Of a stretch of DNA of 64,000 nucleotides, positions 1 through 64,000 are shown piece by piece. Every line of letters begins with the position of its first letter. Position 1 is the stretch's first letter. The translations under genes and the position numbers were made by a program. Source of the stretch: Dyadobacter sp. (GTDB taxonomy: Bacteria > Bacteroidota > Bacteroidia > Cytophagales > Spirosomataceae); the NCBI RefSeq assembly GCF_017744695.1, contig NZ_JAGIAS010000012.1:124001-188000 (forward strand), read 5' to 3'. The notes beneath the pieces are model-generated. The model did no database searches. It was not told where the DNA came from and worked only from the letters and a program-made list of their open reading frames with translations.

Positions 1-407
1 CAGGAATTATACATCAGATAGCTGGCCCCGGCCTCTGCGAATGGCCGTATCTTTCCTTCCAGGAATGTATAGCGGACCAGCAATGGCAAATTAACAGACA
101 TCACTTTCGACTTCCATGTCATATGGAAGGTGCTGTCACTATTTGTCCGCTTGGATCTTGACCCGTTAACGCCGGGCTGAAAATGTACCGACCAGCCCTT
201 TGCCGAATGTTGCAAAGCATAACTGACATCGATCGCGGAAAAAATACCGGTCGTCCAGCCAGCGCCGGGATCCTTGGGTATCAGTCTTGAAAATTGTGGC
301 CCCGCCATAACCCCAAAATACCACCGGCGAAACGTATCTGTCGGTTGCCCATGCACGAAGTTTTGAAGAAATAAGATTAAAAAGACGGAGGCGGAAAGTC
401 TTTTCAT
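1..407 (-). CDS. Outer-membrane beta-barrel protein, first of three paralogs (3' end beyond the window)
   Basis: Reading the minus strand from the ATG at 407-405 gives a signal peptide (MKRLSASVFLILFLQ) followed by a continuous frame to the window edge. It contains TFRRWYFGVMAG, SYALQHSAKGWSVHFQPG and VNLPLLVRYTFLEGKIRPFAEAG. The same landmarks occur in the 226-aa and 223-aa proteins downstream (LPLSFRYTLPTGIVRPFLELG and VPLTVRYTLSSGKIRPFAEVG), so this is a paralog. The family is the small PorT-like or porin-like outer-membrane barrel type of Bacteroidota. About 135 residues are visible and the C-terminus is missing. A competing open frame at 166-492 on the same strand has no such similarity and is rejected. 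Substrate or partner is unknown. Confidence 0.85.
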   Translation of the reverse strand, partial: MKRLSASVFLILFLQNFVHGQPTDTFRRWYFGVMAGPQFSRLIPKDPGAGWTTGIFSAIDVSYALQHSAKGWSVHFQPGVNGSRSKRTNSDSTFHMTWKSKVMSVNLPLLVRYTFLEGKIRPFAEAGASYLMYNS

Positions 408-739
408 AGCGATGCCGGTCTACGTTGTAACCCACTGACACATAAATGTAAACATTAATTACATTAGAACAGAGCCAATTATACTTTTTCAATAAAAAAT
501 ATACTGCATATTAGCAGGAGAATTCCCGATCCGGAAGCAGTAAACAATCGCGTAGCGATGTCATATCGGTAGCAATCCGCCGCTGGATTCCATTTGGAAA
601 ATCCCGTCAGGGATGCGACAACAAAGCACGCGCAGCCTCTGCCGTTACATGCCCAAAGGCATTCCTATACTCGGACGATTACCTTAACTACCAATATTGC
701 ATGCCTAACGGCATTTTTCAATCATTTATTTATACTCAA
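408..739. repeat. Gene-free stretch with four REP-like palindromes
   Basis: No credible gene lies here. Four short palindromes are visible: ATCGC-GTA-GCGAT at 547-559, ATCCC-GTCA-GGGAT at 601-614, ATGCC-CAAA-GGCAT at 649-662 and ATGCC-TAAC-GGCAT at 701-714. They share the pattern of a 5-bp stem with a 3-4-nt centre with the cluster at 55473-55781. The last one contains the ATG at 701 that would extend the VOC gene upstream, which argues against that start. Left part (408-546) is the upstream region of the barrel gene and shows nothing clear. Confidence 0.6.
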
Positions 740-1120
740 ATGCACTTCAAGATAAAAGAAATCACTCCGTTGCTTCTGGTGCATGACCTCGAAGCGGCCA
801 TTGCATTTTACGTGCGGCAACTCGGTTTCACACTTGTGTTCCGTTATGAAGATTTTTATGCAAGTATTGAAAAAGACGGGCATCCGATCCATTTAAAAAC
901 GGATTATAAAGCACCGAAAGAAGCCCGTGCACAAAACGAAGCGGAAAATATCGATCTTTTGTTCGCAGTAGACAATCTGGAAGCGCTCTTTGAAGAAATC
1001 TCCAAAAAGGAAATTGACATCGTGCAGCCGCTCCGGGAAATGCCTTACGGGAAGGAGTTTTACATCGCCGATCCGGATGGGAATCTGATTGCTTTTGTAG
1101 GCGATACAGTTACAAAGTAA
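740..1120 (+). CDS. VOC family protein (glyoxalase/bleomycin-resistance fold)
   Basis: The 126-aa product starts MHFKIKEITPLLLVHDLEAAIAFY and ends DPDGNLIAFVGDT, the usual opening and closing of a single-domain vicinal oxygen chelate protein. The LGFTLVFR and DPDGN segments are typical. Such proteins act as dioxygenases, glyoxalases or drug-binding proteins; the substrate cannot be read from the sequence. The ATG at 740 is chosen because the in-frame ATG at 701 falls inside a palindromic repeat and would add 13 residues without family similarity. The end overlaps the convergent barrel gene by 11 bases. Confidence 0.85.
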   Translation: MHFKIKEITPLLLVHDLEAAIAFYVRQLGFTLVFRYEDFYASIEKDGHPIHLKTDYKAPKEARAQNEAENIDLLFAVDNLEALFEEISKKEIDIVQPLREMPYGKEFYIADPDGNLIAFVGDTVTK

Positions 1121-1790
1121 CGCCTGCGGTCACCTGAATCAGTTTCGTTTTCAGGTTGGAATATGTTGTTGGAGATGCCGGATCGTCGTATCTCTTTTTA
1201 GCAATGCCGTCCACAAGCCGTATCGTCAAGGGAATCGTTACTTTTCCCGCATCTATTTCGACGCCGGCACCGGCGAGAATCCCCAATTTATCTTTATCCG
1301 CAATATTCTGTACACTCTGGCTGGAAGAGACCGGAATACACCCGGCAATGCCACAATTAGTACCAGACGCACTCACGGCAAGGGCAGTTCTAAACCTGAA
1401 ATTGAATCCCAGTTCTAAGAACGGCCGGACTATTCCAGTGGGTAGCGTATAACGGAAGGACAATGGCAAATGAATCGCTTCCCACTTCCACTGCTGTTTG
1501 ATATAATATTGACTATTTTTCTGGCCCGTTTCTTTTGTCATTTTAAATGTCACAAAAGCCGGTTGGAAATGAATGGATGCCCTGGACTTTACCTTTTCGA
1601 AATCGTAGCTTAAATCCAGCCCTGCAACCAGCCCGGAAGCCGACTCCGTATTGGCTCCCTCAAATATTTTACCTGCTACCGGGCGACCTGCCAATAAACC
1701 GAACCGCCATTGCTTGCGCGGGACATCCAACTGGCCATAGACGTTCGTATACAAAAAAGTCAAACAGAGCAAAACGCAAAATGTCCTCAT
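1110..1790 (-). CDS. Outer-membrane beta-barrel protein, second paralog
   Basis: The 226-aa product has a signal peptide (MRTFCVLLCLTFLYTNVYGQ) and then alternating beta strands rich in aromatic residues, ending in a strand (LIQVTAGVTL) like the terminal strand of a barrel. Landmarks LPLSFRYTLPTGIVRPFLELG and GVEIDAGKVTIPLTIRL are shared with the neighbours on both sides. A short cysteine loop (CGIAGC) sits in one predicted outer loop and is matched by CGVVGC in the next paralog. Probably a small structural or receptor-type barrel; no ligand can be inferred. Confidence 0.8.
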   Translation of the reverse strand: MRTFCVLLCLTFLYTNVYGQLDVPRKQWRFGLLAGRPVAGKIFEGANTESASGLVAGLDLSYDFEKVKSRASIHFQPAFVTFKMTKETGQKNSQYYIKQQWKWEAIHLPLSFRYTLPTGIVRPFLELGFNFRFRTALAVSASGTNCGIAGCIPVSSSQSVQNIADKDKLGILAGAGVEIDAGKVTIPLTIRLVDGIAKKRYDDPASPTTYSNLKTKLIQVTAGVTL

Positions 1791-1835
1791 AGGCCGTGTT
1801 TATTTCGTAAAAGATACAACGTTACTTCAACGCAT

Positions 1836-2507
1836 TCAAGGAATGCTGATCCCCGCAGTAACCTGCACGACTCTTGTTTTAAGTGTTCCGTAACTACTTC
1901 CGGGCGTTGAGTCAGGCTTGCCGCCAAATGTCCCGAAGCTCTCGTTGAGCCTGATAGAAACAGGTATTGTCACACTTAAAACATCTATTTCTGCGCCGAT
2001 TGCAGCAACCAGCCCCGCGGGATCCTTCGTCGTAGACCGCTGCACGTCATCTATACCCTCAGAGCCGTAACAGCCGACCACTCCGCAACCGTAGCCGTCA
2101 TATTTCATCGTTATCTTGGTCCGGAGCCTGAGGTTAAGACCTACTTCGGCGAATGGACGGATTTTGCCACTGGACAGCGTGTACCGGACTGTCAGCGGCA
2201 CATTGATCGCATACCAATTCCATTTGCGCCAAAGATAAACCTGGGTGTTTTTTCCTTCCTCAAGGATGCTTCCGAACGTGCTGTAATTGGGTTGCAGGTG
2301 AAAAGAAATACCGGATTTATCCCGGTAGCCCAGGTCGATGCCACCAACCCATCCCGACACAGCCTCCATTTTGCGGTCATCGTAAATCTTGCCCCAGAGC
2401 TGCTTGCCTCCAAACACGCCGTATTCAAAATGCCCCTTTTGCACAGCATCCTGCCCAGACTCTAGCGCGGGCAGGATGCCGATAATAAACGTGTACAGAT
2501 ATCTCAT
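1836..2507 (-). CDS. Outer-membrane beta-barrel protein, third paralog
   Basis: The 223-aa product parallels the preceding gene along its whole length: N-terminal hydrophobic export signal (MRYLYTFIIGILPALESGQ), HFQPNYSTFGS, VPLTVRYTLSSGKIRPFAEVGLNLRLRT, the CGVVGC loop, GAEIDVLSVTIPVSIRL and a last strand RVVQVTAGISIP. It lies 45 bases from the second paralog on the same strand, so the three probably arose by tandem duplication and may be co-transcribed. The function is unknown. Confidence 0.8.
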   Translation of the reverse strand: MRYLYTFIIGILPALESGQDAVQKGHFEYGVFGGKQLWGKIYDDRKMEAVSGWVGGIDLGYRDKSGISFHLQPNYSTFGSILEEGKNTQVYLWRKWNWYAINVPLTVRYTLSSGKIRPFAEVGLNLRLRTKITMKYDGYGCGVVGCYGSEGIDDVQRSTTKDPAGLVAAIGAEIDVLSVTIPVSIRLNESFGTFGGKPDSTPGSSYGTLKTRVVQVTAGISIP

Positions 2508-2579
2508 GCAGGCTTGGTTAAAATTTTGTAACCGAAATGCCCCCTAAACGCCTGCATTTGTTGCAACAACCACGTACAT

Positions 2580-3455
2580 TCATTGCAAAAGGCCTCTCAG
2601 CTTCTCAAAATCGGCCATACCTAACGGCGCGAGCGGGCTTCTCAACAAACCGCTTTCAACTCCTTGTATCTGTAATCCGGCGGCAATCGTGCGCGGCAAT
2701 CCGTTGGCAGTAATGAACGTGAGCAACTCCGATTGCCTGTCGTACGCGTCGCGCGCGCCTGCGAGGTCATTATCCAGAATTGCATGATACAAAGCCAGGT
2801 TTTGTTTCGGAATCAGGTTCGGGGCCGCGGTGCACCAGCCCACCGCTCCGGCCGAAAATGCGGCCAGTGCCAATGGATTAGATCCGTTGAAAAACGCTAC
2901 GTCCTCACCCAGTACCCGCCGAAGATAATGCATCCGCTGCACATCGCCTGTGCTTTCCTTGATCATCGTCACATTCGGAATTTCGAGCAGGCGTTTCAGC
3001 AATGCGGGCGACATATCGATACCGCCCGTAGCCGGGTTATTGTAGGCCATAATAGGAATGGAAATCGCCTCGGCGACCTTGCGGTAATGCGCAAATATCT
3101 CGTCTTCCGTCAGTTTCCAGTAGCTCATCGGTATGATCATCACCGCGGCCGCACCGGCGGTTTCGGCAAAGCGGGCATGGTAAATCGTGCGTTCCGTCGT
3201 GAGATTGGAAACGCCTGCAACCACCGGTACACGGCCTGCTACCACATCGAGGGTTGCTTCCACGATTGCCTCCTTCTCCTGGTCGTTCAGGTACGGAAGC
3301 ACACCGGTGCTTCCCAGCGGTGCAATCGCATGCGAGCCGGAAGTTACCAGTCTGTCCGTGAGTTTTTTAAACAAGCCAATATCCACTCGCTCTTCAGCGT
3401 CGAACGGGGTTATGGGATAGGCAATGATGCCTCTTAAAGTTTCCGATTTACTCAT
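2580..3455 (-). CDS. Dihydrodipicolinate synthase (DapA) family protein
   Basis: The 291-aa protein has full family length and the hallmarks of a class I aldolase of the DHDPS/N-acetylneuraminate lyase group: PLGSTGVLP near residues 47-54, Tyr138 in the YNNP motif and the Schiff-base Lys166 in MIKEST. Members make or cleave keto acids such as 4-hydroxy-tetrahydrodipicolinate, N-acetylneuraminate, keto-deoxy sugar acids or hydroxypyrroline carboxylate. It is probably not the housekeeping lysine enzyme, because it follows a cupin gene (52-base gap) whose upstream region is shared with a MocR regulator. That context suggests an inducible catabolic aldolase or dehydratase; the exact substrate is undetermined. 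Confidence 0.85.
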   Translation of the reverse strand: MSKSETLRGIIAYPITPFDAEERVDIGLFKKLTDRLVTSGSHAIAPLGSTGVLPYLNDQEKEAIVEATLDVVAGRVPVVAGVSNLTTERTIYHARFAETAGAAAVMIIPMSYWKLTEDEIFAHYRKVAEAISIPIMAYNNPATGGIDMSPALLKRLLEIPNVTMIKESTGDVQRMHYLRRVLGEDVAFFNGSNPLALAAFSAGAVGWCTAAPNLIPKQNLALYHAILDNDLAGARDAYDRQSELLTFITANGLPRTIAAGLQIQGVESGLLRSPLAPLGMADFEKLRGLLQ

Positions 3456-3507
3456 TCTATTATAACAATCTGTATTTCAAATAATTAACCCAAATACATT
3501 AAACTAC

Positions 3508-3969
3508 TTAAAGGTCTCGCCCCTCTTCCTCGCGGAGCGCCACGCCCAGGTTTTGAAGCTGCGGCGCATTCTCACAGGCCAGATAACGGGCGGGTTCGGT
3601 GTCGCTCAGGTTCTGGTGACGGTGCCATGCCCAGCTCGGGATGTAAACGGCGTCGCCGGCCTGCCACTCCACACGCTCGCCTTCCACTTCGGTGTACCCC
3701 TTTCCTTCGAGCACATACAAAACCGTTTCGTAGGTGTGACGGTGACGGTTGGTGAGCTGGCCCGGCAGCAGGCCGCCGACCGTCATGCTGACATTTTTGG
3801 TAGGCAGATCGACGAAGAATACCGGGTGCTTTCTTTCTGTCGAAAACTGGCTGTGCTCACCGGCTTGCTCCACATTGCGGTGAATGAGTTTTTCGGGCTT
3901 CACATACACGGGACGCGCGAAAGTCTGGTGAAAATCCTTAGAGCTGAATGGCTGTGTTTTGGTTTCCAT
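3508..3969 (-). CDS. Cupin-domain protein
   Basis: The product (153 aa from the ATG at 3969) carries one cupin domain: the first motif is NRHRHTYETVLYVLEGKGYTEV and the second GDAVYIPSWAWHRHQNLS, with His residues placed to bind a metal. Such proteins are dioxygenases, isomerases or sensors. A frame continues upstream to an ATG at 4053, but that would leave only 17 bases to the divergent regulator gene and would cover a palindromic site (4005-4023), so the shorter form is preferred. It is likely the first gene of a two-gene operon with the DapA-like gene and controlled by the divergent MocR protein. Confidence 0.8.
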   Translation of the reverse strand: METKTQPFSSKDFHQTFARPVYVKPEKLIHRNVEQAGEHSQFSTERKHPVFFVDLPTKNVSMTVGGLLPGQLTNRHRHTYETVLYVLEGKGYTEVEGERVEWQAGDAVYIPSWAWHRHQNLSDTEPARYLACENAPQLQNLGVALREEEGRDL

Positions 3970-4004
3970 GGTTCGGAAATTTTTGAGTGTTGCTGCATGA
4001 TCGC

Positions 4005-4023
4005 GATACAAAACAACCGTATC
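4005..4023. promoter_or_regulatory. Candidate operator for the MocR regulator
   Basis: GATAC and GTATC form an inverted repeat separated by nine bases in the short divergent region between the cupin gene and the MocR gene. This is the position expected for an autoregulated divergent operator. No binding consensus for this regulator is known to me, so the call rests on symmetry and position only. Confidence 0.35.
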
Positions 4024-4070
4024 TTTGGACCAGCTTACTGGTTCAGAATTCATAAAAATAAGTAGTCCAG

Positions 4071-5492
4071 ATGTTGAGACCCTGGGAGCTCGTCATACCG
4101 CTCGACCGCGATGAAGAAAAGGCGGTTTATATGCAGATTGCCGACGCGGTGATTGCCGCTGTTCAGGGTGGGAAACTTGTTGCAGGCAGTATTTTGCCGG
4201 GGAGCCGTCAGCTCGCGGCACAATTGAATGTAAACCGCAACACAGTCGTGGAGGCGCTGGACGTGCTGATAGCCGAGGGCTGGCTGGTGCCGAAAGAACG
4301 GCGCGGGATATTTGTGGCAGATGTACAGCCGGCTAATTCGTCCGAAAAGTCAATAGTCAGAAAGTCAGGCATTGTCAGGGAGTTGGATACGAAGCCGTTG
4401 GTGGTATTCGACGACGGTCTGCCCGACAGCGCTTTGGCGCCCATCGACGAGCTGGCCCGCGCCTACCGGCAGATTTTCGCCCGAAAAGGACGTTGGCAAA
4501 TGATGGGCTACCGGCACGAGGCAGGTGATCCCGAGTTCCGGGAGGCCATCGCCCAAATGCTGAATTACAAAAGGAGTATGCGGCTCTCAGCCGACCAGGT
4601 ATTCATTACCCGGGGCAGCCAGATGGCCATGTTTCTCACGGCGCATGCATTGCTGAAACCCGGCGACCACGTGCTGATCGAAAACCCGGGCTACAAACCC
4701 GCTTGGGAAGCCTTCACGCATGCGGGCGCGGGGCTGCTACCCGTGAATGTAGACGCACAGGGGATCGTAATCGACGAAATCAGAGCATATTTGAAAGAAT
4801 ATCCCAATATTAAAGCAGTCTACATTACCCCGCACCATCAGTTCCCGACGACCGTGACACTTAATCTGCGTCGGCGAATGGAGCTCGTCGCATTATCCAA
4901 CGAATACGGTTTCATGATTATCGAGGATGATTACGATCATGAATTTCATTTCAGCCCGCGACCGGTCATGCCCGTGAGCAGTCTTGAACAGGCCCGTAAC
5001 TACGTGTACATCGGCACGATGAGCAAGATCGTTGCGCCTGCGCTAAGGATCGGTTACCTCGCGTCCTGCGCGTCGGTCATCGACAAGGTTACGAACATCC
5101 GCAAGATCATCGACGTGCAGGGCGATTACATCATGGAACAGGCTGTGTTTCAATTAATTCAAGACGGAGAAATCCGCAGGCATTTGAAGCGAACGACTTC
5201 CCTGTACAAGTCCAAAAGGGATAATTTCGAGAAACTGCTCCTACAACACTTGTCCGATAAAGTGGGTTTCGTCAAACCGGAAGGCGGCCTGGCATTCTGG
5301 ATCACGCCTAAAAAACCAGTCGACCTGGTACAACTCACAGCGAAATTGAAACAAAAAAACATTGCATTAATTTCACCCGATACGTTTTGTTACAAGGGCT
5401 TTGCCAACGGCCTCCGGCTCGGGTATGCCTCGCTCTCCGAAGCGCAAATGCGCGAAGGAATCCAGGCCATCGCCGCCAACTGGCCAACCTGA
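4071..5492 (+). CDS. MocR-type (GntR/aminotransferase) PLP-dependent transcriptional regulator
   Basis: At 473 aa this has the standard MocR architecture. An N-terminal GntR winged helix (about residues 10-85, with GSRQLAAQLNVNRNTVVEALD) is joined to a class I aminotransferase-fold domain (about 115-470). The PLP-binding Lys319 lies in GTMSKIVAPALRIGYL and the cofactor-contacting DDYDHEF is at 286-292. These proteins sense PLP, an amino acid or an amine and control divergent metabolic genes. Here the divergent operon encodes a cupin and a DapA-like aldolase, the likely target. The effector is unknown. Confidence 0.92.
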   Translation: MLRPWELVIPLDRDEEKAVYMQIADAVIAAVQGGKLVAGSILPGSRQLAAQLNVNRNTVVEALDVLIAEGWLVPKERRGIFVADVQPANSSEKSIVRKSGIVRELDTKPLVVFDDGLPDSALAPIDELARAYRQIFARKGRWQMMGYRHEAGDPEFREAIAQMLNYKRSMRLSADQVFITRGSQMAMFLTAHALLKPGDHVLIENPGYKPAWEAFTHAGAGLLPVNVDAQGIVIDEIRAYLKEYPNIKAVYITPHHQFPTTVTLNLRRRMELVALSNEYGFMIIEDDYDHEFHFSPRPVMPVSSLEQARNYVYIGTMSKIVAPALRIGYLASCASVIDKVTNIRKIIDVQGDYIMEQAVFQLIQDGEIRRHLKRTTSLYKSKRDNFEKLLLQHLSDKVGFVKPEGGLAFWITPKKPVDLVQLTAKLKQKNIALISPDTFCYKGFANGLRLGYASLSEAQMREGIQAIAANWPT

Positions 5493-5554
5493 CCATAACT
5501 GACTACCCCTCACTAACAATCGTCATCCACAAATACCGTCAGCGAACAAATCGC

Positions 5555-5600
5555 GATGTCGGACAAGTGAAGTTTTAACAACTTGCGGCCGACCGACATC
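5555..5600. terminator. Hairpin between convergent genes
   Basis: GATGTCGG (5555-5562) pairs with CCGACATC (5593-5600), and an inner CAAGT/ACTTG pair extends the stem. It lies between the convergent MocR and isomerase-like genes, so it may stop transcription from one or both sides. No strong U-tract follows. Confidence 0.4.
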
Positions 5601-5620
5601 AGCAATCGACCGCAGCCCCA

Positions 5621-6691
5621 CTACCCCAGCTCCACCAACACCTTCTCCAACAGCGCTTTCGTCTGCCGGATACCTTCATCGTTGGTAGGCTTCGTTGTAT
5701 CCCCGCCCATGTCGCGCATCAAGCCACCTTCGTATTCAATACCGACAATGCCGTTATTCCAGCCAGAATCTTTGATGATCTTGAAGATTTTGATAAAGTC
5801 CGTCTCCGGATCATTGCCATTCGCATCGAACTGGTGCGTCTTGGCACTGATACCCCTGGCATAGGGCATCATTTTGCGCACGCCGTCGTATTTGTCGTGC
5901 TCTTTCATACATTTGGTAGCCATAAAACCCTTGATATCCAGCGTCTCAGGCTTGCTCCGTTCCGCGCAGAAATTTCCAAAATCGGGCAAAAGGCCCTTGT
6001 TAGGGGCTTTCAGCTGTTTCATCACGCCTACCAGCCAATCCGGATCGGTAGAGACGCCGAAGTGGTTCTCCACGATCACATTCAAACCCGCTTTACCCGC
6101 ATATTCAAGCAACTTGCCGTAGCCGTCCACGGCGGCAGTCGCGAGCTGCGCAGGCGTGCCTTCCTCTTTTTTACCCGAAAGCATCGCCATCGCATCGCCC
6201 AGGTTCACGCGGATAGCCGTGCAACCGAGAAATTTGGCCGCGTCCACCCACGGATAATGCGCCTCTACCGCCTTCATTCGCGCCGCATTATCCAGCGCCG
6301 TCAGATTCTCGCCATCGACCATAATAAGGTGGTTTTTCATCCCCAGGTCATCGCAGCGCTTTTTCAGTTCATTGAGATAAGCCTGATCCTTGTGTTTATT
6401 ATTGAAAAAACCGGAGACGTATTCCAAAATCGTAATATCATAGTCATTCTTTGCCCGGGCGGGGAAATCCATGTTGGTCATCTTGCCGCCGAAAAGCTCA
6501 GACGCGAACGAAAATTCAGCCAGCGAAATGTCAAAATTGAATTTGGCGGCCGACGTGGCAGCGGCCGGCGATCCGGCGGCAGGCGCGGCAGCGGCCGGCG
6601 ATCCGGCAGTTAAAGCATTCATTGAAACAAAACCAAGCCCGGCGGTAGCAAACCCGAGCTGGCCCAAAAATTGACGACGTGAATGGTTCAT
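5621..6691 (-). CDS. Tat-exported sugar phosphate isomerase/epimerase-like protein (xylose-isomerase-like TIM barrel)
   Basis: The 356-aa product begins MNHSRRQFLGQLGFATAGLG, a twin-arginine signal, so it should fold in the cytoplasm and be exported. The mature part is an AP endonuclease 2/xylose-isomerase-like barrel: VENHFGVSTDPDWLVGVM, LPDFGNFC and VGIEYEGG carry the metal-ligand-type Glu, Asp and His residues of the family. Between signal and barrel is an Ala/Gly/Ser/Pro linker encoded by an exact 21-bp repeat with 30-bp period (6557-6577 and 6587-6607). It is 24 bases downstream of the sugar dehydrogenase gene on the same strand, suggesting a periplasmic sugar-modifying pair. Confidence 0.82.
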   Translation of the reverse strand: MNHSRRQFLGQLGFATAGLGFVSMNALTAGSPAAAAPAAGSPAAATSAAKFNFDISLAEFSFASELFGGKMTNMDFPARAKNDYDITILEYVSGFFNNKHKDQAYLNELKKRCDDLGMKNHLIMVDGENLTALDNAARMKAVEAHYPWVDAAKFLGCTAIRVNLGDAMAMLSGKKEEGTPAQLATAAVDGYGKLLEYAGKAGLNVIVENHFGVSTDPDWLVGVMKQLKAPNKGLLPDFGNFCAERSKPETLDIKGFMATKCMKEHDKYDGVRKMMPYARGISAKTHQFDANGNDPETDFIKIFKIIKDSGWNNGIVGIEYEGGLMRDMGGDTTKPTNDEGIRQTKALLEKVLVELG

Positions 6692-6715
6692 GAGTAGATT
6701 AGTTAGAATTGAAAA

Positions 6716-9454
6716 TCATTTCGAAATAAATGTGACCGAGAACGGGACAAACAAGGCCCCTTTTGCATTGTCGTTTTTAAAAACAAAATACAGGTCGCGG
6801 GCACCGCTCTGCGGAGAAAGGGGTACGCGGAATGGCTTGGGCGGGGTTTTGGAGGTAAATGCACTGGCATCGTCGGTGGGCGGTATCCATTCTGTTTTTC
6901 CCAGCAATGTGCCGTCGGGCGAGCCGTCGTGTACTTCCACCACGCCGCCTTGTGCATTCAACTGGTCTTTCGGTGCAGCCACCACCATATCGAGCGCCGT
7001 AATGTCGGTCAGGTCAACATTTTTGAAAATGGCGTGGGTATTGGGCTGCGTCACGATCAGCAGGTTATTCTCGCCCATTTTAAAGCGCATGATATTCTTG
7101 GACGCGTCATCGGCATTGCCGAACAGCAACGTCGGGCTCTTCAAAACGAGTGTTTTTTCGGTAGTTTGGGCGGGCATTCCGTTGGCACCTTTGTCGGTAT
7201 AACTGGCTATGAACTTGTAAATGCCCTTGCCTGCATCGCCGCCGTCAGGGATTTGGGCCAATACTTCACCCGTTGGTGGCAGCATTTGCGCAGCCTGTTT
7301 TTCATCCGCAAGGCTGAGTATGTATTTTACCATTTGCCCGGCTTCCGGCAGGCCGATGGACGGATGGGCCGACATGGCCGTTTCACCCCACACGCCCGCG
7401 CCGCCTTTGATAATTTTATCCGAAAGCGAAGCTACGGCATTCGCATCGGCGCGGTACCTGGCTGCGACATCTCTGAATGCGGGACCTACCGACTTTTTAT
7501 CCGTGAAATGGCAGGCCTTACAATCGCTTTTTTCGATCAATGTTTTTCCTGCGGTAAACGTGACCGGCGCTTCCTGATGCCCTCCTGCATTGGCAGCCTG
7601 CTTGTCCTCGGCGTCCTGGTAAGCGGCGGTAATCTTCACTTTCGACGCCGCAATGGTGTTTTTCTCCAAACTACCGTCCTCCTGGTCAGACACATTCACT
7701 TTGTAATGAACAGGCTTGCCCGGAAAGAAAAAAGTCTTGTTCCCGCCTGCCAGTTCCAGTGAAACCTGCGGCGGTTCATTTCCTGCCTGCACAGAGAGGC
7801 TTTGCGAATCTTTCAACCCCTTGGAATCGGTTACCGTAAGCAAAACCTTGTAAATACCCTTCTTTTTGAAAGTATAGGAAGGATTCGGTTCATTCAAAAC
7901 GACCGGTACGCCGCCGTTTACCGGAATGATCTTCCATTGGTATTGCAGGGTGTCCTTATCGAAATCCTCGGTACCGGCCGATGAAAACTGCGCCTGGAAT
8001 GGCACGGCACCCGCCTTTTTATCCACCGACGCCGCCACGGCCGGCTTGCGGTTACCGCCATTGTACTCGATCCGCACCAATTTCGATTCCGGATTACCCA
8101 TAAACCAGCCCTGGCCATATTCGAGGATATACAAATCGCCATTCGGCCCAAATGCCATATCGATCGGATGTTCCAGTTTCAGGTTGGGAAGGAAGCGCTC
8201 CATTTTTACATAATCACCTTTCGGACTGAGCGTTACGGCCATAATCCAGTCGCGCATCCACTCGTAGATGAACAGTTTCTTGTCATAGTAAGCTGGGAAT
8301 GCACGCTTTGCTTCTTTGAACTGATCGGCGTAGTAAACCGGCCCGGCCATCGCGCTGCGCCCGCCCGAACCGAGCAGTGGAAAACGTTTCGTCTCCGCGG
8401 CAGTGTACCAGATCAGCGCCTTTTGCGCTGGCGGGAGTTCCGTCAGCCCGGTATTGTTCGGTGAATTGTTGACCGGCTTTTCAGGGTTGAATTTCTCCCC
8501 TGATTGCTTCGTCTCGAAGTTGAAGTCCCAGTAAGCCTTATTATCACCCACGAAATACGGCCAGCCATAGTTTCCAGCCTTCCGCGCCTGGCCGAACTCG
8601 TCCTCCGCCGCGGGCCCCAGGCCCGTTGAATCTTTACCGGCATCCGGCCCGACATCGCCCCAATAGAGGTAACCATTCTTCCTGTCGACCGAAATGCGAT
8701 AGGGATTGCGGTGCCCCATGGTGTAAATCTCCGGTCTTGTTTTCGCGTCATAGGCTCCTGACGCATTCCTGGGAAACAAATTACCTTCGGGAATCGTGTA
8801 CGTCCCGTCCGGTTCCGGGTGAATGCGGATGATCTTCCCACGCAAGTCGGCTGTGTTCGACGACGATTTCTGTGCGTCGAAAGGACTCCGGCCAGGGCGC
8901 TCGTCGATCGGCGCGTACCCGTCCGATGCACGCGGGCTGGTGTTATCGCCGGTTGAAAGATAGAGATTGCCCTGTGTATCCCAGTCGATCGAGCCGCCGG
9001 TGTGGCAGCAATTATCACGCTGCACCGGAATGCGCAGGATCACCTTTTTCGAAGCGAGGTCAAGCGCATTACCTTTCAGCTCATACCGCGTGAGCATGTT
9101 CTCAGGCGTGCTGCCTGCGGGTGAATAGTAGAAATAAATCCAGTGGTTTTGGTTAAAGTTCGGGTCGATATTGACGCCCAGCAGCCCATCTTCGGCCTCG
9201 GAATCGTCGCTGTACTTAGTGCTGACGGGTATGGTGGCGATCACCGTCGTCTTTTTAGATACCGGACTGTAAAGCTTCACCGTGCCGTGCCGTTCGATAA
9301 ACACTACACGCTCGTCGGGAAGTACGGTGAGTTCGAGTGGCTCGTTCAGGTTCTCGGTCAGGACGACCTTCCGGAACCGGTTTTCCTCCGGCGCCTGCGC
9401 ATGAGCGAGCGTAGCGCAGAAAAGCAGGGAGAAAAGTGTAGAGGTTTTGTTCAT
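6716..9454 (-). CDS. Glucose/sorbosone-type (PQQ-dependent) dehydrogenase with PKD, cytochrome c and C-terminal module
   Basis: The 912-aa product has a signal peptide (residues 1-20) and a six-bladed GSDH-type propeller (about 30-465; NCCHTGGSIDWD, MGHRNPYRIS, GDVGPDAG and EDEFG are typical). A PKD domain follows (about 475-555), then a cytochrome c domain with CKACH at 645-649 and a likely axial Met694, and a C-terminal beta-rich region resembling a carbohydrate-binding module (about 770-912). Expected role: oxidation of a sugar or polyol in the periplasm or at the cell surface, with electrons passed to its own haem. It shares a divergent upstream region with an NrtR-like regulator, which may control it. 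Substrate is inferred only at the level of sugar. Confidence 0.88.
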   Translation of the reverse strand: MNKTSTLFSLLFCATLAHAQAPEENRFRKVVLTENLNEPLELTVLPDERVVFIERHGTVKLYSPVSKKTTVIATIPVSTKYSDDSEAEDGLLGVNIDPNFNQNHWIYFYYSPAGSTPENMLTRYELKGNALDLASKKVILRIPVQRDNCCHTGGSIDWDTQGNLYLSTGDNTSPRASDGYAPIDERPGRSPFDAQKSSSNTADLRGKIIRIHPEPDGTYTIPEGNLFPRNASGAYDAKTRPEIYTMGHRNPYRISVDRKNGYLYWGDVGPDAGKDSTGLGPAAEDEFGQARKAGNYGWPYFVGDNKAYWDFNFETKQSGEKFNPEKPVNNSPNNTGLTELPPAQKALIWYTAAETKRFPLLGSGGRSAMAGPVYYADQFKEAKRAFPAYYDKKLFIYEWMRDWIMAVTLSPKGDYVKMERFLPNLKLEHPIDMAFGPNGDLYILEYGQGWFMGNPESKLVRIEYNGGNRKPAVAASVDKKAGAVPFQAQFSSAGTEDFDKDTLQYQWKIIPVNGGVPVVLNEPNPSYTFKKKGIYKVLLTVTDSKGLKDSQSLSVQAGNEPPQVSLELAGGNKTFFFPGKPVHYKVNVSDQEDGSLEKNTIAASKVKITAAYQDAEDKQAANAGGHQEAPVTFTAGKTLIEKSDCKACHFTDKKSVGPAFRDVAARYRADANAVASLSDKIIKGGAGVWGETAMSAHPSIGLPEAGQMVKYILSLADEKQAAQMLPPTGEVLAQIPDGGDAGKGIYKFIASYTDKGANGMPAQTTEKTLVLKSPTLLFGNADDASKNIMRFKMGENNLLIVTQPNTHAIFKNVDLTDITALDMVVAAPKDQLNAQGGVVEVHDGSPDGTLLGKTEWIPPTDDASAFTSKTPPKPFRVPLSPQSGARDLYFVFKNDNAKGALFVPFSVTFISK

Positions 9455-9500
9455 GAAGCAGATGTTGTTGATTAGGTTTGTTAGTGAAAAGTATAGCCCG

Positions 9501-9582
9501 TGTCAGCGGACGGGGTCGCCGGGCGGTCGAAAGTATTTTGAAGCCTTCGACCGCCCGGCGGCCCTGTCCGCTCCGGCTGACA
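9501..9582. repeat. Long imperfect inverted repeat in the divergent intergenic region
   Basis: Arms 9501-9531 and 9546-9582 surround a 14-base loop. The inner 15 bp are perfectly complementary (CGCCGGGCGGTCGAA and its complement), and the outer TGTCAGC/GCTGACA also pairs, with a 6-nt bulge on the right arm. It sits upstream of the dehydrogenase gene, where a terminator is not expected, so a REP-type element or a leader structure is more likely. Confidence 0.6.
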
Positions 9583-9639
9583 TAGCAACTATTTTCTAAA
9601 AAATTGAATTTTATCAATCCAAAATATGGATACAATGAT

Positions 9640-9655
9640 AAAGAAAATTTTCTTT
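9640..9655. promoter_or_regulatory. 16-bp perfect palindrome, candidate operator of the NrtR-like regulator
   Basis: AAAGAAAATTTTCTTT is fully self-complementary and lies between the divergent dehydrogenase and NrtR-like genes, 49 bases before the latter's chosen start. A second smaller palindrome GTAAAATTTAC follows at 9658-9668. Position and symmetry fit a dimeric winged-helix regulator; binding is inference. Confidence 0.4.
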
Positions 9656-9704
9656 GTGTAAAATTTACGCATTAAAAATTTTTCTCATTGCCAGCTTATT
9701 ACCG

Positions 9705-10469
9705 ATGGAGCACAATTTGAAGGAGTTTTTTGATAAGGCATTGAAAGAGGTTTCCCTCGACTGTACCGTATTCGGGTTCCACGAGGGGGAACTGAAAGTG
9801 TTGCTGCTGCGCTGGAAAGGCACCGACGGGTGGAGCCTGCCGGGAGGGCATATCCTGCTCGACGAGTCTGCCGACGATGCGGCGAACCGCATTCTCACCC
9901 AACGTACCGGCCTGAACGATGTATACCTGCAACAGTTCTACACATTCGGCAATGTAAACCGCTACACGTATCATCCCGAAAAAGAACTGCTTGAAAAGTT
10001 GGAAGCGACGTTCGGAAAAGGCTTTTTCGACGGCATTATCTTCCGGCGCGTCGTCTCGATCGGCTACTATGCCCTCGTAGAGTTCGACCAGGTACAGCCC
10101 ACGCCCGACTGGTTCACGGACGAATGCCGCTGGTGGTCGCTCGCCGACGTCCCTAACCTCCTCTTCGACCACAACGAAATGATCGAACGCGCGTTAAAAG
10201 CCCTGCGCCAGCACGCCCGCAACCACCCGATAGGCTACAATCTCCTCCCGGAGAAATTCACCATGCCGGAACTCCAGCGCCTGTATGAAACCATTCTCGA
10301 CCGGCAGTTCGACCGCCGTAATTTCCAGAAACTAATCATGAGCTACGACATCCTCGAACGCCTGGACGAAAAGCGCGTTGGCGCCGCGAACAAATCGCCG
10401 TATTTGTACCGGTTTGTAAAGGAGAAATACGACCAGGCCGGCGCGACGGGGATTTCGTTTTCGATGTGA
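9705..10469 (+). CDS. NrtR-like Nudix-fold transcriptional regulator
   Basis: The 254-aa protein combines an N-terminal Nudix domain (about 15-150) with a C-terminal winged-helix domain (about 165-250; YNLLPEKFTMPELQRLYETI and FDRRNFQKLIMSYDILERL are typical). The Nudix box around residues 48-70 lacks the REUXEE glutamates (it reads NRILTQRTGL), so hydrolase activity is unlikely. In Bacteroidota some such proteins are sugar-responsive repressors, the Nudix-type arabinose regulator AraR of Bacteroides being an example. Divergence from a sugar dehydrogenase fits that role. The ATG at 9705 is preferred over one at 9654, which would add 17 residues overlapping palindromic DNA. Confidence 0.85.
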   Translation: MEHNLKEFFDKALKEVSLDCTVFGFHEGELKVLLLRWKGTDGWSLPGGHILLDESADDAANRILTQRTGLNDVYLQQFYTFGNVNRYTYHPEKELLEKLEATFGKGFFDGIIFRRVVSIGYYALVEFDQVQPTPDWFTDECRWWSLADVPNLLFDHNEMIERALKALRQHARNHPIGYNLLPEKFTMPELQRLYETILDRQFDRRNFQKLIMSYDILERLDEKRVGAANKSPYLYRFVKEKYDQAGATGISFSM

Positions 10470-10489
10470 GGTTGTTAGATGGAGGAAAA

Positions 10490-10654
10490 TTATTGTAGGA
10501 ATTCTTTGGGTATAGGGTTGTTAGCGAGGAAAACTTTCATTTCTGTCGCTTTTTTTGAAAGCGCCTTTTCACCATTATTTGTTTGCGCATTAGGCACCTG
10601 ATTACCTGATTTTGCACTTTGGCTGTTCTCTAAGGCTGTTTTCATCACGATCAT
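10490..10654 (-). CDS. Small protein of 51-54 aa, unknown
   Basis: An ATG at 10654 (MIVMKTALEN...) or 10645 (MKTALENSQSAKSG...) opens a frame ending ATEMKVFLANNPIPKEFLQ at the stop 10490-10492. It starts 28 bases after the DUF6934 gene on the same strand, so the two are probably co-transcribed. The product is hydrophilic and rich in Lys, Asn and Gln, with no signal peptide or membrane segment. It is unrecognised. Reality is supported by position and coding-like composition only. Confidence 0.5.
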   Translation of the reverse strand: MIVMKTALENSQSAKSGNQVPNAQTNNGEKALSKKATEMKVFLANNPIPKEFLQ

Positions 10655-10682
10655 TTGTTTTTAGTATTTGAAAGTTAATAAT

Positions 10683-11204
10683 TTACTTCTTTCTTAACAA
10701 GAATGCATCGAAGTTAGTCTCTCTATTGAAAACCTTCCAGGTGCCAGACCATCCATGAGGCCATTGCCCAATTATCTCTTGATCATCACCACGGTCGGCT
10801 AAGAAACCAAGAATGTGGTAATCTCTTGCGAGCCAATCGAGGTGCTTACCTATGCTCATGCGATACTTGCGGTTACGAGTAGGATTAGCACCGGGCAGCA
10901 CCCTTCCTGTTGCGATTATAAGAGCCTTTTCTCTCATTCTTAAAAATTCAATCACTGCGAATCCCACGGTCGCCAATATCTTATCCATATCTCCATTTCG
11001 AAGTACTTCGCTGTCATTGATGCTCCCCGATACAGGATCCCAAACCCCAAAAGCCAAATTATAAGTATCGTCACCAACTTGTTCAAAGACAACTCTCATT
11101 TCGAAAACACCCCGTCGCCCATCGCTAAAAAATTGGTATTCCCCATTCGAGGTTTTGCAGGTCGGATAATTTTCGGGATTCATATGAAAACGAAAAAAAT
11201 TCAA
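10683..11204 (-). CDS. DUF6934 family protein
   Basis: The 173-aa soluble protein has the features I associate with the DUF6934 family: GEYQFFSDGRRGVFEMRVVFEQ, YNLAFGVWDPVSG, NGDMDKILATVGFAVIEF, an ATGR segment followed by TRNRKYRMSIGKHL, and a final FDAFLLRKK. The family is common in Bacteroidota, often as scattered single genes, and has no established function. It is followed closely by a 51-54-aa frame and preceded by another unknown gene in a visibly more AT-rich stretch than the flanks, which hints at horizontal acquisition. Confidence 0.75.
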   Translation of the reverse strand: MNFFRFHMNPENYPTCKTSNGEYQFFSDGRRGVFEMRVVFEQVGDDTYNLAFGVWDPVSGSINDSEVLRNGDMDKILATVGFAVIEFLRMREKALIIATGRVLPGANPTRNRKYRMSIGKHLDWLARDYHILGFLADRGDDQEIIGQWPHGWSGTWKVFNRETNFDAFLLRKK

Positions 11205-11227
11205 ATATTAATAAAGGAGGGCAGCGC

Positions 11228-11243
11228 CGCTGCGTAGGCAGCG
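11228..11243. repeat. Short perfect hairpin
   Basis: CGCTGC-GTAG-GCAGCG forms a 6-bp stem with a 4-nt loop in the 49-base gap between two same-strand unknown genes. It could be an attenuator or a leftover repeat; no run of T follows closely. Confidence 0.3.
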
Positions 11244-11253
11244 CCATTCCCTA

Positions 11254-11598
11254 CTATCCTCCAATTTTTACCTCTCTGCCCGGGTCCAACTTTTGAAAGA
11301 AAAACACCAACTCCCGAAACGACAGAAAAATCTCCCCGATGCGCGGATTGCATCCGGCCTCTTTTTGAAATGCCATGTGATCACTGTAAATGATCCAAAG
11401 GTCCTCAATCCATTCGGATGCGGTGCTTTGGCTTAATAGTTCTTTGACGTTTTTACCATAACTGAGACAAATGGCTTCGTCTGACTCCACGCTTTTGAGC
11501 AAAGTATTCATAATATGATTGATGGAAGTGTAATGCCTTGTCTTAGGTGTCCAAACGTTCATAGTGACGTTTAGGGAACTTTCGCTGACCCTCACCAT
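11254..11598 (-). CDS. Hypothetical protein
   Basis: From the ATG at 11598 the product is 114 aa (MVRVSESSLNVTMNVWTPK ... FFFQKLDPGREVKIGG). It is soluble and has no recognisable domain. The frame is open upstream to 11751, but the extra 51 residues are rich in Trp, Arg, His and Cys and look untranslated, and they would reach within 42 bases of the divergent Gfo/Idh gene. It lies upstream of the DUF6934 gene on the same strand and in the same AT-richer stretch. Whether it is a real gene is moderately certain. Confidence 0.5.
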   Translation of the reverse strand: MVRVSESSLNVTMNVWTPKTRHYTSINHIMNTLLKSVESDEAICLSYGKNVKELLSQSTASEWIEDLWIIYSDHMAFQKEAGCNPRIGEIFLSFRELVFFFQKLDPGREVKIGG

Positions 11599-11792
11599 AA
11601 CAAGGCAGTTTCTTAATTTCTTTAATACTATGTTTTTGGAATTGGCAAATTTGAAAGATGCCTTAACTATTCCAACGAGTCGAACGCAGCGATGCACGAA
11701 CGGCAACCAATGAATTATCAAGCGCCGGAAAAACCAGTAACATTCCCCCACTCCTCCCTTTTAATACCACCAACTTCCTAAACCAATCACCA

Positions 11793-13076
11793 ATGACCCA
11801 ATCGACTAACCGCCGCGATTTCATTAAGACGGCCGGGCTTACTACCCTCGGGCTGACAATTTTACCCAACCTGATCACCCGCGCTGCGCCCAGCGACCGC
11901 GTGCGTATAGCGCACATCGGATTGGGCGGAATGGGGAATAACCATATGAAATGGTTTGCAAACCTGCCGGACGCAGAGATCGTCGCGCTCTGCGATGTGG
12001 ATGAGCTGCATTTGGGCGAGACGAAACAACGGCTCGAAGCGATGAAACCGGGCATCAAAGTGGATACGTATGGTGATTTCCGGCGCATTCTCGAAAGAAA
12101 AGACATCGATGCCATTACCGTGGCCACGCCCGACCATTGGCATGCGCAGATCGCGACGCTGGCGTTTCAGGCAGGGAAGGATGTGTATGGCGAAAAGCCG
12201 CTTTCCTATTGTTTGAAAGAAGGAAAAATGATGCTGAAACAGCTTGAAAAGCATGACCGGGTGTTCCAGATGGGCAACCAGATCCACGCGGGCGATAATT
12301 TTCACCGGGTGGTGGAGCTCATTCAATCAGGATCCATCGGTAAAGTGCATACAGTTCGGCTTTGGAAAAAATCGGGTACCAAAGAATTAGGCTCACCGAC
12401 GGTGCAGCCAGTCCCTAAAACATTGAACTGGGACATGTGGCTCGGACCGGCACCGTTCACGGAATATATTCCCGAGAAATGCCACTTCACCTACCGCTAT
12501 TTCCTCGATTACTCCGGCGGTGAGTTTGCCGATTTCTGGTGCCACATCGCCGATGTGATGTATTCGGCGATCCATCCGACGGGATTGAAAAAAATCAACG
12601 CACGGGGTACCGCATACGCCGGCATTGCCGACGCGCCGAAAACGCTGGATGTGGATTATGAATTCGATGGCTTGAAAGTATACTGGTCGTCCAACCCACC
12701 CGACGTCCCTGGCGCTGCCGACCGTGGCATCGGTGCATTCTTCGAGGGGGATAAGGGAACGCTGATCTGCGATTACAGCATGCGCGAACTGACGATCAAC
12801 GGCGAGAAAATGACCGATATCGCGGCCGTCCCTATCACCAATCCGCGCTCACCCGGGCACCAGCAGAACTTCATCGACTGCGTGAAATCCCGCAAACAGC
12901 CCGAATCCAACCTCGCCTACGCGCGCGAAATGACCATCCCGATGCATTTGGGATTGATTTCCTACCGCCTGAAACGCGAACTGACCTGGAATGCGAAAAA
13001 GGAAAAGTTCACCGGTGACAAGGAGGCTAACCGGTTGTTATCGCGCAAGCCCAGAAAAGAATGGGATTTGACCTGA
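11793..13076 (+). CDS. Tat-exported Gfo/Idh/MocA family oxidoreductase
   Basis: The 427-aa product begins with a twin-arginine signal (TNRRDFIKTAGLTTLGLTILP). The NAD(P)-binding Rossmann motif GLGGMG is at 43-48, DHWHAQI at 114-120 and the catalytic-type EKP at 134-136, followed by the C-terminal alpha/beta domain. Export with a bound nicotinamide is a known feature of many Bacteroidota members, which oxidise sugars or act through internal redox cycling. Nearby genes encode a sugar dehydrogenase and galactonate dehydratase, so a role in sugar or sugar-acid modification is likely; the substrate is unknown. Confidence 0.9.
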   Translation: MTQSTNRRDFIKTAGLTTLGLTILPNLITRAAPSDRVRIAHIGLGGMGNNHMKWFANLPDAEIVALCDVDELHLGETKQRLEAMKPGIKVDTYGDFRRILERKDIDAITVATPDHWHAQIATLAFQAGKDVYGEKPLSYCLKEGKMMLKQLEKHDRVFQMGNQIHAGDNFHRVVELIQSGSIGKVHTVRLWKKSGTKELGSPTVQPVPKTLNWDMWLGPAPFTEYIPEKCHFTYRYFLDYSGGEFADFWCHIADVMYSAIHPTGLKKINARGTAYAGIADAPKTLDVDYEFDGLKVYWSSNPPDVPGAADRGIGAFFEGDKGTLICDYSMRELTINGEKMTDIAAVPITNPRSPGHQQNFIDCVKSRKQPESNLAYAREMTIPMHLGLISYRLKRELTWNAKKEKFTGDKEANRLLSRKPRKEWDLT

Positions 13077-13129
13077 TGTAACCATCGTTAGCTTTTTTGT
13101 ATATTCACCAAAAACCACCAGCTAACGCC

Positions 13130-13807
13130 ATGAAACACATTCTGTTGACCACCGTCATGGCCGGCATTCTGCTGCCCGGTTGCAAGGATTCGTCTGGCCC
13201 GATAAGCGACATGCCTGCCATTCAGAGCATTTCATTCGTGGGCTTGTCCGACGAAAATGTGACGTTCGACGCCGCCAATTCGGTGATTACCGTCAGGATG
13301 CCGGCAGTGCTTGCAGGTGGTTTGAAACCTGTTTTGAAACTCACGGAAGGTGCAGAGCCTGTCGGCCTGCTTCCGGACGGGACGATTGATATTTCTGCTT
13401 TTTGCCATTGTAGTAAACCAACGCAAGATGTTTTCTTCCGGATTGGTAACAAGACGAAAACTGCCACCTACCGGTTAAACATTGTGGCCACGGGCCCGCT
13501 AGCGCCACTGGACGTTTATGAAGAAACAATCTTTTCACTAAAAACCGGTGTTCTAAATATGACTTTACCGGTGCAGCATTTATACAATAACTATTACTTC
13601 GATCAAATTTCTTTCAAGGGCGAGGATGGCAAAAGTAGTGCCTGGGTGTATGCAGATGGCGCCTGCCTTACTGGCTGCCGCGCCGAAGAGCCAAATCGCA
13701 TCGCAATCACGTTGTATTCTCCCATTGACAGGGAGCTCAAACCCGGAAAATACCAAATAGAGATAAGGGGGATGAAATTTCCGCAGAAATTGATTGTCGT
13801 TGACTAG
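13130..13807 (+). CDS. Putative lipoprotein, unknown function
   Basis: The 225-aa product from the ATG at 13130 has a lipoprotein signal (MKHILLTTVMAGILLPGCKD) with Cys at position 18. The remainder looks all-beta, with repeated strands such as NSVITVRMPAVL and KYQIEIRGMKF, and holds two cysteine pairs (CHC and CLTGC) unusual for an exported protein of this kind. An upstream ATG at 13097 is less likely because it precedes a clean lipobox signal. I recognise no family. It follows the Gfo/Idh gene by about 53 bases and may be in the same unit. Confidence 0.7.
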   Translation: MKHILLTTVMAGILLPGCKDSSGPISDMPAIQSISFVGLSDENVTFDAANSVITVRMPAVLAGGLKPVLKLTEGAEPVGLLPDGTIDISAFCHCSKPTQDVFFRIGNKTKTATYRLNIVATGPLAPLDVYEETIFSLKTGVLNMTLPVQHLYNNYYFDQISFKGEDGKSSAWVYADGACLTGCRAEEPNRIAITLYSPIDRELKPGKYQIEIRGMKFPQKLIVVD

Positions 13808-13967
13808 TCACTCTTGCCTCGCTTAGGCGGGAAGTGCTCAAGAATAGCCCGCCTGCACATTTTTTTAAAGCATTAACCGGAATTTAATGCCATTAGTAGG
13901 GGTTGTTGAGATTGGGTTGTCATACTGAAAAACCAGGTATGCTACCCATCCATACTTCATCCAACAA

Positions 13968-14606
13968 ATGCAGAAATTCATCCTATTACTCGTTATCATT
14001 GGTATTCTCCCCTCAGCGTCAGCCCAAACCAAATGGAAGCTGATTGCCGACCAGGAACAGATACGCATTTACTCTTCGGCGGTTCCTGAATCCAAAATCA
14101 AAGCTATTAAGGTCGATTGTGTTGTCGATGCTTCGCTCACTCAGATGGTGTCGCTGGTGCTCGATGTGGAGGCCGGGACGCAATGGGTTTACAAAACCAA
14201 GTCGTGCACGCTCGTCAAACGGGTCTCTCCCACCGATTTGTATTATCATTCCGAAATAAACCTGCCCTGGCCGCTCGACAACCGCGATTTTGTGGCGCAC
14301 CTGGTAGCGCGCCAGGATCCTTACACGAAAGCTGTAACGATCGACGGCCCGGTAGTGGCCGGCATGGTGCCTAAGAAGAAGAACGTGGTCAGGGTGAGTG
14401 ATTCGAAGGGCCGGTGGCTACTTACACCGCTCGGGGCAAAGGTTCGTATCGAATACATGCTGCACACGGACCCGGGTGGGTACCTGCCCGCCTGGGCGGT
14501 GAACGCATTCGCGGCAGAAGGCCCCATGGAGACATTTAAAAGTATGAAACAGCAACTCAAATTGCCGAAATATAGAAATGCCTCCCTTACATTTATAGCC
14601 AATTAG
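13968..14606 (+). CDS. START/SRPBCC-domain protein, exported
   Basis: The 212-aa product starts with a signal peptide (MQKFILLLVIIGILPSASAQ) and continues as a START-like lipid-binding domain. WKLIADQEQIRIYSS, KTKSCTLVKRVSPTDLYYHSEINLPWPLDNRDFVAHL and the C-terminal helix AEGPMETFKSMKQQL match the helix-grip pattern. Such proteins bind a hydrophobic ligand in a deep pocket. The location would be periplasmic. It ends 30 bases before the galactonate dehydratase gene but no functional link is evident. Confidence 0.8.
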   Translation: MQKFILLLVIIGILPSASAQTKWKLIADQEQIRIYSSAVPESKIKAIKVDCVVDASLTQMVSLVLDVEAGTQWVYKTKSCTLVKRVSPTDLYYHSEINLPWPLDNRDFVAHLVARQDPYTKAVTIDGPVVAGMVPKKKNVVRVSDSKGRWLLTPLGAKVRIEYMLHTDPGGYLPAWAVNAFAAEGPMETFKSMKQQLKLPKYRNASLTFIAN

Positions 14607-14636
14607 CAGGGTTATACAATGTAAAAGAAAAATAGA

Positions 14637-15785
14637 ATGAAAATCAGAAGTTACGAGCTGTTCCAGGTACCTCCCAGATGGTTGTTTTTAAAAATTGAAA
14701 CGGATGAAGGCATCGTCGGCTGGGGCGAGCCGGTGATCGAAGGGAAAGCTGCAACAGTCGCCGCAGCGGTGCACGAATTGATGGAAGCGTTGATCGGCAA
14801 GGATCCCCTCGACATCGAAGGTCACTGGAATACCATGTACCGGGGCGGATTTTATCGCGGCGGACCGATCCTGATGAGCGCCATCGCAGGTATCGACCAG
14901 GCACTGTGGGACATCAAAGGCAAGTACTTCAATGCGCCCGTGTATCAGCTTCTCGGAGGCAAATGCCGCGATAAGATCAAGGTTTATTCGTGGATCGGCG
15001 GCGACAGGCCCGACGAAGTGGCCGGAGCTGCGAAAGAATGCTTCGACCGTGGTTTCAAGGCCATTAAAATGAATGCAACCAATGAAATGCAGTACATCGA
15101 TTCTTTTGAAAAGATCGACCTGGCTATCAAAAGAGTGGCATCGATCCGCGAGGCGCTCGGGTATGGACTTGAAATCGGCGTAGATTTCCACGGGCGGCTG
15201 CACAAGCCAATGGCCAAAGTGCTCGCCAAGGAATTGGAGCCGTTCCGACCGATGTTCATCGAAGAACCGGTATTGTCCGAAAACAACGAGGCCCTGCGTG
15301 AAATTGCGGCCCATACTTCCATCCCGATCGCGACGGGCGAACGGATGTTCAGTCGCTGGGATTTCAAAAACCTGCTCATGGACGGGTATGTCGACATTAT
15401 CCAGCCCGACCTGTCCCACGCCGGCGGCATTACCGAATGCAAAAAAATCCTTTCCATGGCCGAGGCGTTCGACGTAGCGGCAGCGCCACATTGCCCGCTG
15501 GGTCCGATCGCACTCGCGGCGTGTTTGCAGGTGGATGCAACTGCCCACAACGCATTCATCCAGGAGCAAAGCCTGGGCATCCACTACAACCAGGGCAGCG
15601 ACCTGATGGATTACCTCAGTGACAGAACGGTATTTGATTACAAAGACGGCTACGTTCAGATTCCTTCCGGCCCAGGCCTGGGCATCGAAATAGACGAAGA
15701 GCAGGTACGGAGAATGGCGGCGATCGGCCATAACTGGAAAAACCCGCTCTGGTCGCACGACGACGGCAGTGCAGCGGAGTGGTAA
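14637..15785 (+). CDS. dgoD: D-galactonate dehydratase
   Basis: The product is 382 aa, the same length as the E. coli enzyme as I recall it, and has the enolase-superfamily acid-sugar dehydratase residues in place: metal ligands Asp183, Glu209 and Glu235 and catalytic His185 and His285 (motifs [26 protein letters not shown]). It removes water from D-galactonate to give 2-keto-3-deoxygalactonate in the cytoplasm. No DgoK or DgoA partner lies in the window, so the next steps are encoded elsewhere or the physiological substrate differs. The sugar dehydrogenase and Gfo/Idh proteins nearby could supply a sugar acid. Confidence 0.9.
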
Positions 15786-15811
15786 AATAGCGCGAAGGTC
15801 TTCTTCGTGAC

Positions 15812-15892
15812 AAACTATTCGTAGGCCTCCGGCCGGTCTATAATGCAAAGACGCGGTGCAATACCGACCGGCCGGAGGCCTACGAATAGTTT
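15812..15892. terminator. 27-bp perfect inverted repeat between convergent genes
   Basis: Positions 15812-15838 and 15866-15892 are exactly complementary over 27 bases around a 27-base loop. The repeat fills the gap between the galactonate dehydratase gene and the convergent PhyH-like gene. It could act as a bidirectional terminator. Its GC-rich core (GGCCTCCGGCCGG) also looks like a mobile REP-type palindrome of the kind seen elsewhere in the window. Confidence 0.7.
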
Positions 15893-15899
15893 ATGCAAA

Positions 15900-16685
15900 T
15901 CAGGAGATTTGCACGAGCGCTTCTTTAATAGCCCTCTCGACAGGCGAAGCGCCCTCGACAGTCAAATCCTCACACAACAACAATGGCGGCTGTGCCATAA
16001 ACTTCGGCTCCGTTCCCTGGTGCGCTTGCGCGGCGTGAACGATGAATGGGTGACAGAGGTAAACAGTACCGGCTTTCCCGGTAGCCCATACGATCTCTCT
16101 TTCCGGCATGGAATCCAGCTTGCCCGCGAGCTCCATAAAAGACAGTCCGGTTTCCCCTTCCGGTGCCAGCGCACGTGCCACGTCCATGTGCGAACCTACA
16201 CGTATACGCGTGGGCGCATCGTGCTCGCCTACGTCCGAGTACAGGAAGAGCATCAGTAGGCCCCGGCCTTTTGAATGAATATTCACACGCCAGTCCAGAA
16301 AATTGGCCGGATCGTTGCCCGGGAAGCTGGCATCGACGTGCCAGCCCGCATCACCAGGGTCTTCGTCGGAGGGGAACCGTACCGGAAATGTGCCCATGCT
16401 GCGGCAAGGCAGCCATTTGCCTGCTCCTACCAACCGATCGAAGGCCGCGTGCAAGACCGGCGTGTTGGCGGATGCAACGAATGGCCCCTGCGCGTACATA
16501 CCCTGGCGGATCACCGGCCTGGTCCACGTGGCAGGATTGTTTCGGTCAAGGCTGAGGTCGTTCCACAAAATGTCCCTTGCCTGCCCGGCTATTTCGGCTG
16601 AAAACGCATGATCAATGCGGATAAAGCCCTCTGTGATGAATTGATCTATTTGCTGGGAATTCAGTACTCCTTCCATGGATTTCAA
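15900..16685 (-). CDS. Phytanoyl-CoA dioxygenase (PhyH) family protein
   Basis: The 261-aa protein fits the Fe(II)/2-oxoglutarate PhyH family. The facial triad is visible as His116 and Asp118 in GWHVDASFP and a distal His (212 or 217) in CHPFIVHAAQ; LMLFLYSDVGEHDAPTRIRVGSH precedes it. The usual downstream Arg that holds 2-oxoglutarate is not obvious. Members hydroxylate lipids, antibiotics or amino acids. It stands alone, convergent with dgoD and divergent from a sensor kinase, so the substrate cannot be inferred. Confidence 0.82.
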   Translation of the reverse strand: MKSMEGVLNSQQIDQFITEGFIRIDHAFSAEIAGQARDILWNDLSLDRNNPATWTRPVIRQGMYAQGPFVASANTPVLHAAFDRLVGAGKWLPCRSMGTFPVRFPSDEDPGDAGWHVDASFPGNDPANFLDWRVNIHSKGRGLLMLFLYSDVGEHDAPTRIRVGSHMDVARALAPEGETGLSFMELAGKLDSMPEREIVWATGKAGTVYLCHPFIVHAAQAHQGTEPKFMAQPPLLLCEDLTVEGASPVERAIKEALVQIS

Positions 16686-16723
16686 TAGTTAAAGATTGAA
16701 AAATCGGGATAATAAAATCCTGA

Positions 16724-16759
16724 TCCCCGAAAAACGGGGACAGTGTGCAACGGCTGCAC
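16724..16759. promoter_or_regulatory. Two small inverted repeats upstream of divergent genes
   Basis: TCCCCG-AAAAA-CGGGGA at 16724-16740 and GTGCA-ACGGC-TGCAC at 16745-16759 lie just upstream of the PhyH-like gene and before the kinase gene. Either could be an operator for one of the divergent genes. No consensus is recognised. Confidence 0.3.
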
Positions 16760-16934
16760 GAGAAGGAGTGTCAGAGTGTTGGTGCGAATCTCATGGTTAC
16801 AAATTTAGGCATTTGCGGTCGGTTTTGCCTGATAATATGCCAAATTCAAATTGAAAAGCATCGTATTCAGTTTTGGTGAGGTTGCTGTCCGGTACCATCA
16901 CGTATTTGCGGCAGAACCAGACCTTTTCACAAAT

Positions 16935-18671
16935 ATGAAAAACCTAACCTCGCTTCTCCTTTTGCTTATTTCCTTGACCGCCGCGCGAGGGCAATATGTG
17001 GCAAACAACATGCTTGCCATCAAGGAAATCCATGATGGCGTTGTGTGCGATTCCTGCATTGTTACCATGGCGGGCAACGTTACTGCCAATTCGGATAAAA
17101 TTTCATTCCTCACTCCTAACTATGACAACCAGTTTCTTTACACCGACGCCTCACTAACAAGGGAACTTTCGACCGTCGACCCATCGAAATTCTATGTCTC
17201 AATGGGCCGCTTCTCGCTCGACTTTTATCCATTTGGCAAAGTACTCGCACAGAAAGGAGAGCAAATTCCTTACATCGATTTCAAAGACTTACAATTCAGG
17301 ACGGCTGTTAACGGCGTGTTGAAAAATGATTGGACGGACGTTACATCGCTTCAAAACGATCCCGATTTTTACATAGGCCACGTAAGCAGCGATTTCCGTC
17401 ATGAGATCAGCGAGGTTGAAACGATACCAGCCGAACATTACCATGCAGGAAAATTCGAGCTGCGGCTCGGCGATTCGCTGAATGTCGCTTTCCGAAATAA
17501 AAGTACCCTGGCAGATGTGTACCATTTCTCCATCACCCGCGTGCGGAGCGTACCCAACTATTTCAATTTCGTAGAGTTTTCATCGGAAAAGAACTTTCAG
17601 GACATTCTGAACACCGAAATCAACAAAGTACGGACGGAACAAGGCCCGCAAGCCAACCATTTCGAAATCGAGGGCGGGCATTCGGCATTTCTGCGGTTTT
17701 CGAATCATGACCAGTACTATTTCTTTGGCAAAATGCCCCGTAACAGCGGCATTGAGTACGCGATTGGAGAGCCGGAAAACTGGCAGCGGCTGGGCGGTCA
17801 GGATGATATCAAGTTTAGCCAGGGTTACTCCTACATTTACCTCGACAAACCGGAGCCCGGTAAGATCCTAAAAATATTTCTTCGGTACAAACACCAGCCG
17901 GAAAGCATTCACCGGGTAACAATCGACGTAAAACCGCTGCCCAGACGTCCGGGCTGGATCGATGTCGCACAGCTGATACTGGGCGTAATTGCGCTCGCAC
18001 TGCTGGCCATTTTTATTCAAAAACAGCGCCACAAAAGACAGCTCGCACGCCTCGATCGCAAGAAAAGCGAAATCGAAAACCAGCTCCAATTGCTCAGCGG
18101 CCAGTTGAACCCGCATTTCCTGTTCAATTCGCTGAATGCCGTGCAATCACTGATCCGGCAGAACGACCCGGAAGCGGCCAACCAGTACATTACCGAAGTA
18201 GCGACTTTCATGCGCACGATCATGGATAGTGGCCGAAAAGATCTTGTCTCGCTTGCCGAGGAAATCGGTATCGAGGAAAAATACATTGCATTGGAACAAA
18301 AACGAAAAACATTTACGTACACCTTCCGGACCGAGTGCGGGAATGAGCTCTCTTCGATCGATTTCCCGCCACTTCTTTTACAGCCCATCATCGAAAACAG
18401 CATTCGTCACGGGCTTGCGGAAACTGTGCGCAACCCCACGCTGACCATTACCATCCGCTGCGATGCTACCGACCTTGTTGTCGTAATTGCGGACAACGGC
18501 ATTGGATACGACCCGTCATTAAAAGTACCGGGGCATGGCCTTTCTTTAACCGGTAAGCGAATAGCCCTGATCAACGAAAAGCTGCCGGCCATGCAAATTG
18601 TCCTTCAAACCAAATCCAGCCCCGGTGCCGGGACTACCACGGAAATCAGACTATTGAAATGGCTCTCATGA
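16935..18671 (+). CDS. LytS-type sensor histidine kinase
   Basis: The 578-aa product has a signal peptide (MKNLTSLLLLLISLTAARGQ), a periplasmic region of about 320 residues, one membrane segment (about 341-362) and a short coiled coil. The LytS/YehU-type kinase core follows, with phospho-acceptor His394 in QLNPHFLFNSLNAVQ and N and G boxes in PIIENSIRHGL and VVVIADNGIGYD. The upstream ATG at 16851 is rejected because it precedes a clean signal peptide. The stop overlaps the next gene's ATG (ATGA at 18668-18671), so kinase and regulator are translationally coupled. The stimulus is unknown. Confidence 0.9.
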   Translation: MKNLTSLLLLLISLTAARGQYVANNMLAIKEIHDGVVCDSCIVTMAGNVTANSDKISFLTPNYDNQFLYTDASLTRELSTVDPSKFYVSMGRFSLDFYPFGKVLAQKGEQIPYIDFKDLQFRTAVNGVLKNDWTDVTSLQNDPDFYIGHVSSDFRHEISEVETIPAEHYHAGKFELRLGDSLNVAFRNKSTLADVYHFSITRVRSVPNYFNFVEFSSEKNFQDILNTEINKVRTEQGPQANHFEIEGGHSAFLRFSNHDQYYFFGKMPRNSGIEYAIGEPENWQRLGGQDDIKFSQGYSYIYLDKPEPGKILKIFLRYKHQPESIHRVTIDVKPLPRRPGWIDVAQLILGVIALALLAIFIQKQRHKRQLARLDRKKSEIENQLQLLSGQLNPHFLFNSLNAVQSLIRQNDPEAANQYITEVATFMRTIMDSGRKDLVSLAEEIGIEEKYIALEQKRKTFTYTFRTECGNELSSIDFPPLLLQPIIENSIRHGLAETVRNPTLTITIRCDATDLVVVIADNGIGYDPSLKVPGHGLSLTGKRIALINEKLPAMQIVLQTKSSPGAGTTTEIRLLKWLS

Positions 18672-19420
18672 CACCCATTCGCTGTTTTATACTCGACGAC
18701 GAGATCCAGGCGGTGCACAACCTGCGCCTCGCTCTGGCAACGCATTGCCCGCACGTGGAAGTCGCGGGTTATGCACACAACGTAGGCGACGCGTATGACT
18801 TTCTGATCAAAGAGCAGACGGATATCCTTTTTCTGGATATCCGTCTGCAAAGCGAAACGGGTTTCGACCTGTTAAAACGGCTCTGCCATTTCCAGGGCAG
18901 CATTATTTTCACAACCGCTTACGATCTGTACGGCATTCAAGCCATTAAATTTTCGGCCACCGACTATTTGCTTAAACCGCTCGATCACCTCGAACTGACC
19001 GGGGCTGTCAGAAAAGCGGCCGACAAAAAGAAGGAACGCGATCAAAGCGCACAGATTTCCATGCTGATCCAATCATTTGAAAACCTGCCTTCCCAACGGC
19101 AAAAAAAGATCGCATTGGCGGAGGCCAATGAAATTCATTATGTGCTGATCGACGATATTATATTCTGCAAATCGGATAATAGTTATACCACCTTTCATTT
19201 AACAGGAAACAAAAATATAACCGTCAGCAAACCCATTTCGGAATATGAAAACATTCTTGAACCTTATGGGTTTATCAGGACACATCAATCGTATTTGATT
19301 AACAAAAACAGGATCGTATCTTTCAGAAAGGAAGAAGGCGGATATTTGCTCATGGAAGGTAATTATCAGGCCATTATCAGCAAGCAGCGAAAACATCTTT
19401 TGAAGGAATTGTTTGCCTAA
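18668..19420 (+). CDS. LytTR-family response regulator
   Basis: The 250-aa protein has a receiver domain with the acidic pair in FILDDE, phospho-acceptor Asp57 in ILFLDIRL and the conserved Lys in DYLLKPLDHL. A LytTR DNA-binding domain (about 145-248; FCKSDNSYTTFHL, FIRTHQSYLINKNRIV) follows. It is coupled to the kinase gene by an ATGA overlap; an ATG nine bases earlier is also possible. The next gene, encoding a T9SS-secreted protein 27 bases downstream, may belong to the same unit. Confidence 0.92.
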   Translation: MTPIRCFILDDEIQAVHNLRLALATHCPHVEVAGYAHNVGDAYDFLIKEQTDILFLDIRLQSETGFDLLKRLCHFQGSIIFTTAYDLYGIQAIKFSATDYLLKPLDHLELTGAVRKAADKKKERDQSAQISMLIQSFENLPSQRQKKIALAEANEIHYVLIDDIIFCKSDNSYTTFHLTGNKNITVSKPISEYENILEPYGFIRTHQSYLINKNRIVSFRKEEGGYLLMEGNYQAIISKQRKHLLKELFA

Positions 19421-19447
19421 TATTACATACACCATCAATGATTAGCC

Positions 19448-22400
19448 ATGAAAAAATATCTTTACTTCCTGCATTTAGTGCTGTCGACGACAACCTGCTG
19501 TATCGCACAAAAACAGATTACCAATTTCGATAACAGCAATAACAAACAAGCGCTCAATCCGGTGTATCAGTCGCAAATCGGAAACCGGATGATCTTCTCC
19601 CTGTTTTCTCCGGCAAATGGTAACGAGCTATGGGTTTCGGACGGGACAAAGGCAAACACAAAGCTTCTAAAGGACATTGTTCCAGGGTATCAAGACTCCT
19701 ACTCTACCGATTTCGCTAAATTCGGCGATCTCTTGTATTTCGTCGCCAACGGGACTGAAATCTGGAAAACCGATGGTACCCCGGCTGGCACGGAAAAGCT
19801 GTTGCGCTCCGACAGCACGCTGAACCTGAACATCGTGGCGGAAAAGCTGCTCGTGACTTTCCGGAATAGTTTTACCCAGCAGTTTTCATTTGCGTGGCTG
19901 GACGCCGCTGGGCAAACTGATTTTCTGAATGAAGATGCGACCACTTTTAAATACTCCGGCGGAAGTCTGTACTACGGTTTATATGATTCGACCGCTAAGA
20001 AATGGACGCTGAAAGTGTTTGACAGCGAAGCAAGGATTCTTGCAACCCATCCCGGCCCTCCGCTGAACGACATCCTGATAGAAAGGCAAAATGGATACGA
20101 ATATATAGCCGTCGATGCCGGGTATGTTGAAAAGAAACTGGTGGTAGTCCCTGCGAACCGAACTGAAAATGCCAAAACGTACGATTGGAACCGGGGTGCT
20201 GCACCGCTCATGCTGCGGGACAACGCCGGCGCACTTTATCTGATCAACGACGGCATTTATTCCAAAAACAACCTGGGACTGAAAGTATTCAAAGTCATCG
20301 AGGGGCATAACTGGGAAACCGTCGGTGATCTGGAATCGAGCATGATGTATGCGAAAACGCCCACAGGTTCGGTAGAAGGTCCGTTTCATACCAACTTCGT
20401 GATTGACGGCGACCAGCTTACTTTTACCACGCTTTTTGGCTACGAAAGCATTTACTCATCCTATCTGGGTGTTTTTGATTTTAAAAAGAATACCAAACGC
20501 ATTTCGCCCATGCTTCCGAGGGAGGTTACCGGGCGCCAGGTGCAGGTGGTGCCGCAGTCTCGCGACGTGTTCGAGATTCGATACGGCTACGCGAAATGCA
20601 TTTATAATATCGCCGAGAACAAACCCGTATCTGTCGAAATGCTTCCTTTTGGCTTTCAAAAAGTTATGGTTGCCAACAAGGAATATGAACTTTCAGACAA
20701 TGTATACACCGGCATCGGTACCCTCCGTCTGCCGCTGGTCAGTACCCGGCCGATTTATGCTGAAAAATACCTGGCTCACAGAGCTGTACTCGATAACCGG
20801 CTGCTATTCTGGACGAATAATGAAGCGCAACGCACCGGAAAACTGTGGGTAAGCGATGGTAAGACAACATCCGAGCTGTTGTCTTACGAGGGCACGGTGA
20901 TATCCTGGAAGATGGCAACGGATTCTATCAGGGCGGGAAACCAGATCGTGTTCACCTCGGCGAGCATGCAAGGCATCAGGATCTTCAAAACAGACGGCAC
21001 CAAAGCCGGAACCCGCGAACTTTATGTTTACCCAACCACCGACTGGCCAACTTTGGATAAAACGATCACCAACAACCGCATGGCTGTGTTTGAATTCTTC
21101 GCGGCCGGAAAGAAGGTGGGCCTTGTTACCGATTTGGAAAAAGTCTGGGAAATTGACAATGCGCGGTTCGAGCAGCGGGAATTCCACGCAACTTCCAACG
21201 ACATTTTCATGGTCCATGCAGCGGTCAAAAACGGGATGAGTTATGACATGGTCTATCGATTTGAAAATGGCGACCCGAAACCGATCGAGCTCAACAAAGG
21301 CGGTGCCGATCCTATGAGTCCCCAGATTTTCGAAAAACGGATTTACTATATGCTGCGCAACAGCAATGGCTATCTGAACGATATTTGTTATACCGACGCC
21401 GGCTCCGATAAAGTCAACCGTCTTTTCAACGGCTCGATGACTTACCTGTTCCGCAAGGGCGATTGCCTGATCGCCGGCACCAAGAGCGGGCAGGATGTAA
21501 AAATTTACAGGGGAAGTACAGCCGAATTGCTGGGTGAATTCACCAACGTGCAACCCGTCGACGTCATGACGGGCAATATCGCCACGCTTTTGGGGACACG
21601 CCAGATCGTGATTGTACACAACGATAACGTTGTCAGTCAGCAATTTACCGAGGATATTGAATCTACGCAGACCGTTCCCCAGGGCGTACTGATCAAAGTC
21701 AGAAGCAATGCCGGCAGCTCCTGGTATGTATACGACCAGAAACGCGGCAAAATTATTAATCTCTTCAAAGACCAGTCAGCCGAATTCACGCTGGCGGGGC
21801 TTGGCGACAAGTTGGTGTTCAACGATATGGGAAATAACCGGCACCCCATCCTGGTAGATATTGCCAATGGGAAACGCGTCGATTTCCCGGCGGGAGTTTT
21901 TGTGATCAGGTCTCTGAACGAGGATCTTGCACTGGTAGCCGATCCGGCCATTCCTTCGTCCGTGAGCGTCTACTCGGTAGCGGGCGATGTTCCTGTAAAA
22001 AAATACCAGGTGCCCGGCTGGTATGACGCCCTCGGCAGCCCTCTTTCCAATTATACATCCTTCAATACCACTGCTACCGGTTTTGAGCTTGCCCGCTTTG
22101 ACAGCGATTCGCTGTATCGCTTTCCCGAAATCGTCAAAGGCCAGGAGGGCATCTCATTACAGGAAGCTTTCCATTTCAAGGGAAGCGTGTATGCATCGGC
22201 TTTCACCTATTCGAAAGGCTTACAGGTATGGAAAATGGACGAAATGCCTCTTTTTCCCGACCATGACGGCGAGCTGGTGGTGACACACCCCGACATACCC
22301 GACCGCATCGGCAACCTGCCCGACAACCTGAATTTGAATGTGTATCCGAATCCGGTTATGAACGACCTTAACATTGATCTGAAAGAAGGCGGGTTGATCC

Positions 22401-22549
22401 GGATCCTGGATCCGAAGGGATATGAGCTACTTAAACTCACGGTTGGTAAGACTAAACGACTGGACGTCAAAAGCCTGCCTCCGGGTCAATATGTAATCAT
22501 CTATTCGGGCGCCAACGGCCAGGCCGTCAAGAAAATCGTGAAGCTTTAA
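19448..22549 (+). CDS. Secreted ELWxSDGT-repeat propeller protein with type IX sorting domain
   Basis: The 1033-aa product has a signal peptide, then repeated blocks such as GNELWVSDGTKANTKLL, TEIWKTDGTPAGTEKLL, GKLWVSDGK and IRIFKTDGTKAGTREL, typical of beta-propeller proteins of Bacteroidota. The last 75 residues form a type A T9SS C-terminal domain (NLNVYPNPVMNDLNIDL ... GQYVIIYSGANGQAVKKIVKL), so it should be secreted through the Por system and attached to or released from the surface. It directly follows the LytS/LytTR pair. The biochemical role is unknown. Its last four bases overlap the convergent operon. Confidence 0.85.
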   Translation: MKKYLYFLHLVLSTTTCCIAQKQITNFDNSNNKQALNPVYQSQIGNRMIFSLFSPANGNELWVSDGTKANTKLLKDIVPGYQDSYSTDFAKFGDLLYFVANGTEIWKTDGTPAGTEKLLRSDSTLNLNIVAEKLLVTFRNSFTQQFSFAWLDAAGQTDFLNEDATTFKYSGGSLYYGLYDSTAKKWTLKVFDSEARILATHPGPPLNDILIERQNGYEYIAVDAGYVEKKLVVVPANRTENAKTYDWNRGAAPLMLRDNAGALYLINDGIYSKNNLGLKVFKVIEGHNWETVGDLESSMMYAKTPTGSVEGPFHTNFVIDGDQLTFTTLFGYESIYSSYLGVFDFKKNTKRISPMLPREVTGRQVQVVPQSRDVFEIRYGYAKCIYNIAENKPVSVEMLPFGFQKVMVANKEYELSDNVYTGIGTLRLPLVSTRPIYAEKYLAHRAVLDNRLLFWTNNEAQRTGKLWVSDGKTTSELLSYEGTVISWKMATDSIRAGNQIVFTSASMQGIRIFKTDGTKAGTRELYVYPTTDWPTLDKTITNNRMAVFEFFAAGKKVGLVTDLEKVWEIDNARFEQREFHATSNDIFMVHAAVKNGMSYDMVYRFENGDPKPIELNKGGADPMSPQIFEKRIYYMLRNSNGYLNDICYTDAGSDKVNRLFNGSMTYLFRKGDCLIAGTKSGQDVKIYRGSTAELLGEFTNVQPVDVMTGNIATLLGTRQIVIVHNDNVVSQQFTEDIESTQTVPQGVLIKVRSNAGSSWYVYDQKRGKIINLFKDQSAEFTLAGLGDKLVFNDMGNNRHPILVDIANGKRVDFPAGVFVIRSLNEDLALVADPAIPSSVSVYSVAGDVPVKKYQVPGWYDALGSPLSNYTSFNTTATGFELARFDSDSLYRFPEIVKGQEGISLQEAFHFKGSVYASAFTYSKGLQVWKMDEMPLFPDHDGELVVTHPDIPDRIGNLPDNLNLNVYPNPVMNDLNIDLKEGGLIRILDPKGYELLKLTVGKTKRLDVKSLPPGQYVIIYSGANGQAVKKIVKL

Positions 22550-23595
22550 TGCTGTCCCTTCTTCCAAATGAAGCCGTCGATCACGTAATGGGTGATTTGA
22601 GGGACAGCCAGTAGCGGCACGATTAATGCGAGTGCCGGTTTTCCTACCATAATCGGAAATTGATGGAACAGGGCAAAAAGGTTCCGGTGCTCTTTCCAGA
22701 CGGTCCAGTCCCAAAGGCCCTCTTCAAACCAGGCCAGCAGGAAGATCAGTCCCAGGAAAAGCGCAACACCATATTGTCCGAAGAAAAGCGGCAACCACCT
22801 TCCCGATTCCGGACGGGCAGCTTCCTTTTGCCCGAATATCCAGATCAGTGCCATGTAGGGGATACCGTGGCTGACGACGTTCAGCAGGGTAAACGCCAGG
22901 TCGCCATTGAAATACACAATCCCAAAATACCAGGACACCAGCGTGCCGGTAATGACTCCGATCCGCGGGATGTTAAGACTTCTGAAATGCAGCCAGTAAT
23001 GTACTTCTTTGCATACATATACCACCAGCATGACGCAATATACACCTGTGGCCGCATTCAGGGCCGGTCGGGAGGCGGCGATCAGGAATTCGTTCTCGAT
23101 AAACCAGTTGAAGTTACGGCCGCCATGCAGGTGCCAGTACAGCAGCGGATAGATCGTCGCATAATAAATCACAAACTGATCGACATGCCGGTACCAGGCG
23201 GGCGTATGTTCGAAACGACTGTACAAACGCATGAATCCATACTGCTGCCGCACAAAATGATAGACAGCCAGGTAAGCCAACACCCGCCAGAACCATAACC
23301 CGCTCAGCGAGTAAATACCTGCCCCAACCAGCAACGCCAACACCGGAATACCAATCAACAGCGGTTTGAAACGATGGTAGAGCTCCTTGTTCAGGTACGT
23401 GCGGTAGAGCGTGCTATACACGTGCGCGACGTCGATAAGCAATATCAAAACTACCCACCAGGCATCGGGCATATGTGCATTGCCCTGAAAAATGGCAGGA
23501 AAACAAATAACCACCGCCAGGCTCAGGAACGGCGGTGCGAGGATAAAAAGAATGTCGGTTAGCGGCTTACCCAGCCAGGGCTGCTGTTTTTCCAT
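22546..23595 (-). CDS. Polytopic membrane protein, last gene of the polyamine-type operon
   Basis: The 349-aa product has about eight or nine hydrophobic segments and several conserved-looking polar patches in the membrane or loops (IDVAHVYSTLYRTYL, YHFVRQQYGFMRLYSRF, KEVHYWLHF, VSHGIPYMALIW, ITHYVIDGFIWK). The recurrent His residues suggest metal or cofactor binding, but I know no family name. It starts seven bases after the flavoprotein gene, so it belongs to the operon. A transport or membrane-enzyme role for the pathway product is an inference. Confidence 0.75.
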   Translation of the reverse strand: MEKQQPWLGKPLTDILFILAPPFLSLAVVICFPAIFQGNAHMPDAWWVVLILLIDVAHVYSTLYRTYLNKELYHRFKPLLIGIPVLALLVGAGIYSLSGLWFWRVLAYLAVYHFVRQQYGFMRLYSRFEHTPAWYRHVDQFVIYYATIYPLLYWHLHGGRNFNWFIENEFLIAASRPALNAATGVYCVMLVVYVCKEVHYWLHFRSLNIPRIGVITGTLVSWYFGIVYFNGDLAFTLLNVVSHGIPYMALIWIFGQKEAARPESGRWLPLFFGQYGVALFLGLIFLLAWFEEGLWDWTVWKEHRNLFALFHQFPIMVGKPALALIVPLLAVPQITHYVIDGFIWKKGQH

Positions 23596-23602
23596 CAGAC
23601 GT

Positions 23603-25213
23603 TCAGGTTTGTTCCAGGAGCTTCCTGGCAGCTTTGATACCCTGATAAAAGCCCTCCTCGAATATACTCACACCAGCCAGATCGGTGTGTGCGAAATGAA
23701 TAGCCGCGCCGACGCTCTTCGAAAGTGCCTTTCTCACCTCACCGGTGACCATCCCCGGCCGCGGCTGCACCATGGCGTGGCCCCAGAGCATGATATCGAT
23801 ACGCTCTGTCCGCTCCCGGATGTCGGGATGCACGCGTTGCAGGTCGGCAAGTACTTTTTCCGCCCAGAATGCGTGTCCGGCACGAAACGCTTCCCTGCGT
23901 GCGACCTCGGGCGAGGTGTGCGTGAGCGGGAGGTAGTAAGTAAGGTTTCGCCGCTCCTTCCGTTGCTGTACCTGCTGGTGGGTAGCATCCACATAGCCCA
24001 ATGAAGCACTTCCGTAAATCACATTATCCCAACTGGCGGGCTGGCCACCGCGTTCATGCAAGTCGCCGACGGTCAGATTTGCGACCATCCAGGGTACGTA
24101 GCGAAAATGATCGGTTACCGCTTTCCCCCGTTCGGTATCTCCCAAAAGCCGGGCAGCAACGAATTGCGGCACCGCCAGAATGCAATGCCTGGCCTTCAAC
24201 CCTCTGAGCTGTCGCGAGGCGACATCAAGGTAGCTGACTTTCACACCGTCCGCCGTAGCATTGACGGACGTTGCCAATGCTCCGGTAGCAATTTTGCCGT
24301 CGAGATTCTGACGCAGCGCCTCGATCAGGAACCCGTTTCCCTGCTCCCAGGTAAGTACGTCGTTATATGCCGCATTGGCCGCTTTGCCTTTTCTGGAAGC
24401 AAAGTAATGAATCCCTGCCCAGGCGCTCACTACATCGTAAGGAGTGCCAAAATCGTCGCGGGTACAGTAATCGATGTACCAACGAATGTATTCGCTCGTC
24501 AAATGCTGGCTGTCCAACCACGCTTTCATCGTCACGCGGTCGAGCGCGCGCAGCGATTCGTCGCGGCTCGAAGTATCGACCGGAATACTGAATGCATCGA
24601 GGCCGTCGGAGCCTTTTAGCTTTTTGAAATGATCGATGAGGGAAAAGAACTTTTTGAATTCAGCCAGCTCGGCCGCATTCAGCCCGAAGTTCGGGATCAG
24701 GCCCTCCTGCCAATGGCCGTTGATGTACAAACGTTCCTCGGGATCGTGGCAGAGGTAAAATTCGTCGTATACGGGCAAACCGGCCTGGTCATAGCCGGTT
24801 ATCACTTTGGCTTCTTCCAAAAATGAGAGGTATTCGGTCAGGTTATTGTTCGGCACCGGCACATAATGCGCTCCCCAGGGATATCTGGAAAATGCATTGC
24901 GCCCCGAAGCCGCATTACCACCGGGTTGCTGTTCCAGATCGAGCACGATAAGGTCCTTTATCCCCTGTTGCGACAGGTACCTTGCCGCCGACAAACCGCT
25001 CACCCCCGCACCAATTATCACCACTTCCCTGGTTTCGTATTCCGCAGGCGGATTGAAACTGTGGTCGCGCAGTAAATGTCCCGCCGCAGCCGAAGCGCCC
25101 ACTATCTCCCCGGGAATAACTGTGCTACCATTCCTTTTCTCACTGCAGGCATGCAGGAGCGGAGCGGCAACGGCCATGCCGGCGGTTAGTCTGATGAATT
25201 CGTCCCTTCTCAT
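23603..25213 (-). CDS. Exported FAD-dependent amine oxidase-like protein
   Basis: The 536-aa product begins MRRDEFIRLTAGMAVAAPLLHAC, which looks like a twin-arginine signal ending in a possible lipobox Cys. An FAD-binding motif EVVIIGAGVSGLSAARYL follows, then QQPGGNAASGRN and a C-terminal flavin segment (FAHTDLAGVSIFEEGF). It resembles flavin monoamine oxidases and related dehydrogenases. The start overlaps the stop of the aminopropyltransferase gene as ATGA (25210-25213), so the two are translationally coupled. An amine oxidase beside polyamine-type enzymes suggests oxidation of the product, but the activity is not shown. A start at 25234 is possible and less likely. Confidence 0.85.
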   Translation of the reverse strand: MRRDEFIRLTAGMAVAAPLLHACSEKRNGSTVIPGEIVGASAAAGHLLRDHSFNPPAEYETREVVIIGAGVSGLSAARYLSQQGIKDLIVLDLEQQPGGNAASGRNAFSRYPWGAHYVPVPNNNLTEYLSFLEEAKVITGYDQAGLPVYDEFYLCHDPEERLYINGHWQEGLIPNFGLNAAELAEFKKFFSLIDHFKKLKGSDGLDAFSIPVDTSSRDESLRALDRVTMKAWLDSQHLTSEYIRWYIDYCTRDDFGTPYDVVSAWAGIHYFASRKGKAANAAYNDVLTWEQGNGFLIEALRQNLDGKIATGALATSVNATADGVKVSYLDVASRQLRGLKARHCILAVPQFVAARLLGDTERGKAVTDHFRYVPWMVANLTVGDLHERGGQPASWDNVIYGSASLGYVDATHQQVQQRKERRNLTYYLPLTHTSPEVARREAFRAGHAFWAEKVLADLQRVHPDIRERTERIDIMLWGHAMVQPRPGMVTGEVRKALSKSVGAAIHFAHTDLAGVSIFEEGFYQGIKAARKLLEQT

Positions 25214-26742
25214 TGATCCAGGTATTTGCCCCACTCCTTTTCAAAATAATTCACCAAAGCCTGGTTATTCAGCTTGTTCACTTCCAGCGGCTCGTGGGCC
25301 AGCATATCGGCGGGAAATTGCAGCATTTGCTCCATCACCGCCTGACTAATGTACTTTTTCTCGATCGCAAACGTGTCGGGAAGCTGATAACCTCCCGATT
25401 GCCGGGCCATGACATACCCCCATTCGCCGAATGACGGCACATAGTTATGATACGGAATTGTCTGAAAACCGGATGCTTTGAGCGTTTCATTGACACACCA
25501 GAAACTCTTAGGCGCCACATACGGCGACGTGCTTTGCACCACTGCCACCGCTTGCGGCGTCATGGCGGTTTTCAGCAATCGGTAAAACGCCGTAGTATAC
25601 AGCTTGCCGACCGAAAAGCCGGACGGGTCCGGGAAATCGATGATCACGCAATCGAACTGCTTTTTATTCTCTTTCAACCAGATAAATGCATCTGCATTCG
25701 TTACGGTCACCCGCGGATCTTTCAGCGAATGCCGGTTGATTTCGGCCAGAATATCCTGGGTGGTGAACAGCTTCGTCATCACCGGGTCGAGGTCCACAAG
25801 CTGCACTTTCTGGACTGATGGGTATTTCAATATCTCCCTGGCCGCCAGCCCGTCGCCCCCGCCGAGGATGAGCACGTTACGGGGCCCGGCGGCTGCTGTC
25901 ATCGCCGGATGCACGAGCGCCTCATGATAGCGGTACTCGTCGGCCGAACTGAATTGAAGGTTATTGTTCAGATACAGCCGGAGATCGTGCTTGTTTTTGG
26001 TGATCACGATCCGCTGGTAAGGTGTGGAGGTGGAATAAACAACGTGATCATTATAGGCGAGCGTCTCGCTGAAACTCATAATCTGCTCGGAGAAAATGAA
26101 TGCCGCCACCTCGGCGATCAGGATCAGAATGCCGCTGAAGCGGATAGCCGTAACGCTCCTCACTTCCCCGGCGAAATACCGGCAGAGGTATAACCCTACG
26201 CCTACATTCAGCAAACCGAAGAACAAACTCGTGCGGATCAGCCCGAGGTACGGCACAAAAATCAGCGGGAAGATCAGCGAGGCCAGCAATGCCCCGATAT
26301 AGTCATAGGTAAAAACCCTGCTCACCAGCTCGGCGAACTCCACCTTATCCTTCAAAATCCGCAGGAGAAGCGGTATCTCAATCCCTACCAGAATACCGGT
26401 CACCCCTACCAGCGCATATAACACGGGTTGGAAACTGAATGCGAGCGGGAACACGAGAAACAGCAGGATCGCACTGAAACCGCCCACCAGCCCGACCAGC
26501 AGTTCTATCCTTATAAACCATTCGAGCAGATCGTCATTGAAAAACCGGGAGAGGTAAGACCCTATCCCCATTGAAAAAAGGTACACGCCGATGATGATAC
26601 TGAACTGCGTGACGCTGTCACCCAGCAGGTAACTTGCCAGCGTTCCCGCAACCAGTTCGTAAATCAATCCGCACGTAGCGATGATGAACACCGCCACGAG
26701 CAGCACCCACTGCGCACTGTTCCTGCCTGCCGTATTTTTCAT
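25210..26742 (-). CDS. Membrane-embedded spermidine-synthase-like aminopropyltransferase
   Basis: The 510-aa protein has about seven membrane segments in residues 10-225 and then a cytoplasmic spermidine-synthase-type domain. YQRIVIT (242-248), YHEALVHPA (272-280), the nucleotide-binding GGGDG (294-298), LVDLDP and the catalytic-type IIDFPDP are visible. Known enzymes of this fold transfer an aminopropyl group from decarboxylated S-adenosylmethionine to an amine. A fused membrane half is common in genomic annotations but has poorly known products. It starts next to the DUF350 stop without any gap and shares an operon with a SpeD-like gene, which could supply its donor. Confidence 0.88.
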   Translation of the reverse strand: MKNTAGRNSAQWVLLVAVFIIATCGLIYELVAGTLASYLLGDSVTQFSIIIGVYLFSMGIGSYLSRFFNDDLLEWFIRIELLVGLVGGFSAILLFLVFPLAFSFQPVLYALVGVTGILVGIEIPLLLRILKDKVEFAELVSRVFTYDYIGALLASLIFPLIFVPYLGLIRTSLFFGLLNVGVGLYLCRYFAGEVRSVTAIRFSGILILIAEVAAFIFSEQIMSFSETLAYNDHVVYSTSTPYQRIVITKNKHDLRLYLNNNLQFSSADEYRYHEALVHPAMTAAAGPRNVLILGGGDGLAAREILKYPSVQKVQLVDLDPVMTKLFTTQDILAEINRHSLKDPRVTVTNADAFIWLKENKKQFDCVIIDFPDPSGFSVGKLYTTAFYRLLKTAMTPQAVAVVQSTSPYVAPKSFWCVNETLKASGFQTIPYHNYVPSFGEWGYVMARQSGGYQLPDTFAIEKKYISQAVMEQMLQFPADMLAHEPLEVNKLNNQALVNYFEKEWGKYLDQ

Positions 26743-26949
26743 TTACCCGTGAATTGCCGACGCGATGATAATGGCAATCGCCAGCATGAAAAAGCCCGCG
26801 AAGATGGCCAGCGCCACGTTCTTGTTTTCCATGATTTCCCGCCGGAGGTTATGCTTCGGAGTGAGTATTTCAATAGCGGCAAATGTGACAAACAGGACCA
26901 ATATGCCTATGCCCGAGTACACGAGCGAGCTGATGATGTATTGTTGCAT
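26743..26949 (-). CDS. DUF350 family small membrane protein
   Basis: The 68-aa protein has two membrane segments (about 7-26 and 46-66) joined by an ITPKHNLRREIMENKNVALAI-type loop typical of a half DUF350 unit. The family includes E. coli YjfL and recurs with glutathionylspermidine-synthetase-like, AdoMet decarboxylase-like and spermidine-synthase-like genes in other bacteria, but its function is unknown. Here it abuts the aminopropyltransferase gene directly. Confidence 0.85.
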   Translation of the reverse strand: MQQYIISSLVYSGIGILVLFVTFAAIEILTPKHNLRREIMENKNVALAIFAGFFMLAIAIIIASAIHG

Positions 26950-26973
26950 CGATATATGTTTAGGTTTGAATGA

Positions 26974-27162
26974 CTATTTATGGTGCATGATGCCGTTGCT
27001 GTGCGAGATTCCGCTGGAACTCCATTGCTCCTGGTTATCAAACGATAAAATCCGGTCGCCATACAGATTGGCGTACGCCAGCCAGGCCAGCAGTACCGCC
27101 ACGTACACAAAGTACCATTTCATCGGCAAGAGTTCTTTTAAAAGTTCTTTCATGTTTTTCAT
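26974..27162 (-). CDS. 62-aa single-pass membrane protein
   Basis: The product has an amphipathic N-terminus (MKNMKELLKELL), one membrane segment (about 15-31, WYFVYVAVLLAWLAYANLY) and a polar His- and Ser-rich tail (GISHSNGIMHHK). It lies three bases from the DUF4178 stop and 24 bases before DUF350, a spacing that strongly suggests a real gene in the operon. I know no family for it. Confidence 0.7.
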   Translation of the reverse strand: MKNMKELLKELLPMKWYFVYVAVLLAWLAYANLYGDRILSFDNQEQWSSSGISHSNGIMHHK

Positions 27163-27165
27163 GTT

Positions 27166-29043
27166 TTAGGAATTGGCAAACTCACTGTTAGCCCAGCGTG
27201 CACTTTCTGAATAGTACCTTATAGTCCCCATGATCGCCGGCCACAGGAAAAGCAATATGACCACAATCCAGATGTTCCGGTACGTGGTGACATCGTACAC
27301 CAGCTTTCCGGTGAACAGCCCCGCCCGGGTATATTGATTTGAATCCCGACTGGCTGTCATTTGCAGGAAGTAAGTTCCGGCAGGTATCTTGGTGAAATGG
27401 ATGGTTTGGTTCTGGGAACCTTCCGTCCAGTATTCACCGTCTTCGGTACCGGAATAAAACTCGATACCCTCCTCGGCGCTGTATTCATTACCGTTTACGG
27501 CATTGACGAGCGTTGCATTAAGCTCTAACCAGGTATTGCTCAGCGGCGCGTTAAAATCCAGTTCAAGGTTACTGCTGCTTTTCTCCAGATCGAATTTGGG
27601 GGAAATAAAAAGCTGTGTGTTCAGCGAATCCGAAAAGGTATACTCGGAGTTAAAAATCACACGATTGGTGTGCGTGCTGCCTGTCAGTATCTGCACCAGC
27701 ATCGCGAGCAGCAATGCAATTCCGCCCGATTTCACGATCGTTTCGGTACTCACATTGACGAATGATGGCTGCGCTGGAGCAATGCCCGCACGCTCGAGAA
27801 GCGAGCTGGTGGTTTGCTCGGCAATCACTCCACGCGGCACATATTTCCCTCTGAACCAGGTAACCCGCTTTTTGTGATCTTTCTCGATGCTTAGTATCTC
27901 CGGCGGAGCAATGTAGTCCATCGACTCCGTTTTCTCATGGTTCGAAAATACATTGCCGGGAAACTCGCCCAGTGCATAAAGAATGCGGTAATGGTATTTG
28001 GAATAACGCCTGAATTCCCGCTTATCAAAAATAATGCGGTGCAGCCTTGCGTCGGTCGGCTTCGGTGCATGCCGGGTTTCTTTCAGGTAAGTCCAATGCC
28101 CGTCCGACTCGGTGAGAAACATAAACCCGTGAAGCCTACTGTAAAGGGTGTATTCATGCCAGTAATCGGTACGCGAATTGGTGTCATATTTATGGGCAAG
28201 ACCCACTACTTGGTAGTCTCCGCCTTCAATGGTAATGCCGTCGCCGATATCGAAACAAAATTCCTGATTATAAGTATGCAGGGCTCCGTGCGTAGCGTAT
28301 TCTCCGCCGGCGTACGAATGCCGCGTTCCGCATTTGCCGCAAACCCAGCTCTGCCCGTACGGATAGGTTAGCACAAGGCTTTCAGCATTGCAGGTGCGAC
28401 AGGCAAAAACCTTCCCTTCCAGCCCGGTCTCCCTAGTATTACCCAGAAAAAGCAGTTCCGGTTCCACGTCGTAGCAAGCAAATGCGATGGCTAACGTTTC
28501 ATTGTACGCGACCAGCTCCACATGTTCTGTATCGGAAGTTGCGTCAATACTATTATGCCGGTCGGGCAAGGCCGGAACATGCACATTGCCTTCAATTTCC
28601 ATCGCGCGGCTTTCGTTCCGGGATGTTACCCAGAACTCCCGGTCGTCAGGCAGGTTCAACATCTGCCCATCGGACCTGAATTTCCGGGCTATGGTCGCAT
28701 CATTGAACGGCAGCGCCTCGCAGATTGTGTACATTCCATAACCTTCTGCTAAATGGCGCGCTAGACCATCGTTGCAGTCGAGCGTCCAGTAATTGTAGGC
28801 TTGATCTTCGAAAAGTACTCGCAGCCTGCCAGTGACGGTAAACGCGACGTCTTTCCAGTTTCCTGTAGTACCGGGCTGAATAACATCAGCGGAGGACTGA
28901 ATTGTCTCCATTTTGACTTCCGTCAAGTCATCTCCCGCGCGGTACCACACTTTTCCGCAGCCGCACCCAGCCAGATTGTTGCCTCCCTGAAAATACACCG
29001 GTTTGCCGCAGGATGGGCAAATCGCAAGTTTGCTGGTTCCCAT
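27166..29043 (-). CDS. DUF4178 protein with zinc ribbons and C-terminal membrane segments
   Basis: The 625-aa product opens with a zinc-ribbon-like pattern (CPSCGKP ... CGCG), has a DUF4178 beta-rich unit (about 45-200), a second zinc ribbon (CRTCNAE ... CGKCGTRH, about 224-255) and a second DUF4178 unit (about 265-400). Two hydrophobic segments flank an extracytoplasmic beta domain (about 455-475 and 595-612). DUF4178 is repeatedly found near DUF350 and SpeD-like genes, but no activity is established. It starts two bases after the SpeD-like gene. A scaffold or substrate-binding role at the membrane is inference. Confidence 0.85.
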   Translation of the reverse strand: MGTSKLAICPSCGKPVYFQGGNNLAGCGCGKVWYRAGDDLTEVKMETIQSSADVIQPGTTGNWKDVAFTVTGRLRVLFEDQAYNYWTLDCNDGLARHLAEGYGMYTICEALPFNDATIARKFRSDGQMLNLPDDREFWVTSRNESRAMEIEGNVHVPALPDRHNSIDATSDTEHVELVAYNETLAIAFACYDVEPELLFLGNTRETGLEGKVFACRTCNAESLVLTYPYGQSWVCGKCGTRHSYAGGEYATHGALHTYNQEFCFDIGDGITIEGGDYQVVGLAHKYDTNSRTDYWHEYTLYSRLHGFMFLTESDGHWTYLKETRHAPKPTDARLHRIIFDKREFRRYSKYHYRILYALGEFPGNVFSNHEKTESMDYIAPPEILSIEKDHKKRVTWFRGKYVPRGVIAEQTTSSLLERAGIAPAQPSFVNVSTETIVKSGGIALLLAMLVQILTGSTHTNRVIFNSEYTFSDSLNTQLFISPKFDLEKSSSNLELDFNAPLSNTWLELNATLVNAVNGNEYSAEEGIEFYSGTEDGEYWTEGSQNQTIHFTKIPAGTYFLQMTASRDSNQYTRAGLFTGKLVYDVTTYRNIWIVVILLFLWPAIMGTIRYYSESARWANSEFANS

Positions 29044-29045
29044 GG

Positions 29046-29429
29046 TTATCGGGTGATTTGGTTTTCAGAAACAACTTCGGCTTCGAAATAGGCAGTAACC
29101 CGGTCGAAAATAGCCCGTACGGTGCCATTGTTGACCCGCTGAAAATTGCTCAGGTAAATATCCAGGTTAACTTTGCCGAATTCCGGCCAGGTATGCACCG
29201 AGAGGTGGCTTTCACTGAGACAAATAATACCCGTAAAGCCGCCTGGTTCGAAATCATGGTATACCTCGCCCAGTTTTTGCAGGTCAAACGTGCGGGTGAG
29301 ATCGTCGGCCAGGCTCTTAAAACCGTCGTGTCCGGCCAATAAGGCCGTTTTGTCGGAATGGAGCGTGGCAATAAGGTGCAATCCGGGAGTATAAGTTTCC
29401 AATAGAGACAGGTCTTTGATAACAAGCAA
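29046..29429 (-). CDS. speD: S-adenosylmethionine decarboxylase (SpeD)-like pyruvoyl enzyme
   Basis: The protein carries the self-processing motif LSESHLSVHTWPEFG; cleavage before the second Ser (Ser74 from this start) would make the pyruvoyl group. GLHLIATL near the N-terminus is typical. The Cys that normally follows (in LFTCG of well-studied bacterial enzymes) is absent: the sequence continues LDIYLSNFQ. SpeD homologs can have switched to ornithine or arginine decarboxylation, so the substrate is open. No ATG start exists; TTG codons at 29456, 29429 and 29402 are candidates. I favour 29429 or 29402 because a promoter-like sequence ends at about 29460. It is the first gene of a seven-gene operon. 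Confidence 0.78.
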   Translation of the reverse strand: MLVIKDLSLLETYTPGLHLIATLHSDKTALLAGHDGFKSLADDLTRTFDLQKLGEVYHDFEPGGFTGIICLSESHLSVHTWPEFGKVNLDIYLSNFQRVNNGTVRAIFDRVTAYFEAEVVSENQITR

Positions 29430-29459
29430 TTTTATAAAAAACCCGGCAATGCGCAAGGT

Positions 29460-29490
29460 GTAATTTATTTAAATGGTTACTTGCGTGCAA
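29460..29490 (-). promoter_or_regulatory. Candidate promoter of the polyamine-type operon
   Basis: On the minus strand a TTG (29490-29488) is followed after 20 bases by TAAATTAC (29467-29460). This resembles the Bacteroidota -33 TTTG and -7 TAnnTTTG pattern only partly. A hairpin (GACAGGG/CCCTGTC, 29509-29515 with 29528-29534) lies farther upstream in the region shared with the divergent hydrolase gene. Confidence 0.25.
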
Positions 29491-29554
29491 CCATCGGGCA
29501 CATAACTTGACAGGGCAACTTGCCGGTCCCTGTCCGGGAATCGCGACATGATAT

Positions 29555-30439
29555 ATGAAACAACACATGGCATATTTCAACAAATTGATTCTGGGCTGGT
29601 TGTATGCCCTGATGTTCATCGCCGCCACAGCGTCCGCCCAAACGGCCACCTATGCGGATGCCAAGGAAACAACGCTCTTCGACGAATCGTACGGGCCACA
29701 TATCCTTCACAAGATGGACGTATACCTCCACCCGAAGCGCACGCGCGGGACACCGCTCGTGATCCTCGTGCATGGTGGCGGCTGGATGAACGGGGATAAG
29801 GAAGCCTGCAATTTCATGAAGGATTTCCTCTATCCGCAGGGCTTCAACATCATCAATATCAACTACCGGCTGGCCAACCAGACCGACTTGCATTATCAGG
29901 AAATCATGGACGATATTGACCTCGCCATCGCGCATATCCTCACCAGCGCCGACGAATGGCTCGTGCGCAAGGACAAATACATATTCTGGGGTGGCAGCGC
30001 CGGCGGCCACCTGGCAATGCTCTACACCTACAAATACGACCGCAACAATGTCATTGCCGCCGTCACCACACTCGGAGGCCCTACCCGCCTCGATGCCCCC
30101 GAAACCCTTAAAGGGGCCAAACAATCCGATCTCGAGGGCTTACTGCCCATCATCACGGGCGATCCCTGGAAACCCGGCGCATTTGCCCCGTCGTACCGGG
30201 CCGCCAGTCCGTATTATGCCCAAACCTTCAAGCCCACCTTGCTCATGCACGGCGAAGCAGACATGATCGTACCCGTAGCGCAAGCGCGCACGATGTACGC
30301 GCATTTGCAGGAATTGAAAGTACCTTCCGAACTCATTACGCTACCCAACGGCGGCCACGGCGGCGAAGGTACGCCACCGGAGATGGCCAGGCATATGGCC
30401 GGGAGGATTGTCGAGTGGGTGAAGAAATATGGTAGATAG
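29555..30439 (+). CDS. Exported alpha/beta hydrolase (carboxylesterase-like)
   Basis: The 294-aa product has a signal peptide (cleavage probably after ATASA) and the features of the HGGGW esterase group: oxyanion motif VHGGGWMNGD, nucleophile Ser in WGGSAGGHLAM, acid region GEADMIVPV and His in NGGHGGEG. It would act in the periplasm or on the surface on an acylated carbohydrate or a similar ester. It is divergent from the polyamine-type operon and overlaps the start region of the next hydrolase frame. No functional tie to the operon is visible. Confidence 0.88.
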   Translation: MKQHMAYFNKLILGWLYALMFIAATASAQTATYADAKETTLFDESYGPHILHKMDVYLHPKRTRGTPLVILVHGGGWMNGDKEACNFMKDFLYPQGFNIININYRLANQTDLHYQEIMDDIDLAIAHILTSADEWLVRKDKYIFWGGSAGGHLAMLYTYKYDRNNVIAAVTTLGGPTRLDAPETLKGAKQSDLEGLLPIITGDPWKPGAFAPSYRAASPYYAQTFKPTLLMHGEADMIVPVAQARTMYAHLQELKVPSELITLPNGGHGGEGTPPEMARHMAGRIVEWVKKYGR

Positions 30440-30452
30440 GAGATTTGTTACA

Positions 30453-31379
30453 ATGCGTACATTTTTAAAATTGTCTGTCCTTATACTTTTGCTTGGGTTC
30501 CCGGCCGGAGCACAATCCTTGTATTCCAGAGCGTTCGGAAAAGCAAGTGACGAACCAATCCTATTTTTGCATGGCGGCCCGGGCAGCAGCGCCGTCTACT
30601 TTGAAGCTACGACCGCCCAAAAACTCGCCGATGAAGGATTTTATGTAATCATTTACGACCGGCGCGGCGAAGGCAGGTCCAGGGACAGCACCGCCAGGAT
30701 GAACTACGAAGAGTTTTTCGAAGATTTAAACACCATTTATCAAAAGTACCACCTTAACCGCGCCCATATAATCGGTTTCAGTTTCGGTGGACTTGTTGCT
30801 ACGCTTTACGCGGAAAAACACCCTGAAAAAGTCAGGTCTGTTGTCCTCGCAAGCGCATTGGTTTCCCAGCAGGCGTCGTACAACACCATTCTCAAATCCG
30901 TTGAACGTATTTACCGGGATCAAAACGATTCGGCCAATCTCGCACAGGTAAATGCCATCAGGGAAATGGATAATAATTCCCTTCCTTACAGAACGGCTGT
31001 TTTTGCGCACGCCTCCAAAAATAGTTTTTTCAGCCTTCCAAAACCCGATTCGGAAGCCAGGCAAATCTATTCGACCTACCCAACCGACACATTAATCGCC
31101 CGGTACGTGAAAAACGAGCGGGCCGTGGAAACGCTCTGGAAAAATGAAGTTCGAAAGAACATCGATGTCACGCCAGTCTTGAAAAAACTCAGAAACAGGA
31201 AGGTCCCGGTATACGCCATTTACGGAAAACAGGATGGACTTTACTCAAAGAAACAGATTGCGTATTTGTCTCATATAACAGGTAAGTCGAGATTGGTTTA
31301 TCTCGATAACTGCTCACACACCTGCTTTATTGATCAACAGGCACGGTTTATCGGAGCGTTAAAGTCGCGGCTTAAATGA
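30453..31379 (+). CDS. Exported alpha/beta hydrolase (proline-iminopeptidase-like)
   Basis: The 308-aa product from the ATG at 30453 has a signal peptide (MRTFLKLSVLILLLGFPAGAQ). The alpha/beta hydrolase core shows oxyanion loop LFLHGGPGSSA, YDRRGEGRS, nucleophile elbow GFSFGGLVA, acid in YGKQDGLYS and a C-terminal His in DNCSHTCF. HGGPG is characteristic of the proline iminopeptidase branch, but many members have other substrates. It starts 13 bases after the preceding hydrolase stop, so the two are probably co-transcribed. Confidence 0.87.
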   Translation: MRTFLKLSVLILLLGFPAGAQSLYSRAFGKASDEPILFLHGGPGSSAVYFEATTAQKLADEGFYVIIYDRRGEGRSRDSTARMNYEEFFEDLNTIYQKYHLNRAHIIGFSFGGLVATLYAEKHPEKVRSVVLASALVSQQASYNTILKSVERIYRDQNDSANLAQVNAIREMDNNSLPYRTAVFAHASKNSFFSLPKPDSEARQIYSTYPTDTLIARYVKNERAVETLWKNEVRKNIDVTPVLKKLRNRKVPVYAIYGKQDGLYSKKQIAYLSHITGKSRLVYLDNCSHTCFIDQQARFIGALKSRLK

Positions 31380-31439
31380 AGCACATAAACAATTATCAAT
31401 CAGTGATTTACGGTAATACAATTAAAAAAAACACAGATC

Positions 31440-31481
31440 GTTACGCAAACTTTTACAACACGTTAACAAACTTTTACACCC
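31440..31481. promoter_or_regulatory. 12-bp direct repeat with 21-bp period, candidate LytTR-type site
   Basis: CAAACTTTTACA occurs at 31446-31457 and again at 31467-31478, each preceded by a GTTA. The period of 21 bp equals two helical turns, the geometry used by LytTR regulators. It is 86 bases upstream of the FKBP-like gene. A LytTR regulator is encoded elsewhere in the window, but binding is speculation. Confidence 0.4.
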
Positions 31482-31564
31482 ATCCGAACCATATCGCATC
31501 ACCTGACTGATATGTTTGAGACAAAACAGTTGAAAACGGCTTTTCTATTAAAGTACTTCAACAC

Positions 31565-32008
31565 ATGATCAGTATGCGCATCAATTCCAGCAAGTTGAAT
31601 TTCCTGACAGCACTTAAAAAAGCCCGCTTTTTCGTCCTTGCTTTCCTGCTCGTTTCCTGCATCTCCACTAAAATGCAGCAATCGGCCTCCGGCCTTCAAT
31701 ATACCATTTTAAAGAAAGGCAATGGCCCGAAGGCGAAAATCGGGCAGGAGGTCCTGCTTTTTGAAACGACAAGCTACCGGACGGGGCAGGTATTGTATTC
31801 CAATGAAAATACCACTACACCTGTGAAGGTCCTCATCGGTGGCAACCAGGCGACTAAGGCTGTCGATGAAGCGCTTATGGGAATGCAGGAGGGAGAAATT
31901 AAGCAGATTATCGCGCCGCCTTATCTGGTGAAGCGAAAGGAATATCCTTCCAATGTCCACCCCGACTCTGCGCTGGTGATTAAAATGATCCTGCACAAAA
32001 TTTTGTAG
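31565..32008 (+). CDS. FKBP-type peptidyl-prolyl isomerase-like lipoprotein, degenerate
   Basis: The 147-aa product has a lipoprotein signal with LLVSCIS at about residues 29-35 and a single FKBP domain (about 45-147: GLQYTILKKGNGPKAKIGQEVLLF, GMQEGEIKQIIAPPYL, PDSALVIKMILHKI). Several active-site positions depart from the family: the FDSS segment is YSNE, and the Trp that lines the pocket is missing (KAVDEALMGM in place of GWDEGLxGM). It may be a binding protein or weak isomerase in the periplasm. A start nine bases later is equally possible. Confidence 0.8.
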   Translation: MISMRINSSKLNFLTALKKARFFVLAFLLVSCISTKMQQSASGLQYTILKKGNGPKAKIGQEVLLFETTSYRTGQVLYSNENTTTPVKVLIGGNQATKAVDEALMGMQEGEIKQIIAPPYLVKRKEYPSNVHPDSALVIKMILHKIL

Positions 32009-32081
32009 TAACCGCCTAAAAAACGAGGAGGCAGCTACTTTCATAACTGCCTCATTGCTGAACTTTCGATAAAAACGAATG

Positions 32082-32789
32082 CTACTTCGTAGTCGCCTCC
32101 GTTAGTTTCACTTTCACGGAAGTATAATATAAGGTAGTGGTTGCCTCGAAGCCGGAATCGGTTCCGAAAATGAGCCAGAGGTTACCGCTGGCGTCGGTCT
32201 TCCCTTTGAATTCTCCGGTTTTCGTGAGCAGCTTGTAGCCTACCTTATCCGTTCCATTACCGACGTCGCCGATGATTTTCATGTCCTTGCCGTCGTTTTT
32301 CTGCTGGATCTTGTCGATGTTCATGCGGTAATGGTCCAGGTTATCGACGGTCGTTTTGGGCTCGATGGGCACCGCACCGATGCCTACGCTTACGGCATTA
32401 GGCGCCCCGCCTACACCTATCCAGCCTTCCGAGGGCGCATCAGACGCAAATTCAAGCGTGAAAGCCGCATTGTATTCCTGGTTCGGTTTCAGGCCGGCGA
32501 CTTTCTTTTTGAAATACATAAACAGGTCGTCGCTATGGTTATTCCCCGAAATGCGGAAGCCCTTTTTCTGGGTATCGAGTGGTGCCGGCAGGTTCGCAAT
32601 CCCCTCTTCGAGCTTCCAATCCGTTTCCATCTTCACCGGGTAATCGGCAAAACCGGCTGTCCATCCTTTCTTGTCGCCGTTAAACTGGTCGTTAACCTCT
32701 ATTTGCGCAGGCAGTCCCGGGCCACTGTCATCATCGTTGCAAGCAAGGAACAGGAATGGCAGGCCGAGCATCAAAACTAACTTTTTCAT
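32082..32789 (-). CDS. Putative lipoprotein, unknown function
   Basis: The 235-aa product has a lipoprotein signal (MKKLVLMLGLPFLFLACNDDDSG, Cys17) with acidic residues after the Cys. The rest is beta-rich (FNGDKKGWTAGFADYP, EYNAAFTLEFASDAPSEGWIGVGG, LYYTSVKVKL) and resembles a jelly-roll, carbohydrate-binding-like fold. I recognise no named family. It lies downstream of the metal efflux operon on the same strand with a hairpin between them, so it is likely a separate unit. Confidence 0.7.
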   Translation of the reverse strand: MKKLVLMLGLPFLFLACNDDDSGPGLPAQIEVNDQFNGDKKGWTAGFADYPVKMETDWKLEEGIANLPAPLDTQKKGFRISGNNHSDDLFMYFKKKVAGLKPNQEYNAAFTLEFASDAPSEGWIGVGGAPNAVSVGIGAVPIEPKTTVDNLDHYRMNIDKIQQKNDGKDMKIIGDVGNGTDKVGYKLLTKTGEFKGKTDASGNLWLIFGTDSGFEATTTLYYTSVKVKLTEATTK

Positions 32790-32894
32790 GAGCTGTTATT
32801 TGGTTTTAAAATCAGCTAAGTGATGCAAAACCGCGTCGATTTGGTTGGAACAATCTCACAAAAGTTATTCCTGCCCGGCCATGTCTTTCTGAAA

Positions 32895-32912
32895 ATGAAC
32901 GATCTAGTTCAT
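32895..32912 (-). terminator. Hairpin downstream of the metal efflux operon
   Basis: ATGAAC-GATCTA-GTTCAT lies 36 bases after the czcA-like stop, and on the minus strand it is followed by TTTTC. A weak terminator is plausible; an operator for the following lipoprotein gene is the alternative. Confidence 0.35.
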
Positions 32913-32947
32913 GTTAAATTTTTGGGTAACCCTCTCAAAACACCTGG

Positions 32948-35900
32948 TTAGGAAGCCGCATACCGGGATGTTCTGCCCTGCTTTTTACGGTTGAAAAACG
33001 TGTAAATAATCGGGAAAACGAGCAACGTGAGAATGGTCGCCGTGATGAGCCCGCCGATCACCACGATGGCCAGTGGCTTCTGCGTTTCGGAGCCGATACC
33101 GGTCGACATTGCCGCAGGCAGCAAGCCTATCGCCGCCATCAGGGCCGTCATCACCACCGGCCTGATCCGCGATTTCACCCCTTGCCGCACGGCCTCTTCG
33201 AGTGGCATCCGCGCCGCCAGGTTTTTGTTGAATACCGAGATCAGTATCACCCCGTTTTGCACGCATAATCCAAACAATGCAATGAACCCCACGCCGGCCG
33301 ATATTCCGAAATTCATATGCGTAACATGCAGCGCAAGGATTCCCCCAACCAATGCGAAAGGCACATTGGCGAGTACGAGCCCTGCATCCTTGGCATTGCT
33401 GAACATGATAAACAGCAGAATGAAAATACCTATAAGGCTCACCGGCACCACTTGCGCCAGCCGGTCGGTGGCGCGCACCTGGTTTTCGAATTCTCCCACC
33501 CATTCTACGGAATAACCCTTCGGCAAATCGGTCAGCTTTTCCTTCACGCGCTGCTGCGCCTCCGCGATGGTACCGCCCAGGTCTCTTCCGCGAACAGAAA
33601 ATTTAACACCGATAAATCGTTTGTTATTGTCCCTGTAAACGAATGCAGGACCGGTGATTTTACGGATCGTCGCGATCTCCTTCAATGGTATTTTGCTGCC
33701 GGTAAGTGTCGGCACCATGAGTTGCTGAATGCTTTGCTCATCGGCGCGGTATTCCTCTTTGTAGCGCAGCCTGATATCGAATTTCCGCTCGCCTTCGTAC
33801 AAAATAGAGGCAGTCTTGCCACCGATCGCCATTTCGATCACGGCCTGGGCGTCGGCCGTACTCACGCCGTATTGCGCCATTTTGTGGTCGTGGAGGATCA
33901 CGCTGATCTCCGGCTGGCCGATGTTCCGGATCAGGCCGAGGTCTTTGATCCCGTCCACATTCCGCACAGCGTCCATGGCGATGTTCGCATATTTTTCCAG
34001 CTCCTGCAAATCGGAACCGAATATCTTGATACCGTTGCTTGCCTTGTAACCCGCCACGGCTTCGGCCACGTTGTCGACGATCGGCTGCGAGTAGTTGTAG
34101 AGAACGCCCGGATAGTTGCTCAGCAATTTGTTCATTTCATCGGTCAGCTGCTCGACGTTGATTTTCCGCTTCCATTCTTTCTGCGGTACCAGGTCCACCT
34201 GAAACTGGCAGAAATAGAACCCATTGGGATCGGTACCGTCGTTGGAGCGGCCCACCTGGGAAAGTACCTGCTTCACTTCCGGGAATGTTTTCAGGTCGCG
34301 GCGGATCTTTTGCGACATCTTCACGCTCTCCGGCAATGACATGCTCATCGGAAGTTCGGCCGTTACCCATAATGCCCCCTCATTCAGCTGGGGCAAAAAC
34401 TCGGTCCCCAGCATAGTGGCAGAGAAAAGCGATGCACCCAGGAAAGCCGTCGCGGCGATCATGCTGATCTTTTTATGTCCGTAACACCATTCAAAACCCT
34501 TCGAAACAGTCTTGTCAAAGAAATTGACGATCGGGTTATTCCTCTCCCGCACATTCTTGTTCAGCAAAAACGAGCAGAGCACCGGCACCAGCGTTAGCGT
34601 GTAAAACAATGCCCCGAGTAATGCAAAACCCAGCGTGTAGGCCAGCGGGCTGAACATTTTACCCTCCACCTTCTGGAAACTGAAAATCGGGATCAATGCA
34701 GTGATAATAATGAGTTTAGAAAAGAAAATAGCTTTACCAAGCTCACCGCCCGTTTTTTTGATCAAACCTAATTTGGACAACCGGTTGAATCGCTCCATTC
34801 CCCGCTTGTGCGCCATATGATCGAGCGCGACAAACACGCCCTCGACCATCACCACAGCCCCATCGATGATAATCCCAAAATCGATCGCGCCCATCGAAAG
34901 TAGGTTGGCCGACATCCCTTTCAGGTACAAACACGTGAATGCAAAAAGCAATGCGAGCGGGATGATGATCGACACGATGACGGTAGTACGCCAGTCGGCC
35001 ATGAACAGGAACACGATAACCGTCACAAACACAATGCCTTCCACCAGGTTATGCTTGACCGTATCGGCGCAGAACTCGATCAGGTTATCACGGTCGTAGA
35101 AAGTGACCATTTTCACGTCCGGCGGCAGTATTTTGGTGTTCAACTCCGTGATTTTCTCCTTGATACGCGCCAGTACCTCGCTCGGGTTCTCCCCTTTCCG
35201 CTGCACCACAATACCTTCCACGACATCGTCCTTACCATCCAGTCCAACCTGTCCCACGCGCGGCAAATCCGACTCTCTCACATCCGCTACATGCTTCACC
35301 AGCACCGGGTAATCCTTCACATACTCGACGATGATATTCTCGATATCCTGCACCGATTCCAGCAGCCCGATCCCGCGGACGACGTACGCCTGGCCGTTTT
35401 TCTCGATCACATCGCCGCCTACATTGATGTTGCTTTTCGTAACCGCTTCGTACACATCCGCAGGCGTGATATTGTATTTCGCCAGCGCAGTAGGATTCAC
35501 CTGCACTTCGTAGATCTTCTCCCTTCCCCCAAATGCGACCACGTCGGCCACACCCGGCACGCTGCGCAACTGACGGTCGATTACCCAGTTCTGCAACGTG
35601 AGCAGCTCGCGGCTATCGCGGTCTTTGCTTTCGAGCGTGTACCTGAATATCTCACCGGTGGGACCGTATGGCGGCTGCACTTCGGGATCCACGCCGTCGG
35701 GTAGCGACACCGTCCGGAGCTGGTTATTCACCTGCTGCCGGGCAAAGAAATCCTCAACCCCGTCGTCGAATATGATCTTGATCACCGACAACCCGAACAT
35801 CGTCACGCTCCGCACGTTGGCTTTCTTCTGCACGGAGTTCATCGCGATCTCGATCGGCTGTGTCACAAACCGTTCAATCTCTTCGGCGCTGCGGCCATTC

Positions 35901-36067
35901 CATTGCGAAACGATGATGATCTGGGTGTTGGTAATGTCCGGAAAAGCTTCCAGCGGCGTCGCCCGGTAGCTCGCCACACCCGCCACAACGAGCAGCCCGG
36001 TCAGGAAAAATATAAAAAAGCGGTTCCGAAGAGAAAACCCAACGATCCCCCTGATGAATTTGTTCAT
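32948..36067 (-). CDS. czcA: CzcA-type heavy-metal RND efflux pump
   Basis: At 1039 aa this is a full-length inner-membrane RND pump of the heavy-metal efflux family with twelve expected membrane helices. Helix 4 contains DFGIIIDGAVVMVEG (Asp396, Asp402, Glu409), the pattern of the divalent zinc/cobalt/cadmium branch. The copper/silver CusA branch has a different motif. The Asn that usually follows the Glu is Gly here. It would export metal ions by proton antiport together with the adaptor and outer-membrane genes just upstream. The 209-base gap to the adaptor gene is filled by an inverted array of octamer repeats. Metal specificity is inferred from one motif. Confidence 0.9.
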   Translation of the reverse strand: MNKFIRGIVGFSLRNRFFIFFLTGLLVVAGVASYRATPLEAFPDITNTQIIIVSQWNGRSAEEIERFVTQPIEIAMNSVQKKANVRSVTMFGLSVIKIIFDDGVEDFFARQQVNNQLRTVSLPDGVDPEVQPPYGPTGEIFRYTLESKDRDSRELLTLQNWVIDRQLRSVPGVADVVAFGGREKIYEVQVNPTALAKYNITPADVYEAVTKSNINVGGDVIEKNGQAYVVRGIGLLESVQDIENIIVEYVKDYPVLVKHVADVRESDLPRVGQVGLDGKDDVVEGIVVQRKGENPSEVLARIKEKITELNTKILPPDVKMVTFYDRDNLIEFCADTVKHNLVEGIVFVTVIVFLFMADWRTTVIVSIIIPLALLFAFTCLYLKGMSANLLSMGAIDFGIIIDGAVVMVEGVFVALDHMAHKRGMERFNRLSKLGLIKKTGGELGKAIFFSKLIIITALIPIFSFQKVEGKMFSPLAYTLGFALLGALFYTLTLVPVLCSFLLNKNVRERNNPIVNFFDKTVSKGFEWCYGHKKISMIAATAFLGASLFSATMLGTEFLPQLNEGALWVTAELPMSMSLPESVKMSQKIRRDLKTFPEVKQVLSQVGRSNDGTDPNGFYFCQFQVDLVPQKEWKRKINVEQLTDEMNKLLSNYPGVLYNYSQPIVDNVAEAVAGYKASNGIKIFGSDLQELEKYANIAMDAVRNVDGIKDLGLIRNIGQPEISVILHDHKMAQYGVSTADAQAVIEMAIGGKTASILYEGERKFDIRLRYKEEYRADEQSIQQLMVPTLTGSKIPLKEIATIRKITGPAFVYRDNNKRFIGVKFSVRGRDLGGTIAEAQQRVKEKLTDLPKGYSVEWVGEFENQVRATDRLAQVVPVSLIGIFILLFIMFSNAKDAGLVLANVPFALVGGILALHVTHMNFGISAGVGFIALFGLCVQNGVILISVFNKNLAARMPLEEAVRQGVKSRIRPVVMTALMAAIGLLPAAMSTGIGSETQKPLAIVVIGGLITATILTLLVFPIIYTFFNRKKQGRTSRYAAS

Positions 36068-36084
36068 GATTCAGTTTTGAATGA

Positions 36085-36285
36085 GTGAATGGGTGAATTT
36101 TGAATGAGTGAATGAGTGAATTTTGAATGTGTGAATGAGTGAATAGATCGTTTATGAAACCGAGTTTTGAATGACTGAATTTTCAAAGGGAAAATAGAGG
36201 AGACAGGGCCAGCAAAGGCATTCACTCATTCACTCATTCGCTCATTCGCTCATTCAAAACTCATTCAATCATTCATTCATTGATT
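36085..36285. repeat. Inverted arrays of GAATGAGT-type octamers inside the efflux operon
   Basis: From about 36085 to 36145 the plus strand repeats GAATGAGT and variants; from about 36220 to 36285 the complementary ATTCACTC/ATTCGCTC units are repeated. The two arrays could pair into a long hairpin on DNA or in the operon mRNA between the adaptor and pump genes. Array units vary by single bases, as in a replication-slippage repeat. Confidence 0.75.
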
Positions 36286-37365
36286 CAGCGCATTATAGAT
36301 AAGCAACTGGTTTTTAGACACAACAGCTTCTCCATCTGCCAGCCCGCTGCTGATGTATGCGCGTTTGGAAAGACTGCGGAAAACGTCAACCGGTCGAGCC
36401 TCGATTTTACTTTTGCTCGTGAAAACGAGTACCCAGTTTTTGCTCCTGTCGAAAATCACCGCCTTGGACGGGATGGATTGCATCCGTGTATTTTCCTCGA
36501 AATTGAGGCCTACGGTGGCATGCATTTCGGGTTTAAGCCGGTAACCCGCATTCGAAAGCTGGATGCGGATCTTCATCGCCCGAGTTTCGGGGTCAAGGAC
36601 ATTGTATATTTTATCGACTTTGCCTTTGAAAACCTCGTCGGGAAAGCTGATCGTCTTGATATCTGCCGCCATACCTAGCTGGATTTTGGGAATATCGCTC
36701 TCACTGACATTGGCCATCACCCACACGTCGGAAATCTGCCCTACGGTAAAGAGGCTTTCCGAATTGTCGGAGCGGAGTTGCATGCCGCGGTTCACATTTT
36801 TGTCCACGATAAACCCGTCAATCGGCGAACGGACCACATAACCGGCTGATTTAGAAAGACCATATATCGCAAACACGGCTTTCACGCGATCGAGCTCCGC
36901 CTGCGATTTGTCGACCATTTGCCGGGCCGTAATCACCTCGCGCTCGGGTACGAGCTTGCTTTCAAAGAGATCTTCGGTCGAAGAGAGGTTTTTCCGTGCA
37001 ACCAGCAGATCGGACTGTGCTTCAATCATTTGCCGTTCCACTTCGGCCACCTCGCCCGAACGGATCGTGGCCAGTTCCTGCCCTTTCCGTACGTGGTCAC
37101 CGAGCTCCACTTTCACGTCCTCGACGTTCCCGCCCACCAGCGGAAACACCCTGATCACCCGGTTTTCGTCGGGCACGACCTTCCCTACCAGCGTCAGCTC
37201 GTTGCGTACGGTTTCCGTTCTGACGGTATCCAGCACGATCTGCCGCATCATCGAATCGGACAGCATAAATGCCCTGGATTCTTCCTGGGGACTGGTTTGG
37301 TTCCGACAGGACACAGCCGATACGGTCACCATTCCGCCCAGAATGGCAATTGCTATTTTTTGCAT
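36277..37365 (-). CDS. czcB: CzcB-type periplasmic adaptor (membrane fusion) lipoprotein
   Basis: The 362-aa product has a lipoprotein signal (GMVTVSAVSCRNQ, Cys20). The typical adaptor order follows: barrel-sandwich half (VVPDENRVIRVFPLVGGNVEDVKVELGDHVRKGQELATI), a helical hairpin (about 110-175), the second lipoyl half (VRSPIDGFIVDKNVNRGMQL) and beta-barrel and membrane-proximal domains. It links the RND pump to the TolC-like channel. No extra metal-binding domain is evident. The gene follows the channel gene by 15 bases. Confidence 0.9.
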   Translation of the reverse strand: MQKIAIAILGGMVTVSAVSCRNQTSPQEESRAFMLSDSMMRQIVLDTVRTETVRNELTLVGKVVPDENRVIRVFPLVGGNVEDVKVELGDHVRKGQELATIRSGEVAEVERQMIEAQSDLLVARKNLSSTEDLFESKLVPEREVITARQMVDKSQAELDRVKAVFAIYGLSKSAGYVVRSPIDGFIVDKNVNRGMQLRSDNSESLFTVGQISDVWVMANVSESDIPKIQLGMAADIKTISFPDEVFKGKVDKIYNVLDPETRAMKIRIQLSNAGYRLKPEMHATVGLNFEENTRMQSIPSKAVIFDRSKNWVLVFTSKSKIEARPVDVFRSLSKRAYISSGLADGEAVVSKNQLLIYNALNQ

Positions 37366-37380
37366 TGTGTATTTGATGGT

Positions 37381-38631
37381 TTAAAAGGCGAATAATTCCT
37401 CCCCTACGACAAAGTTCAGCTCTTCATACACTTTGATGCGGTCGGATTGCAGCCGGTTGAACTCCCGCACGCTCTCGTTGTAGGTTTCGATAAAATCGAT
37501 GAATTCGAGGAGGGTTATATTTCTCTTCTGAAAATTGTCGTAAATGCCCCTGCTGAGTTGCGAAAACTGGTCGGTAAAGCGGTCCTCTACGCTCCGATAG
37601 GTATTTTCCGCCACGATTACCTTGTTCCAGGCCGCATTCACCTCGTTGGCAATGCTGTTCCTTTTCGCCGTTTCCTGTGTTTTGAAATAGCTAATCCCGC
37701 TTTTGGCGGCCCGGATATTCCCCTGGTTCCGGTTGAAGAATGGCAGGTCCATCGAAGCCGAAATACCGAAATAATGGTTCTGGTAATTGCTCGCCTGATC
37801 GTACACCGCGCCTAACTGTACATTCGGTTTCGCGAGGGTCTTTTGCAGGTTGTAGTTCAACTCGGCCTGTTTCACCGACGACTCGGCCACCTTCAAATCT
37901 GTCCGGCGCATTAATGCAAGTTCCCGCAACCGTTCCGGTACCTGCGCTTCAATATGGTACCGCGCCATGTCCAGGCTATCGACGACCGGCACCACATAAG
38001 CCTCGGTATTGCAGTAAATCCGCATATCACGCTGGTTTTCGGTTAATTCAAAAAGAATGTCCGCCCTGTTATTTCTAAGCTGAAAAAGCAGTGCTTTCAG
38101 GCGTACCACCTCTTTGAGAGACACATTGTTGCGGCCATACTCTTTATCGAACGCCTCCACGGTCGTTGCCAGCGTACCGATCTGATTATCCAGCAATTGC
38201 AATGTCTGGCGCAGGAAATGGGTTTCGAAAAAGAGCTGCCGGAGATCGAATTTCAGCGTCCGGGCAAGGTCGAAAAATTCCAGTTCGGTTTTCCGCGTCG
38301 TCTCCACATCGAGCGCCACTTGCTTCGTGCGCTTGCCGGCGCGGGTAATGACCTGTTGCAGGCTGATAAACTTCTGTCCTCCCTTGCCGACATCCAGCCA
38401 CCCCCGCGAAGGGTTATAAGCGCTCAGTTCGACATTCAGGTTGGGGTTATCCCAAAGTTTGGCCTGAATTTCGGCGGCCTTGGCTATGTCGATCTGGTAG
38501 CGCTCCGCGAGCAAGGTCAGGTTGTTTTTTAAAAAGAGACTGTCCGCCTGCCGGACGGTCACTTTGAGGGTATCCTGGGCCTGTGAAACAAAGTTCACAC
38601 AGGCCAGTAACCCGATCAGGTAAAATCGCAT
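37381..38631 (-). CDS. czcC: CzcC-type outer-membrane channel (TolC family)
   Basis: The 416-aa product from the ATG at 38631 has a signal peptide (MRFYLIGLLACVNFVSQAQ) and two TolC-type repeats with long helical hairpins and strands (WDNPNLNVELSAYNP, VQLGAVYDQASNYQNHYFGISASMDLPFFNRNQGNI). This is the outer-membrane factor of the RND complex. A start 54 bases upstream would put extra polar residues before the signal and is rejected. It is probably the first gene of the czcCBA operon, 153 bases after the response-regulator gene. Confidence 0.88.
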   Translation of the reverse strand: MRFYLIGLLACVNFVSQAQDTLKVTVRQADSLFLKNNLTLLAERYQIDIAKAAEIQAKLWDNPNLNVELSAYNPSRGWLDVGKGGQKFISLQQVITRAGKRTKQVALDVETTRKTELEFFDLARTLKFDLRQLFFETHFLRQTLQLLDNQIGTLATTVEAFDKEYGRNNVSLKEVVRLKALLFQLRNNRADILFELTENQRDMRIYCNTEAYVVPVVDSLDMARYHIEAQVPERLRELALMRRTDLKVAESSVKQAELNYNLQKTLAKPNVQLGAVYDQASNYQNHYFGISASMDLPFFNRNQGNIRAAKSGISYFKTQETAKRNSIANEVNAAWNKVIVAENTYRSVEDRFTDQFSQLSRGIYDNFQKRNITLLEFIDFIETYNESVREFNRLQSDRIKVYEELNFVVGEELFAF

Positions 38632-38784
38632 AACTCTTGTTTTTGACAATGCAAAGATTGGGAAACGGTGCATTCCCGTCACCATTTTTCCATTTAGAAA
38701 ATCCTTAAAAGTAAATTAGAAGAAAATTAAAAATGGCGTCTGGACATCACTGAGGCACATTTTGGATACAAAACCCATCAAAAC

Positions 38785-39480
38785 TCACTCCGCCATCAAT
38801 ATGTACCCCAGTCCGGGTCTGGTCTGGATCAGCTTCACATCATAGCCCTTATCAATCTTTTTACGCAGGTAGTTAATGTACACTTCCACAAAATTGGTCC
38901 CCGGGTCGAAATTCAAATGCCAGATATTCTTGGCCAGGTCCATCTTCGAAATGATCGTACCGGGGTGAAGCAAAAAGTATTCGAGCAAGGCGAACTCCTT
39001 GGCCGTCAACCCGATAAACTTCCCCGCACGGGTCACCACCTTCGTGTCGACGTTCAATTGTAAATCCGCTATGCCCAATATCCGTCTCCCCTCGCCCGAT
39101 TTCCCGACAACCGAAAGGCGTAATGCCGCATTCACGCGAGCGATCAACTCTCTGAAATCAAACGGTTTAACAATATAATCCGTCGCACCGCGCCCCAAAC
39201 CCTCAACCTTATCCTCCACCTCGCCATAGGCCGTGAGCATAATGACGGGCATTACCGGCTTGAATTGCCGGATGAGCCTGCACACGTCGAAACCATTCAT
39301 TCCCGGCAGGTTAATATCCAGCAACACGAGGTCATAACGCCCTTCCAGTGCCATTTTTTTGCCGGCAAGCCCATCGCGGGCGATCTCGGCGTCGAAATCT
39401 TCCGATTGTAAAACCCGGTAAATGTTCTGCGCAATCCGCAGGTCGTCCTCGATAATGAGTATCGTTTTCTTCATCTTCAT
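38785..39480 (-). CDS. OmpR-family response regulator, no adjacent kinase
   Basis: The 231-aa protein has a receiver domain (acidic pocket IEDD, phospho-acceptor Asp55 in LVLLDINLPG, Lys in DYIVKPFDF) and an OmpR/PhoB winged helix (LTAKEFALLEYFLLHPGTIISKMDLAKNIW, FVEVYINYLRKKID). It lies upstream of the metal efflux operon on the same strand and is the obvious candidate regulator. No sensor kinase follows, so the partner is elsewhere. The start is set at 39480; 39474 is also possible, and a frame extending to 39555 is not credible. Confidence 0.88.
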   Translation of the reverse strand: MKMKKTILIIEDDLRIAQNIYRVLQSEDFDAEIARDGLAGKKMALEGRYDLVLLDINLPGMNGFDVCRLIRQFKPVMPVIMLTAYGEVEDKVEGLGRGATDYIVKPFDFRELIARVNAALRLSVVGKSGEGRRILGIADLQLNVDTKVVTRAGKFIGLTAKEFALLEYFLLHPGTIISKMDLAKNIWHLNFDPGTNFVEVYINYLRKKIDKGYDVKLIQTRPGLGYILMAE

Positions 39481-39701
39481 ACATATTCCGATCAGGTTTG
39501 CGTCAAAAAGAAGAGTCAGGAGTGATGCAAAGATGGAGGTCCCGATTTGCAACACCCGCTGAAAGTGATTAGATTTTAATTAAATATCAGGCAAATGCAT
39601 ATTTCACCATTGAAAATCAGCGGATAGCTAAAAATGTATCAATCTACCCCGCCCAAAGGCGGCCAAAATCACCGCATTAGTATATACGTAATCCTAAAAC
39701 C

Positions 39702-40571
39702 TTGGAAAATCCGATTACCATCCGACAAATGCTCCTTACCGACATCCCGTTCGGTATGCAGCTGGTGCAGCAGGCAGGCTGGAACCAGCTCGAAGCCGAC
39801 TGGCGCCGCGCGCTCGCGCTCCATCCGGAAGGATGTTTCCTCGCTGAGCAGGCGGGGGCGCCTGTCGGAACTGTTACGAGCTGCATTTTGGATGGCCGGC
39901 ACTCCGGTGAGCGGCCCCCCGTTGCCTGGATTGCGATGGTGCTGGTGGATACCTCCGCGCGGAACCAGGGCATCGGTCGGAGGCTGATGGAACACGCCAT
40001 AGCACATTTGGACACGCTGGGGGTTGAAACACAAAGGCTCGATGCGACGATTTTTGGAAAAGGGCTGTATGAAAAACTGGGGTTTCAGGAAGAATATGAA
40101 GTGGTACGAATGAAAGGTATTCCCAAAATGCAGGGAAGCCTGGGCGACGAGGCGATGCCCTGGACACGGGAGACCTCCATCCCCGCAATTCTCGACCTCG
40201 ATTTCCGCGTAACAGCTACGCATCGGCAGGCATTCCTGCATTCGTTACTCGGCTCGAATACTTTTTATTATTCCATGTTCGAAGACGAGCTCGCATATGC
40301 AGGCTCCCGCAGGGGACGCAATGCGGTGCAGCTCGGCCCGGCGGTCGCATCGACACCCGAAGCGGGCCGGCAGATTTGCGATGCGATGCTGCATCATTTT
40401 AATGGTTTACCCGTCTTTATCGACATTCCGGTCCCTAACAAGGCGGCATTACGCTGGGCCAAATCCATTGGATTGGAAGAACAGCGGCGGTTTATCAGAA
40501 TGTACAGGGGTAAAAAGATAAATGATAAACCGGAGCTGATCTGGGCCAGTTCGGGCCCTGAAAAAGGTTAG
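39702..40571 (+). CDS. Tandem GNAT-type N-acetyltransferase
   Basis: The 289-aa product has an N-terminal GNAT domain with the acetyl-CoA signature (VLVDTSARNQGIGRRLMEHAIAHL, about 86-107) and a second, degenerate GNAT-like half (about 150-280; HFNGLPVFIDIPVPNKAALRWAKSIGLEE). The probable start is a TTG at 39702, because MENPITIRQMLLTDIPFG aligns with the usual first strand; the next ATG (39729) would lose it. Substrate is unknown. The gene stands alone between the metal regulator and the caspase cluster. Confidence 0.82.
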   Translation: MENPITIRQMLLTDIPFGMQLVQQAGWNQLEADWRRALALHPEGCFLAEQAGAPVGTVTSCILDGRHSGERPPVAWIAMVLVDTSARNQGIGRRLMEHAIAHLDTLGVETQRLDATIFGKGLYEKLGFQEEYEVVRMKGIPKMQGSLGDEAMPWTRETSIPAILDLDFRVTATHRQAFLHSLLGSNTFYYSMFEDELAYAGSRRGRNAVQLGPAVASTPEAGRQICDAMLHHFNGLPVFIDIPVPNKAALRWAKSIGLEEQRRFIRMYRGKKINDKPELIWASSGPEKG

Positions 40572-40579
40572 AAAACAGG

Positions 40580-40597
40580 TTAACAAACAGCTGTTAA
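40580..40597. promoter_or_regulatory. Inverted repeat after the acetyltransferase gene
   Basis: TTAACA-AACAGC-TGTTAA lies eight bases past the acetyltransferase stop and about 190 bases before the first caspase-like gene. It could be an operator for the cluster that follows or a weak terminator. Confidence 0.25.
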
Positions 40598-40789
40598 TCA
40601 TCGCTGCTCACCAATCCAAACCGTTCAATAATATTCCGTTTATATTCGGGTAATTGGCAAAAAATAGTCGTCAGGTTTCACTTACTTTAAGCAAATCCAT
40701 GTTTATTTGTCGACTTCAAATTAGTTTGATGCAGCATTCATGATGAAGCTTATATCCTCTTCGAAATTCCTGTCCCCCAATCCGGCGCG

Positions 40790-41914
40790 ATGATTTCCTT
40801 TCCGACATTCCGAATCCGTTGCAATTGGCCACTGGTTATCATGCTACTCGTCAGCCCATTATGCCGTGCGCAATCATTTTACGCAGTCCTTGTGGCCGAC
40901 ACCAAAGATCCGTCATTAGGAGCAAGTTGCGAAAAAGATCTCGAAGAAATGTCCGGCACCTTACGGAACATCTCTAAAAAAATAGAATACAATTACCAGG
41001 AGCTGATTTGTAATCAGGACAAGTTCGGAAAAGGGGGCATTCAGGAAGCGATTTCCAAAATCCAATGCAAACCGGAAGACATTATTTTCTTCTATTATAC
41101 CGGCCATGGAATCAATACCGCAACCGAAAAAAGCGACTTCCCTATTCTTTATCTGAAAGATGAAAATATGGAACTGGAAACGGTTCATCGGCTGCTGAAA
41201 GAAAAGAAACCCCGTTTTTGCCTTACCATGGGCGATTGCTGTAATAACCTCTTCCCGGGCAGGCGCGGAATGCGCTCGGCCACGCCCGTGCTGAAAGGGA
41301 TCGGGGTGACGCAGGATACCAAAATCCTCCGTAAACTCTTCGTCGAAGCCAATGGCGACCTGCTCATCAGCAGTGCAAAAAAAGGTGAAAGGGCAACCGC
41401 ACATCCTAATGAAGGCAGTTTTTACAGCAATACCTGGATACAGGCGATGGCATATGCCGAAAACCACAACACGCATGTCTCCTGGGAAACCCTTCTCGCC
41501 GACGCCGAGAACCGCTTGCAGGAAAGCCTGAAAAGCTTACCGGACTCCCTGAAACACCATTCACAATGGGTGCGAAGCTTTCCGGAAACGGTACTGCCGT
41601 GCGCGGAGACCAGTTTTACGGAAATCAACCGGTTTCTGAACGTACTTGCAGATGAAAAACTGGGCTTCCATGAGCGTAACAAGTTACGGACTTTGGGTCA
41701 GAAAGGCTTTTTCGGACCTTCCGCGCAGGTGAGCATTTACATGAGCGACCCTGAAAAACCGGTGGAAACCCAGCCTGTCGACCTCTTCCTGAAAAGGATC
41801 GTGAACACGGCCCCGCTGATCGACGAGTTCAATTTCGTGGAGCGGCTTTCGACCCTGGGAAATGGATGCACCTATGATCTCGTGACATTGCAGGAGATCC
41901 GCAAAGCGAAGTAA
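40790..41914 (+). CDS. Exported caspase-family (C14-like) protease, first copy
   Basis: The 374-aa product has an export signal (LVIMLLVSPLCRAQ) and a caspase-like domain (about 30-260). The catalytic His is His106 in FFYYTGHG and the Cys region is TMGDCCNN (Cys150/Cys151), where most bacterial members have DACR. The domain start (YAVLVADTKDPSLGASCEKDLEEM) and the HGINTATEKSDFPILYL segment fit the family. The C-terminal 110 residues are unassigned. It opens a run of exported proteins on the plus strand. A protease role is expected from the dyad; targets are unknown. Confidence 0.85.
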   Translation: MISFPTFRIRCNWPLVIMLLVSPLCRAQSFYAVLVADTKDPSLGASCEKDLEEMSGTLRNISKKIEYNYQELICNQDKFGKGGIQEAISKIQCKPEDIIFFYYTGHGINTATEKSDFPILYLKDENMELETVHRLLKEKKPRFCLTMGDCCNNLFPGRRGMRSATPVLKGIGVTQDTKILRKLFVEANGDLLISSAKKGERATAHPNEGSFYSNTWIQAMAYAENHNTHVSWETLLADAENRLQESLKSLPDSLKHHSQWVRSFPETVLPCAETSFTEINRFLNVLADEKLGFHERNKLRTLGQKGFFGPSAQVSIYMSDPEKPVETQPVDLFLKRIVNTAPLIDEFNFVERLSTLGNGCTYDLVTLQEIRKAK

Positions 41915-41935
41915 ACCACCTTACCCCGACTCATC

Positions 41936-42547
41936 ATGATGAAATACATTTACCTCTACCTGTTTGTGGGCCTCTTTTCCGGCATCGGGCAGCTGCGCGC
42001 GCAACCCGAAATGGACGAGAAAAGACTCGCAGAGTTTCAGAAACTTACCCAGCAGCGCGTCAACGACCTGCAACTTTACATTTCCCTTATCGCCGATAAA
42101 AGTCTCTCCGTCGAGCAACGCGAACAGGCCGTGGAACTCGCGGTAAGTCTTTTTGAAAAGGATTATATGGTGAATGGAAAACGGCATACACCTTATGTAC
42201 AGGTATCCCGCAGGAGCGGCAAAATCTCGTCCGTACCCGTGCGTATCTACTTCAAAAACCTGATGAATGTGAAGTTCGACAAGGTAGAAATCACTTACTA
42301 CGACGCGGCGGTCGTATCCGAGTTTGAAAAAGGCACCGACGGGAATTACCACGCTACGGCAACCTATTACCAACAGTTTAAAGGGATGGACAAGCAAGGC
42401 AACCTGCTATACGGCAGCCGCGACCGCAAGGACATCCGCGTAACCGCGCAGAGCGCCGCCGTGTACGCGCAGGCGGGGAAGGAGGATTTGAAGATATTCT
42501 TCGGCGATATTACCGTGAGAGACACTGTCCCGATTCCCGGTTTCTAA
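41936..42547 (+). CDS. Exported protein of unknown function in the caspase cluster
   Basis: The 203-aa product has a signal peptide (MMKYIYLYLFVGLFSGIGQLRAQ), a helical stretch (about 25-80) and a mixed alpha/beta part with VPVRIYFKNLMNVKFDKVEITYYDAAVV. The fold looks like a small NTF2-like or immunoglobulin-type unit, but I cannot assign a family. It starts 21 bases after the first caspase gene and 11 bases before the next one, so it is surely co-transcribed. Confidence 0.75.
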   Translation: MMKYIYLYLFVGLFSGIGQLRAQPEMDEKRLAEFQKLTQQRVNDLQLYISLIADKSLSVEQREQAVELAVSLFEKDYMVNGKRHTPYVQVSRRSGKISSVPVRIYFKNLMNVKFDKVEITYYDAAVVSEFEKGTDGNYHATATYYQQFKGMDKQGNLLYGSRDRKDIRVTAQSAAVYAQAGKEDLKIFFGDITVRDTVPIPGF

Positions 42548-42558
42548 CGGCAACCACC

Positions 42559-43377
42559 ATGACCAGGCTTTGGCTATTCACGTTGCTCATACCCTTTTCG
42601 GAATTGCAAGCGCAAATCGCCCCCTCGCGGACCGACACTACCCGGCAAACGGGCCTTAACAAACGAGCGCCCGAAAGCTACATGCGCGGGCAAGTCAAGC
42701 ACGTAAGCGACTTTATTGACCGCTTTAACAATGCCATAAAAGCTGAAAATGGAAGCGACAATACGCTCAGAATGCTTTTCAATGAAGACGATCCCCGGTT
42801 ACCCGGCACCGGGCGCCCGTACCAACCCTATGCCAGCCGGGTGAATGCATTTATCCAATCGGTGCAAAGGGGGAAAATAATGATCCCCAAACGCAGTACC
42901 ATGAATGCCGTGATCGGGGTTACCGTGCGTCGCGACGGCCTGCCGGATACCCTGAAATTACATTTACGCAAGGATTACACGAGCGACAGCGCGGCTTACT
43001 GGCACATTATCAAGGTCGTCGCTCCCCGGCGGCTTTTGGAAGAAAAGGGAAATGTTTACAAAGCATCAGCCCCGGAGACACGTGTCGAACTTCCGCCTAA
43101 TGCGAATGAAGTGAGCTTTCTGCCGCTGCTCCGCGGGCTGAATGATTACCAGAGCCTAGCGCCATTTACGCATTGCCTGGAATGCCGCGACAAGGCGTGG
43201 CAAAAAGTCGAAAATGCGTTGCAAAGCGGCCGGATGACCGCCGAGACTGTGGTATCCAGCAAAATTTACCTAACCGCCGGCGACTGGGAAATGGAACTGA
43301 GCGAGTTTATACGGGAGAAGGAGAACTCAGGCTGGCTGATCAGCGATCTGATCGAAAAAAATGCAAATGAAAAGTGA
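42559..43377 (+). CDS. Exported protein of unknown function in the caspase cluster
   Basis: The 272-aa product has a signal peptide (MTRLWLFTLLIPFSELQAQ). Its middle carries DSAAYWHIIKVV, which resembles AESYWQIIELTL at the end of the next protein, so the two may share a domain. A CLEC pair sits near residue 210. No family is recognised. Spacing of 11 bases from the previous gene indicates one transcript. Confidence 0.72.
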   Translation: MTRLWLFTLLIPFSELQAQIAPSRTDTTRQTGLNKRAPESYMRGQVKHVSDFIDRFNNAIKAENGSDNTLRMLFNEDDPRLPGTGRPYQPYASRVNAFIQSVQRGKIMIPKRSTMNAVIGVTVRRDGLPDTLKLHLRKDYTSDSAAYWHIIKVVAPRRLLEEKGNVYKASAPETRVELPPNANEVSFLPLLRGLNDYQSLAPFTHCLECRDKAWQKVENALQSGRMTAETVVSSKIYLTAGDWEMELSEFIREKENSGWLISDLIEKNANEK

Positions 43378-43456
43378 TAAGGTTTTATGTCCGGGAAGGA
43401 TCAAGTACCAGATGCCCATCCTCGGGAATACCGGAAAACCTTAAAAATATACGCCG

Positions 43457-44047
43457 ATGAAAAATAGTCCGATTTCAAACCTGATGTTCAGAACCTTGTT
43501 CGCAGCGTTGCTGGTAGCTGCTGCGGCGATATTACCCGTGACCGCCGCGGTGTCGACCGCCGCGGTGCCGACCGCCGCGGTGCCGGTAGCGCTGGGTTCG
43601 TTGATCGACCTTTCGGCCAAAGCGAAAATCGATACGGCACTGGCATTCATCGGCCGGCTCCAACACCGGGTATCGGATAGCGAGTTCATACGGCTCCGCG
43701 ATCAGAGTGATTCCCTTTTTACAGTAAGCGGCTATATTAATCTCGAAAGCGCCGACGGCCAGCACCTGCGGCTCACCCGCGGCGAATTCCTCACCCGCGC
43801 CCGCGACCGCCAGGCCACCTACAAATTGAAAAAAGCCACATTGGTATTGAACGATCAGTTCCGCAAAGGTCCGAACGACCGCTGGTATTGCCGCAGCACC
43901 ACTTTCCATGAAGTAAGCCGGTTCGACGGCGACTACCCGATCCCTGAGAAAGTCACATCGGTAAAACGTAAACCAATGCGTGACAGGGCCACGGCCGGGG
44001 CAGAAAGCTACTGGCAGATCATCGAGCTCACATTAACCGAAAAGTAA
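43457..44047 (+). CDS. Exported protein of unknown function with Ala-rich tandem repeat
   Basis: The 196-aa product has an N-terminal hydrophobic signal followed by AAV-x-T-type repeats, encoded by three copies of ACCGCCGCGGTG with 15-bp period (43541, 43556, 43571). The rest is a small alpha/beta domain (FIRLRDQSDSLFTVSGYINLESADG, YWQIIELTL) similar in parts to the preceding protein. The repeat probably lengthens the linker after the signal peptide and may vary by slippage. No family is recognised. Confidence 0.7.
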   Translation: MKNSPISNLMFRTLFAALLVAAAAILPVTAAVSTAAVPTAAVPVALGSLIDLSAKAKIDTALAFIGRLQHRVSDSEFIRLRDQSDSLFTVSGYINLESADGQHLRLTRGEFLTRARDRQATYKLKKATLVLNDQFRKGPNDRWYCRSTTFHEVSRFDGDYPIPEKVTSVKRKPMRDRATAGAESYWQIIELTLTEK

Positions 44048-44087
44048 CCTGACTGAATCCATATTTACCGTAATCCAACTACCAGAA

Positions 44088-45563
44088 ATGAGATCCTCCA
44101 TCAAAATTGCCGCTTTATCCATGCTCGCATGGGCCGCTCTTTTTCCAGCATCCGAATCCCTGGCCCAAACCCGCCGGATGGGATTGAAAATGGACGACAC
44201 CAAATACCTGCGCCTCCCGCGTAAATCGTCCAATGTGAAACTGAAAGGCGCTATGCCCGCGTCGTACAGCATCCGCGAGTTCCTGCCTGAAATTGCCGAC
44301 CAGGGACAAGACGGAACCTGCGTGGGTTGGGCTGCCGCGTACTACATGCGCACCGGTATGGAAGCCGGCAAACAGGGAATAGGCAGTCAGCCGGCAAAAA
44401 TCGCGGCAACGGCGTTCTCACCCAGCTGGTTGTACGGACAAGTCAAATCGGGGCTGGATAACGGATGTGTGGAAGGCGTTTTCCTCGAAGACGCCCTGGA
44501 AGTGATGAAGACCAAGGGTACCGCTCTCCTGAGCTGCGCACCTGCGGACTGCGATGCCAAATACGAACAATGCGATGAGAAAGCGGCCGGCTACAAAATC
44601 GCCGATTATGCGACCCTCTTCAATCCGAAAGACAAGGATGCAACGCCCGAACAACGCATCAATGCGATCAAGGCCGCGTTGGTGGAAGGCAAAAATGCCG
44701 TACTGATCGGTATGATGGTACCGCCGTCGTTCATCGAGGAAGCGGCCGAATTTTGGCAGGCATCTCCCGCAGAAAGCGTTGACAACACCGCTGGCGGCCA
44801 CGCGATGGCCGTAGTGGGTTATGATGATAGTGTAAAAGGCGGATCGTTCCTGATCGCCAACAGCTGGGGCAAAGGCTGGGGTAAGGACGGTTACACCTGG
44901 GCCAAATACGACGACCTCGTCCGCTTCACCAGAAATGCCTACCAGATTTTCCCCGAACCCGCTGCCAAGCCGCAACCACAGGCCATTACCCTTAAAGGCA
45001 ATGTCGATTTCTCTATCGGAGCCGGCGGAATGGCGGTCCACTCAACGGTCTACAAGGGTATTCAGGTAACACCGGATCAACCGAACAGCAAAACCGAGAT
45101 GATCACGTACAATATGAGCCAGCCGTATGCCTCCGGAACGCGTTTTAAAATGATGATCAGCAATACGAAGCAATCCTACGTGTACATTCTCGGCTCCGAC
45201 CAGGAGAATCGCGTGTCGGCGCTCTTCCCCTACAACTCCGAAGAAGTGGTAACCTCGGCCATGGTACCGGCGAACAGTACGGTGCTTATGCCATCGGCCA
45301 ACACTTCGTTCACCCTCGATGAAGTGAAAGGGGAAGATTATTTCGTGGTATTTATATCTCAAAATGAATTGAACCTCGACGAGCTGGCCAACAAAGTAAA
45401 AAAAGCCGAAGGCACCATTGTACAAAAGGCTTATGCGGCATTGGGAGAAGAATTTATATCTCCCAAAGAAATTGCCTACGATCCGGGTAAAATCGCTTAC
45501 GAAGTAAAAGGAGATCCCAAAGGAAGTGTGGTGCCCATTCTGGTAAAAATAGTACACCAATAA
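44088..45563 (+). CDS. Exported papain-like (C1) protease with C-terminal DUF4384-like domain
   Basis: The 491-aa product has a signal peptide (1-27) and a C1 peptidase domain with the complete set of residues: oxyanion Gln72 and nucleophile Cys78 in DQGQDGTCVGWAAAY, His238 in GGHAMAVVGYDD and Asn258 in IANSWGKGWGKDGY. The C-terminal third (about 310-440; YVYILGSDQENRVSALFPYNS, DYFVVFIS) resembles DUF4384, a domain often linked to secreted proteases and kinases. No inhibitory propeptide is obvious. It ends the first half of the cluster and is followed by a strong hairpin terminator. Substrate is unknown. Confidence 0.9.
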   Translation: MRSSIKIAALSMLAWAALFPASESLAQTRRMGLKMDDTKYLRLPRKSSNVKLKGAMPASYSIREFLPEIADQGQDGTCVGWAAAYYMRTGMEAGKQGIGSQPAKIAATAFSPSWLYGQVKSGLDNGCVEGVFLEDALEVMKTKGTALLSCAPADCDAKYEQCDEKAAGYKIADYATLFNPKDKDATPEQRINAIKAALVEGKNAVLIGMMVPPSFIEEAAEFWQASPAESVDNTAGGHAMAVVGYDDSVKGGSFLIANSWGKGWGKDGYTWAKYDDLVRFTRNAYQIFPEPAAKPQPQAITLKGNVDFSIGAGGMAVHSTVYKGIQVTPDQPNSKTEMITYNMSQPYASGTRFKMMISNTKQSYVYILGSDQENRVSALFPYNSEEVVTSAMVPANSTVLMPSANTSFTLDEVKGEDYFVVFISQNELNLDELANKVKKAEGTIVQKAYAALGEEFISPKEIAYDPGKIAYEVKGDPKGSVVPILVKIVHQ

Positions 45564-45580
45564 ATAAATCGCCCGCACGG

Positions 45581-45612
45581 GAAGCCCATACAAATCAGAT
45601 TGTATGGGCTTC
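45581..45612 (+). terminator. Strong hairpin terminator
   Basis: Arms 45581-45593 (GAAGCCCATACAA) and 45600-45612 are perfectly complementary around a 6-base loop, 18 bases past the C1 protease stop. It should end the transcript of the first half of the caspase cluster. Only a short T-run follows. Confidence 0.75.
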
Positions 45613-45670
45613 TCGTTTACACATAATTGATTATTTTTAAATCAAATTATCACCATCAATCCTCTACGTT

Positions 45671-46465
45671 TTGGACAAGTCATTCTCTACCAGTCAAAGT
45701 AAAGGCAAAAAGAAGCATTGCAGCATAAATGCTCTCCTTCCGAAAACAATCGCTATTCCGGCTTTGATGGTACTTTTTTGCATTTTCTCCTCTTCCACAG
45801 CCTACGCACAGGACAAAATCATTCAAAAAAACGGGAAAGAAATCAAAGCAAAAGTGCTGGGTACCGATTCCCAATATATCCGGTATAAAAGATATGACAA
45901 TCCGAATGGTCCCGACTATTTCCTGTTCCGCTCCGATATATGGAAAATCGAATATGAGAATGGTAAAACAGAACTCCAGACAGAGCCTGAAAAAGTAACG
46001 CAGGAACCTGCCAGGAACACGACGGCCCAGCTCGAAACGTTGCAGCGAAAAGTCGCAAAGTACCAGAAAAGAAGCATGACGTTCCTCACTGCGGGTAGCG
46101 TAGCGATTGTGGCCGGGGCCATTACAATGCTGAAATTGACAGGCGACTATAACAAATATAAAAAGGCCGTTCAGGGGACTAATGATTCCTACACGACCTG
46201 GTATCAAACGAATTATAAAACGGCTCCTCCTGCGGGCGATCTCCAAAAACAGGAGAGTTTCGCCGCATTTGCCAAGCCCGGCATTTACGGCGGCGCGGCT
46301 GCATTAATCGGCGGCCTTGCACTGGATCTGATCGGACTCAGAAATATGCAATTGGCTCAGAAAGCCCGGACAGAACTCGCGGGGAAACAGAAAGAACTTT
46401 CATTGCAGCCATTTTACGATGCATCATACCAGACGACCGGTTTAAGAATCGCGCTTTCGTTTTGA
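45671..46465 (+). CDS. Exported/membrane protein with KNGKEIKAKV-type N-terminal module
   Basis: The 264-aa product, probably from a TTG start at 45671, has a hydrophobic signal (PALMVLFCIFSSSTAYAQ) after a basic N-terminus. A short beta module follows (IIQKNGKEIKAKVLGTDSQYIRYKRYDNPNGPDYFLFRSDIWKIEYENG, written here in parts: KNGKEIKAKV and SDIWKIEYENG). Then come a coiled coil (about 115-135) and two membrane segments (about 140-158 and 212-230). The beta module recurs at the start of the next protein. Function is unknown. Confidence 0.75.
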   Translation: MDKSFSTSQSKGKKKHCSINALLPKTIAIPALMVLFCIFSSSTAYAQDKIIQKNGKEIKAKVLGTDSQYIRYKRYDNPNGPDYFLFRSDIWKIEYENGKTELQTEPEKVTQEPARNTTAQLETLQRKVAKYQKRSMTFLTAGSVAIVAGAITMLKLTGDYNKYKKAVQGTNDSYTTWYQTNYKTAPPAGDLQKQESFAAFAKPGIYGGAAALIGGLALDLIGLRNMQLAQKARTELAGKQKELSLQPFYDASYQTTGLRIALSF

Positions 46466-46497
46466 CTCCTGCCCTCTTTTACCCTTTTCAACGTTCC

Positions 46498-47757
46498 ATG
46501 AAACACATTTTTACCTTTTTTGCCCTCACCTGTTTGGCGCTGTCCCATTCGGAACCGACCATTGCGGGAACCGCCCCCGCCGATACACTCTATTTGCGAA
46601 CACGCGAAAAGAAAGTCGTTGAAATCAGGGAAGTTTATCCTGACCAGGTAAAATACAAATCAGCGAATGGAAAAGGCCTGGTAACCGTGCCCGTCAAAGA
46701 CATCGCTGAAATTGTGTATAACAATGGTATTAAGGATGTTTTCAACGCCTACCATGCAGCCGGAAAGCCGGAAATCAAATGGCTGAGTAATATTTCATAC
46801 AGCGATAGACCGGAAGTAAGGCTGACCGCCTGCGTGCTCAATGAGCCCGAAAAGGTCCAGATCGAAGTGAATGGAACGCCCGCACCCGTAGCAGCGCGTT
46901 CATTCAAAACGGTGAAGGAAGAAGGCTGCTCCGGCGGCATGCAGATTTCACAGCAAGTTGCATTGAAGGAAGGAAAAAACAGCATCAGGCTGATCGCCAG
47001 CAATGGCTCAGGCGCCAGCCATTCGGAAACGCTATCCATTCTGTATGAAAAGTCCAAAAAGCGCATTGCGCTGGTGATCGGCAATTCGAAATACCAGTCG
47101 GGCAGCAAGTTGCAGAACCCTGAAAACGATGCAAAAGCCATTTCTCAAAAACTTACCGGACTCGGGTTCAACGTCATAGAGCGGATCGATGCCAACCAGG
47201 GCGACCTTCGGGCAGCAGTGGCGCAGTTTGGCAGCAGCGTGCAGAGCCAGGATTTCGAAGTCGCGCTCTTCTACTACGCCGGTCATGGTATCCAGGTAGC
47301 AGGCAAAAACTACCTGATGCCGGTCGATATCAGCCCGCAATCCGAAATGGAGCTGAAAGTACTGGCCGTTTCGGCCGACGAGATCCTCGACCAGATGTCC
47401 TCCAACGATGAAAATTCTCAAAGAACGAACATTATGATACTGGACGCCTGCCGTGACAATCCGCTGAGCCGCACCTGGACGCGCAGCTCGGGCGCAAAAG
47501 GGCTCGCAGGCATGAGCGCGCCTCCGGGTACACTCATTACCTTTTCGACCAAACCCGGATCGACTGCCCTGGATGGCGACGGCAAAAACAGCCCGTATAC
47601 CTCCGAGCTGCTGAAAGCGCTCGACGTGCCCGACCTGCGCCTGGAAGACATTTTCCGCACGGTGCGGGTCCGGGTAATGGAGCTAACCAACCGGCAGCAG
47701 ATCCCGATGGAAAACAGCCTACTCACCCGTGAACTGATCCTTAACCGGACCAGGTAA
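46498..47757 (+). CDS. Exported caspase-family (C14) protease, second copy
   Basis: The 419-aa product has a signal peptide, an N-terminal beta module (REKKVVEIREVYPDQVKYKS, VPVKDIAEIVYNNGIKDVF) and an Ig-like stretch (about 95-185). A canonical caspase domain follows (about 188-419), with His263 in LFYYAGHGIQ and Cys318 in MILDACRDNP. NPENDAKAISQKL is the classic family start. A complete dyad suggests active cysteine protease with preference for basic or acidic residues that cannot be told from sequence. The start at 46498 is chosen because it opens a signal peptide; the frame extends 36 bases upstream. Confidence 0.92.
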   Translation: MKHIFTFFALTCLALSHSEPTIAGTAPADTLYLRTREKKVVEIREVYPDQVKYKSANGKGLVTVPVKDIAEIVYNNGIKDVFNAYHAAGKPEIKWLSNISYSDRPEVRLTACVLNEPEKVQIEVNGTPAPVAARSFKTVKEEGCSGGMQISQQVALKEGKNSIRLIASNGSGASHSETLSILYEKSKKRIALVIGNSKYQSGSKLQNPENDAKAISQKLTGLGFNVIERIDANQGDLRAAVAQFGSSVQSQDFEVALFYYAGHGIQVAGKNYLMPVDISPQSEMELKVLAVSADEILDQMSSNDENSQRTNIMILDACRDNPLSRTWTRSSGAKGLAGMSAPPGTLITFSTKPGSTALDGDGKNSPYTSELLKALDVPDLRLEDIFRTVRVRVMELTNRQQIPMENSLLTRELILNRTR

Positions 47758-47777
47758 CATTATCCGTTCAGCATGCT

Positions 47778-49244
47778 ATGAAACGGTTCCTGACCGTCCT
47801 GTTCTTCGTTTTACCACTGCATTGCTCATTGGGGCAAGAGCTCAGCCCGTATTACAAGATCAAAGCGGCCGACCGGGTGAAGCAGGTGCTGAAAGACTTT
47901 GAATCGGCATTCGGGCTGCTGACAAACCCCTATATCATTGATTCCGAAGAGCGGGACGAAGCCAGCTACCGCATGCGCGCAAGCCTGCGCGACGACGCCC
48001 GTTTTGAAAATGACCTCGTACCGGACCACAAGGGCGCCAAAAACATCGATTTCGCCGAGTACCAGCGGATCGCGTTCATTAGCTACAAAAAGAGCGGACT
48101 CACCTACCACGCCGACTGGGATGAGGCTGAATTCAAGGTCGTTCCGCAAGGTTACCTGGTGCTGTTTTATGGCTCAAAATCGCTTTTCGGAAACTACCAG
48201 GGCGTGAAACGGCTGCAACTGGAAAACGTGCCCTGCCGCGCCGGGGTGTTTATCAAGGTCGTTGAAAATCAAGTGACCGAAGCCCGGATAGGCTTCATGG
48301 ATACCGACTTAAAGGAGAAAGGGAAAAATACGATCTCCCTCACCGATCAACGCAACCCGCTGGAATTCATCACCCTGCCTGAGGTGATCGATAAACTGTC
48401 GGGGCAGGTCGCACGCGCCATTCCCAAAAGCGGCGTAACCAGACTGTTCATTGAGGAGATTACATTCCAGGGGCTGGGCGTGTCCAATGATTTTTCCAAA
48501 CAACTTACCGGCACATTGAAGTCGGCGCTGACGCGTATGAACAGCGACATTCAGATCGGACTGAGCGCAACGCGAAGCATGGATGCGTTGCTGAAACTGA
48601 AAGGCGGCTATCAGAAGGCCGGTAACTTCCTGAAAATCGGGGTACAGCTTTTTGACGGGTACGATCAGCCGGTCGGAAGCGAGCTGTTTGCCGAGATTTT
48701 GCTGCTCAACATTCCCAATGCAGAAATCGAGCCTGCGGAACATCTCGTACGCGAGGCGCAGCGCATACGGGAGATCACCGATTCAAAAACCGCCGGCGGG
48801 GACATCAAAGCGACCGAATTGCTGTTGGAGGTGAGCACCGACAAAGGTTACGGGCCGCAGTCCTACCGCGAGGGGGATATTATGCGTTTGAAAGTAAGAG
48901 CCAACAAACCCTGCACGGTTCGGATGATTTACCGGGACGCCGCCAAAAACATTGTGCGGCTACGCAATGACGATTTCAGAATCGCTGCCGATGCCGTGGA
49001 TAAATGGATTGAAATACCCGAAAAATTTGAATGCGCGGCGCCTTTCGGATTTGAAATGCTGCTCGCTTATGCCACCGAAGGGAATTTCAAACCGATTGAA
49101 AAAATACAGGAGCAGAATGGCTTCACATTTATTCTCGACGATTTGAAGAATATAGTAGATATTACCGCCTCCGGCAATGAAAAAGAAAAGATTGTAAAAT
49201 GCACTATTCCGATTACCACACAGGCAAAAAGAAAGGCGTTTTGA
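47778..49244 (+). CDS. Exported DUF4384-domain protein
   Basis: The 488-aa product has a signal peptide (MKRFLTVLFFVLPLHCSLGQ), a first domain of unknown type (about 25-190), a central alpha/beta part resembling a lipoprotein-like assembly domain (about 200-330) and a C-terminal DUF4384 domain. The last is marked by GDIMRLKVRANKPCTVRMIYRDAAKNIVRL and FGFEMLLAYAT. DUF4384 proteins often accompany caspase-like and C1-like proteases in secreted systems. It follows the second caspase gene by 20 bases and is probably a substrate-binding or scaffold partner; this is inference. Confidence 0.8.
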   Translation: MKRFLTVLFFVLPLHCSLGQELSPYYKIKAADRVKQVLKDFESAFGLLTNPYIIDSEERDEASYRMRASLRDDARFENDLVPDHKGAKNIDFAEYQRIAFISYKKSGLTYHADWDEAEFKVVPQGYLVLFYGSKSLFGNYQGVKRLQLENVPCRAGVFIKVVENQVTEARIGFMDTDLKEKGKNTISLTDQRNPLEFITLPEVIDKLSGQVARAIPKSGVTRLFIEEITFQGLGVSNDFSKQLTGTLKSALTRMNSDIQIGLSATRSMDALLKLKGGYQKAGNFLKIGVQLFDGYDQPVGSELFAEILLLNIPNAEIEPAEHLVREAQRIREITDSKTAGGDIKATELLLEVSTDKGYGPQSYREGDIMRLKVRANKPCTVRMIYRDAAKNIVRLRNDDFRIAADAVDKWIEIPEKFECAAPFGFEMLLAYATEGNFKPIEKIQEQNGFTFILDDLKNIVDITASGNEKEKIVKCTIPITTQAKRKAF

Positions 49245-49286
49245 ATGCATTGAAATAAGAATGAAATTAAGTTAATATCGATTTGA

Positions 49287-49949
49287 ATGACGGATTCCTG
49301 CAAACGCTATCGTGATTCTGATTTAGTATTTTACGAAGAACTGCTTCATGAAAAACGGGAAGCGTTTTCTTGTTTATACCTGCAAACCTACCAGCAATGC
49401 ATTCCTTATGTGCTCAAACGTGGCAGTAATCAGGAGCAGGCGGAAGACCTTTTGCAGGAATGCCTGGCCATTTTCGTCAGCAAAGTACGCGACGGCAGCT
49501 ACGTTTACCAGGAAGGCACGCGGATTACCACCTATTTTCATCGGATTTATATCAATCAATGGAAAAAAAGCCTCGACCAGCTCACCCGGCGTGCGGAGGT
49601 GAGGCTGGAAACGCGGCTGGCGGCAGATGACGAGGAGGAATCTTACAAAGGCTCAGCCGGCGGGTCGTTCAGGATCGCGGGTGTGGACGACGAGGGCAAT
49701 GCGTTCAGCACCGACCTGCCCGACGCCGTTTCCCAGGCCTATGACGAGGAAGAACGCAACTGGATATTCAAAAAGCTCGATCGGGCGTTTCAACTTCTGG
49801 CGGAAGACTGCCGGAAAGTACTGAAATGGTTTTATGTCGAAGACCGCTCATTGCGCGACATTGCCGGCGAACTGGGCATGACCGAAGCCTCCGCCACCGT
49901 AAAACGCTTCAAATGCGCCAAATACCTGAAAGAGAAATTTCATTTGTAA
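49287..49949 (+). CDS. ECF-type RNA polymerase sigma factor
   Basis: The 220-aa protein has sigma region 2 (about 25-95; FSCLYLQTYQQCIPYVLKRGSNQEQAEDLLQECLAIFVSKV, of which QAEDLLQECL is the core) and region 4 (about 150-215; CRKVLKWFYVEDRSLRDIAGELGMTEASATVKRFKCAKYL). A longer linker than usual joins them (about 100-150). It directs transcription in response to a membrane signal. The next gene encodes a membrane protein with an anti-sigma-like N-terminus, so the two probably form a sigma/anti-sigma pair controlling the caspase cluster or the following lipoprotein. Confidence 0.88.
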   Translation: MTDSCKRYRDSDLVFYEELLHEKREAFSCLYLQTYQQCIPYVLKRGSNQEQAEDLLQECLAIFVSKVRDGSYVYQEGTRITTYFHRIYINQWKKSLDQLTRRAEVRLETRLAADDEEESYKGSAGGSFRIAGVDDEGNAFSTDLPDAVSQAYDEEERNWIFKKLDRAFQLLAEDCRKVLKWFYVEDRSLRDIAGELGMTEASATVKRFKCAKYLKEKFHL

Positions 49950-50015
49950 TGATAAGAATCGGCGGAAACGCGTATCAACCTATAAAATACCACCAGCGAA
50001 TCTCGATTTGAGCAT

Positions 50016-50873
50016 ATGGAATTATCGGAAGAAACCTTTCATGAAATCCACCAATACCTGAGCGGCCAGGGCACGCCGGAAGAGCGCGCAGCGTTCGAGC
50101 GCCGGATGAATGCCGACGAAGAACTGGCGCGTGAAGTGGCATCTCAGCAACGTATCCGAAATGGCCTGAAAGCGAATGGATACAAGGCGCTTTTCAAAGA
50201 CATTCATGCCCAGCTGGAAAGCGAAGGCGCATTACCCGGCAAACCGCAAGCCGACGCGAAGATCGTGCCGCTCGCTCCCGACCATGCCCGGGCGAATGCG
50301 CGCTGGCCGTACCTGGCCGCGGCAGCAAGTGTATTAATTGCCGTCGGTTTGGTCTGGTATTTCAATTTCGGCCCCGAAGATCCCCAGGTAGCTTCCGACA
50401 CGCCGACCGTGAAGGATACCGTCACACAAACGCCACCGACAGAGCGGCCCGACACCGCTAAAAACAATGCGCCGGTGCAGCAGCCTGTCAAACCGGCCCC
50501 GGCCAGAGTCAATACAAGCGAGTTTTTTGCCACCTACTTCGATACGAACGCGGAGCTCAAAAGCCCATTTTCAGGAGAGAAGCTGGGGGTAAGTCCTTCG
50601 GCCATAGCCCAATGGCGCTCGGATACCGCGCATGTGCAGCAAGGTATCCGCTATCTTGCCAACCGGGAGGCCGCACAGGCTTTGCAGGAGCTCGGTCAGG
50701 TTGAAAACAGCCGGTACCAGCAGGTAAAAGGCACCGCCGATTGGTACAAGGCCCTTGCCTATTTGCAGCAGAACGACCTGAAAAACTGTAAGGAACAACT
50801 GAAAAAGGTCATGGCAGATCCGGACAATACATATAGCAAACAGGCCACAGAACTATTAGCCAAAATCCAATAA
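50016..50873 (+). CDS. Membrane-anchored anti-sigma-like protein with C-terminal TPR-type helices
   Basis: The 285-aa product has an acidic helical N-terminus like anti-sigma factors (ETFHEIHQYLSGQGTPEERAAFERRMNADEELAREV), one membrane segment (about 93-113) and a Pro/Thr-rich linker. A periplasmic helical domain with TPR-like repeats follows (GIRYLANREAAQALQELGQVENSRY, WYKALAYLQQNDLKNCKEQLKKV). It likely holds the ECF sigma factor encoded 66 bases upstream and senses something outside the membrane. The signal is unknown. Confidence 0.75.
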   Translation: MELSEETFHEIHQYLSGQGTPEERAAFERRMNADEELAREVASQQRIRNGLKANGYKALFKDIHAQLESEGALPGKPQADAKIVPLAPDHARANARWPYLAAAASVLIAVGLVWYFNFGPEDPQVASDTPTVKDTVTQTPPTERPDTAKNNAPVQQPVKPAPARVNTSEFFATYFDTNAELKSPFSGEKLGVSPSAIAQWRSDTAHVQQGIRYLANREAAQALQELGQVENSRYQQVKGTADWYKALAYLQQNDLKNCKEQLKKVMADPDNTYSKQATELLAKIQ

Positions 50874-50906
50874 TCCATACCTCACCTCCCATCGATATTT
50901 TATTCC

Positions 50907-52799
50907 ATGAAGCGATTATTTGTTTACATACTCCTTGCCTCGGCCACCCTCGGTTGCCACATCGACATGCCGCAGAAACCGTTGGCAAAGTTCCGGTTTA
51001 CACCTGAAAACGGCTGCCAGGCGCCTTGTGAAGTCACATTTACAAGTGAGTCGGAGAATGCGGTGTCATTACAGTGGGACTTCAACGACGGCCTGCCTAT
51101 GCAAACGGCATCGGGAAACGAAATTAAACGCACATTTACATCGGGAAAAATTTACGAGGTAAAGCTGATGGTGAAAGGCGTCGACGGCGGTACGAGCGGA
51201 GAAACGCGGTCCGTCAAGATCGATGCCGCGGCGGCATCAGCACCCGAGGCGGATTTCAAATACACCATTACCAATGACAGCATCGCCCCTGCAACGGTTA
51301 CATTTAATAACCAGTCGAAAAACGCCACCACCTATACCTGGGACTTTGGTGACACCGGTTCTGCTTCCAACACAAGTGCAGACCAGAACCCGGTTCATAC
51401 CTTCGAAAATGCGGGCAGCTACGTGGTTACGCTGACGGCCAAGAACGATGAAAATGTGACGGACACCCAAACCTACACGATTGTGGTGAAGGCACAGGTA
51501 CCGAGCGTGGACGCGATCAGCATTTCGAGCGGAAGTAATTTTACTACGGATATTCTCGCAGATAACAGCGGAAATATTTACATCTGCGGTGAAGCTGCGG
51601 GCACGATCCAGTTGGGTAATGGTAAATCCTACACATCACAATCCGGCTCTACGGACTTCTTTATAGCCAAATACAACAGTGCCATGCTCTGTCAATGGGT
51701 GACCGGTGGAGGAAGCACAGCCGACGACCACGCCAACGGCCTTGCGCTCGACGGAAACGGTGATGTGTATGTAACTGGTTTCCTGTCGGGTGCGCTCGTG
51801 GGTGGGGGTACGTCGGCGAAAGGCGGCCTTGACGGCTTTGTGGCTAAAATCAACGGATCTTCGGGCGTTCGGCAGTGGATCAAGACTTTTGGCGGTGCAG
51901 ACAAAGACCAGGGGCGCTCCATTGCCTATTTCAACAATAAAATATACCTCACCGGCTTCGTCACCGGCAACATCGATTTTGGCGGTACTGCGTCATCCGC
52001 CAATGGTACCGATGCATTTCTGGTATCGGTGAACCCATCCAGCGGAGAATTCGCGCAACCGACGATCTTCGGAGGTGGCGGAGAACAACAGGTTGAGGAT
52101 ATGACCATCGATACTGATGGAAATATTTACCTCACAGGCGCATTTGCGGGAACAATGTCATTCCCCTCTGTTGTGCAGTCACTATCTGCTGCGGGGGAAT
52201 ACGATGTGTTCGTGGCCAAATGGGCCGCAAGCTCCGGTCAGTTTCAATGGGCTAAACGCGCAGGTTCCGGTGCCGACGATTTCACCTACGATATTGTGGT
52301 GGACGCTTCCAAAAATGTTTACGTAACGGGCATGCATGATGGAAACATCACCGAACTGGGTTTATCTGCCTCAACATTTAAAAATGTATACCTGGGCAAA
52401 TGGAATGCCAACGGAGAAGTGCAGAAAGGCAAAAACGGCTTCAATGAATTGAAAGACGATTTCCACGGGGGCGTTGCACTAAGTACCAACGGAAATATTC
52501 TGATCGCAGGCTCATTTGAAGACAACGGTCGCTTCCCGATGGCGACCGGTCCACAGAAAAGCGGCAAGGGAAATATCGATATCCTGATCACCGAGGTAGA
52601 CCCCTCAGAACTCAATGCGACGGGCCGGTTCACGGTGTCTGATGGTGGCACAGGCAACGATCGTGTGAACAGAATTTGCGTTGCATCCGGTTATGTCTAC
52701 GCCACAGGCTGGTTCAGAGGAACTGCCACATTCAATAATGTCCCATTAACCGGGGTCAGCAGTGTGGATAACACCTTCATCGTCCGCTACAAGCTGTAA
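50907..52799 (+). CDS. PKD-domain and SBBP-repeat lipoprotein
   Basis: The 630-aa product has a lipoprotein signal (YILLASATLGCHID, Cys17), two PKD domains (about 26-107 and 115-195; the second contains TYTWDFGDTG) and a propeller of SBBP-type repeats. Examples are DNSGNIYICGEAAGTI, DGNGDVYVTGFLSGAL, DTDGNIYLTGAFAGTM and DASKNVYVTGMHDGNI. Such proteins are exposed on the surface and may bind other proteins or carbohydrate. It follows the sigma/anti-sigma pair by 33 bases and ends at a terminator, so it is likely a target of that sigma factor. Confidence 0.85.
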   Translation: MKRLFVYILLASATLGCHIDMPQKPLAKFRFTPENGCQAPCEVTFTSESENAVSLQWDFNDGLPMQTASGNEIKRTFTSGKIYEVKLMVKGVDGGTSGETRSVKIDAAAASAPEADFKYTITNDSIAPATVTFNNQSKNATTYTWDFGDTGSASNTSADQNPVHTFENAGSYVVTLTAKNDENVTDTQTYTIVVKAQVPSVDAISISSGSNFTTDILADNSGNIYICGEAAGTIQLGNGKSYTSQSGSTDFFIAKYNSAMLCQWVTGGGSTADDHANGLALDGNGDVYVTGFLSGALVGGGTSAKGGLDGFVAKINGSSGVRQWIKTFGGADKDQGRSIAYFNNKIYLTGFVTGNIDFGGTASSANGTDAFLVSVNPSSGEFAQPTIFGGGGEQQVEDMTIDTDGNIYLTGAFAGTMSFPSVVQSLSAAGEYDVFVAKWAASSGQFQWAKRAGSGADDFTYDIVVDASKNVYVTGMHDGNITELGLSASTFKNVYLGKWNANGEVQKGKNGFNELKDDFHGGVALSTNGNILIAGSFEDNGRFPMATGPQKSGKGNIDILITEVDPSELNATGRFTVSDGGTGNDRVNRICVASGYVYATGWFRGTATFNNVPLTGVSSVDNTFIVRYKL

Positions 52800-52825
52800 A
52801 ACACTTCCCTTTCTTTCAAATACTA

Positions 52826-52854
52826 AAAAAGAGCAGACGAAACGCCTGCTCTTT
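52826..52854 (+). terminator. Rho-independent terminator
   Basis: AAAAGAGCAG pairs with CTGCTCTTTT around a short loop, followed by a T-rich tail, 27 bases past the PKD lipoprotein stop. It ends the caspase/sigma cluster. Confidence 0.8.
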
Positions 52855-52884
52855 TGTTTTTGGATGTGAAGCCGTTGCTTACAC

Positions 52885-52911
52885 TTGACATGGCATAGAC
52901 GATTATCTTGC
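52885..52911 (+). promoter_or_regulatory. Candidate promoter of the DGPF/ECF42 pair
   Basis: TTGACA at 52885-52890 and TATCTTGC at 52904-52911 resemble the Bacteroidota -33 and -7 elements with shorter than usual spacing. It is about 90 bases before the DGPF gene. Confidence 0.3.
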
Positions 52912-52999
52912 ATTTTTGTTACAATCCGGTTTAATTAAAATTGTATTGTCCCCGTCCGGACCGTTCGGTCGTCGTAAGGGAAATCAAATCAATTCCATC

Positions 53000-53335
53000 A
53001 TGAAAGAATTCGCATTAATCTTCCGGCTTAACAATCAGACCGATTTCCGTCCTACACCGGAGCAGATACAGGAGCGCATGAACTGGCTTGCGGGTATTGC
53101 CGCGCAGAACAAACTCGCCGACAAAGGCAATACGCTTTCGAATGAAAGCGCCAAAACGGTGTATGCCGACAATGTGGTTACCGACGGCCCCTTTACCGAA
53201 ATCAAGGAATTCGTCAGCGGGTATGTGATCGTCAAAACCGACACCATCGAAGAGGCCGTGGAGCTCGCGAAAGCCAACCCGATATTCAAAATCGGGGGGA
53301 ATATCGAAGTAAGGGAAATCGTACAGCGCAAGTAA
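53000..53335 (+). CDS. DGPF-domain (YCII-related) protein
   Basis: The 111-aa soluble protein carries the defining DGPF motif at residues 62-65 (VTDGPFTEIKEFVSGYVIV), and PIFKIGGNIEVREI closes the ferredoxin-like fold. DGPF proteins are the regular partners of ECF42 sigma factors, one of which starts nine bases downstream. They are proposed to take part in the regulatory circuit, but the mechanism is unclear. The ATG at 53000 is favoured because the frame's upstream part is not protein-like. Confidence 0.9.
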   Translation: MKEFALIFRLNNQTDFRPTPEQIQERMNWLAGIAAQNKLADKGNTLSNESAKTVYADNVVTDGPFTEIKEFVSGYVIVKTDTIEEAVELAKANPIFKIGGNIEVREIVQRK

Positions 53336-53344
53336 CTTACTCGA

Positions 53345-54583
53345 ATGGCTGAAATCCCCGAAATACTGCCCGGCCTCTTCAGAAGGGAGTATACCAAAAT
53401 GACGGCGGTACTATGCCGTCATTTTGGATTAAAACACATTGAAATAGCGGAAGATATCGTGAGCGAAACTTTTCTGAAAGCCAGCGAAACATGGCCATTG
53501 CAAGGTGTTCCGGAAAATCCGACCGCGTGGCTGTACACGGTTGCCAAAAACAAAACAAAGGATTACCTCAAACATACCCGGATTTTCGAAACGCAGGTCT
53601 CCCCCACGCTGCTGCGCGGCCCGGGCCAATCGGAACCTGCATTCGACTTCTCGGCTGAAACAATCGCTGACAGTCAGCTAGCCATGATTTTCGCGGTGTG
53701 CAACCCCGCCAATTCCCCCGAAAGCCAGATCAGCCTCGCATTACAAATCCTGTGCGGTTTCAGCATCACCGAAATCGCCGACGCCTTTCTCTCCAAACCT
53801 GAGACTATCAAAAAAAGGCTCCTGCGGGCGCGGGCTAACCTGCGGAACGACCAGTTCCGGCTAGAACCTTTACACCCCACGGAAGTGCAGACGCGCCTCG
53901 ATGTCGTGCTCCGCACACTTTATTTGCTCTTCAATGAAGGGTATTTTTCCAAATCAGGCAACGCCCTCATACGCAAGGACCTGTGCGCGGAGGCCATGCG
54001 CCTTACCCATATGCTGACCGAAAATGCGGTCACCAACTCACGGCTGGTGGAAGCGCTGCTGGCATTGATGTGTTACCAAAGTTCCAGGTTCGAAGCGCGA
54101 CTAGACGGTCATGGCCAAACCATTTTGTTCGAAGCGCAGGACCAGGACATGTGGGACACGGAGCTGATCGACCGCGGCCATTACTACCTGGTCAATGCCT
54201 GCTCGGGCAGCGTGGTTTCCAAATACCACATCGAGGCCGGCATTGCCTATTGGCATACCACCCCGCCCGGGACGCAGAAGTGGGAGCATATCCTGCATTT
54301 ATACAACCAGCTGATCGTCATCGAGTACTCGGCCGCAACAGCGCTCAACCGGACATTCGCCTTTGCCAAAGTGTACGGCCATGAGGCCGGTTTGGCAGAA
54401 GCCCGGAAGCTTGGGCTGGAAAACAACACCTACTACCATTCATTGCTCGGCTATCTCTATACCCCCGTCTCCGCCGAACAAGCAGCCGAACATTACCGCC
54501 GGGCCATTGGCCTCTCCCAATCACCTGCCGAAATCCGGACGCTCGAATACGAATATGCGCGGCTGACGGGCACTACGCCATGA
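53345..54583 (+). CDS. ECF42-type sigma factor with C-terminal TPR-like extension
   Basis: The 412-aa protein has sigma regions 2 and 4 in the first 180 residues (IAEDIVSETFLKASETWPLQGVPENPTAWLYTVAKNKTKDYL in the first, CGFSITEIADAFLSKPETIKKRLLRARANL in the second; cores AEDIVSETFL and SITEIADAFL). It continues with a long helical C-terminal domain (about 190-405; LYLLFNEGY, LCAEAMRLTHML, HYLLNACSGS-like segments). That extension and the adjacent DGPF gene place it in the ECF42 group, in which the extension is needed for activity and no classical anti-sigma is present. Targets are unknown; autoregulation of this pair is typical. Confidence 0.9.
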   Translation: MAEIPEILPGLFRREYTKMTAVLCRHFGLKHIEIAEDIVSETFLKASETWPLQGVPENPTAWLYTVAKNKTKDYLKHTRIFETQVSPTLLRGPGQSEPAFDFSAETIADSQLAMIFAVCNPANSPESQISLALQILCGFSITEIADAFLSKPETIKKRLLRARANLRNDQFRLEPLHPTEVQTRLDVVLRTLYLLFNEGYFSKSGNALIRKDLCAEAMRLTHMLTENAVTNSRLVEALLALMCYQSSRFEARLDGHGQTILFEAQDQDMWDTELIDRGHYYLVNACSGSVVSKYHIEAGIAYWHTTPPGTQKWEHILHLYNQLIVIEYSAATALNRTFAFAKVYGHEAGLAEARKLGLENNTYYHSLLGYLYTPVSAEQAAEHYRRAIGLSQSPAEIRTLEYEYARLTGTTP

Positions 54584-55382
54584 TTTTCGCTTCCAGCACA
54601 CTGTCGATCACTTCGTCCAAAGCCTCATTCAACGCTTTCGGCGATTCGAGCATCGGGTAGTGACAGGTACCGGTGATTTCGATCAGTGTATAGCCATTTA
54701 CAGCGTTCTTCTCCAACGCCTCTACGTTGGTGGGCATATAGTTGACATTAATCAGGTTCATTCTGGGTTTCAACAGCGGCAAAGCTGCCCGTTCGACGCG
54801 GTCCATCACAAAAAATTGCGGCAAGGTTTGCTGTCCCATCGGCTCATAAGAGTTGCGAAACGCGGCCACGACCTTATCGGTAATCCAAAGCGGGGTTTCA
54901 GGGGTGACGAGCACCATCCGGGCGTATTGCTCATTGGTATCGGCGTAGGCCGTTCTGGAATTTTCAATGATCGCTTCTACCTGACTGTCGTATTCAGCGG
55001 GGAGCGGTGTAGCGAGATTTTTGAAATTGTCGATGGCGATAAAACCGATAATAGGGCCCGGATAAGCCGCAGCAGCCATCAGAATCAGGTTCGCGCCGAG
55101 GGAATGCCCAACCAGGATCACATCTTCCAGGTTCAATTCCCTGATGAGGTTGACCACGTCGTCGGCCATACTTTGGAGCGTCCATTCGTCTCGGTTAGTG
55201 CCCGACTCGCCGTGGCCGGCCAGATCCATCGTGACCACTTTGTATTTCTCTTTGAAAAAAGAAACCTGTTCCTTCCAGTAGGTCTGGTCGATGAACGAGC
55301 CATGGACGAAAAGCAACGTCGCGGGGCCTGTGCCGTACACGTTGTAACTAATTGGGGTTCCGTTGCTGATGATCGTTTTCAT
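54573..55382 (-). CDS. Alpha/beta hydrolase
   Basis: The 269-aa cytoplasmic protein shows oxyanion LLFVHGSFIDQTYW, MDLAGHGESG, nucleophile elbow LVGHSLGANLILMAA and a late His in TGTCHYPMLE. It is in the group of haloperoxidase/esterase-like hydrolases with no clear substrate. Its stop overlaps the convergent ECF42 gene by 11 bases. Upstream lies a 419-base repeat-rich gap. Confidence 0.87.
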   Translation of the reverse strand: MKTIISNGTPISYNVYGTGPATLLFVHGSFIDQTYWKEQVSFFKEKYKVVTMDLAGHGESGTNRDEWTLQSMADDVVNLIRELNLEDVILVGHSLGANLILMAAAAYPGPIIGFIAIDNFKNLATPLPAEYDSQVEAIIENSRTAYADTNEQYARMVLVTPETPLWITDKVVAAFRNSYEPMGQQTLPQFFVMDRVERAALPLLKPRMNLINVNYMPTNVEALEKNAVNGYTLIEITGTCHYPMLESPKALNEALDEVIDSVLEAKIMA

Positions 55383-55801
55383 AGGGCTGTTGTTTAAAGT
55401 GAATATTAATTTACTTCAAATAAACCACGCCAGAATGACAACCTATTGTCAGTACGTTTTAAAAAAAGTTACATGCCTACGGCATTTTGAAAAGATTCAG
55501 GACGGGCGCCAGGTTCTACCAACGTTACATCGCTGACGCGATTGGGTATTTGCCTAAAATAGTGCCGACAGGCACCTAACATGGGTAGAAAATGACGACG
55601 CTGGACGCTCGCTTAATTTGTTGTCACATGCCTACGGCATTTGCAAGCCGTCCGGAAAATGAGACTGGCTACCAGCGTTACATCGCTGACGCGATTGGGC
55701 ATTTGCCTAGAATAGTGCCGTCAGGCACGTAATATGGGTAGAAGATAACCGTACGCTTGTTTCGTAAAATCCCGTAGGGATGTAACAACCATTACCAGGC
55801 C
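55383..55801. repeat. Repeat-rich gap with a tandemly duplicated module of palindromes
   Basis: No gene is seen. Seven palindromes occur: ATGCC-TAC-GGCAT at 55473-55485 and 55628-55640, ATCGC-TGAC-GCGAT at 55529-55542 and 55682-55695, GTGCC-N4-GGCAC at 55562-55575 and 55715-55728, and ATCCC-GTA-GGGAT-type at 55769-55781. The first three recur in the same order with a period of 153-155 bp, and intervening sequence is similar, so a module of about 150 bp has been duplicated. The same palindrome types occur at 547-714. They fit REP-type elements of Bacteroidota. Confidence 0.75.
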
Positions 55802-57631
55802 CTACAAAATCTTCATAAACGCAACCAGCGCTCTTTTCTCGGCATCGGTTAAGTTGAGTTCGTCAAAAGGTAATGTCTGGTTTTCCAGATTAAAGCCCAA
55901 CCCATTCCCGCCGCCGCGATCATAAAAATCGACCACCTCTTCCAGTGTCTTGAAAACACCATTGTGCATGTAGGGCGCGGTGAGCGCTACGTGACGGACG
56001 GTGGGGGTTTTGAATGCATAACGATGCGGTTCACGTTTGGTCAGCACAAATTTTCCGACGTCCGGATCCACGGCTTTGCCCTCGGCGGTGGCAGGCGTAC
56101 CAAGCACTTCACTCTCGGTTTCGACATAAGCAGGCGGCACGGTACCATTGAAAAGCGGAAAGAAATGGCACGTAGCGCATTTGGCCTTCCCCATAAAAAG
56201 ATTGAACCCGGCCTTTTCCTCGACGGTCAATGCATTTTCGGAACAACGGAAATGGCGGTCGAGGCGCGAGTCCAGTGATGATAATGACCGGATGTAGCTC
56301 GCGATCGCATTTTTAAGATTGCTTTCCGTCACGCCGTCGGCGTAAGCATCTTCGAAAAGCTTGCGTGATCCGTCCTGCTTGCGCAAAGCAGCTACGGCGT
56401 CGGGCAGCGAACCATGCATTTCATCAGGATTGCGGATCACGTCGCTCGCCTGGTCTTCCAGGAAAGTTACGCGGGAGTCGGCGAACTGGACGGCCTGGAA
56501 AGACGCATTCAATAAGGTAGGCGCATTGCGGCTGATCCGCTGGCCGTTGAATCCGACCGCAAAGCTCTTGGGCTCACCATCGGTAAAAGCTTTGTCGGGC
56601 TGGTGGCAGGTAGCGCACGTACGGCCCGAGTTATTGGATAATATTGGATTGAAAAACAGCATTTTGCCCAATGCAACACGCTGGGTCGTCATGGCCTGCT
56701 CCTCAAAGTTGATGAAGTAATTGGCATTGAATGCGCCCGAATCCGTGAGCGTACGTGCGGACGGGGACAGCAATCTTTTCTCCGTAAAAACCGGGATCCC
56801 CAGTACCTTCTGCGCGTCGAGCAACTGGCTGCTGAGCGGATTGGCATATTGCTTGATAAAAACCAGCCTGTCGAACGCATTGAAATCCGGAGACTTGCGG
56901 ACGTACCGGATAGCTGCATGAAAGGTGCTATCGAGCCTGGCTCCCAATGCATTATTTTTACTGTTCCGAGTGTAATGCCCCCATTGTTCATGCACGCTTT
57001 CCAGCGCAGCGGCCGCTTCGGGCAACGAATGGAAAGCAACGGGCGAATCGAAGCCGGTGATGCCCATCGACACGATCCGGAAAACTTCCAGCCGCATGGC
57101 ATCGAATATGTGGCTGTCGGTAAGGTCATTAGTTTCCGAGATCTTCCGAAGCCGGTTCACATTCGCGCGGATCACGTTGGCGGCATGCTCCATATCGGGA
57201 TAAGCGTCAGTTGCGACTTCCGGAAATACCATTTCTTCCAAAACCTGAAAACCCTGCGGCTCATTCACACGAAGGTCGTCGTCCACTTCGGGGATGTTTG
57301 GGCCGTTGAGGGCGCGGGTGGTTTCGGGACTGTAATAAGCGGAAATGAATTCGACGCGCTTGTAGGCAATGCGGGCACGCTTGAAGGATTCCTGGATGGC
57401 GGCCGGCTGTTTCGCATGGATATTGGCCTGCAAACGGCTCACGGCACTGTCGAGCGAGGTGATGTTTTGCATAAAAGTCCGTTTCACCTCTTTGGCAGGA
57501 ACGGCCTCCGGGCGTGTCAACCACCAGATCAGGCAGACGATCAGCGGGATAACGATGATCAGGAATATGGAAAAGAGCAGCCTCCTGTGGCGGTAAATAA
57601 ATGAATTGGGGTTACGCTCGAATTTCAGCAT
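55802..57631 (-). CDS. Di-haem cytochrome c peroxidase family protein with N-terminal helical domain
   Basis: The 609-aa product has an N-terminal membrane anchor (about 18-39), a helical domain of about 230 residues that resembles imelysin-like proteins (YKRVEFISAYYSPETTRALNGPN, EPQGFQVLEEMVFPE) and a MauG/CCP-type domain. The two haem sites are CATCH at 339-343 and 485-489. PTLLNASFQ, FKTPTVRHVALTAPYMHNGVF and FYDRGGG are typical peroxidase landmarks. It would reduce peroxide or oxidise a protein partner in the periplasm. It follows the PhoX-like gene on the same strand, with a terminator between the two. Confidence 0.88.
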   Translation of the reverse strand: MLKFERNPNSFIYRHRRLLFSIFLIIVIPLIVCLIWWLTRPEAVPAKEVKRTFMQNITSLDSAVSRLQANIHAKQPAAIQESFKRARIAYKRVEFISAYYSPETTRALNGPNIPEVDDDLRVNEPQGFQVLEEMVFPEVATDAYPDMEHAANVIRANVNRLRKISETNDLTDSHIFDAMRLEVFRIVSMGITGFDSPVAFHSLPEAAAALESVHEQWGHYTRNSKNNALGARLDSTFHAAIRYVRKSPDFNAFDRLVFIKQYANPLSSQLLDAQKVLGIPVFTEKRLLSPSARTLTDSGAFNANYFINFEEQAMTTQRVALGKMLFFNPILSNNSGRTCATCHQPDKAFTDGEPKSFAVGFNGQRISRNAPTLLNASFQAVQFADSRVTFLEDQASDVIRNPDEMHGSLPDAVAALRKQDGSRKLFEDAYADGVTESNLKNAIASYIRSLSSLDSRLDRHFRCSENALTVEEKAGFNLFMGKAKCATCHFFPLFNGTVPPAYVETESEVLGTPATAEGKAVDPDVGKFVLTKREPHRYAFKTPTVRHVALTAPYMHNGVFKTLEEVVDFYDRGGGNGLGFNLENQTLPFDELNLTDAEKRALVAFMKIL

Positions 57632-57663
57632 GTTGCAGGAGTGGGTATTAATTCAAAAGGAAA

Positions 57664-57693
57664 ACTCCTGGCCCGAAAATTCCGGCCAGGAGT
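57664..57693 (-). terminator. Terminator of the PhoX-like gene
   Basis: ACTCCTGGCC (57664-57673) pairs with GGCCAGGAGT (57684-57693). On the minus strand the hairpin follows the PhoX-like stop by 15 bases and is followed by TTTTCCTTTT. Confidence 0.75.
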
Positions 57694-57708
57694 CTGAAAA
57701 CTATGTAA

Positions 57709-59178
57709 TTAACGAGGCAGACCTTCAATGAGGATCAGCTGGCTGGCCTGGTTCTCCGATTTACGGACCGAGCCGCCGTCAACTCCCTTATATTTATCGC
57801 CGCGCCAGGTATGCGCCTGAATGCCGAGCATGAATGTGTTCGGGCGGCCGGTAACATCCGACACGTCGATCATCCCGCTGCTTTCCCACGAACCGAATGC
57901 GGAAGTACCGCCTACGTTGTATTTGGCCGCATCAGCCTCCGTACGACGGTGGTCGATTTCGAGAACAGGCGTCAATTGTTTCGTGTTGAGATTGAACTGG
58001 TATACATAACCGTCGTGTTTTTCGTCGCCGTAACCGTTCGGGTCCTCCATGATGTACACGTAGTCGAAAGTCGCGCAAACGTTATCCGGGTTCTGGAAAG
58101 TTTTGGCGATGCCGGTGCGGTCGTCGCCGTCGAGCAATACTTCCAGTTTGCCTTTGAGCGGGTCGTTCGCATCGAGTACGACGCGGTAAATACGGCCATA
58201 CTTCGAGCGTGAATAGTCTGCATTCACCCCTTTGTCTTCCTGGCCCGTTACTGAGAAAATCACCTCGCGGCCTTGCGCAGCTCCACCCTTGCGGTAATCC
58301 ACGTCTTCCACACGTCCGAATTTGATAGCTTTCAGATCATTCACTTTTCCGTTGATCTGCGCACCGGTCAGAGTCTTGTGGTTATCGATTTTCACAAACT
58401 CCACATCATAGGTAGAGCCTGGCTTCATGTCCATTTCTCGCTGGTTGTTGTCAGCGCGTTTCAGCATATAGAGCGAACCGTTATCGAGATCGCCCACGGT
58501 GCTCGACAAATACATCGCCAGCTGGCCACCGTTTACATCCGAATCGTCGTCACCGATCACAATCACGGTTTTGCCCGGATACGCCGTTTTAGGAAGCGGA
58601 ACCGCGTTTTCAGCGCTCCAACGGCCAAGACCGGCCACTTCGCGGGAGATATTCGCCTGGCTTACGTTCGCATCTACGTTGAGCGCATGCGTACGCGACT
58701 CCTGGCCGCTTTCGCCGGAAGTCAGGAATACCGGACCGAAGCCGTGCTCGGCAGGCGTTACCAGCGTGGCTGAGCACAAACGCCAGGTTCCACCATCGGA
58801 GTTAAGCACATACTCCCCTTTTACAGGCTTGAAACCTTTATCGAGCGTAATGCGTGATACGGAGAAGTTATCTTCATTGTTCACCAGGATCGTGTAGTTG
58901 CCATCGGCATTCTGGAAAAGCCCCGCGCCGTCGGCCGACCCACCAAAAACGTAAGCGGGCGATTGTTCGAGCTGATCGTCGCTGCTCAGGAGTGAAAAGA
59001 GTTTCACATTGCTTGCCGCTACGCGTCCGGAAGTCGCGCCCGGGAGCAATTTGGCCAACACGGGCGTTACCGAGCGGTTTTGCAAGGTAATGTCCGGGCT
59101 GTTCGGATCGCGGTGATCCGTACACGCGCCCAGCGCAAGCAGGCCGGCCAATGCGGAATAAGTAAATAAAGGCTTCAT
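57709..59178 (-). CDS. PhoX/DUF839-like propeller lipoprotein
   Basis: The 489-aa product from the ATG at 59178 has a lipoprotein signal (MKPLFTYSALAGLLALGACTD, Cys19). It looks like a PhoX-type beta-propeller: LVNNEDNFSVSRITLDKGF, TPAEHGFGPVFLTSGESG, KFGRVEDVDYRKGG and YVYIMEDPNGYGD have the acidic ligands typical of calcium-iron phosphatases and phytase-like proteins. A phosphatase role is possible but not certain, since the family's key residues are hard to place by eye. A frame extends upstream to 59226 without a signal-like start. Confidence 0.68.
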   Translation of the reverse strand: MKPLFTYSALAGLLALGACTDHRDPNSPDITLQNRSVTPVLAKLLPGATSGRVAASNVKLFSLLSSDDQLEQSPAYVFGGSADGAGLFQNADGNYTILVNNEDNFSVSRITLDKGFKPVKGEYVLNSDGGTWRLCSATLVTPAEHGFGPVFLTSGESGQESRTHALNVDANVSQANISREVAGLGRWSAENAVPLPKTAYPGKTVIVIGDDDSDVNGGQLAMYLSSTVGDLDNGSLYMLKRADNNQREMDMKPGSTYDVEFVKIDNHKTLTGAQINGKVNDLKAIKFGRVEDVDYRKGGAAQGREVIFSVTGQEDKGVNADYSRSKYGRIYRVVLDANDPLKGKLEVLLDGDDRTGIAKTFQNPDNVCATFDYVYIMEDPNGYGDEKHDGYVYQFNLNTKQLTPVLEIDHRRTEADAAKYNVGGTSAFGSWESSGMIDVSDVTGRPNTFMLGIQAHTWRGDKYKGVDGGSVRKSENQASQLILIEGLPR

Positions 59179-59297
59179 GGTGAACATAAACTGATTAAGT
59201 GAAATAGTAGCACAAAGAACAGCCATTCACTTTTCGCGGAGTTTATGCATTTATTATCAGTTTGTTAAGAAGGCATGGCGGGCGTGGCCTGACGGGC

Positions 59298-59332
59298 GAC
59301 CGCCGGGCCTGACGGCCCAACGGTCGGCGGTC
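59298..59332. repeat. Nested hairpin in the divergent gap
   Basis: GACCGCCG (59298-59305) pairs with CGGCGGTC (59325-59332), with GGCC-TGAC-GGCC (59306-59317) nested inside. It sits between the divergent PhoX-like and metallo-beta-lactamase genes and resembles the GC-rich repeats at 9501-9582 and 15812-15892. Confidence 0.5.
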
Positions 59333-59393
59333 AACAATTCACCTTGCACACCCGCGTCGTCGCGCCTATCTTTGCGCGCTTACCATCGATCCT

Positions 59394-60278
59394 ATGCCGA
59401 CACTTCAAAAAACACTTGTAACAACACTCATTGCAGGAGCTCTCCTCACTCCTTTTGCCACGCAGGCGCAAAGTAAAACGAGAAAATTGCCATTCGTCCA
59501 GCAGGAATGGTCGAAGGACTACCGCCCGTTCCGCATCGCCGGAAACCTTTATTATGTAGGCACTTACGACCTGGCTTGCTACCTCATTGCCACGCCCAAA
59601 GGGCATATACTGATCAACACAGGCCTCGAAGAATCGGTACCGCTCATCCGCAAGCACGTACAGGCGCTGGGTTTCAAATTTGAGGATATCAAAATTTTGC
59701 TGGCCACGCACGCGCACTACGACCACGTAGCGGGTATCGCGGCTATCAAAAAGGCCACCGGCGCCAAATTCATGATCCAGGAAAAAGACGCCAAAGCCAT
59801 GGCCGACGGTGGCGCTTCCGACTATGCATTGGGTGGGCACGGAGCCACTTTCGAACCGGTACAGCCGGATCAACTGCTCAAAAACGGGGAAATTATCAAA
59901 CTGGGCACCATGCAAGTAAAATTACTGCACCATCCTGGCCATACGCCCGGCGCAAGCAGCTTTTTACTGACAGTAAGGGATGAAAAACGCACCTACAAAG
60001 TACTGATCGCCAATATGCCGAGCATCCTGGACGAAACCAAACTATCCGGTATGCCCGGGTATCCCGAAGTAGGCAAGGATTATGCAAAAACACTGGCTAG
60101 CATGCAAAACGAGCAGTTCGATATCTGGCTGTCGTCGCACGCGAGCCAGTTTTCCCTGCACGAAAAACATAAACCTACGGACCCGTACCGTCCGGAAGCC
60201 TTTTTTGACAAAGCAGGCTACGACAAATCGCTCGCCGGGCTGAAAAAACGGTATGACGAAAAGCTGAAACAGAAATGA
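59394..60278 (+). CDS. Subclass B3 metallo-beta-lactamase
   Basis: The 294-aa product has a signal peptide (cleavage near ATQAQ) and the zinc ligands of class B3: His106, His108, Asp110 and His111 in THAHYDHVAG, His183 in GHTPGASSF and His249 in SSHASQF. YDLACYLIATPKGHILINTGLE and the C-terminal PEAFFDKAGYDKSLAGL are B3 features. Expected role: periplasmic hydrolysis of beta-lactams including carbapenems. It is a single gene with no mobile element around it, so it is probably an intrinsic resistance gene of the lineage. Activity is not shown; some B3-like proteins hydrolyse lactones. Confidence 0.88.
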   Translation: MPTLQKTLVTTLIAGALLTPFATQAQSKTRKLPFVQQEWSKDYRPFRIAGNLYYVGTYDLACYLIATPKGHILINTGLEESVPLIRKHVQALGFKFEDIKILLATHAHYDHVAGIAAIKKATGAKFMIQEKDAKAMADGGASDYALGGHGATFEPVQPDQLLKNGEIIKLGTMQVKLLHHPGHTPGASSFLLTVRDEKRTYKVLIANMPSILDETKLSGMPGYPEVGKDYAKTLASMQNEQFDIWLSSHASQFSLHEKHKPTDPYRPEAFFDKAGYDKSLAGLKKRYDEKLKQK

Positions 60279-60291
60279 TCAATGTTCCTGA

Positions 60292-62178
60292 TCAGGCCGG
60301 AGAGAGTGAATCGACATTCTCTCCGGGCAGGAAAACGTAGAATGTAGTGCCGCTGCCCTCCTCGGTTTTAAACCAGAGCTTGCCTCCATGTGCCTCCACA
60401 ATCTGTTTGGAGATATACAATCCTAAACCAAATGCCTGTTCACCGGCCGTGCCTGGGCGCCTGGAAGCGGTAAATGGATCAAAAAGGTTGGGTATGGCCT
60501 CTTTGGGAATGCCCAACCCGTGATCCTCGACGGAAATGGTAACGCCCTTATCCGACTGCGTCGTTTTGACCCGGATCGTCTCTCCATCGGGGCTAAACTT
60601 GATTGCATTCACAATGAGGTTATTCAAGACCCGGAGTAACTTATCCGGGTCCGCATGCACGACCGCCCGCGCAGGATCATCCAGGATAAGGCGCTGGTTT
60701 TTCTCGGCAGCGCGGAAAGTCAGCAATGTCACGGCGTGGTCCAGAAAAACCGGCAAATCCACGGGCTTTTTGTGCAACTCGGTTTCCTTGAAATCAAAAT
60801 CCGTCTGGAGCAGATCGCTGATCATGTGCAGGCAGGTGGTGCTCGATTCGCGGATAAGCTCCACATATTGCTGCGCCTCCCCGGCCGTTGTGTCCTCGTC
60901 TTGCAGCAGCGAACACAATGCATTAATCCCGCCGATCGGATTGCGGAGGTCGTGCGCCAGAATTTTGATCAGCCGCGCGTAGTTCTGGTTGCTTTGCTCC
61001 AAAGCGTCGGTAGTCGATTCCAGTTGCCGGAACTGCATGGTCAGTACGCGATTGGTCTTTTTGCTCAGCTTCCAGTTCCGCCAGAGCACGACGATACTCA
61101 GCAACGTAAGCACACACACCGCTACGGCCAGTGTAAGCATTTCCGCATTGTACCGGGATTTCATCTCCGCCGAGATCAGCTGCTGGTCTTTGACGGCATA
61201 TTCAATATAATCGATTCCCGAAACCCGGTCGATTTCGGCCTGCTCTTCAAACAGTTTCAGCAGTTTCTGGCTGTAAATGAATGCTTCGGCATTCTCCTTC
61301 CGGGCCGCATAGTAGTCGTACAGTTTCTTGCACACGTCGCGTGCGTACATGCGATAGTTTTTTTGCTCCGCCAGTTCGAGGGCCTTGTTGTAAAACTGAA
61401 TGCCCTTGTCGCGATCCTCAGCCAGGTAATGATCGCCAAGGTCGAGCAAAAGATCCATACTGAGGTAGTTCAGTTCCAATGCCAGGGCTTTGTTGAGCGT
61501 CTCTTCCAGAAATGCCAGCCCCTTCTCACGTTGCCCGGTGTCGATCAGTTCGGTCGCCCTGAGCTGGTCGATTGCCAGTTCGAGGCGGACGTCCCGGTAC
61601 TTTTCGGCAATCTTGTATGCCCTGTCGATGAGCGCTCGTCGACGCGTGCTGCTGAATTTCTGGGGATACAGCAGCATGTAGTTATAGATCACCAGCGCCG
61701 TAATGGAATCGTGCTCAATGCGGTCGCCAAGCGCCATGGCCCTGTCGTAATTGGCCTGCGCCTTGTCGTGGCGGCCACTGATATTGTATACCGAACCGAT
61801 ATTCATCAGCGTCTGCACGATATTCGACGAATCGTCCAGCGTTACATATTGATTATAAGCATCATTATAGTAGCGCAATGCGAGCTGGATATTGCCCTTG
61901 ATATCGAACACCACGCCCAGGTTATTGGTGGCATCCGCCCGGCCTTTTTCGTAGTCGTTCCGATAGGCTATTTGCCTGGCTTGCAATGCATAGTAGAGTG
62001 TACTGTCGGCATTTTGTTCGTAGAAAAGCAGGGAAATCCGGTTGATAACATCCACATAGTTTGAACTGTCGCGAATGCCGGAAAGGCTCATTTGCAGCTC
62101 GCGGATTTTGTTGATCTGTGCCCAGGCGGAATGGAACGGCCCCAGTAATACCACCAAGCAAATGAAAACAGCCCTCAT
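60292..62178 (-). CDS. TPR sensor histidine kinase
   Basis: The 628-aa product has a signal peptide (MRAVFICLVVLLGPFHSAWAQ), a periplasmic array of about eight TPR-like repeats (about 25-330), one membrane segment (about 345-367), a coiled coil and a HisKA/HATPase core. The His is in IKILAHDLRNPIGGINALCSLL; N box NNLIVNAIKFSPDG and G boxes EDHGLGIPKE and GLGLYISKQIVEAHGG are intact. It likely senses a periplasmic or envelope signal through the TPR array. No response regulator is adjacent, so it is an orphan here. The start at 62178 opens the signal peptide; the frame extends to 62211. Confidence 0.88.
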   Translation of the reverse strand: MRAVFICLVVLLGPFHSAWAQINKIRELQMSLSGIRDSSNYVDVINRISLLFYEQNADSTLYYALQARQIAYRNDYEKGRADATNNLGVVFDIKGNIQLALRYYNDAYNQYVTLDDSSNIVQTLMNIGSVYNISGRHDKAQANYDRAMALGDRIEHDSITALVIYNYMLLYPQKFSSTRRRALIDRAYKIAEKYRDVRLELAIDQLRATELIDTGQREKGLAFLEETLNKALALELNYLSMDLLLDLGDHYLAEDRDKGIQFYNKALELAEQKNYRMYARDVCKKLYDYYAARKENAEAFIYSQKLLKLFEEQAEIDRVSGIDYIEYAVKDQQLISAEMKSRYNAEMLTLAVAVCVLTLLSIVVLWRNWKLSKKTNRVLTMQFRQLESTTDALEQSNQNYARLIKILAHDLRNPIGGINALCSLLQDEDTTAGEAQQYVELIRESSTTCLHMISDLLQTDFDFKETELHKKPVDLPVFLDHAVTLLTFRAAEKNQRLILDDPARAVVHADPDKLLRVLNNLIVNAIKFSPDGETIRVKTTQSDKGVTISVEDHGLGIPKEAIPNLFDPFTASRRPGTAGEQAFGLGLYISKQIVEAHGGKLWFKTEEGSGTTFYVFLPGENVDSLSPA

Positions 62179-62485
62179 GTAACAAATCACGCCATAGTAG
62201 TTCCGAAACACTTCAAATAAATATTACAAACTTTCGATTTAAATCCAAGAAAAATAAAAATGCGCCCTTGCGGGGCGCATCCACCGTCCCGGAGCGCGGG
62301 ATTCATCCCGCCGCTCCTTGCGACAGTGTTCAGTCATCGGTTTTAGTTAAATCTTATCCGTCGATTCAATCGACGGGAATTGATCAGAAAAATTTAAATC
62401 TCATCCATCGATTCAATCGACGGAAATTGATCAGAAAATTAGATCCTTGCCGTCGGTTTAAACCGACGGGAATTGATTAAATTGG
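62179..62485. repeat. Palindrome-rich gap with three REP-type units
   Basis: No gene is seen. ATGCGCCC-TTGCG-GGGCGCAT at 62260-62280 and a bulged hairpin at 62291-62317 are followed by three evenly spaced units: CCGTCGATT-C-AATCGACGG at 62358-62376, a one-mismatch copy at 62405-62423 and CCGTCGGTTTAAACCGACGG at 62450-62469. The spacing is 47 and 45 bp, and the linker GAATTGATCAGAAAA recurs after each. They resemble REP elements. Confidence 0.75.
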
Positions 62486-64000
62486 CTAATAGCCGGGGTT
62501 TTGTTTAAGCTGCGGCGATGAGTTCAGCACCGTTTGCCCGATCGGGAAAATCTCGGTGTGATTGTCGGCGTCCGCGGTCTTGTCCCACCATGTACCTTTG
62601 TTGAACACGCCCCAGCGGATCATGTCCGTACGACGACGGCCTTCCACGAGGAACTCCCTACCCCATTCGTCGAGCATTTCCTGGTCGGTAAGCTGGCTGC
62701 CGTCCGCTTTGTAAAGGCTTGGCGAGCCGGCCGGGTAGTTACGTTTGCGGACTGCATTCAGCAATGCCGCAGCGCCCGCTTTATCGCCCGCCCGGTACTT
62801 GCATTCAGCCAGTGAATAGTAGATTTCCGCGAAACGGATCTCCGCATAGGCCGACGCAATCTTGTTCAGGTCGTCGCTTGGATAGAATGGATATTTCACC
62901 GGGAAAATACCCGAGTTGTTATCCGCATTGTTCATATTCGAAGTCTTGTCGGCGATCGGTGTGCCCGGTTTCGCATCAAGGAACTTACCCACCTGGTCGC
63001 GGAAATACAAAGCATAAGGGCCTTTGAAACCACGAACGGTATCAGGCTTGCCAGCCGAATTGGTATAGGTCAGGTAACCGTGCAGAAACATCCCCTCACG
63101 CTTGCTGTTGCCCAGATTCTTGTATTTTTTCAAGCGAACATCATCCGGATATTTCTGGAACTTCACAAACGGCTTGCCCAATGCATGGGGATACTCTTTT
63201 CCGTCCACATCCAGGCCCGGCTGCATCGCATATTTCGGGTTGGCATTGCCAAAATCGGTGAACCCGAAATAGCTGGGCGCCAGGTTGGGCAGCATCCAGA
63301 AGTACATCCCGCCGTCATACTGCCAGTGGGTAAGCCCGAAACTGCCGGGGAAACCGAACACCGTTTCCTTCGAGGTCGCATTGTTATAATCAAATGGTGC
63401 GTCCCAGCGCGATTCGAGCACGTAGGTTCCGTATTTCCCGTCGATCATTTCCTGGCAAAGCTTCGCGCAGTCTGCAAAGCGATCGGTACCGGTGTAGACT
63501 TTCGAGTTGAGATACAACCTCACCAGCAACGATACCGCACCTCCCTGCGTCCAGCGACCTACCGCATTTGCCCCCAGGCTCTGCACCGTCGGCAGTTTAG
63601 GTAGTGACTCTTTCAATTCCTGCTCAATGAATGCGAATGCCTCCTGAGGCGTAACTTGTGGTCCGCCGGTAGTTTCGCCTTTCACCTTGGTCACAATCAC
63701 GATATTGCGATAGAAGTCCAGCAGGCGGATATTCAGCCACGCGCGGAGCGTGCGCAACTCGGCGATCATGCCATCGAGTTCGGCCTGGGTCATGTCGAAT
63801 TTCGAAGGGTCCTTGATTCCCTGCAAATCTTCCAGCGAGTTGGTCGCGAGCGTTATACCGCCATACAATGCATTCCATGGATCGGCGGTAAAGCCGTCGT
63901 TGGGTGTCCAGGTGTGGTAATGCACCCGCTGAAACTGCCCGCCGTCAAACCAGTCGCCCTGGCGGTTGGGGGTCATGATCTCGTCGGAGCTGTTTTCCTG
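62486..64000 (-). CDS. RagB/SusD-family nutrient-binding lipoprotein (5' end beyond the window)
   Basis: The visible 504 residues include the SusD hallmarks: SSDEIMTPNRQGDWFDGGQF near the start, LRAWLNIRLLDFYRNIVIV, GAVSLLVRLYLNS, the late helix AYAEIRFAEIYYSLAECKYR, and EWGREFLVEGRRRTDMIRWGVF. The frame continues past the ATG at 63976 to the window edge as QENSSDEI, so the gene is cut, and the signal peptide and first tens of residues are missing. SusD proteins bind a glycan at the cell surface with a SusC transporter, whose gene is expected upstream, outside the window. The glycan is not known. Confidence 0.9.
   Translation of the reverse strand, partial: QENSSDEIMTPNRQGDWFDGGQFQRVHYHTWTPNDGFTADPWNALYGGITLATNSLEDLQGIKDPSKFDMTQAELDGMIAELRTLRAWLNIRLLDFYRNIVIVTKVKGETTGGPQVTPQEAFAFIEQELKESLPKLPTVQSLGANAVGRWTQGGAVSLLVRLYLNSKVYTGTDRFADCAKLCQEMIDGKYGTYVLESRWDAPFDYNNATSKETVFGFPGSFGLTHWQYDGGMYFWMLPNLAPSYFGFTDFGNANPKYAMQPGLDVDGKEYPHALGKPFVKFQKYPDDVRLKKYKNLGNSKREGMFLHGYLTYTNSAGKPDTVRGFKGPYALYFRDQVGKFLDAKPGTPIADKTSNMNNADNNSGIFPVKYPFYPSDDLNKIASAYAEIRFAEIYYSLAECKYRAGDKAGAAALLNAVRKRNYPAGSPSLYKADGSQLTDQEMLDEWGREFLVEGRRRTDMIRWGVFNKGTWWDKTADADNHTEIFPIGQTVLNSSPQLKQNPGY

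Follow-up and report, generated by a model that had tools for sequence, protein, structure and literature searches.

A stretch of 64,000 nucleotides from Dyadobacter sp. (hereafter the window) contains eleven genes that encode cysteine proteases of two kinds, other exported proteins, and a sigma factor with its putative anti-sigma partner. The question is whether these genes constitute one system or merely lie side by side. The tentative answer, based on sequence and given somewhat less than an even chance, is that they encode one coherent system for proteolytic signalling in the envelope, including a dedicated ECF regulon.

Structure of the Gene Cluster

The eleven genes, designated A to K, occupy positions 40,790–52,799 of the window. 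The ORF check agreed with the first-pass annotation in placing all of them on the plus strand, to which all coordinates below refer. In a crude hydropathy scan, used for export assignment in place of a signal-peptide predictor, A to H and K each have their most hydrophobic stretch of 19 residues at the N-terminus, in line with the near-universal export signals previously claimed. J has this stretch at residue 100, and none was seen in I.

The annotation of two caspase-family proteases and one C1 protease was confirmed with Pfam. Peptidase_C14 was recognized in A (40790..41914; 1.4e-11, 44.9 bits) and G (46498..47757; 2.3e-39, 135.9 bits), both above the cut-off of 21.4. The catalytic His-Cys dyad is present in both, as H106/C151 in A and H274/C330 in G. 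The latter numbering follows the longer TTG frame; from the ATG at 46498 the cysteine is Cys318, as annotated. Both residues are kept in 29 of 29 aligned rows for G, and the His in 21 of 25 rows for A. The EACC1 caspase model NF047832 gave 57.6 bits for G and 23.2 bits for A, both under its cut-off of 140. PADLOC on A to J returned weak caspase-model matches (best 7.2e-9) and a stray restriction-enzyme match to H (0.039). An AlphaFold model of A, built with 8 close sequences, was discarded for its mean pLDDT of 44.5.

The papain-like protease E (44088..45563) matches Peptidase_C1 (6.4e-11, 43.2 bits, cut-off 20.7) and includes C78, the residue already named in the annotation, H238 and N258; the Cys and His are lost in 4 of 32 aligned rows. 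Its C-terminal part is a DUF4384 domain (1.4e-14, 54.3 bits, cut-off 27). The second of the two DUF4384-like domains claimed before, at the C-terminus of H (47778..49244), matches below the same curated cut-off (5.3e-4, 20.4 bits), and is an Ig-like sandwich in the predicted model. The model of H has a mean pLDDT of 52.5, mostly 60–84 over residues 200–310, and gives some confidence solely for the middle, LpoB-like part (198–309) and parts of DUF4384. With this mixed confidence, the middle domain appears to have an LpoB/TolB-N-like fold. It is similar to LpoB in Foldseek (4q6l, 1.7e-4) and aligns with 4q6z over 102 residues (Z 10.1, rmsd 2.9); after three LpoB entries, the remaining rows of the fold search have Z ≤7.1. 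The N-terminal part of H is unassigned. Relatives of H from another family of the same order occupy different operons.

The exported proteins B (41936..42547), C (42559..43377) and D (43457..44047), and the exported or membrane protein F (45671..46465), whose TTG start is uncertain and which was recognized from its ORF and hydropathy, showed nothing above the curated cut-offs of Pfam and other family models. B, whose fold has no assignment, is distantly similar to D (hhalign probability 69) and to the C-terminal domain of about 110 residues in A (probability 61). C evolves fast, with 50–73% identity to five Dyadobacter relatives. The idea that one NTF2-like domain recurs in B, C, D and H, as well as at the end of A, found support only in part: hhalign backs the group of the A C-terminus, B and D alone, and C and the H N-terminus never exceeded probability 20 against B or D. 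K (50907..52799) has two PKD stretches and SBBP in Pfam and an LGC box recognized by eye, consistent with its annotation as a PKD/SBBP lipoprotein, and is found mainly in Dyadobacter. A T9SS or digestive-protease interpretation was set aside because the Pfam scans of the cluster proteins included no match to a T9SS sorting domain.

I (49287..49949) exceeds the cut-off of the ECF model TIGR02937 (7.9e-16, 58.1 bits, cut-off 42.9) and matches Sigma70_r4_2 in Pfam (3.2e-6), as expected from its annotation as an ECF sigma factor. J (50016..50873) was similar to the anti-sigma model NF052375 below its cut-off (1.4e-9, 38.3 bits, cut-off 100), and nothing in Pfam matched it at E ≤0.1. It was annotated as a membrane-anchored anti-sigma/TPR-like partner. 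The single predicted transmembrane segment near residue 100 and the adjacency of I and J conserved in relatives would fit the first half of this description. The possibly TPR-like nature of the C-terminal, predicted periplasmic region comes from reading by eye and weak matches (FimV C-term, 0.09).

Conservation of the Cluster in Related Genomes

The gene order is kept in seven other named Dyadobacter genomes. Caspase A was found in 10 of 48 Dyadobacter genomes, all ten of which retain E to K and the second caspase, and in 35 of 222 genomes of the same family. Of 41 places with A, 39 include H, 37 the second caspase, 32 B, 30 E, 28 I and 27 J, while C (25), D (18), F (12) and K (12) are rarer. 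I was counted as present if it lay within 15 kb of A. At this distance, I and E are both present at 28 places, I alone at none, E alone at two, and neither at 11 (Fisher 2.5e-8 over the 41 places, with no kinship correction). At 12.5 kb, the corresponding counts are 26, 0, 4 and 11.

A is linked to I in 10 of 11 A-bearing genera, with differing layouts. At nine loci, a run of I, J and E' (a version of E with C1 only) is convergent to the caspase run, and E' is directly behind J. In L128 and L129, I-J-A-D-E-B-C-H is one run. A is fused with DUF4384 in L093 and with B in L113 and L137. The maps of these layouts are from a longest-ORF caller, which may hide genes. I is absent within 15 kb at 13 of the 41 places, two of them on short contigs. 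In another family, a distant but full-length A was found together with B and C (G618, locus L119), and the 19.5 kb of this locus contain no I, J, E or H. Thus, the caspase genes can also occur independently of the sigma/anti-sigma switch.

Co-occurrence in related genomes had been proposed as a test of the cluster, and its genes were revealed to be co-inherited across genera, including the sigma/anti-sigma pair. Because all ten A-bearing Dyadobacter genomes keep the cluster, and because sigma factor and papain go together, the genes are, judged from their sequences, not chance neighbours. The same comparison supports the sigma/anti-sigma pair as part of the conserved set.

A Promoter-like Element Shared by the Switch and Caspase Genes

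A two-part element, TGATAAG-N15/16-GTATYAAY, is present in the gap that separates the sigma from the anti-sigma gene, both in Dyadobacter and in two other genera. The element was first spotted by eye in the output of a dyad promoter search. The best count of this search was 3 per set versus 2–3 in shuffles of the single sets; the joint set, which was searched unshuffled, reached 4. In the window, it is the promoter-like element TGATAAGAATCGGCGGAAACGCGTATCAAC (49950..49979), which begins directly after the stop codon of I. The pattern, which was shaped on such sites, matches only once per genome, in the I-J gap, in G000 and likewise in 7 further Dyadobacter genomes, and the reversed control had 0 matches in 12 genomes. 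These eight Dyadobacter sites are one inherited event. The window site has a PWM score of 15.0, inside the shuffle range (maximum 16.3 of 30), and its weight therefore rests on genome-wide uniqueness and conservation.

The same or close versions are found in the I-J gaps of L132, L133, L134, L043 and L045; by genome, I-J gaps with the element are those of G158 (which contains L134), G015 and G124. G066 has nine copies, all at system or caspase genes. They mark the sigma, anti-sigma and caspase operons, and three of them lie elsewhere, on other contigs, at genes that combine a caspase with FGE, a domain with a C-type-lectin-like fold. Across 16 genomes, 38 matches were found versus 3 in the reversed control; in 15 regions viewed, several matches outside G066 fall inside genes and look like chance.

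Besides the position before J, the element is found before A, D or caspase genes. A second, weaker match in the window (43375..43405) starts 82 bp ahead of D and overlaps the stop codon of C with its first three bases. It scores 15.6 by PWM in the window and 15.6–20.0 in five relatives, with maxima up to 16.3 in 30 shuffles. Among 33 regions ahead of A operons, a set that leaves out L044 and has one locus entered twice, 5 contain the full element, versus 4 of 803 background regions. Three of the four background sites belong to system genes: one repeats the L046 site in L122, and the others are at a caspase-FGE gene in L124 and at J in L043. This test is partly circular because the pattern was shaped on several A-operon sites. 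The unlinked caspases of G066 and the I-J gaps of Dyadobacter and G124 came after the pattern was shaped. The block directly upstream of A in the window, TTTATTTG...CAAATTAGTTTG (40701..40728, coordinates counted by hand), is strongly conserved in Dyadobacter in an alignment of eight upstream regions, one shortened by a longer annotated start. It differs from the I-J element and is a possible promoter.

Upstream of I, the full element was found at 0 of 15 loci tested. The half-site GATAA[CG] was present there at 9 of 11 loci versus 55 of 368 background regions, and was abandoned after it failed at all nine held-out loci (L126–L129, L055, L059, L043, L132 and L133). As far as sequence can tell, the earlier proposal that the sigma factor controls the proteases agrees with the placement of the element ahead of J, A, D and caspases, but not with the region upstream of I itself. 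Taken as a sequence pattern, the element supports a tie between the sigma, anti-sigma and caspase operons, and suggests that the switch pair controls the set.

Proposed Mechanism and Alternatives

The composition of the cluster, the export-type N-termini, the co-inheritance, and the shared element with its placement, all read from the sequences, are the basis of the following model. A to H and K would be exported, with the caspases A and G and the papain-like E as a periplasmic proteolytic set, for which B, C, D, F and H would serve as partners or scaffolds. J would reside in the inner membrane and hold I. A signal, presumably arising in the envelope, would turn the proteases on. Their cleavage of J in its periplasmic part, or of a J-bound protein, would release I. 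E would be the most likely candidate for this cleavage because its gene is present or missing together with those of I and J. Freed I would recognize the TGATAAG/GTATYAAY promoters and transcribe J and the protease genes, resulting in feedback, and in some relatives may additionally drive scattered caspase-FGE genes. A precedent is the caspase-like Csx29, described as cleaving Csx30, the inhibitor of an ECF-like sigma factor (PMC10028731).

In an alternative explanation, the proteases are outputs only, which requires no more than the shared element at its positions ahead of J, A, D and caspase genes. J, which has a periplasmic region of its own, would sense the signal itself or be cut by another protease, and I would induce envelope quality-control or turnover proteases. 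Regulated intramembrane proteolysis is described as the usual ECF route (PMC8999054). This explanation, possible though rather unlikely, leaves unexplained the joint presence and absence of the papain and the sigma pair at the 41 places, and the position of E' directly behind J in the nine convergent clusters. It is barely credible that unrelated exported proteins lie by chance beside an unrelated ECF unit: ECF genes are frequent (5.3–13.9 per Mb in 16 genomes), and the chance of one within 30 kb here is about 22%, but the conserved order in Dyadobacter, the linkage of A and I across genera, the fusions and the shared element contradict it.

Envelope defence or kin discrimination is also conceivable. 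Lectin-like caspase-FGE proteins and their partners would detect an invader, the proteases would kill or lyse the cell, and the sigma factor would arm the population. The patchy distribution within Dyadobacter and the family is consistent with this, and caspase and FGS domains are described as frequent components of predicted conflict systems (PMC8195603, PMC7159879). The single hint of recognition is that G066 and G124 each carry many caspase-FGE genes. However, Pfam revealed no FGE protein in the Dyadobacter cluster, and the best PADLOC match is to a caspase model only. Defence appears improbable.

The proteolytic signalling model can be extended to an extracytoplasmic, caspase-based, immune-like circuit, in which an envelope caspase/papain cascade would free the ECF sigma factor to induce caspases genome-wide, some of them with lectin-like recognition domains. 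This extension is doubtful. If it is true, bacteria would have a periplasmic equivalent of Craspase that parallels the zymogen cascades outside cells. For the question of what bacterial caspase homologues do, this cluster offers a testable case, with caspases that have export-type N-termini, a second cysteine-protease clan, a candidate regulator and a candidate promoter.

Comparison with Known Systems

Canonical ECF/membrane anti-sigma pairs are freed by regulated proteolysis, as in RseA/DegS. I and the anti-sigma-like J with one transmembrane segment are similar to these pairs, whereas any protease of the cluster that makes the first cut would be papain-like or a caspase, not DegS. Craspase is cytoplasmic and, to our knowledge, includes no papain, while the cluster proteases have export-type N-termini and the putative inhibitor is a membrane anti-sigma factor. 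Craspase, the type III-E CRISPR CASP-sigma module (Csx29-Csx30-CASP-sigma), is described as a caspase-family protease with an ECF-type sigma factor and an inhibitor that the protease cleaves, but it is RNA-guided and uses Csx30 (PMC10028731). Cas7-11 was found in none of the eleven cluster genes scanned.

Conserved operons joining a metacaspase to a sigma-70 factor are reported from other phyla, in Myxococcus, Anaeromyxobacter, Haliangium, Sorangium, Ralstonia and Fibrobacter, and their description there names no anti-sigma factor, papain or DUF4384 (PMC3501461). The ECF54 group also has protease genes in the context of an ECF sigma factor, there of the CHAT/subtilase/carboxypeptidase kind, but is proposed to work without an anti-sigma factor (PMC8999054). 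EACC2-caspase systems are described as pairing an ECF sigma factor with a DUF1822 TPR protein. A to I showed no DUF1822 match, J had no Pfam match, and no EACC1-type match was above the cut-off; the cluster adds the C1 papain, DUF4384 and export-type N-termini.

The first-pass annotation knew of no characterised system with this composition. Links between caspase-type proteases and ECF sigma factors are published (PMC10028731, PMC8195603, PMC8999054, PMC3501461), and the coupling itself is known from Craspase and EACC2. What is new in the cluster, as judged from its sequences, is the combination of export-type N-termini with two cysteine-protease clans.

Gene Content of the Cluster

Eleven genes, designated A to K, are encoded on the plus strand of the window at 40,790-52,799, in a genome of 7.83 Mb that its relatives place in Dyadobacter. 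A and G encode C14 caspases whose catalytic residues are present (H106 and C151 in A, H274 and C330 in G), and E encodes a C1 papain with DUF4384, in which C78, H238, and N258 are present. H shows a weaker DUF4384 match, and its middle part is similar to LpoB (Z 10.1; Foldseek 1.7e-4, with a predicted model of mixed quality). I encodes an ECF sigma factor, J a protein resembling anti-sigma factors, and K a PKD/SBBP lipoprotein. B, C, D, and F encode putatively exported proteins that have no family match above a curated cut-off. In a hydropathy scan, the strongest hydrophobic stretch lies at the N-terminus in A-H and K, and J has a hydrophobic stretch at residue 100.

Just downstream, a small gene and a further gene (52916-54583) are, we presume, DGPF/YCII-like and a second sigma-like gene, respectively. 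Because they were not found in three of the seven Dyadobacter loci looked at (L009, L011, and L012), they are probably outside the cluster. Beyond the window, contig C2 of the same genome (284073-292052) contains three more C14 matches in close-set long open frames (1302, 1076, and 1375 codons).

Distribution and Conservation

Orthologues of A (at least 63% identity) were found from 10 of 48 Dyadobacter genomes; 15 match A in total, five of them weakly at about 22-28% identity. Loci L006-L010 and L012 stand for six of the ten genomes; the spacing between A and the I-J element is consistent between the two sets. With the A profile at E-values up to 1e-50, at least 35 of 222 Spirosomataceae genomes, at least 11 of 36 genera, and at least 41 places were matched among the best eight or fewer candidates per genome. 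In a scan of 395 genomes of the class (best four or fewer candidates per genome), at least seven genomes outside the family match the profile, in most cases over the caspase alone. A full-length distant A (7.2e-45) is present in G618, a genome of another family of the class, adjoining genes related to B (2.3e-18) and to C (1.5e-24), with no E, H, I, or J in the 19.5 kb stretch analyzed. This distant A-B-C run is accompanied by a second A-like gene (locus L119, 9127-15614).

The first-pass annotation made its reading depend on co-occurrence of these genes in related genomes, and this was borne out: the members recur at many of the 41 places with A, in varied layouts. All 41 neighborhoods were examined, two of them on short contigs (G116:C101 and G841). 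Within 15 kb of A are found H (39), another caspase (37), B (32), E (30), I (28), J (27), C (25), D (18), F (12), and K (12). Judged from gene neighborhoods, A to K are a conserved unit. The order of A and E-K is kept in seven named Dyadobacter genomes, one of which has A joined to B and two of which lack C-D. In D. beijingensis, A and B are apparently one 391-aa gene (L011 6455-7630, equal to L133 10921-12096), and C and D are absent.

The genes for sigma factor I and papain E go together in these comparisons. Both are near A at 28 places, I only at none, E only at two (G054:C68 and G143), and neither at 11 (Fisher 2.5e-8, kinship not corrected). Six loci (L112, L115, L130, L131, L135, and L138) are without I and E nearby, yet contain A to C together with H and an additional caspase; both are also missing nearby in L113, L114, and L137. 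In G100, which has no I or E near A, an I-J-caspase-E run lies on the contig of A, some 30 kb off.

By gene content, the cluster members stay although layouts differ. A single run from A to J is found in Dyadobacter and in genome G015, extending to K in Dyadobacter. In nine loci (L049, L050, L051, L056, L109, L110, L111, L126, and L127; I of L056 detected by profile only), a G/A/H run is convergent, tail to tail, with a second run I-J-E', where E' is a papain without DUF4384 (by Pfam in L051). The order in L128 and L129 is I-J-A-D-E-B-C-H. An A-DUF4384 fusion occurs in L093, and an A-B fusion in L113 and L137.

The E relatives of L052, L053, L054, and L060 lack the catalytic Cys and His and are likely to be pseudo-proteases. 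In L058 and L062, a pair of A-like caspases that lack the catalytic His lies beside a C1 protease retaining Cys and His. In another family of the order (L083-L086 and L088), H relatives belong to a conserved gene run that also encodes a protein resembling PD40/OmpA by eye, a TPR-caspase-like protein, and a protein of roughly 775 aa for which the one copy scanned gave no Pfam match. In G124, a genome of another genus, caspase and caspase-FGE-like genes form a long array around the cluster (L185 and L186; G124:C21:14000-52900), and 13 of the 17 C14 matches of the genome are on this contig.

A Promoter-like Element

A two-part element, TGATAAG-N15/16-GTATYAAY, is present in the I-J gap of the window (49950-49979, plus strand), with a second match before D (43375-43405). 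A weight matrix from 17 sites was scanned over the plus strand of eight Dyadobacter clusters. The I-J gap is the top site in six of the eight (20.1 in five and 15.0 in L012) and third in L011 (6.7). The site before D is present in all six D-bearing loci (15.6-20.0). In the window, the I-J site (15.0) ranks second after the site before D (15.6), both below the highest maximum (16.3) of 30 shuffles.

The pattern TGATAAGR-N13/15-NGTATYAAY gave 19 matches in 12 whole genomes, and the reversed control none. Eight Dyadobacter genomes have exactly one match each, always in the I-J gap; G066 has nine, and G015 two (the I-J gap and inside an unrelated gene). The remaining two Dyadobacter genomes show close versions instead of an exact match in the I-J gap, TGATAACA...GTATCAAC in G158 and CGATAAGA...GTATAAAA in G151, and the gap of G124 contains TGATAAGG...GTATTAAC. 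A variant, TGATAACC...GCATNRAT (24 matches in 14 genomes, control 3), appears repeatedly in genus g17, where it recurs on the E-bearing contig of G100, G091, and G116; two of these three genomes have A on that contig too, and I and J near it were sought in G100 alone.

The divergent region that separates the sigma and A operons of G066 (L044) has one and the same two-part sequence at either side. TGATAAB-N15/16-GYATYRAT, built on the L044 sequence and its likenesses, matched 11 sites in G066, against zero for the reversed control. Nine of them end in GGTATTAAT, and the remaining two are within other genes. Around the cluster, the nine sites precede J' (a J relative), nearby caspase genes, the D'-I operon, and A, and one lies within the C frame ahead of D. 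Three caspase-FGE genes on other contigs are each preceded by one of the nine. Five of the 14 C14 matches of G066 head a unit behind the element, or nine when same-direction followers are counted. The putative promoter element links sigma, anti-sigma, and caspase genes.

Judged by its placement, the element would be read by I rather than by some other factor. ECF genes are dense, averaging 8.3 per Mb, equivalent to a 22% chance of finding one within 30 kb, and weight is therefore put on the specific I-J pair and the element. Since the element was found upstream of I in none of 15 loci, and a half-site in none of nine held-out loci, strict autoregulation of I is not indicated, save through the D'-I operon of G066.

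Possible Function and Relation to Known Systems

From sequence, the cluster looks like an envelope proteolytic system with its own regulon. In Craspase, a caspase-like protease cleaves the protein that inhibits an ECF-type sigma factor (PMC10028731), and membrane anti-sigma factors are described in PMC8999054 as subject to regulated proteolysis. By analogy, a protease of the set may act on J, with E as the leading candidate, since its gene is found and lost along with those for I and J. An alternative that is simpler, with the proteases as outputs only, fits nearly as well as cleavage of J. A role in defence would draw on two points: relatives carry caspase-FGE genes, and domains of this kind are used in predicted conflict systems (PMC8195603 and PMC7159879).

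The first-pass annotation knew of no characterized system of this composition. This stands insofar as no exported caspase-papain-sigma system was found in the open-access literature searched, subscription papers and bioRxiv preprints being mostly or wholly outside the scope. It is qualified by related pairings already in print: metacaspase operons with sigma factors (PMC3501461), EACC2 systems (PMC8195603), ECF54 (PMC8999054), and Craspase (PMC10028731).
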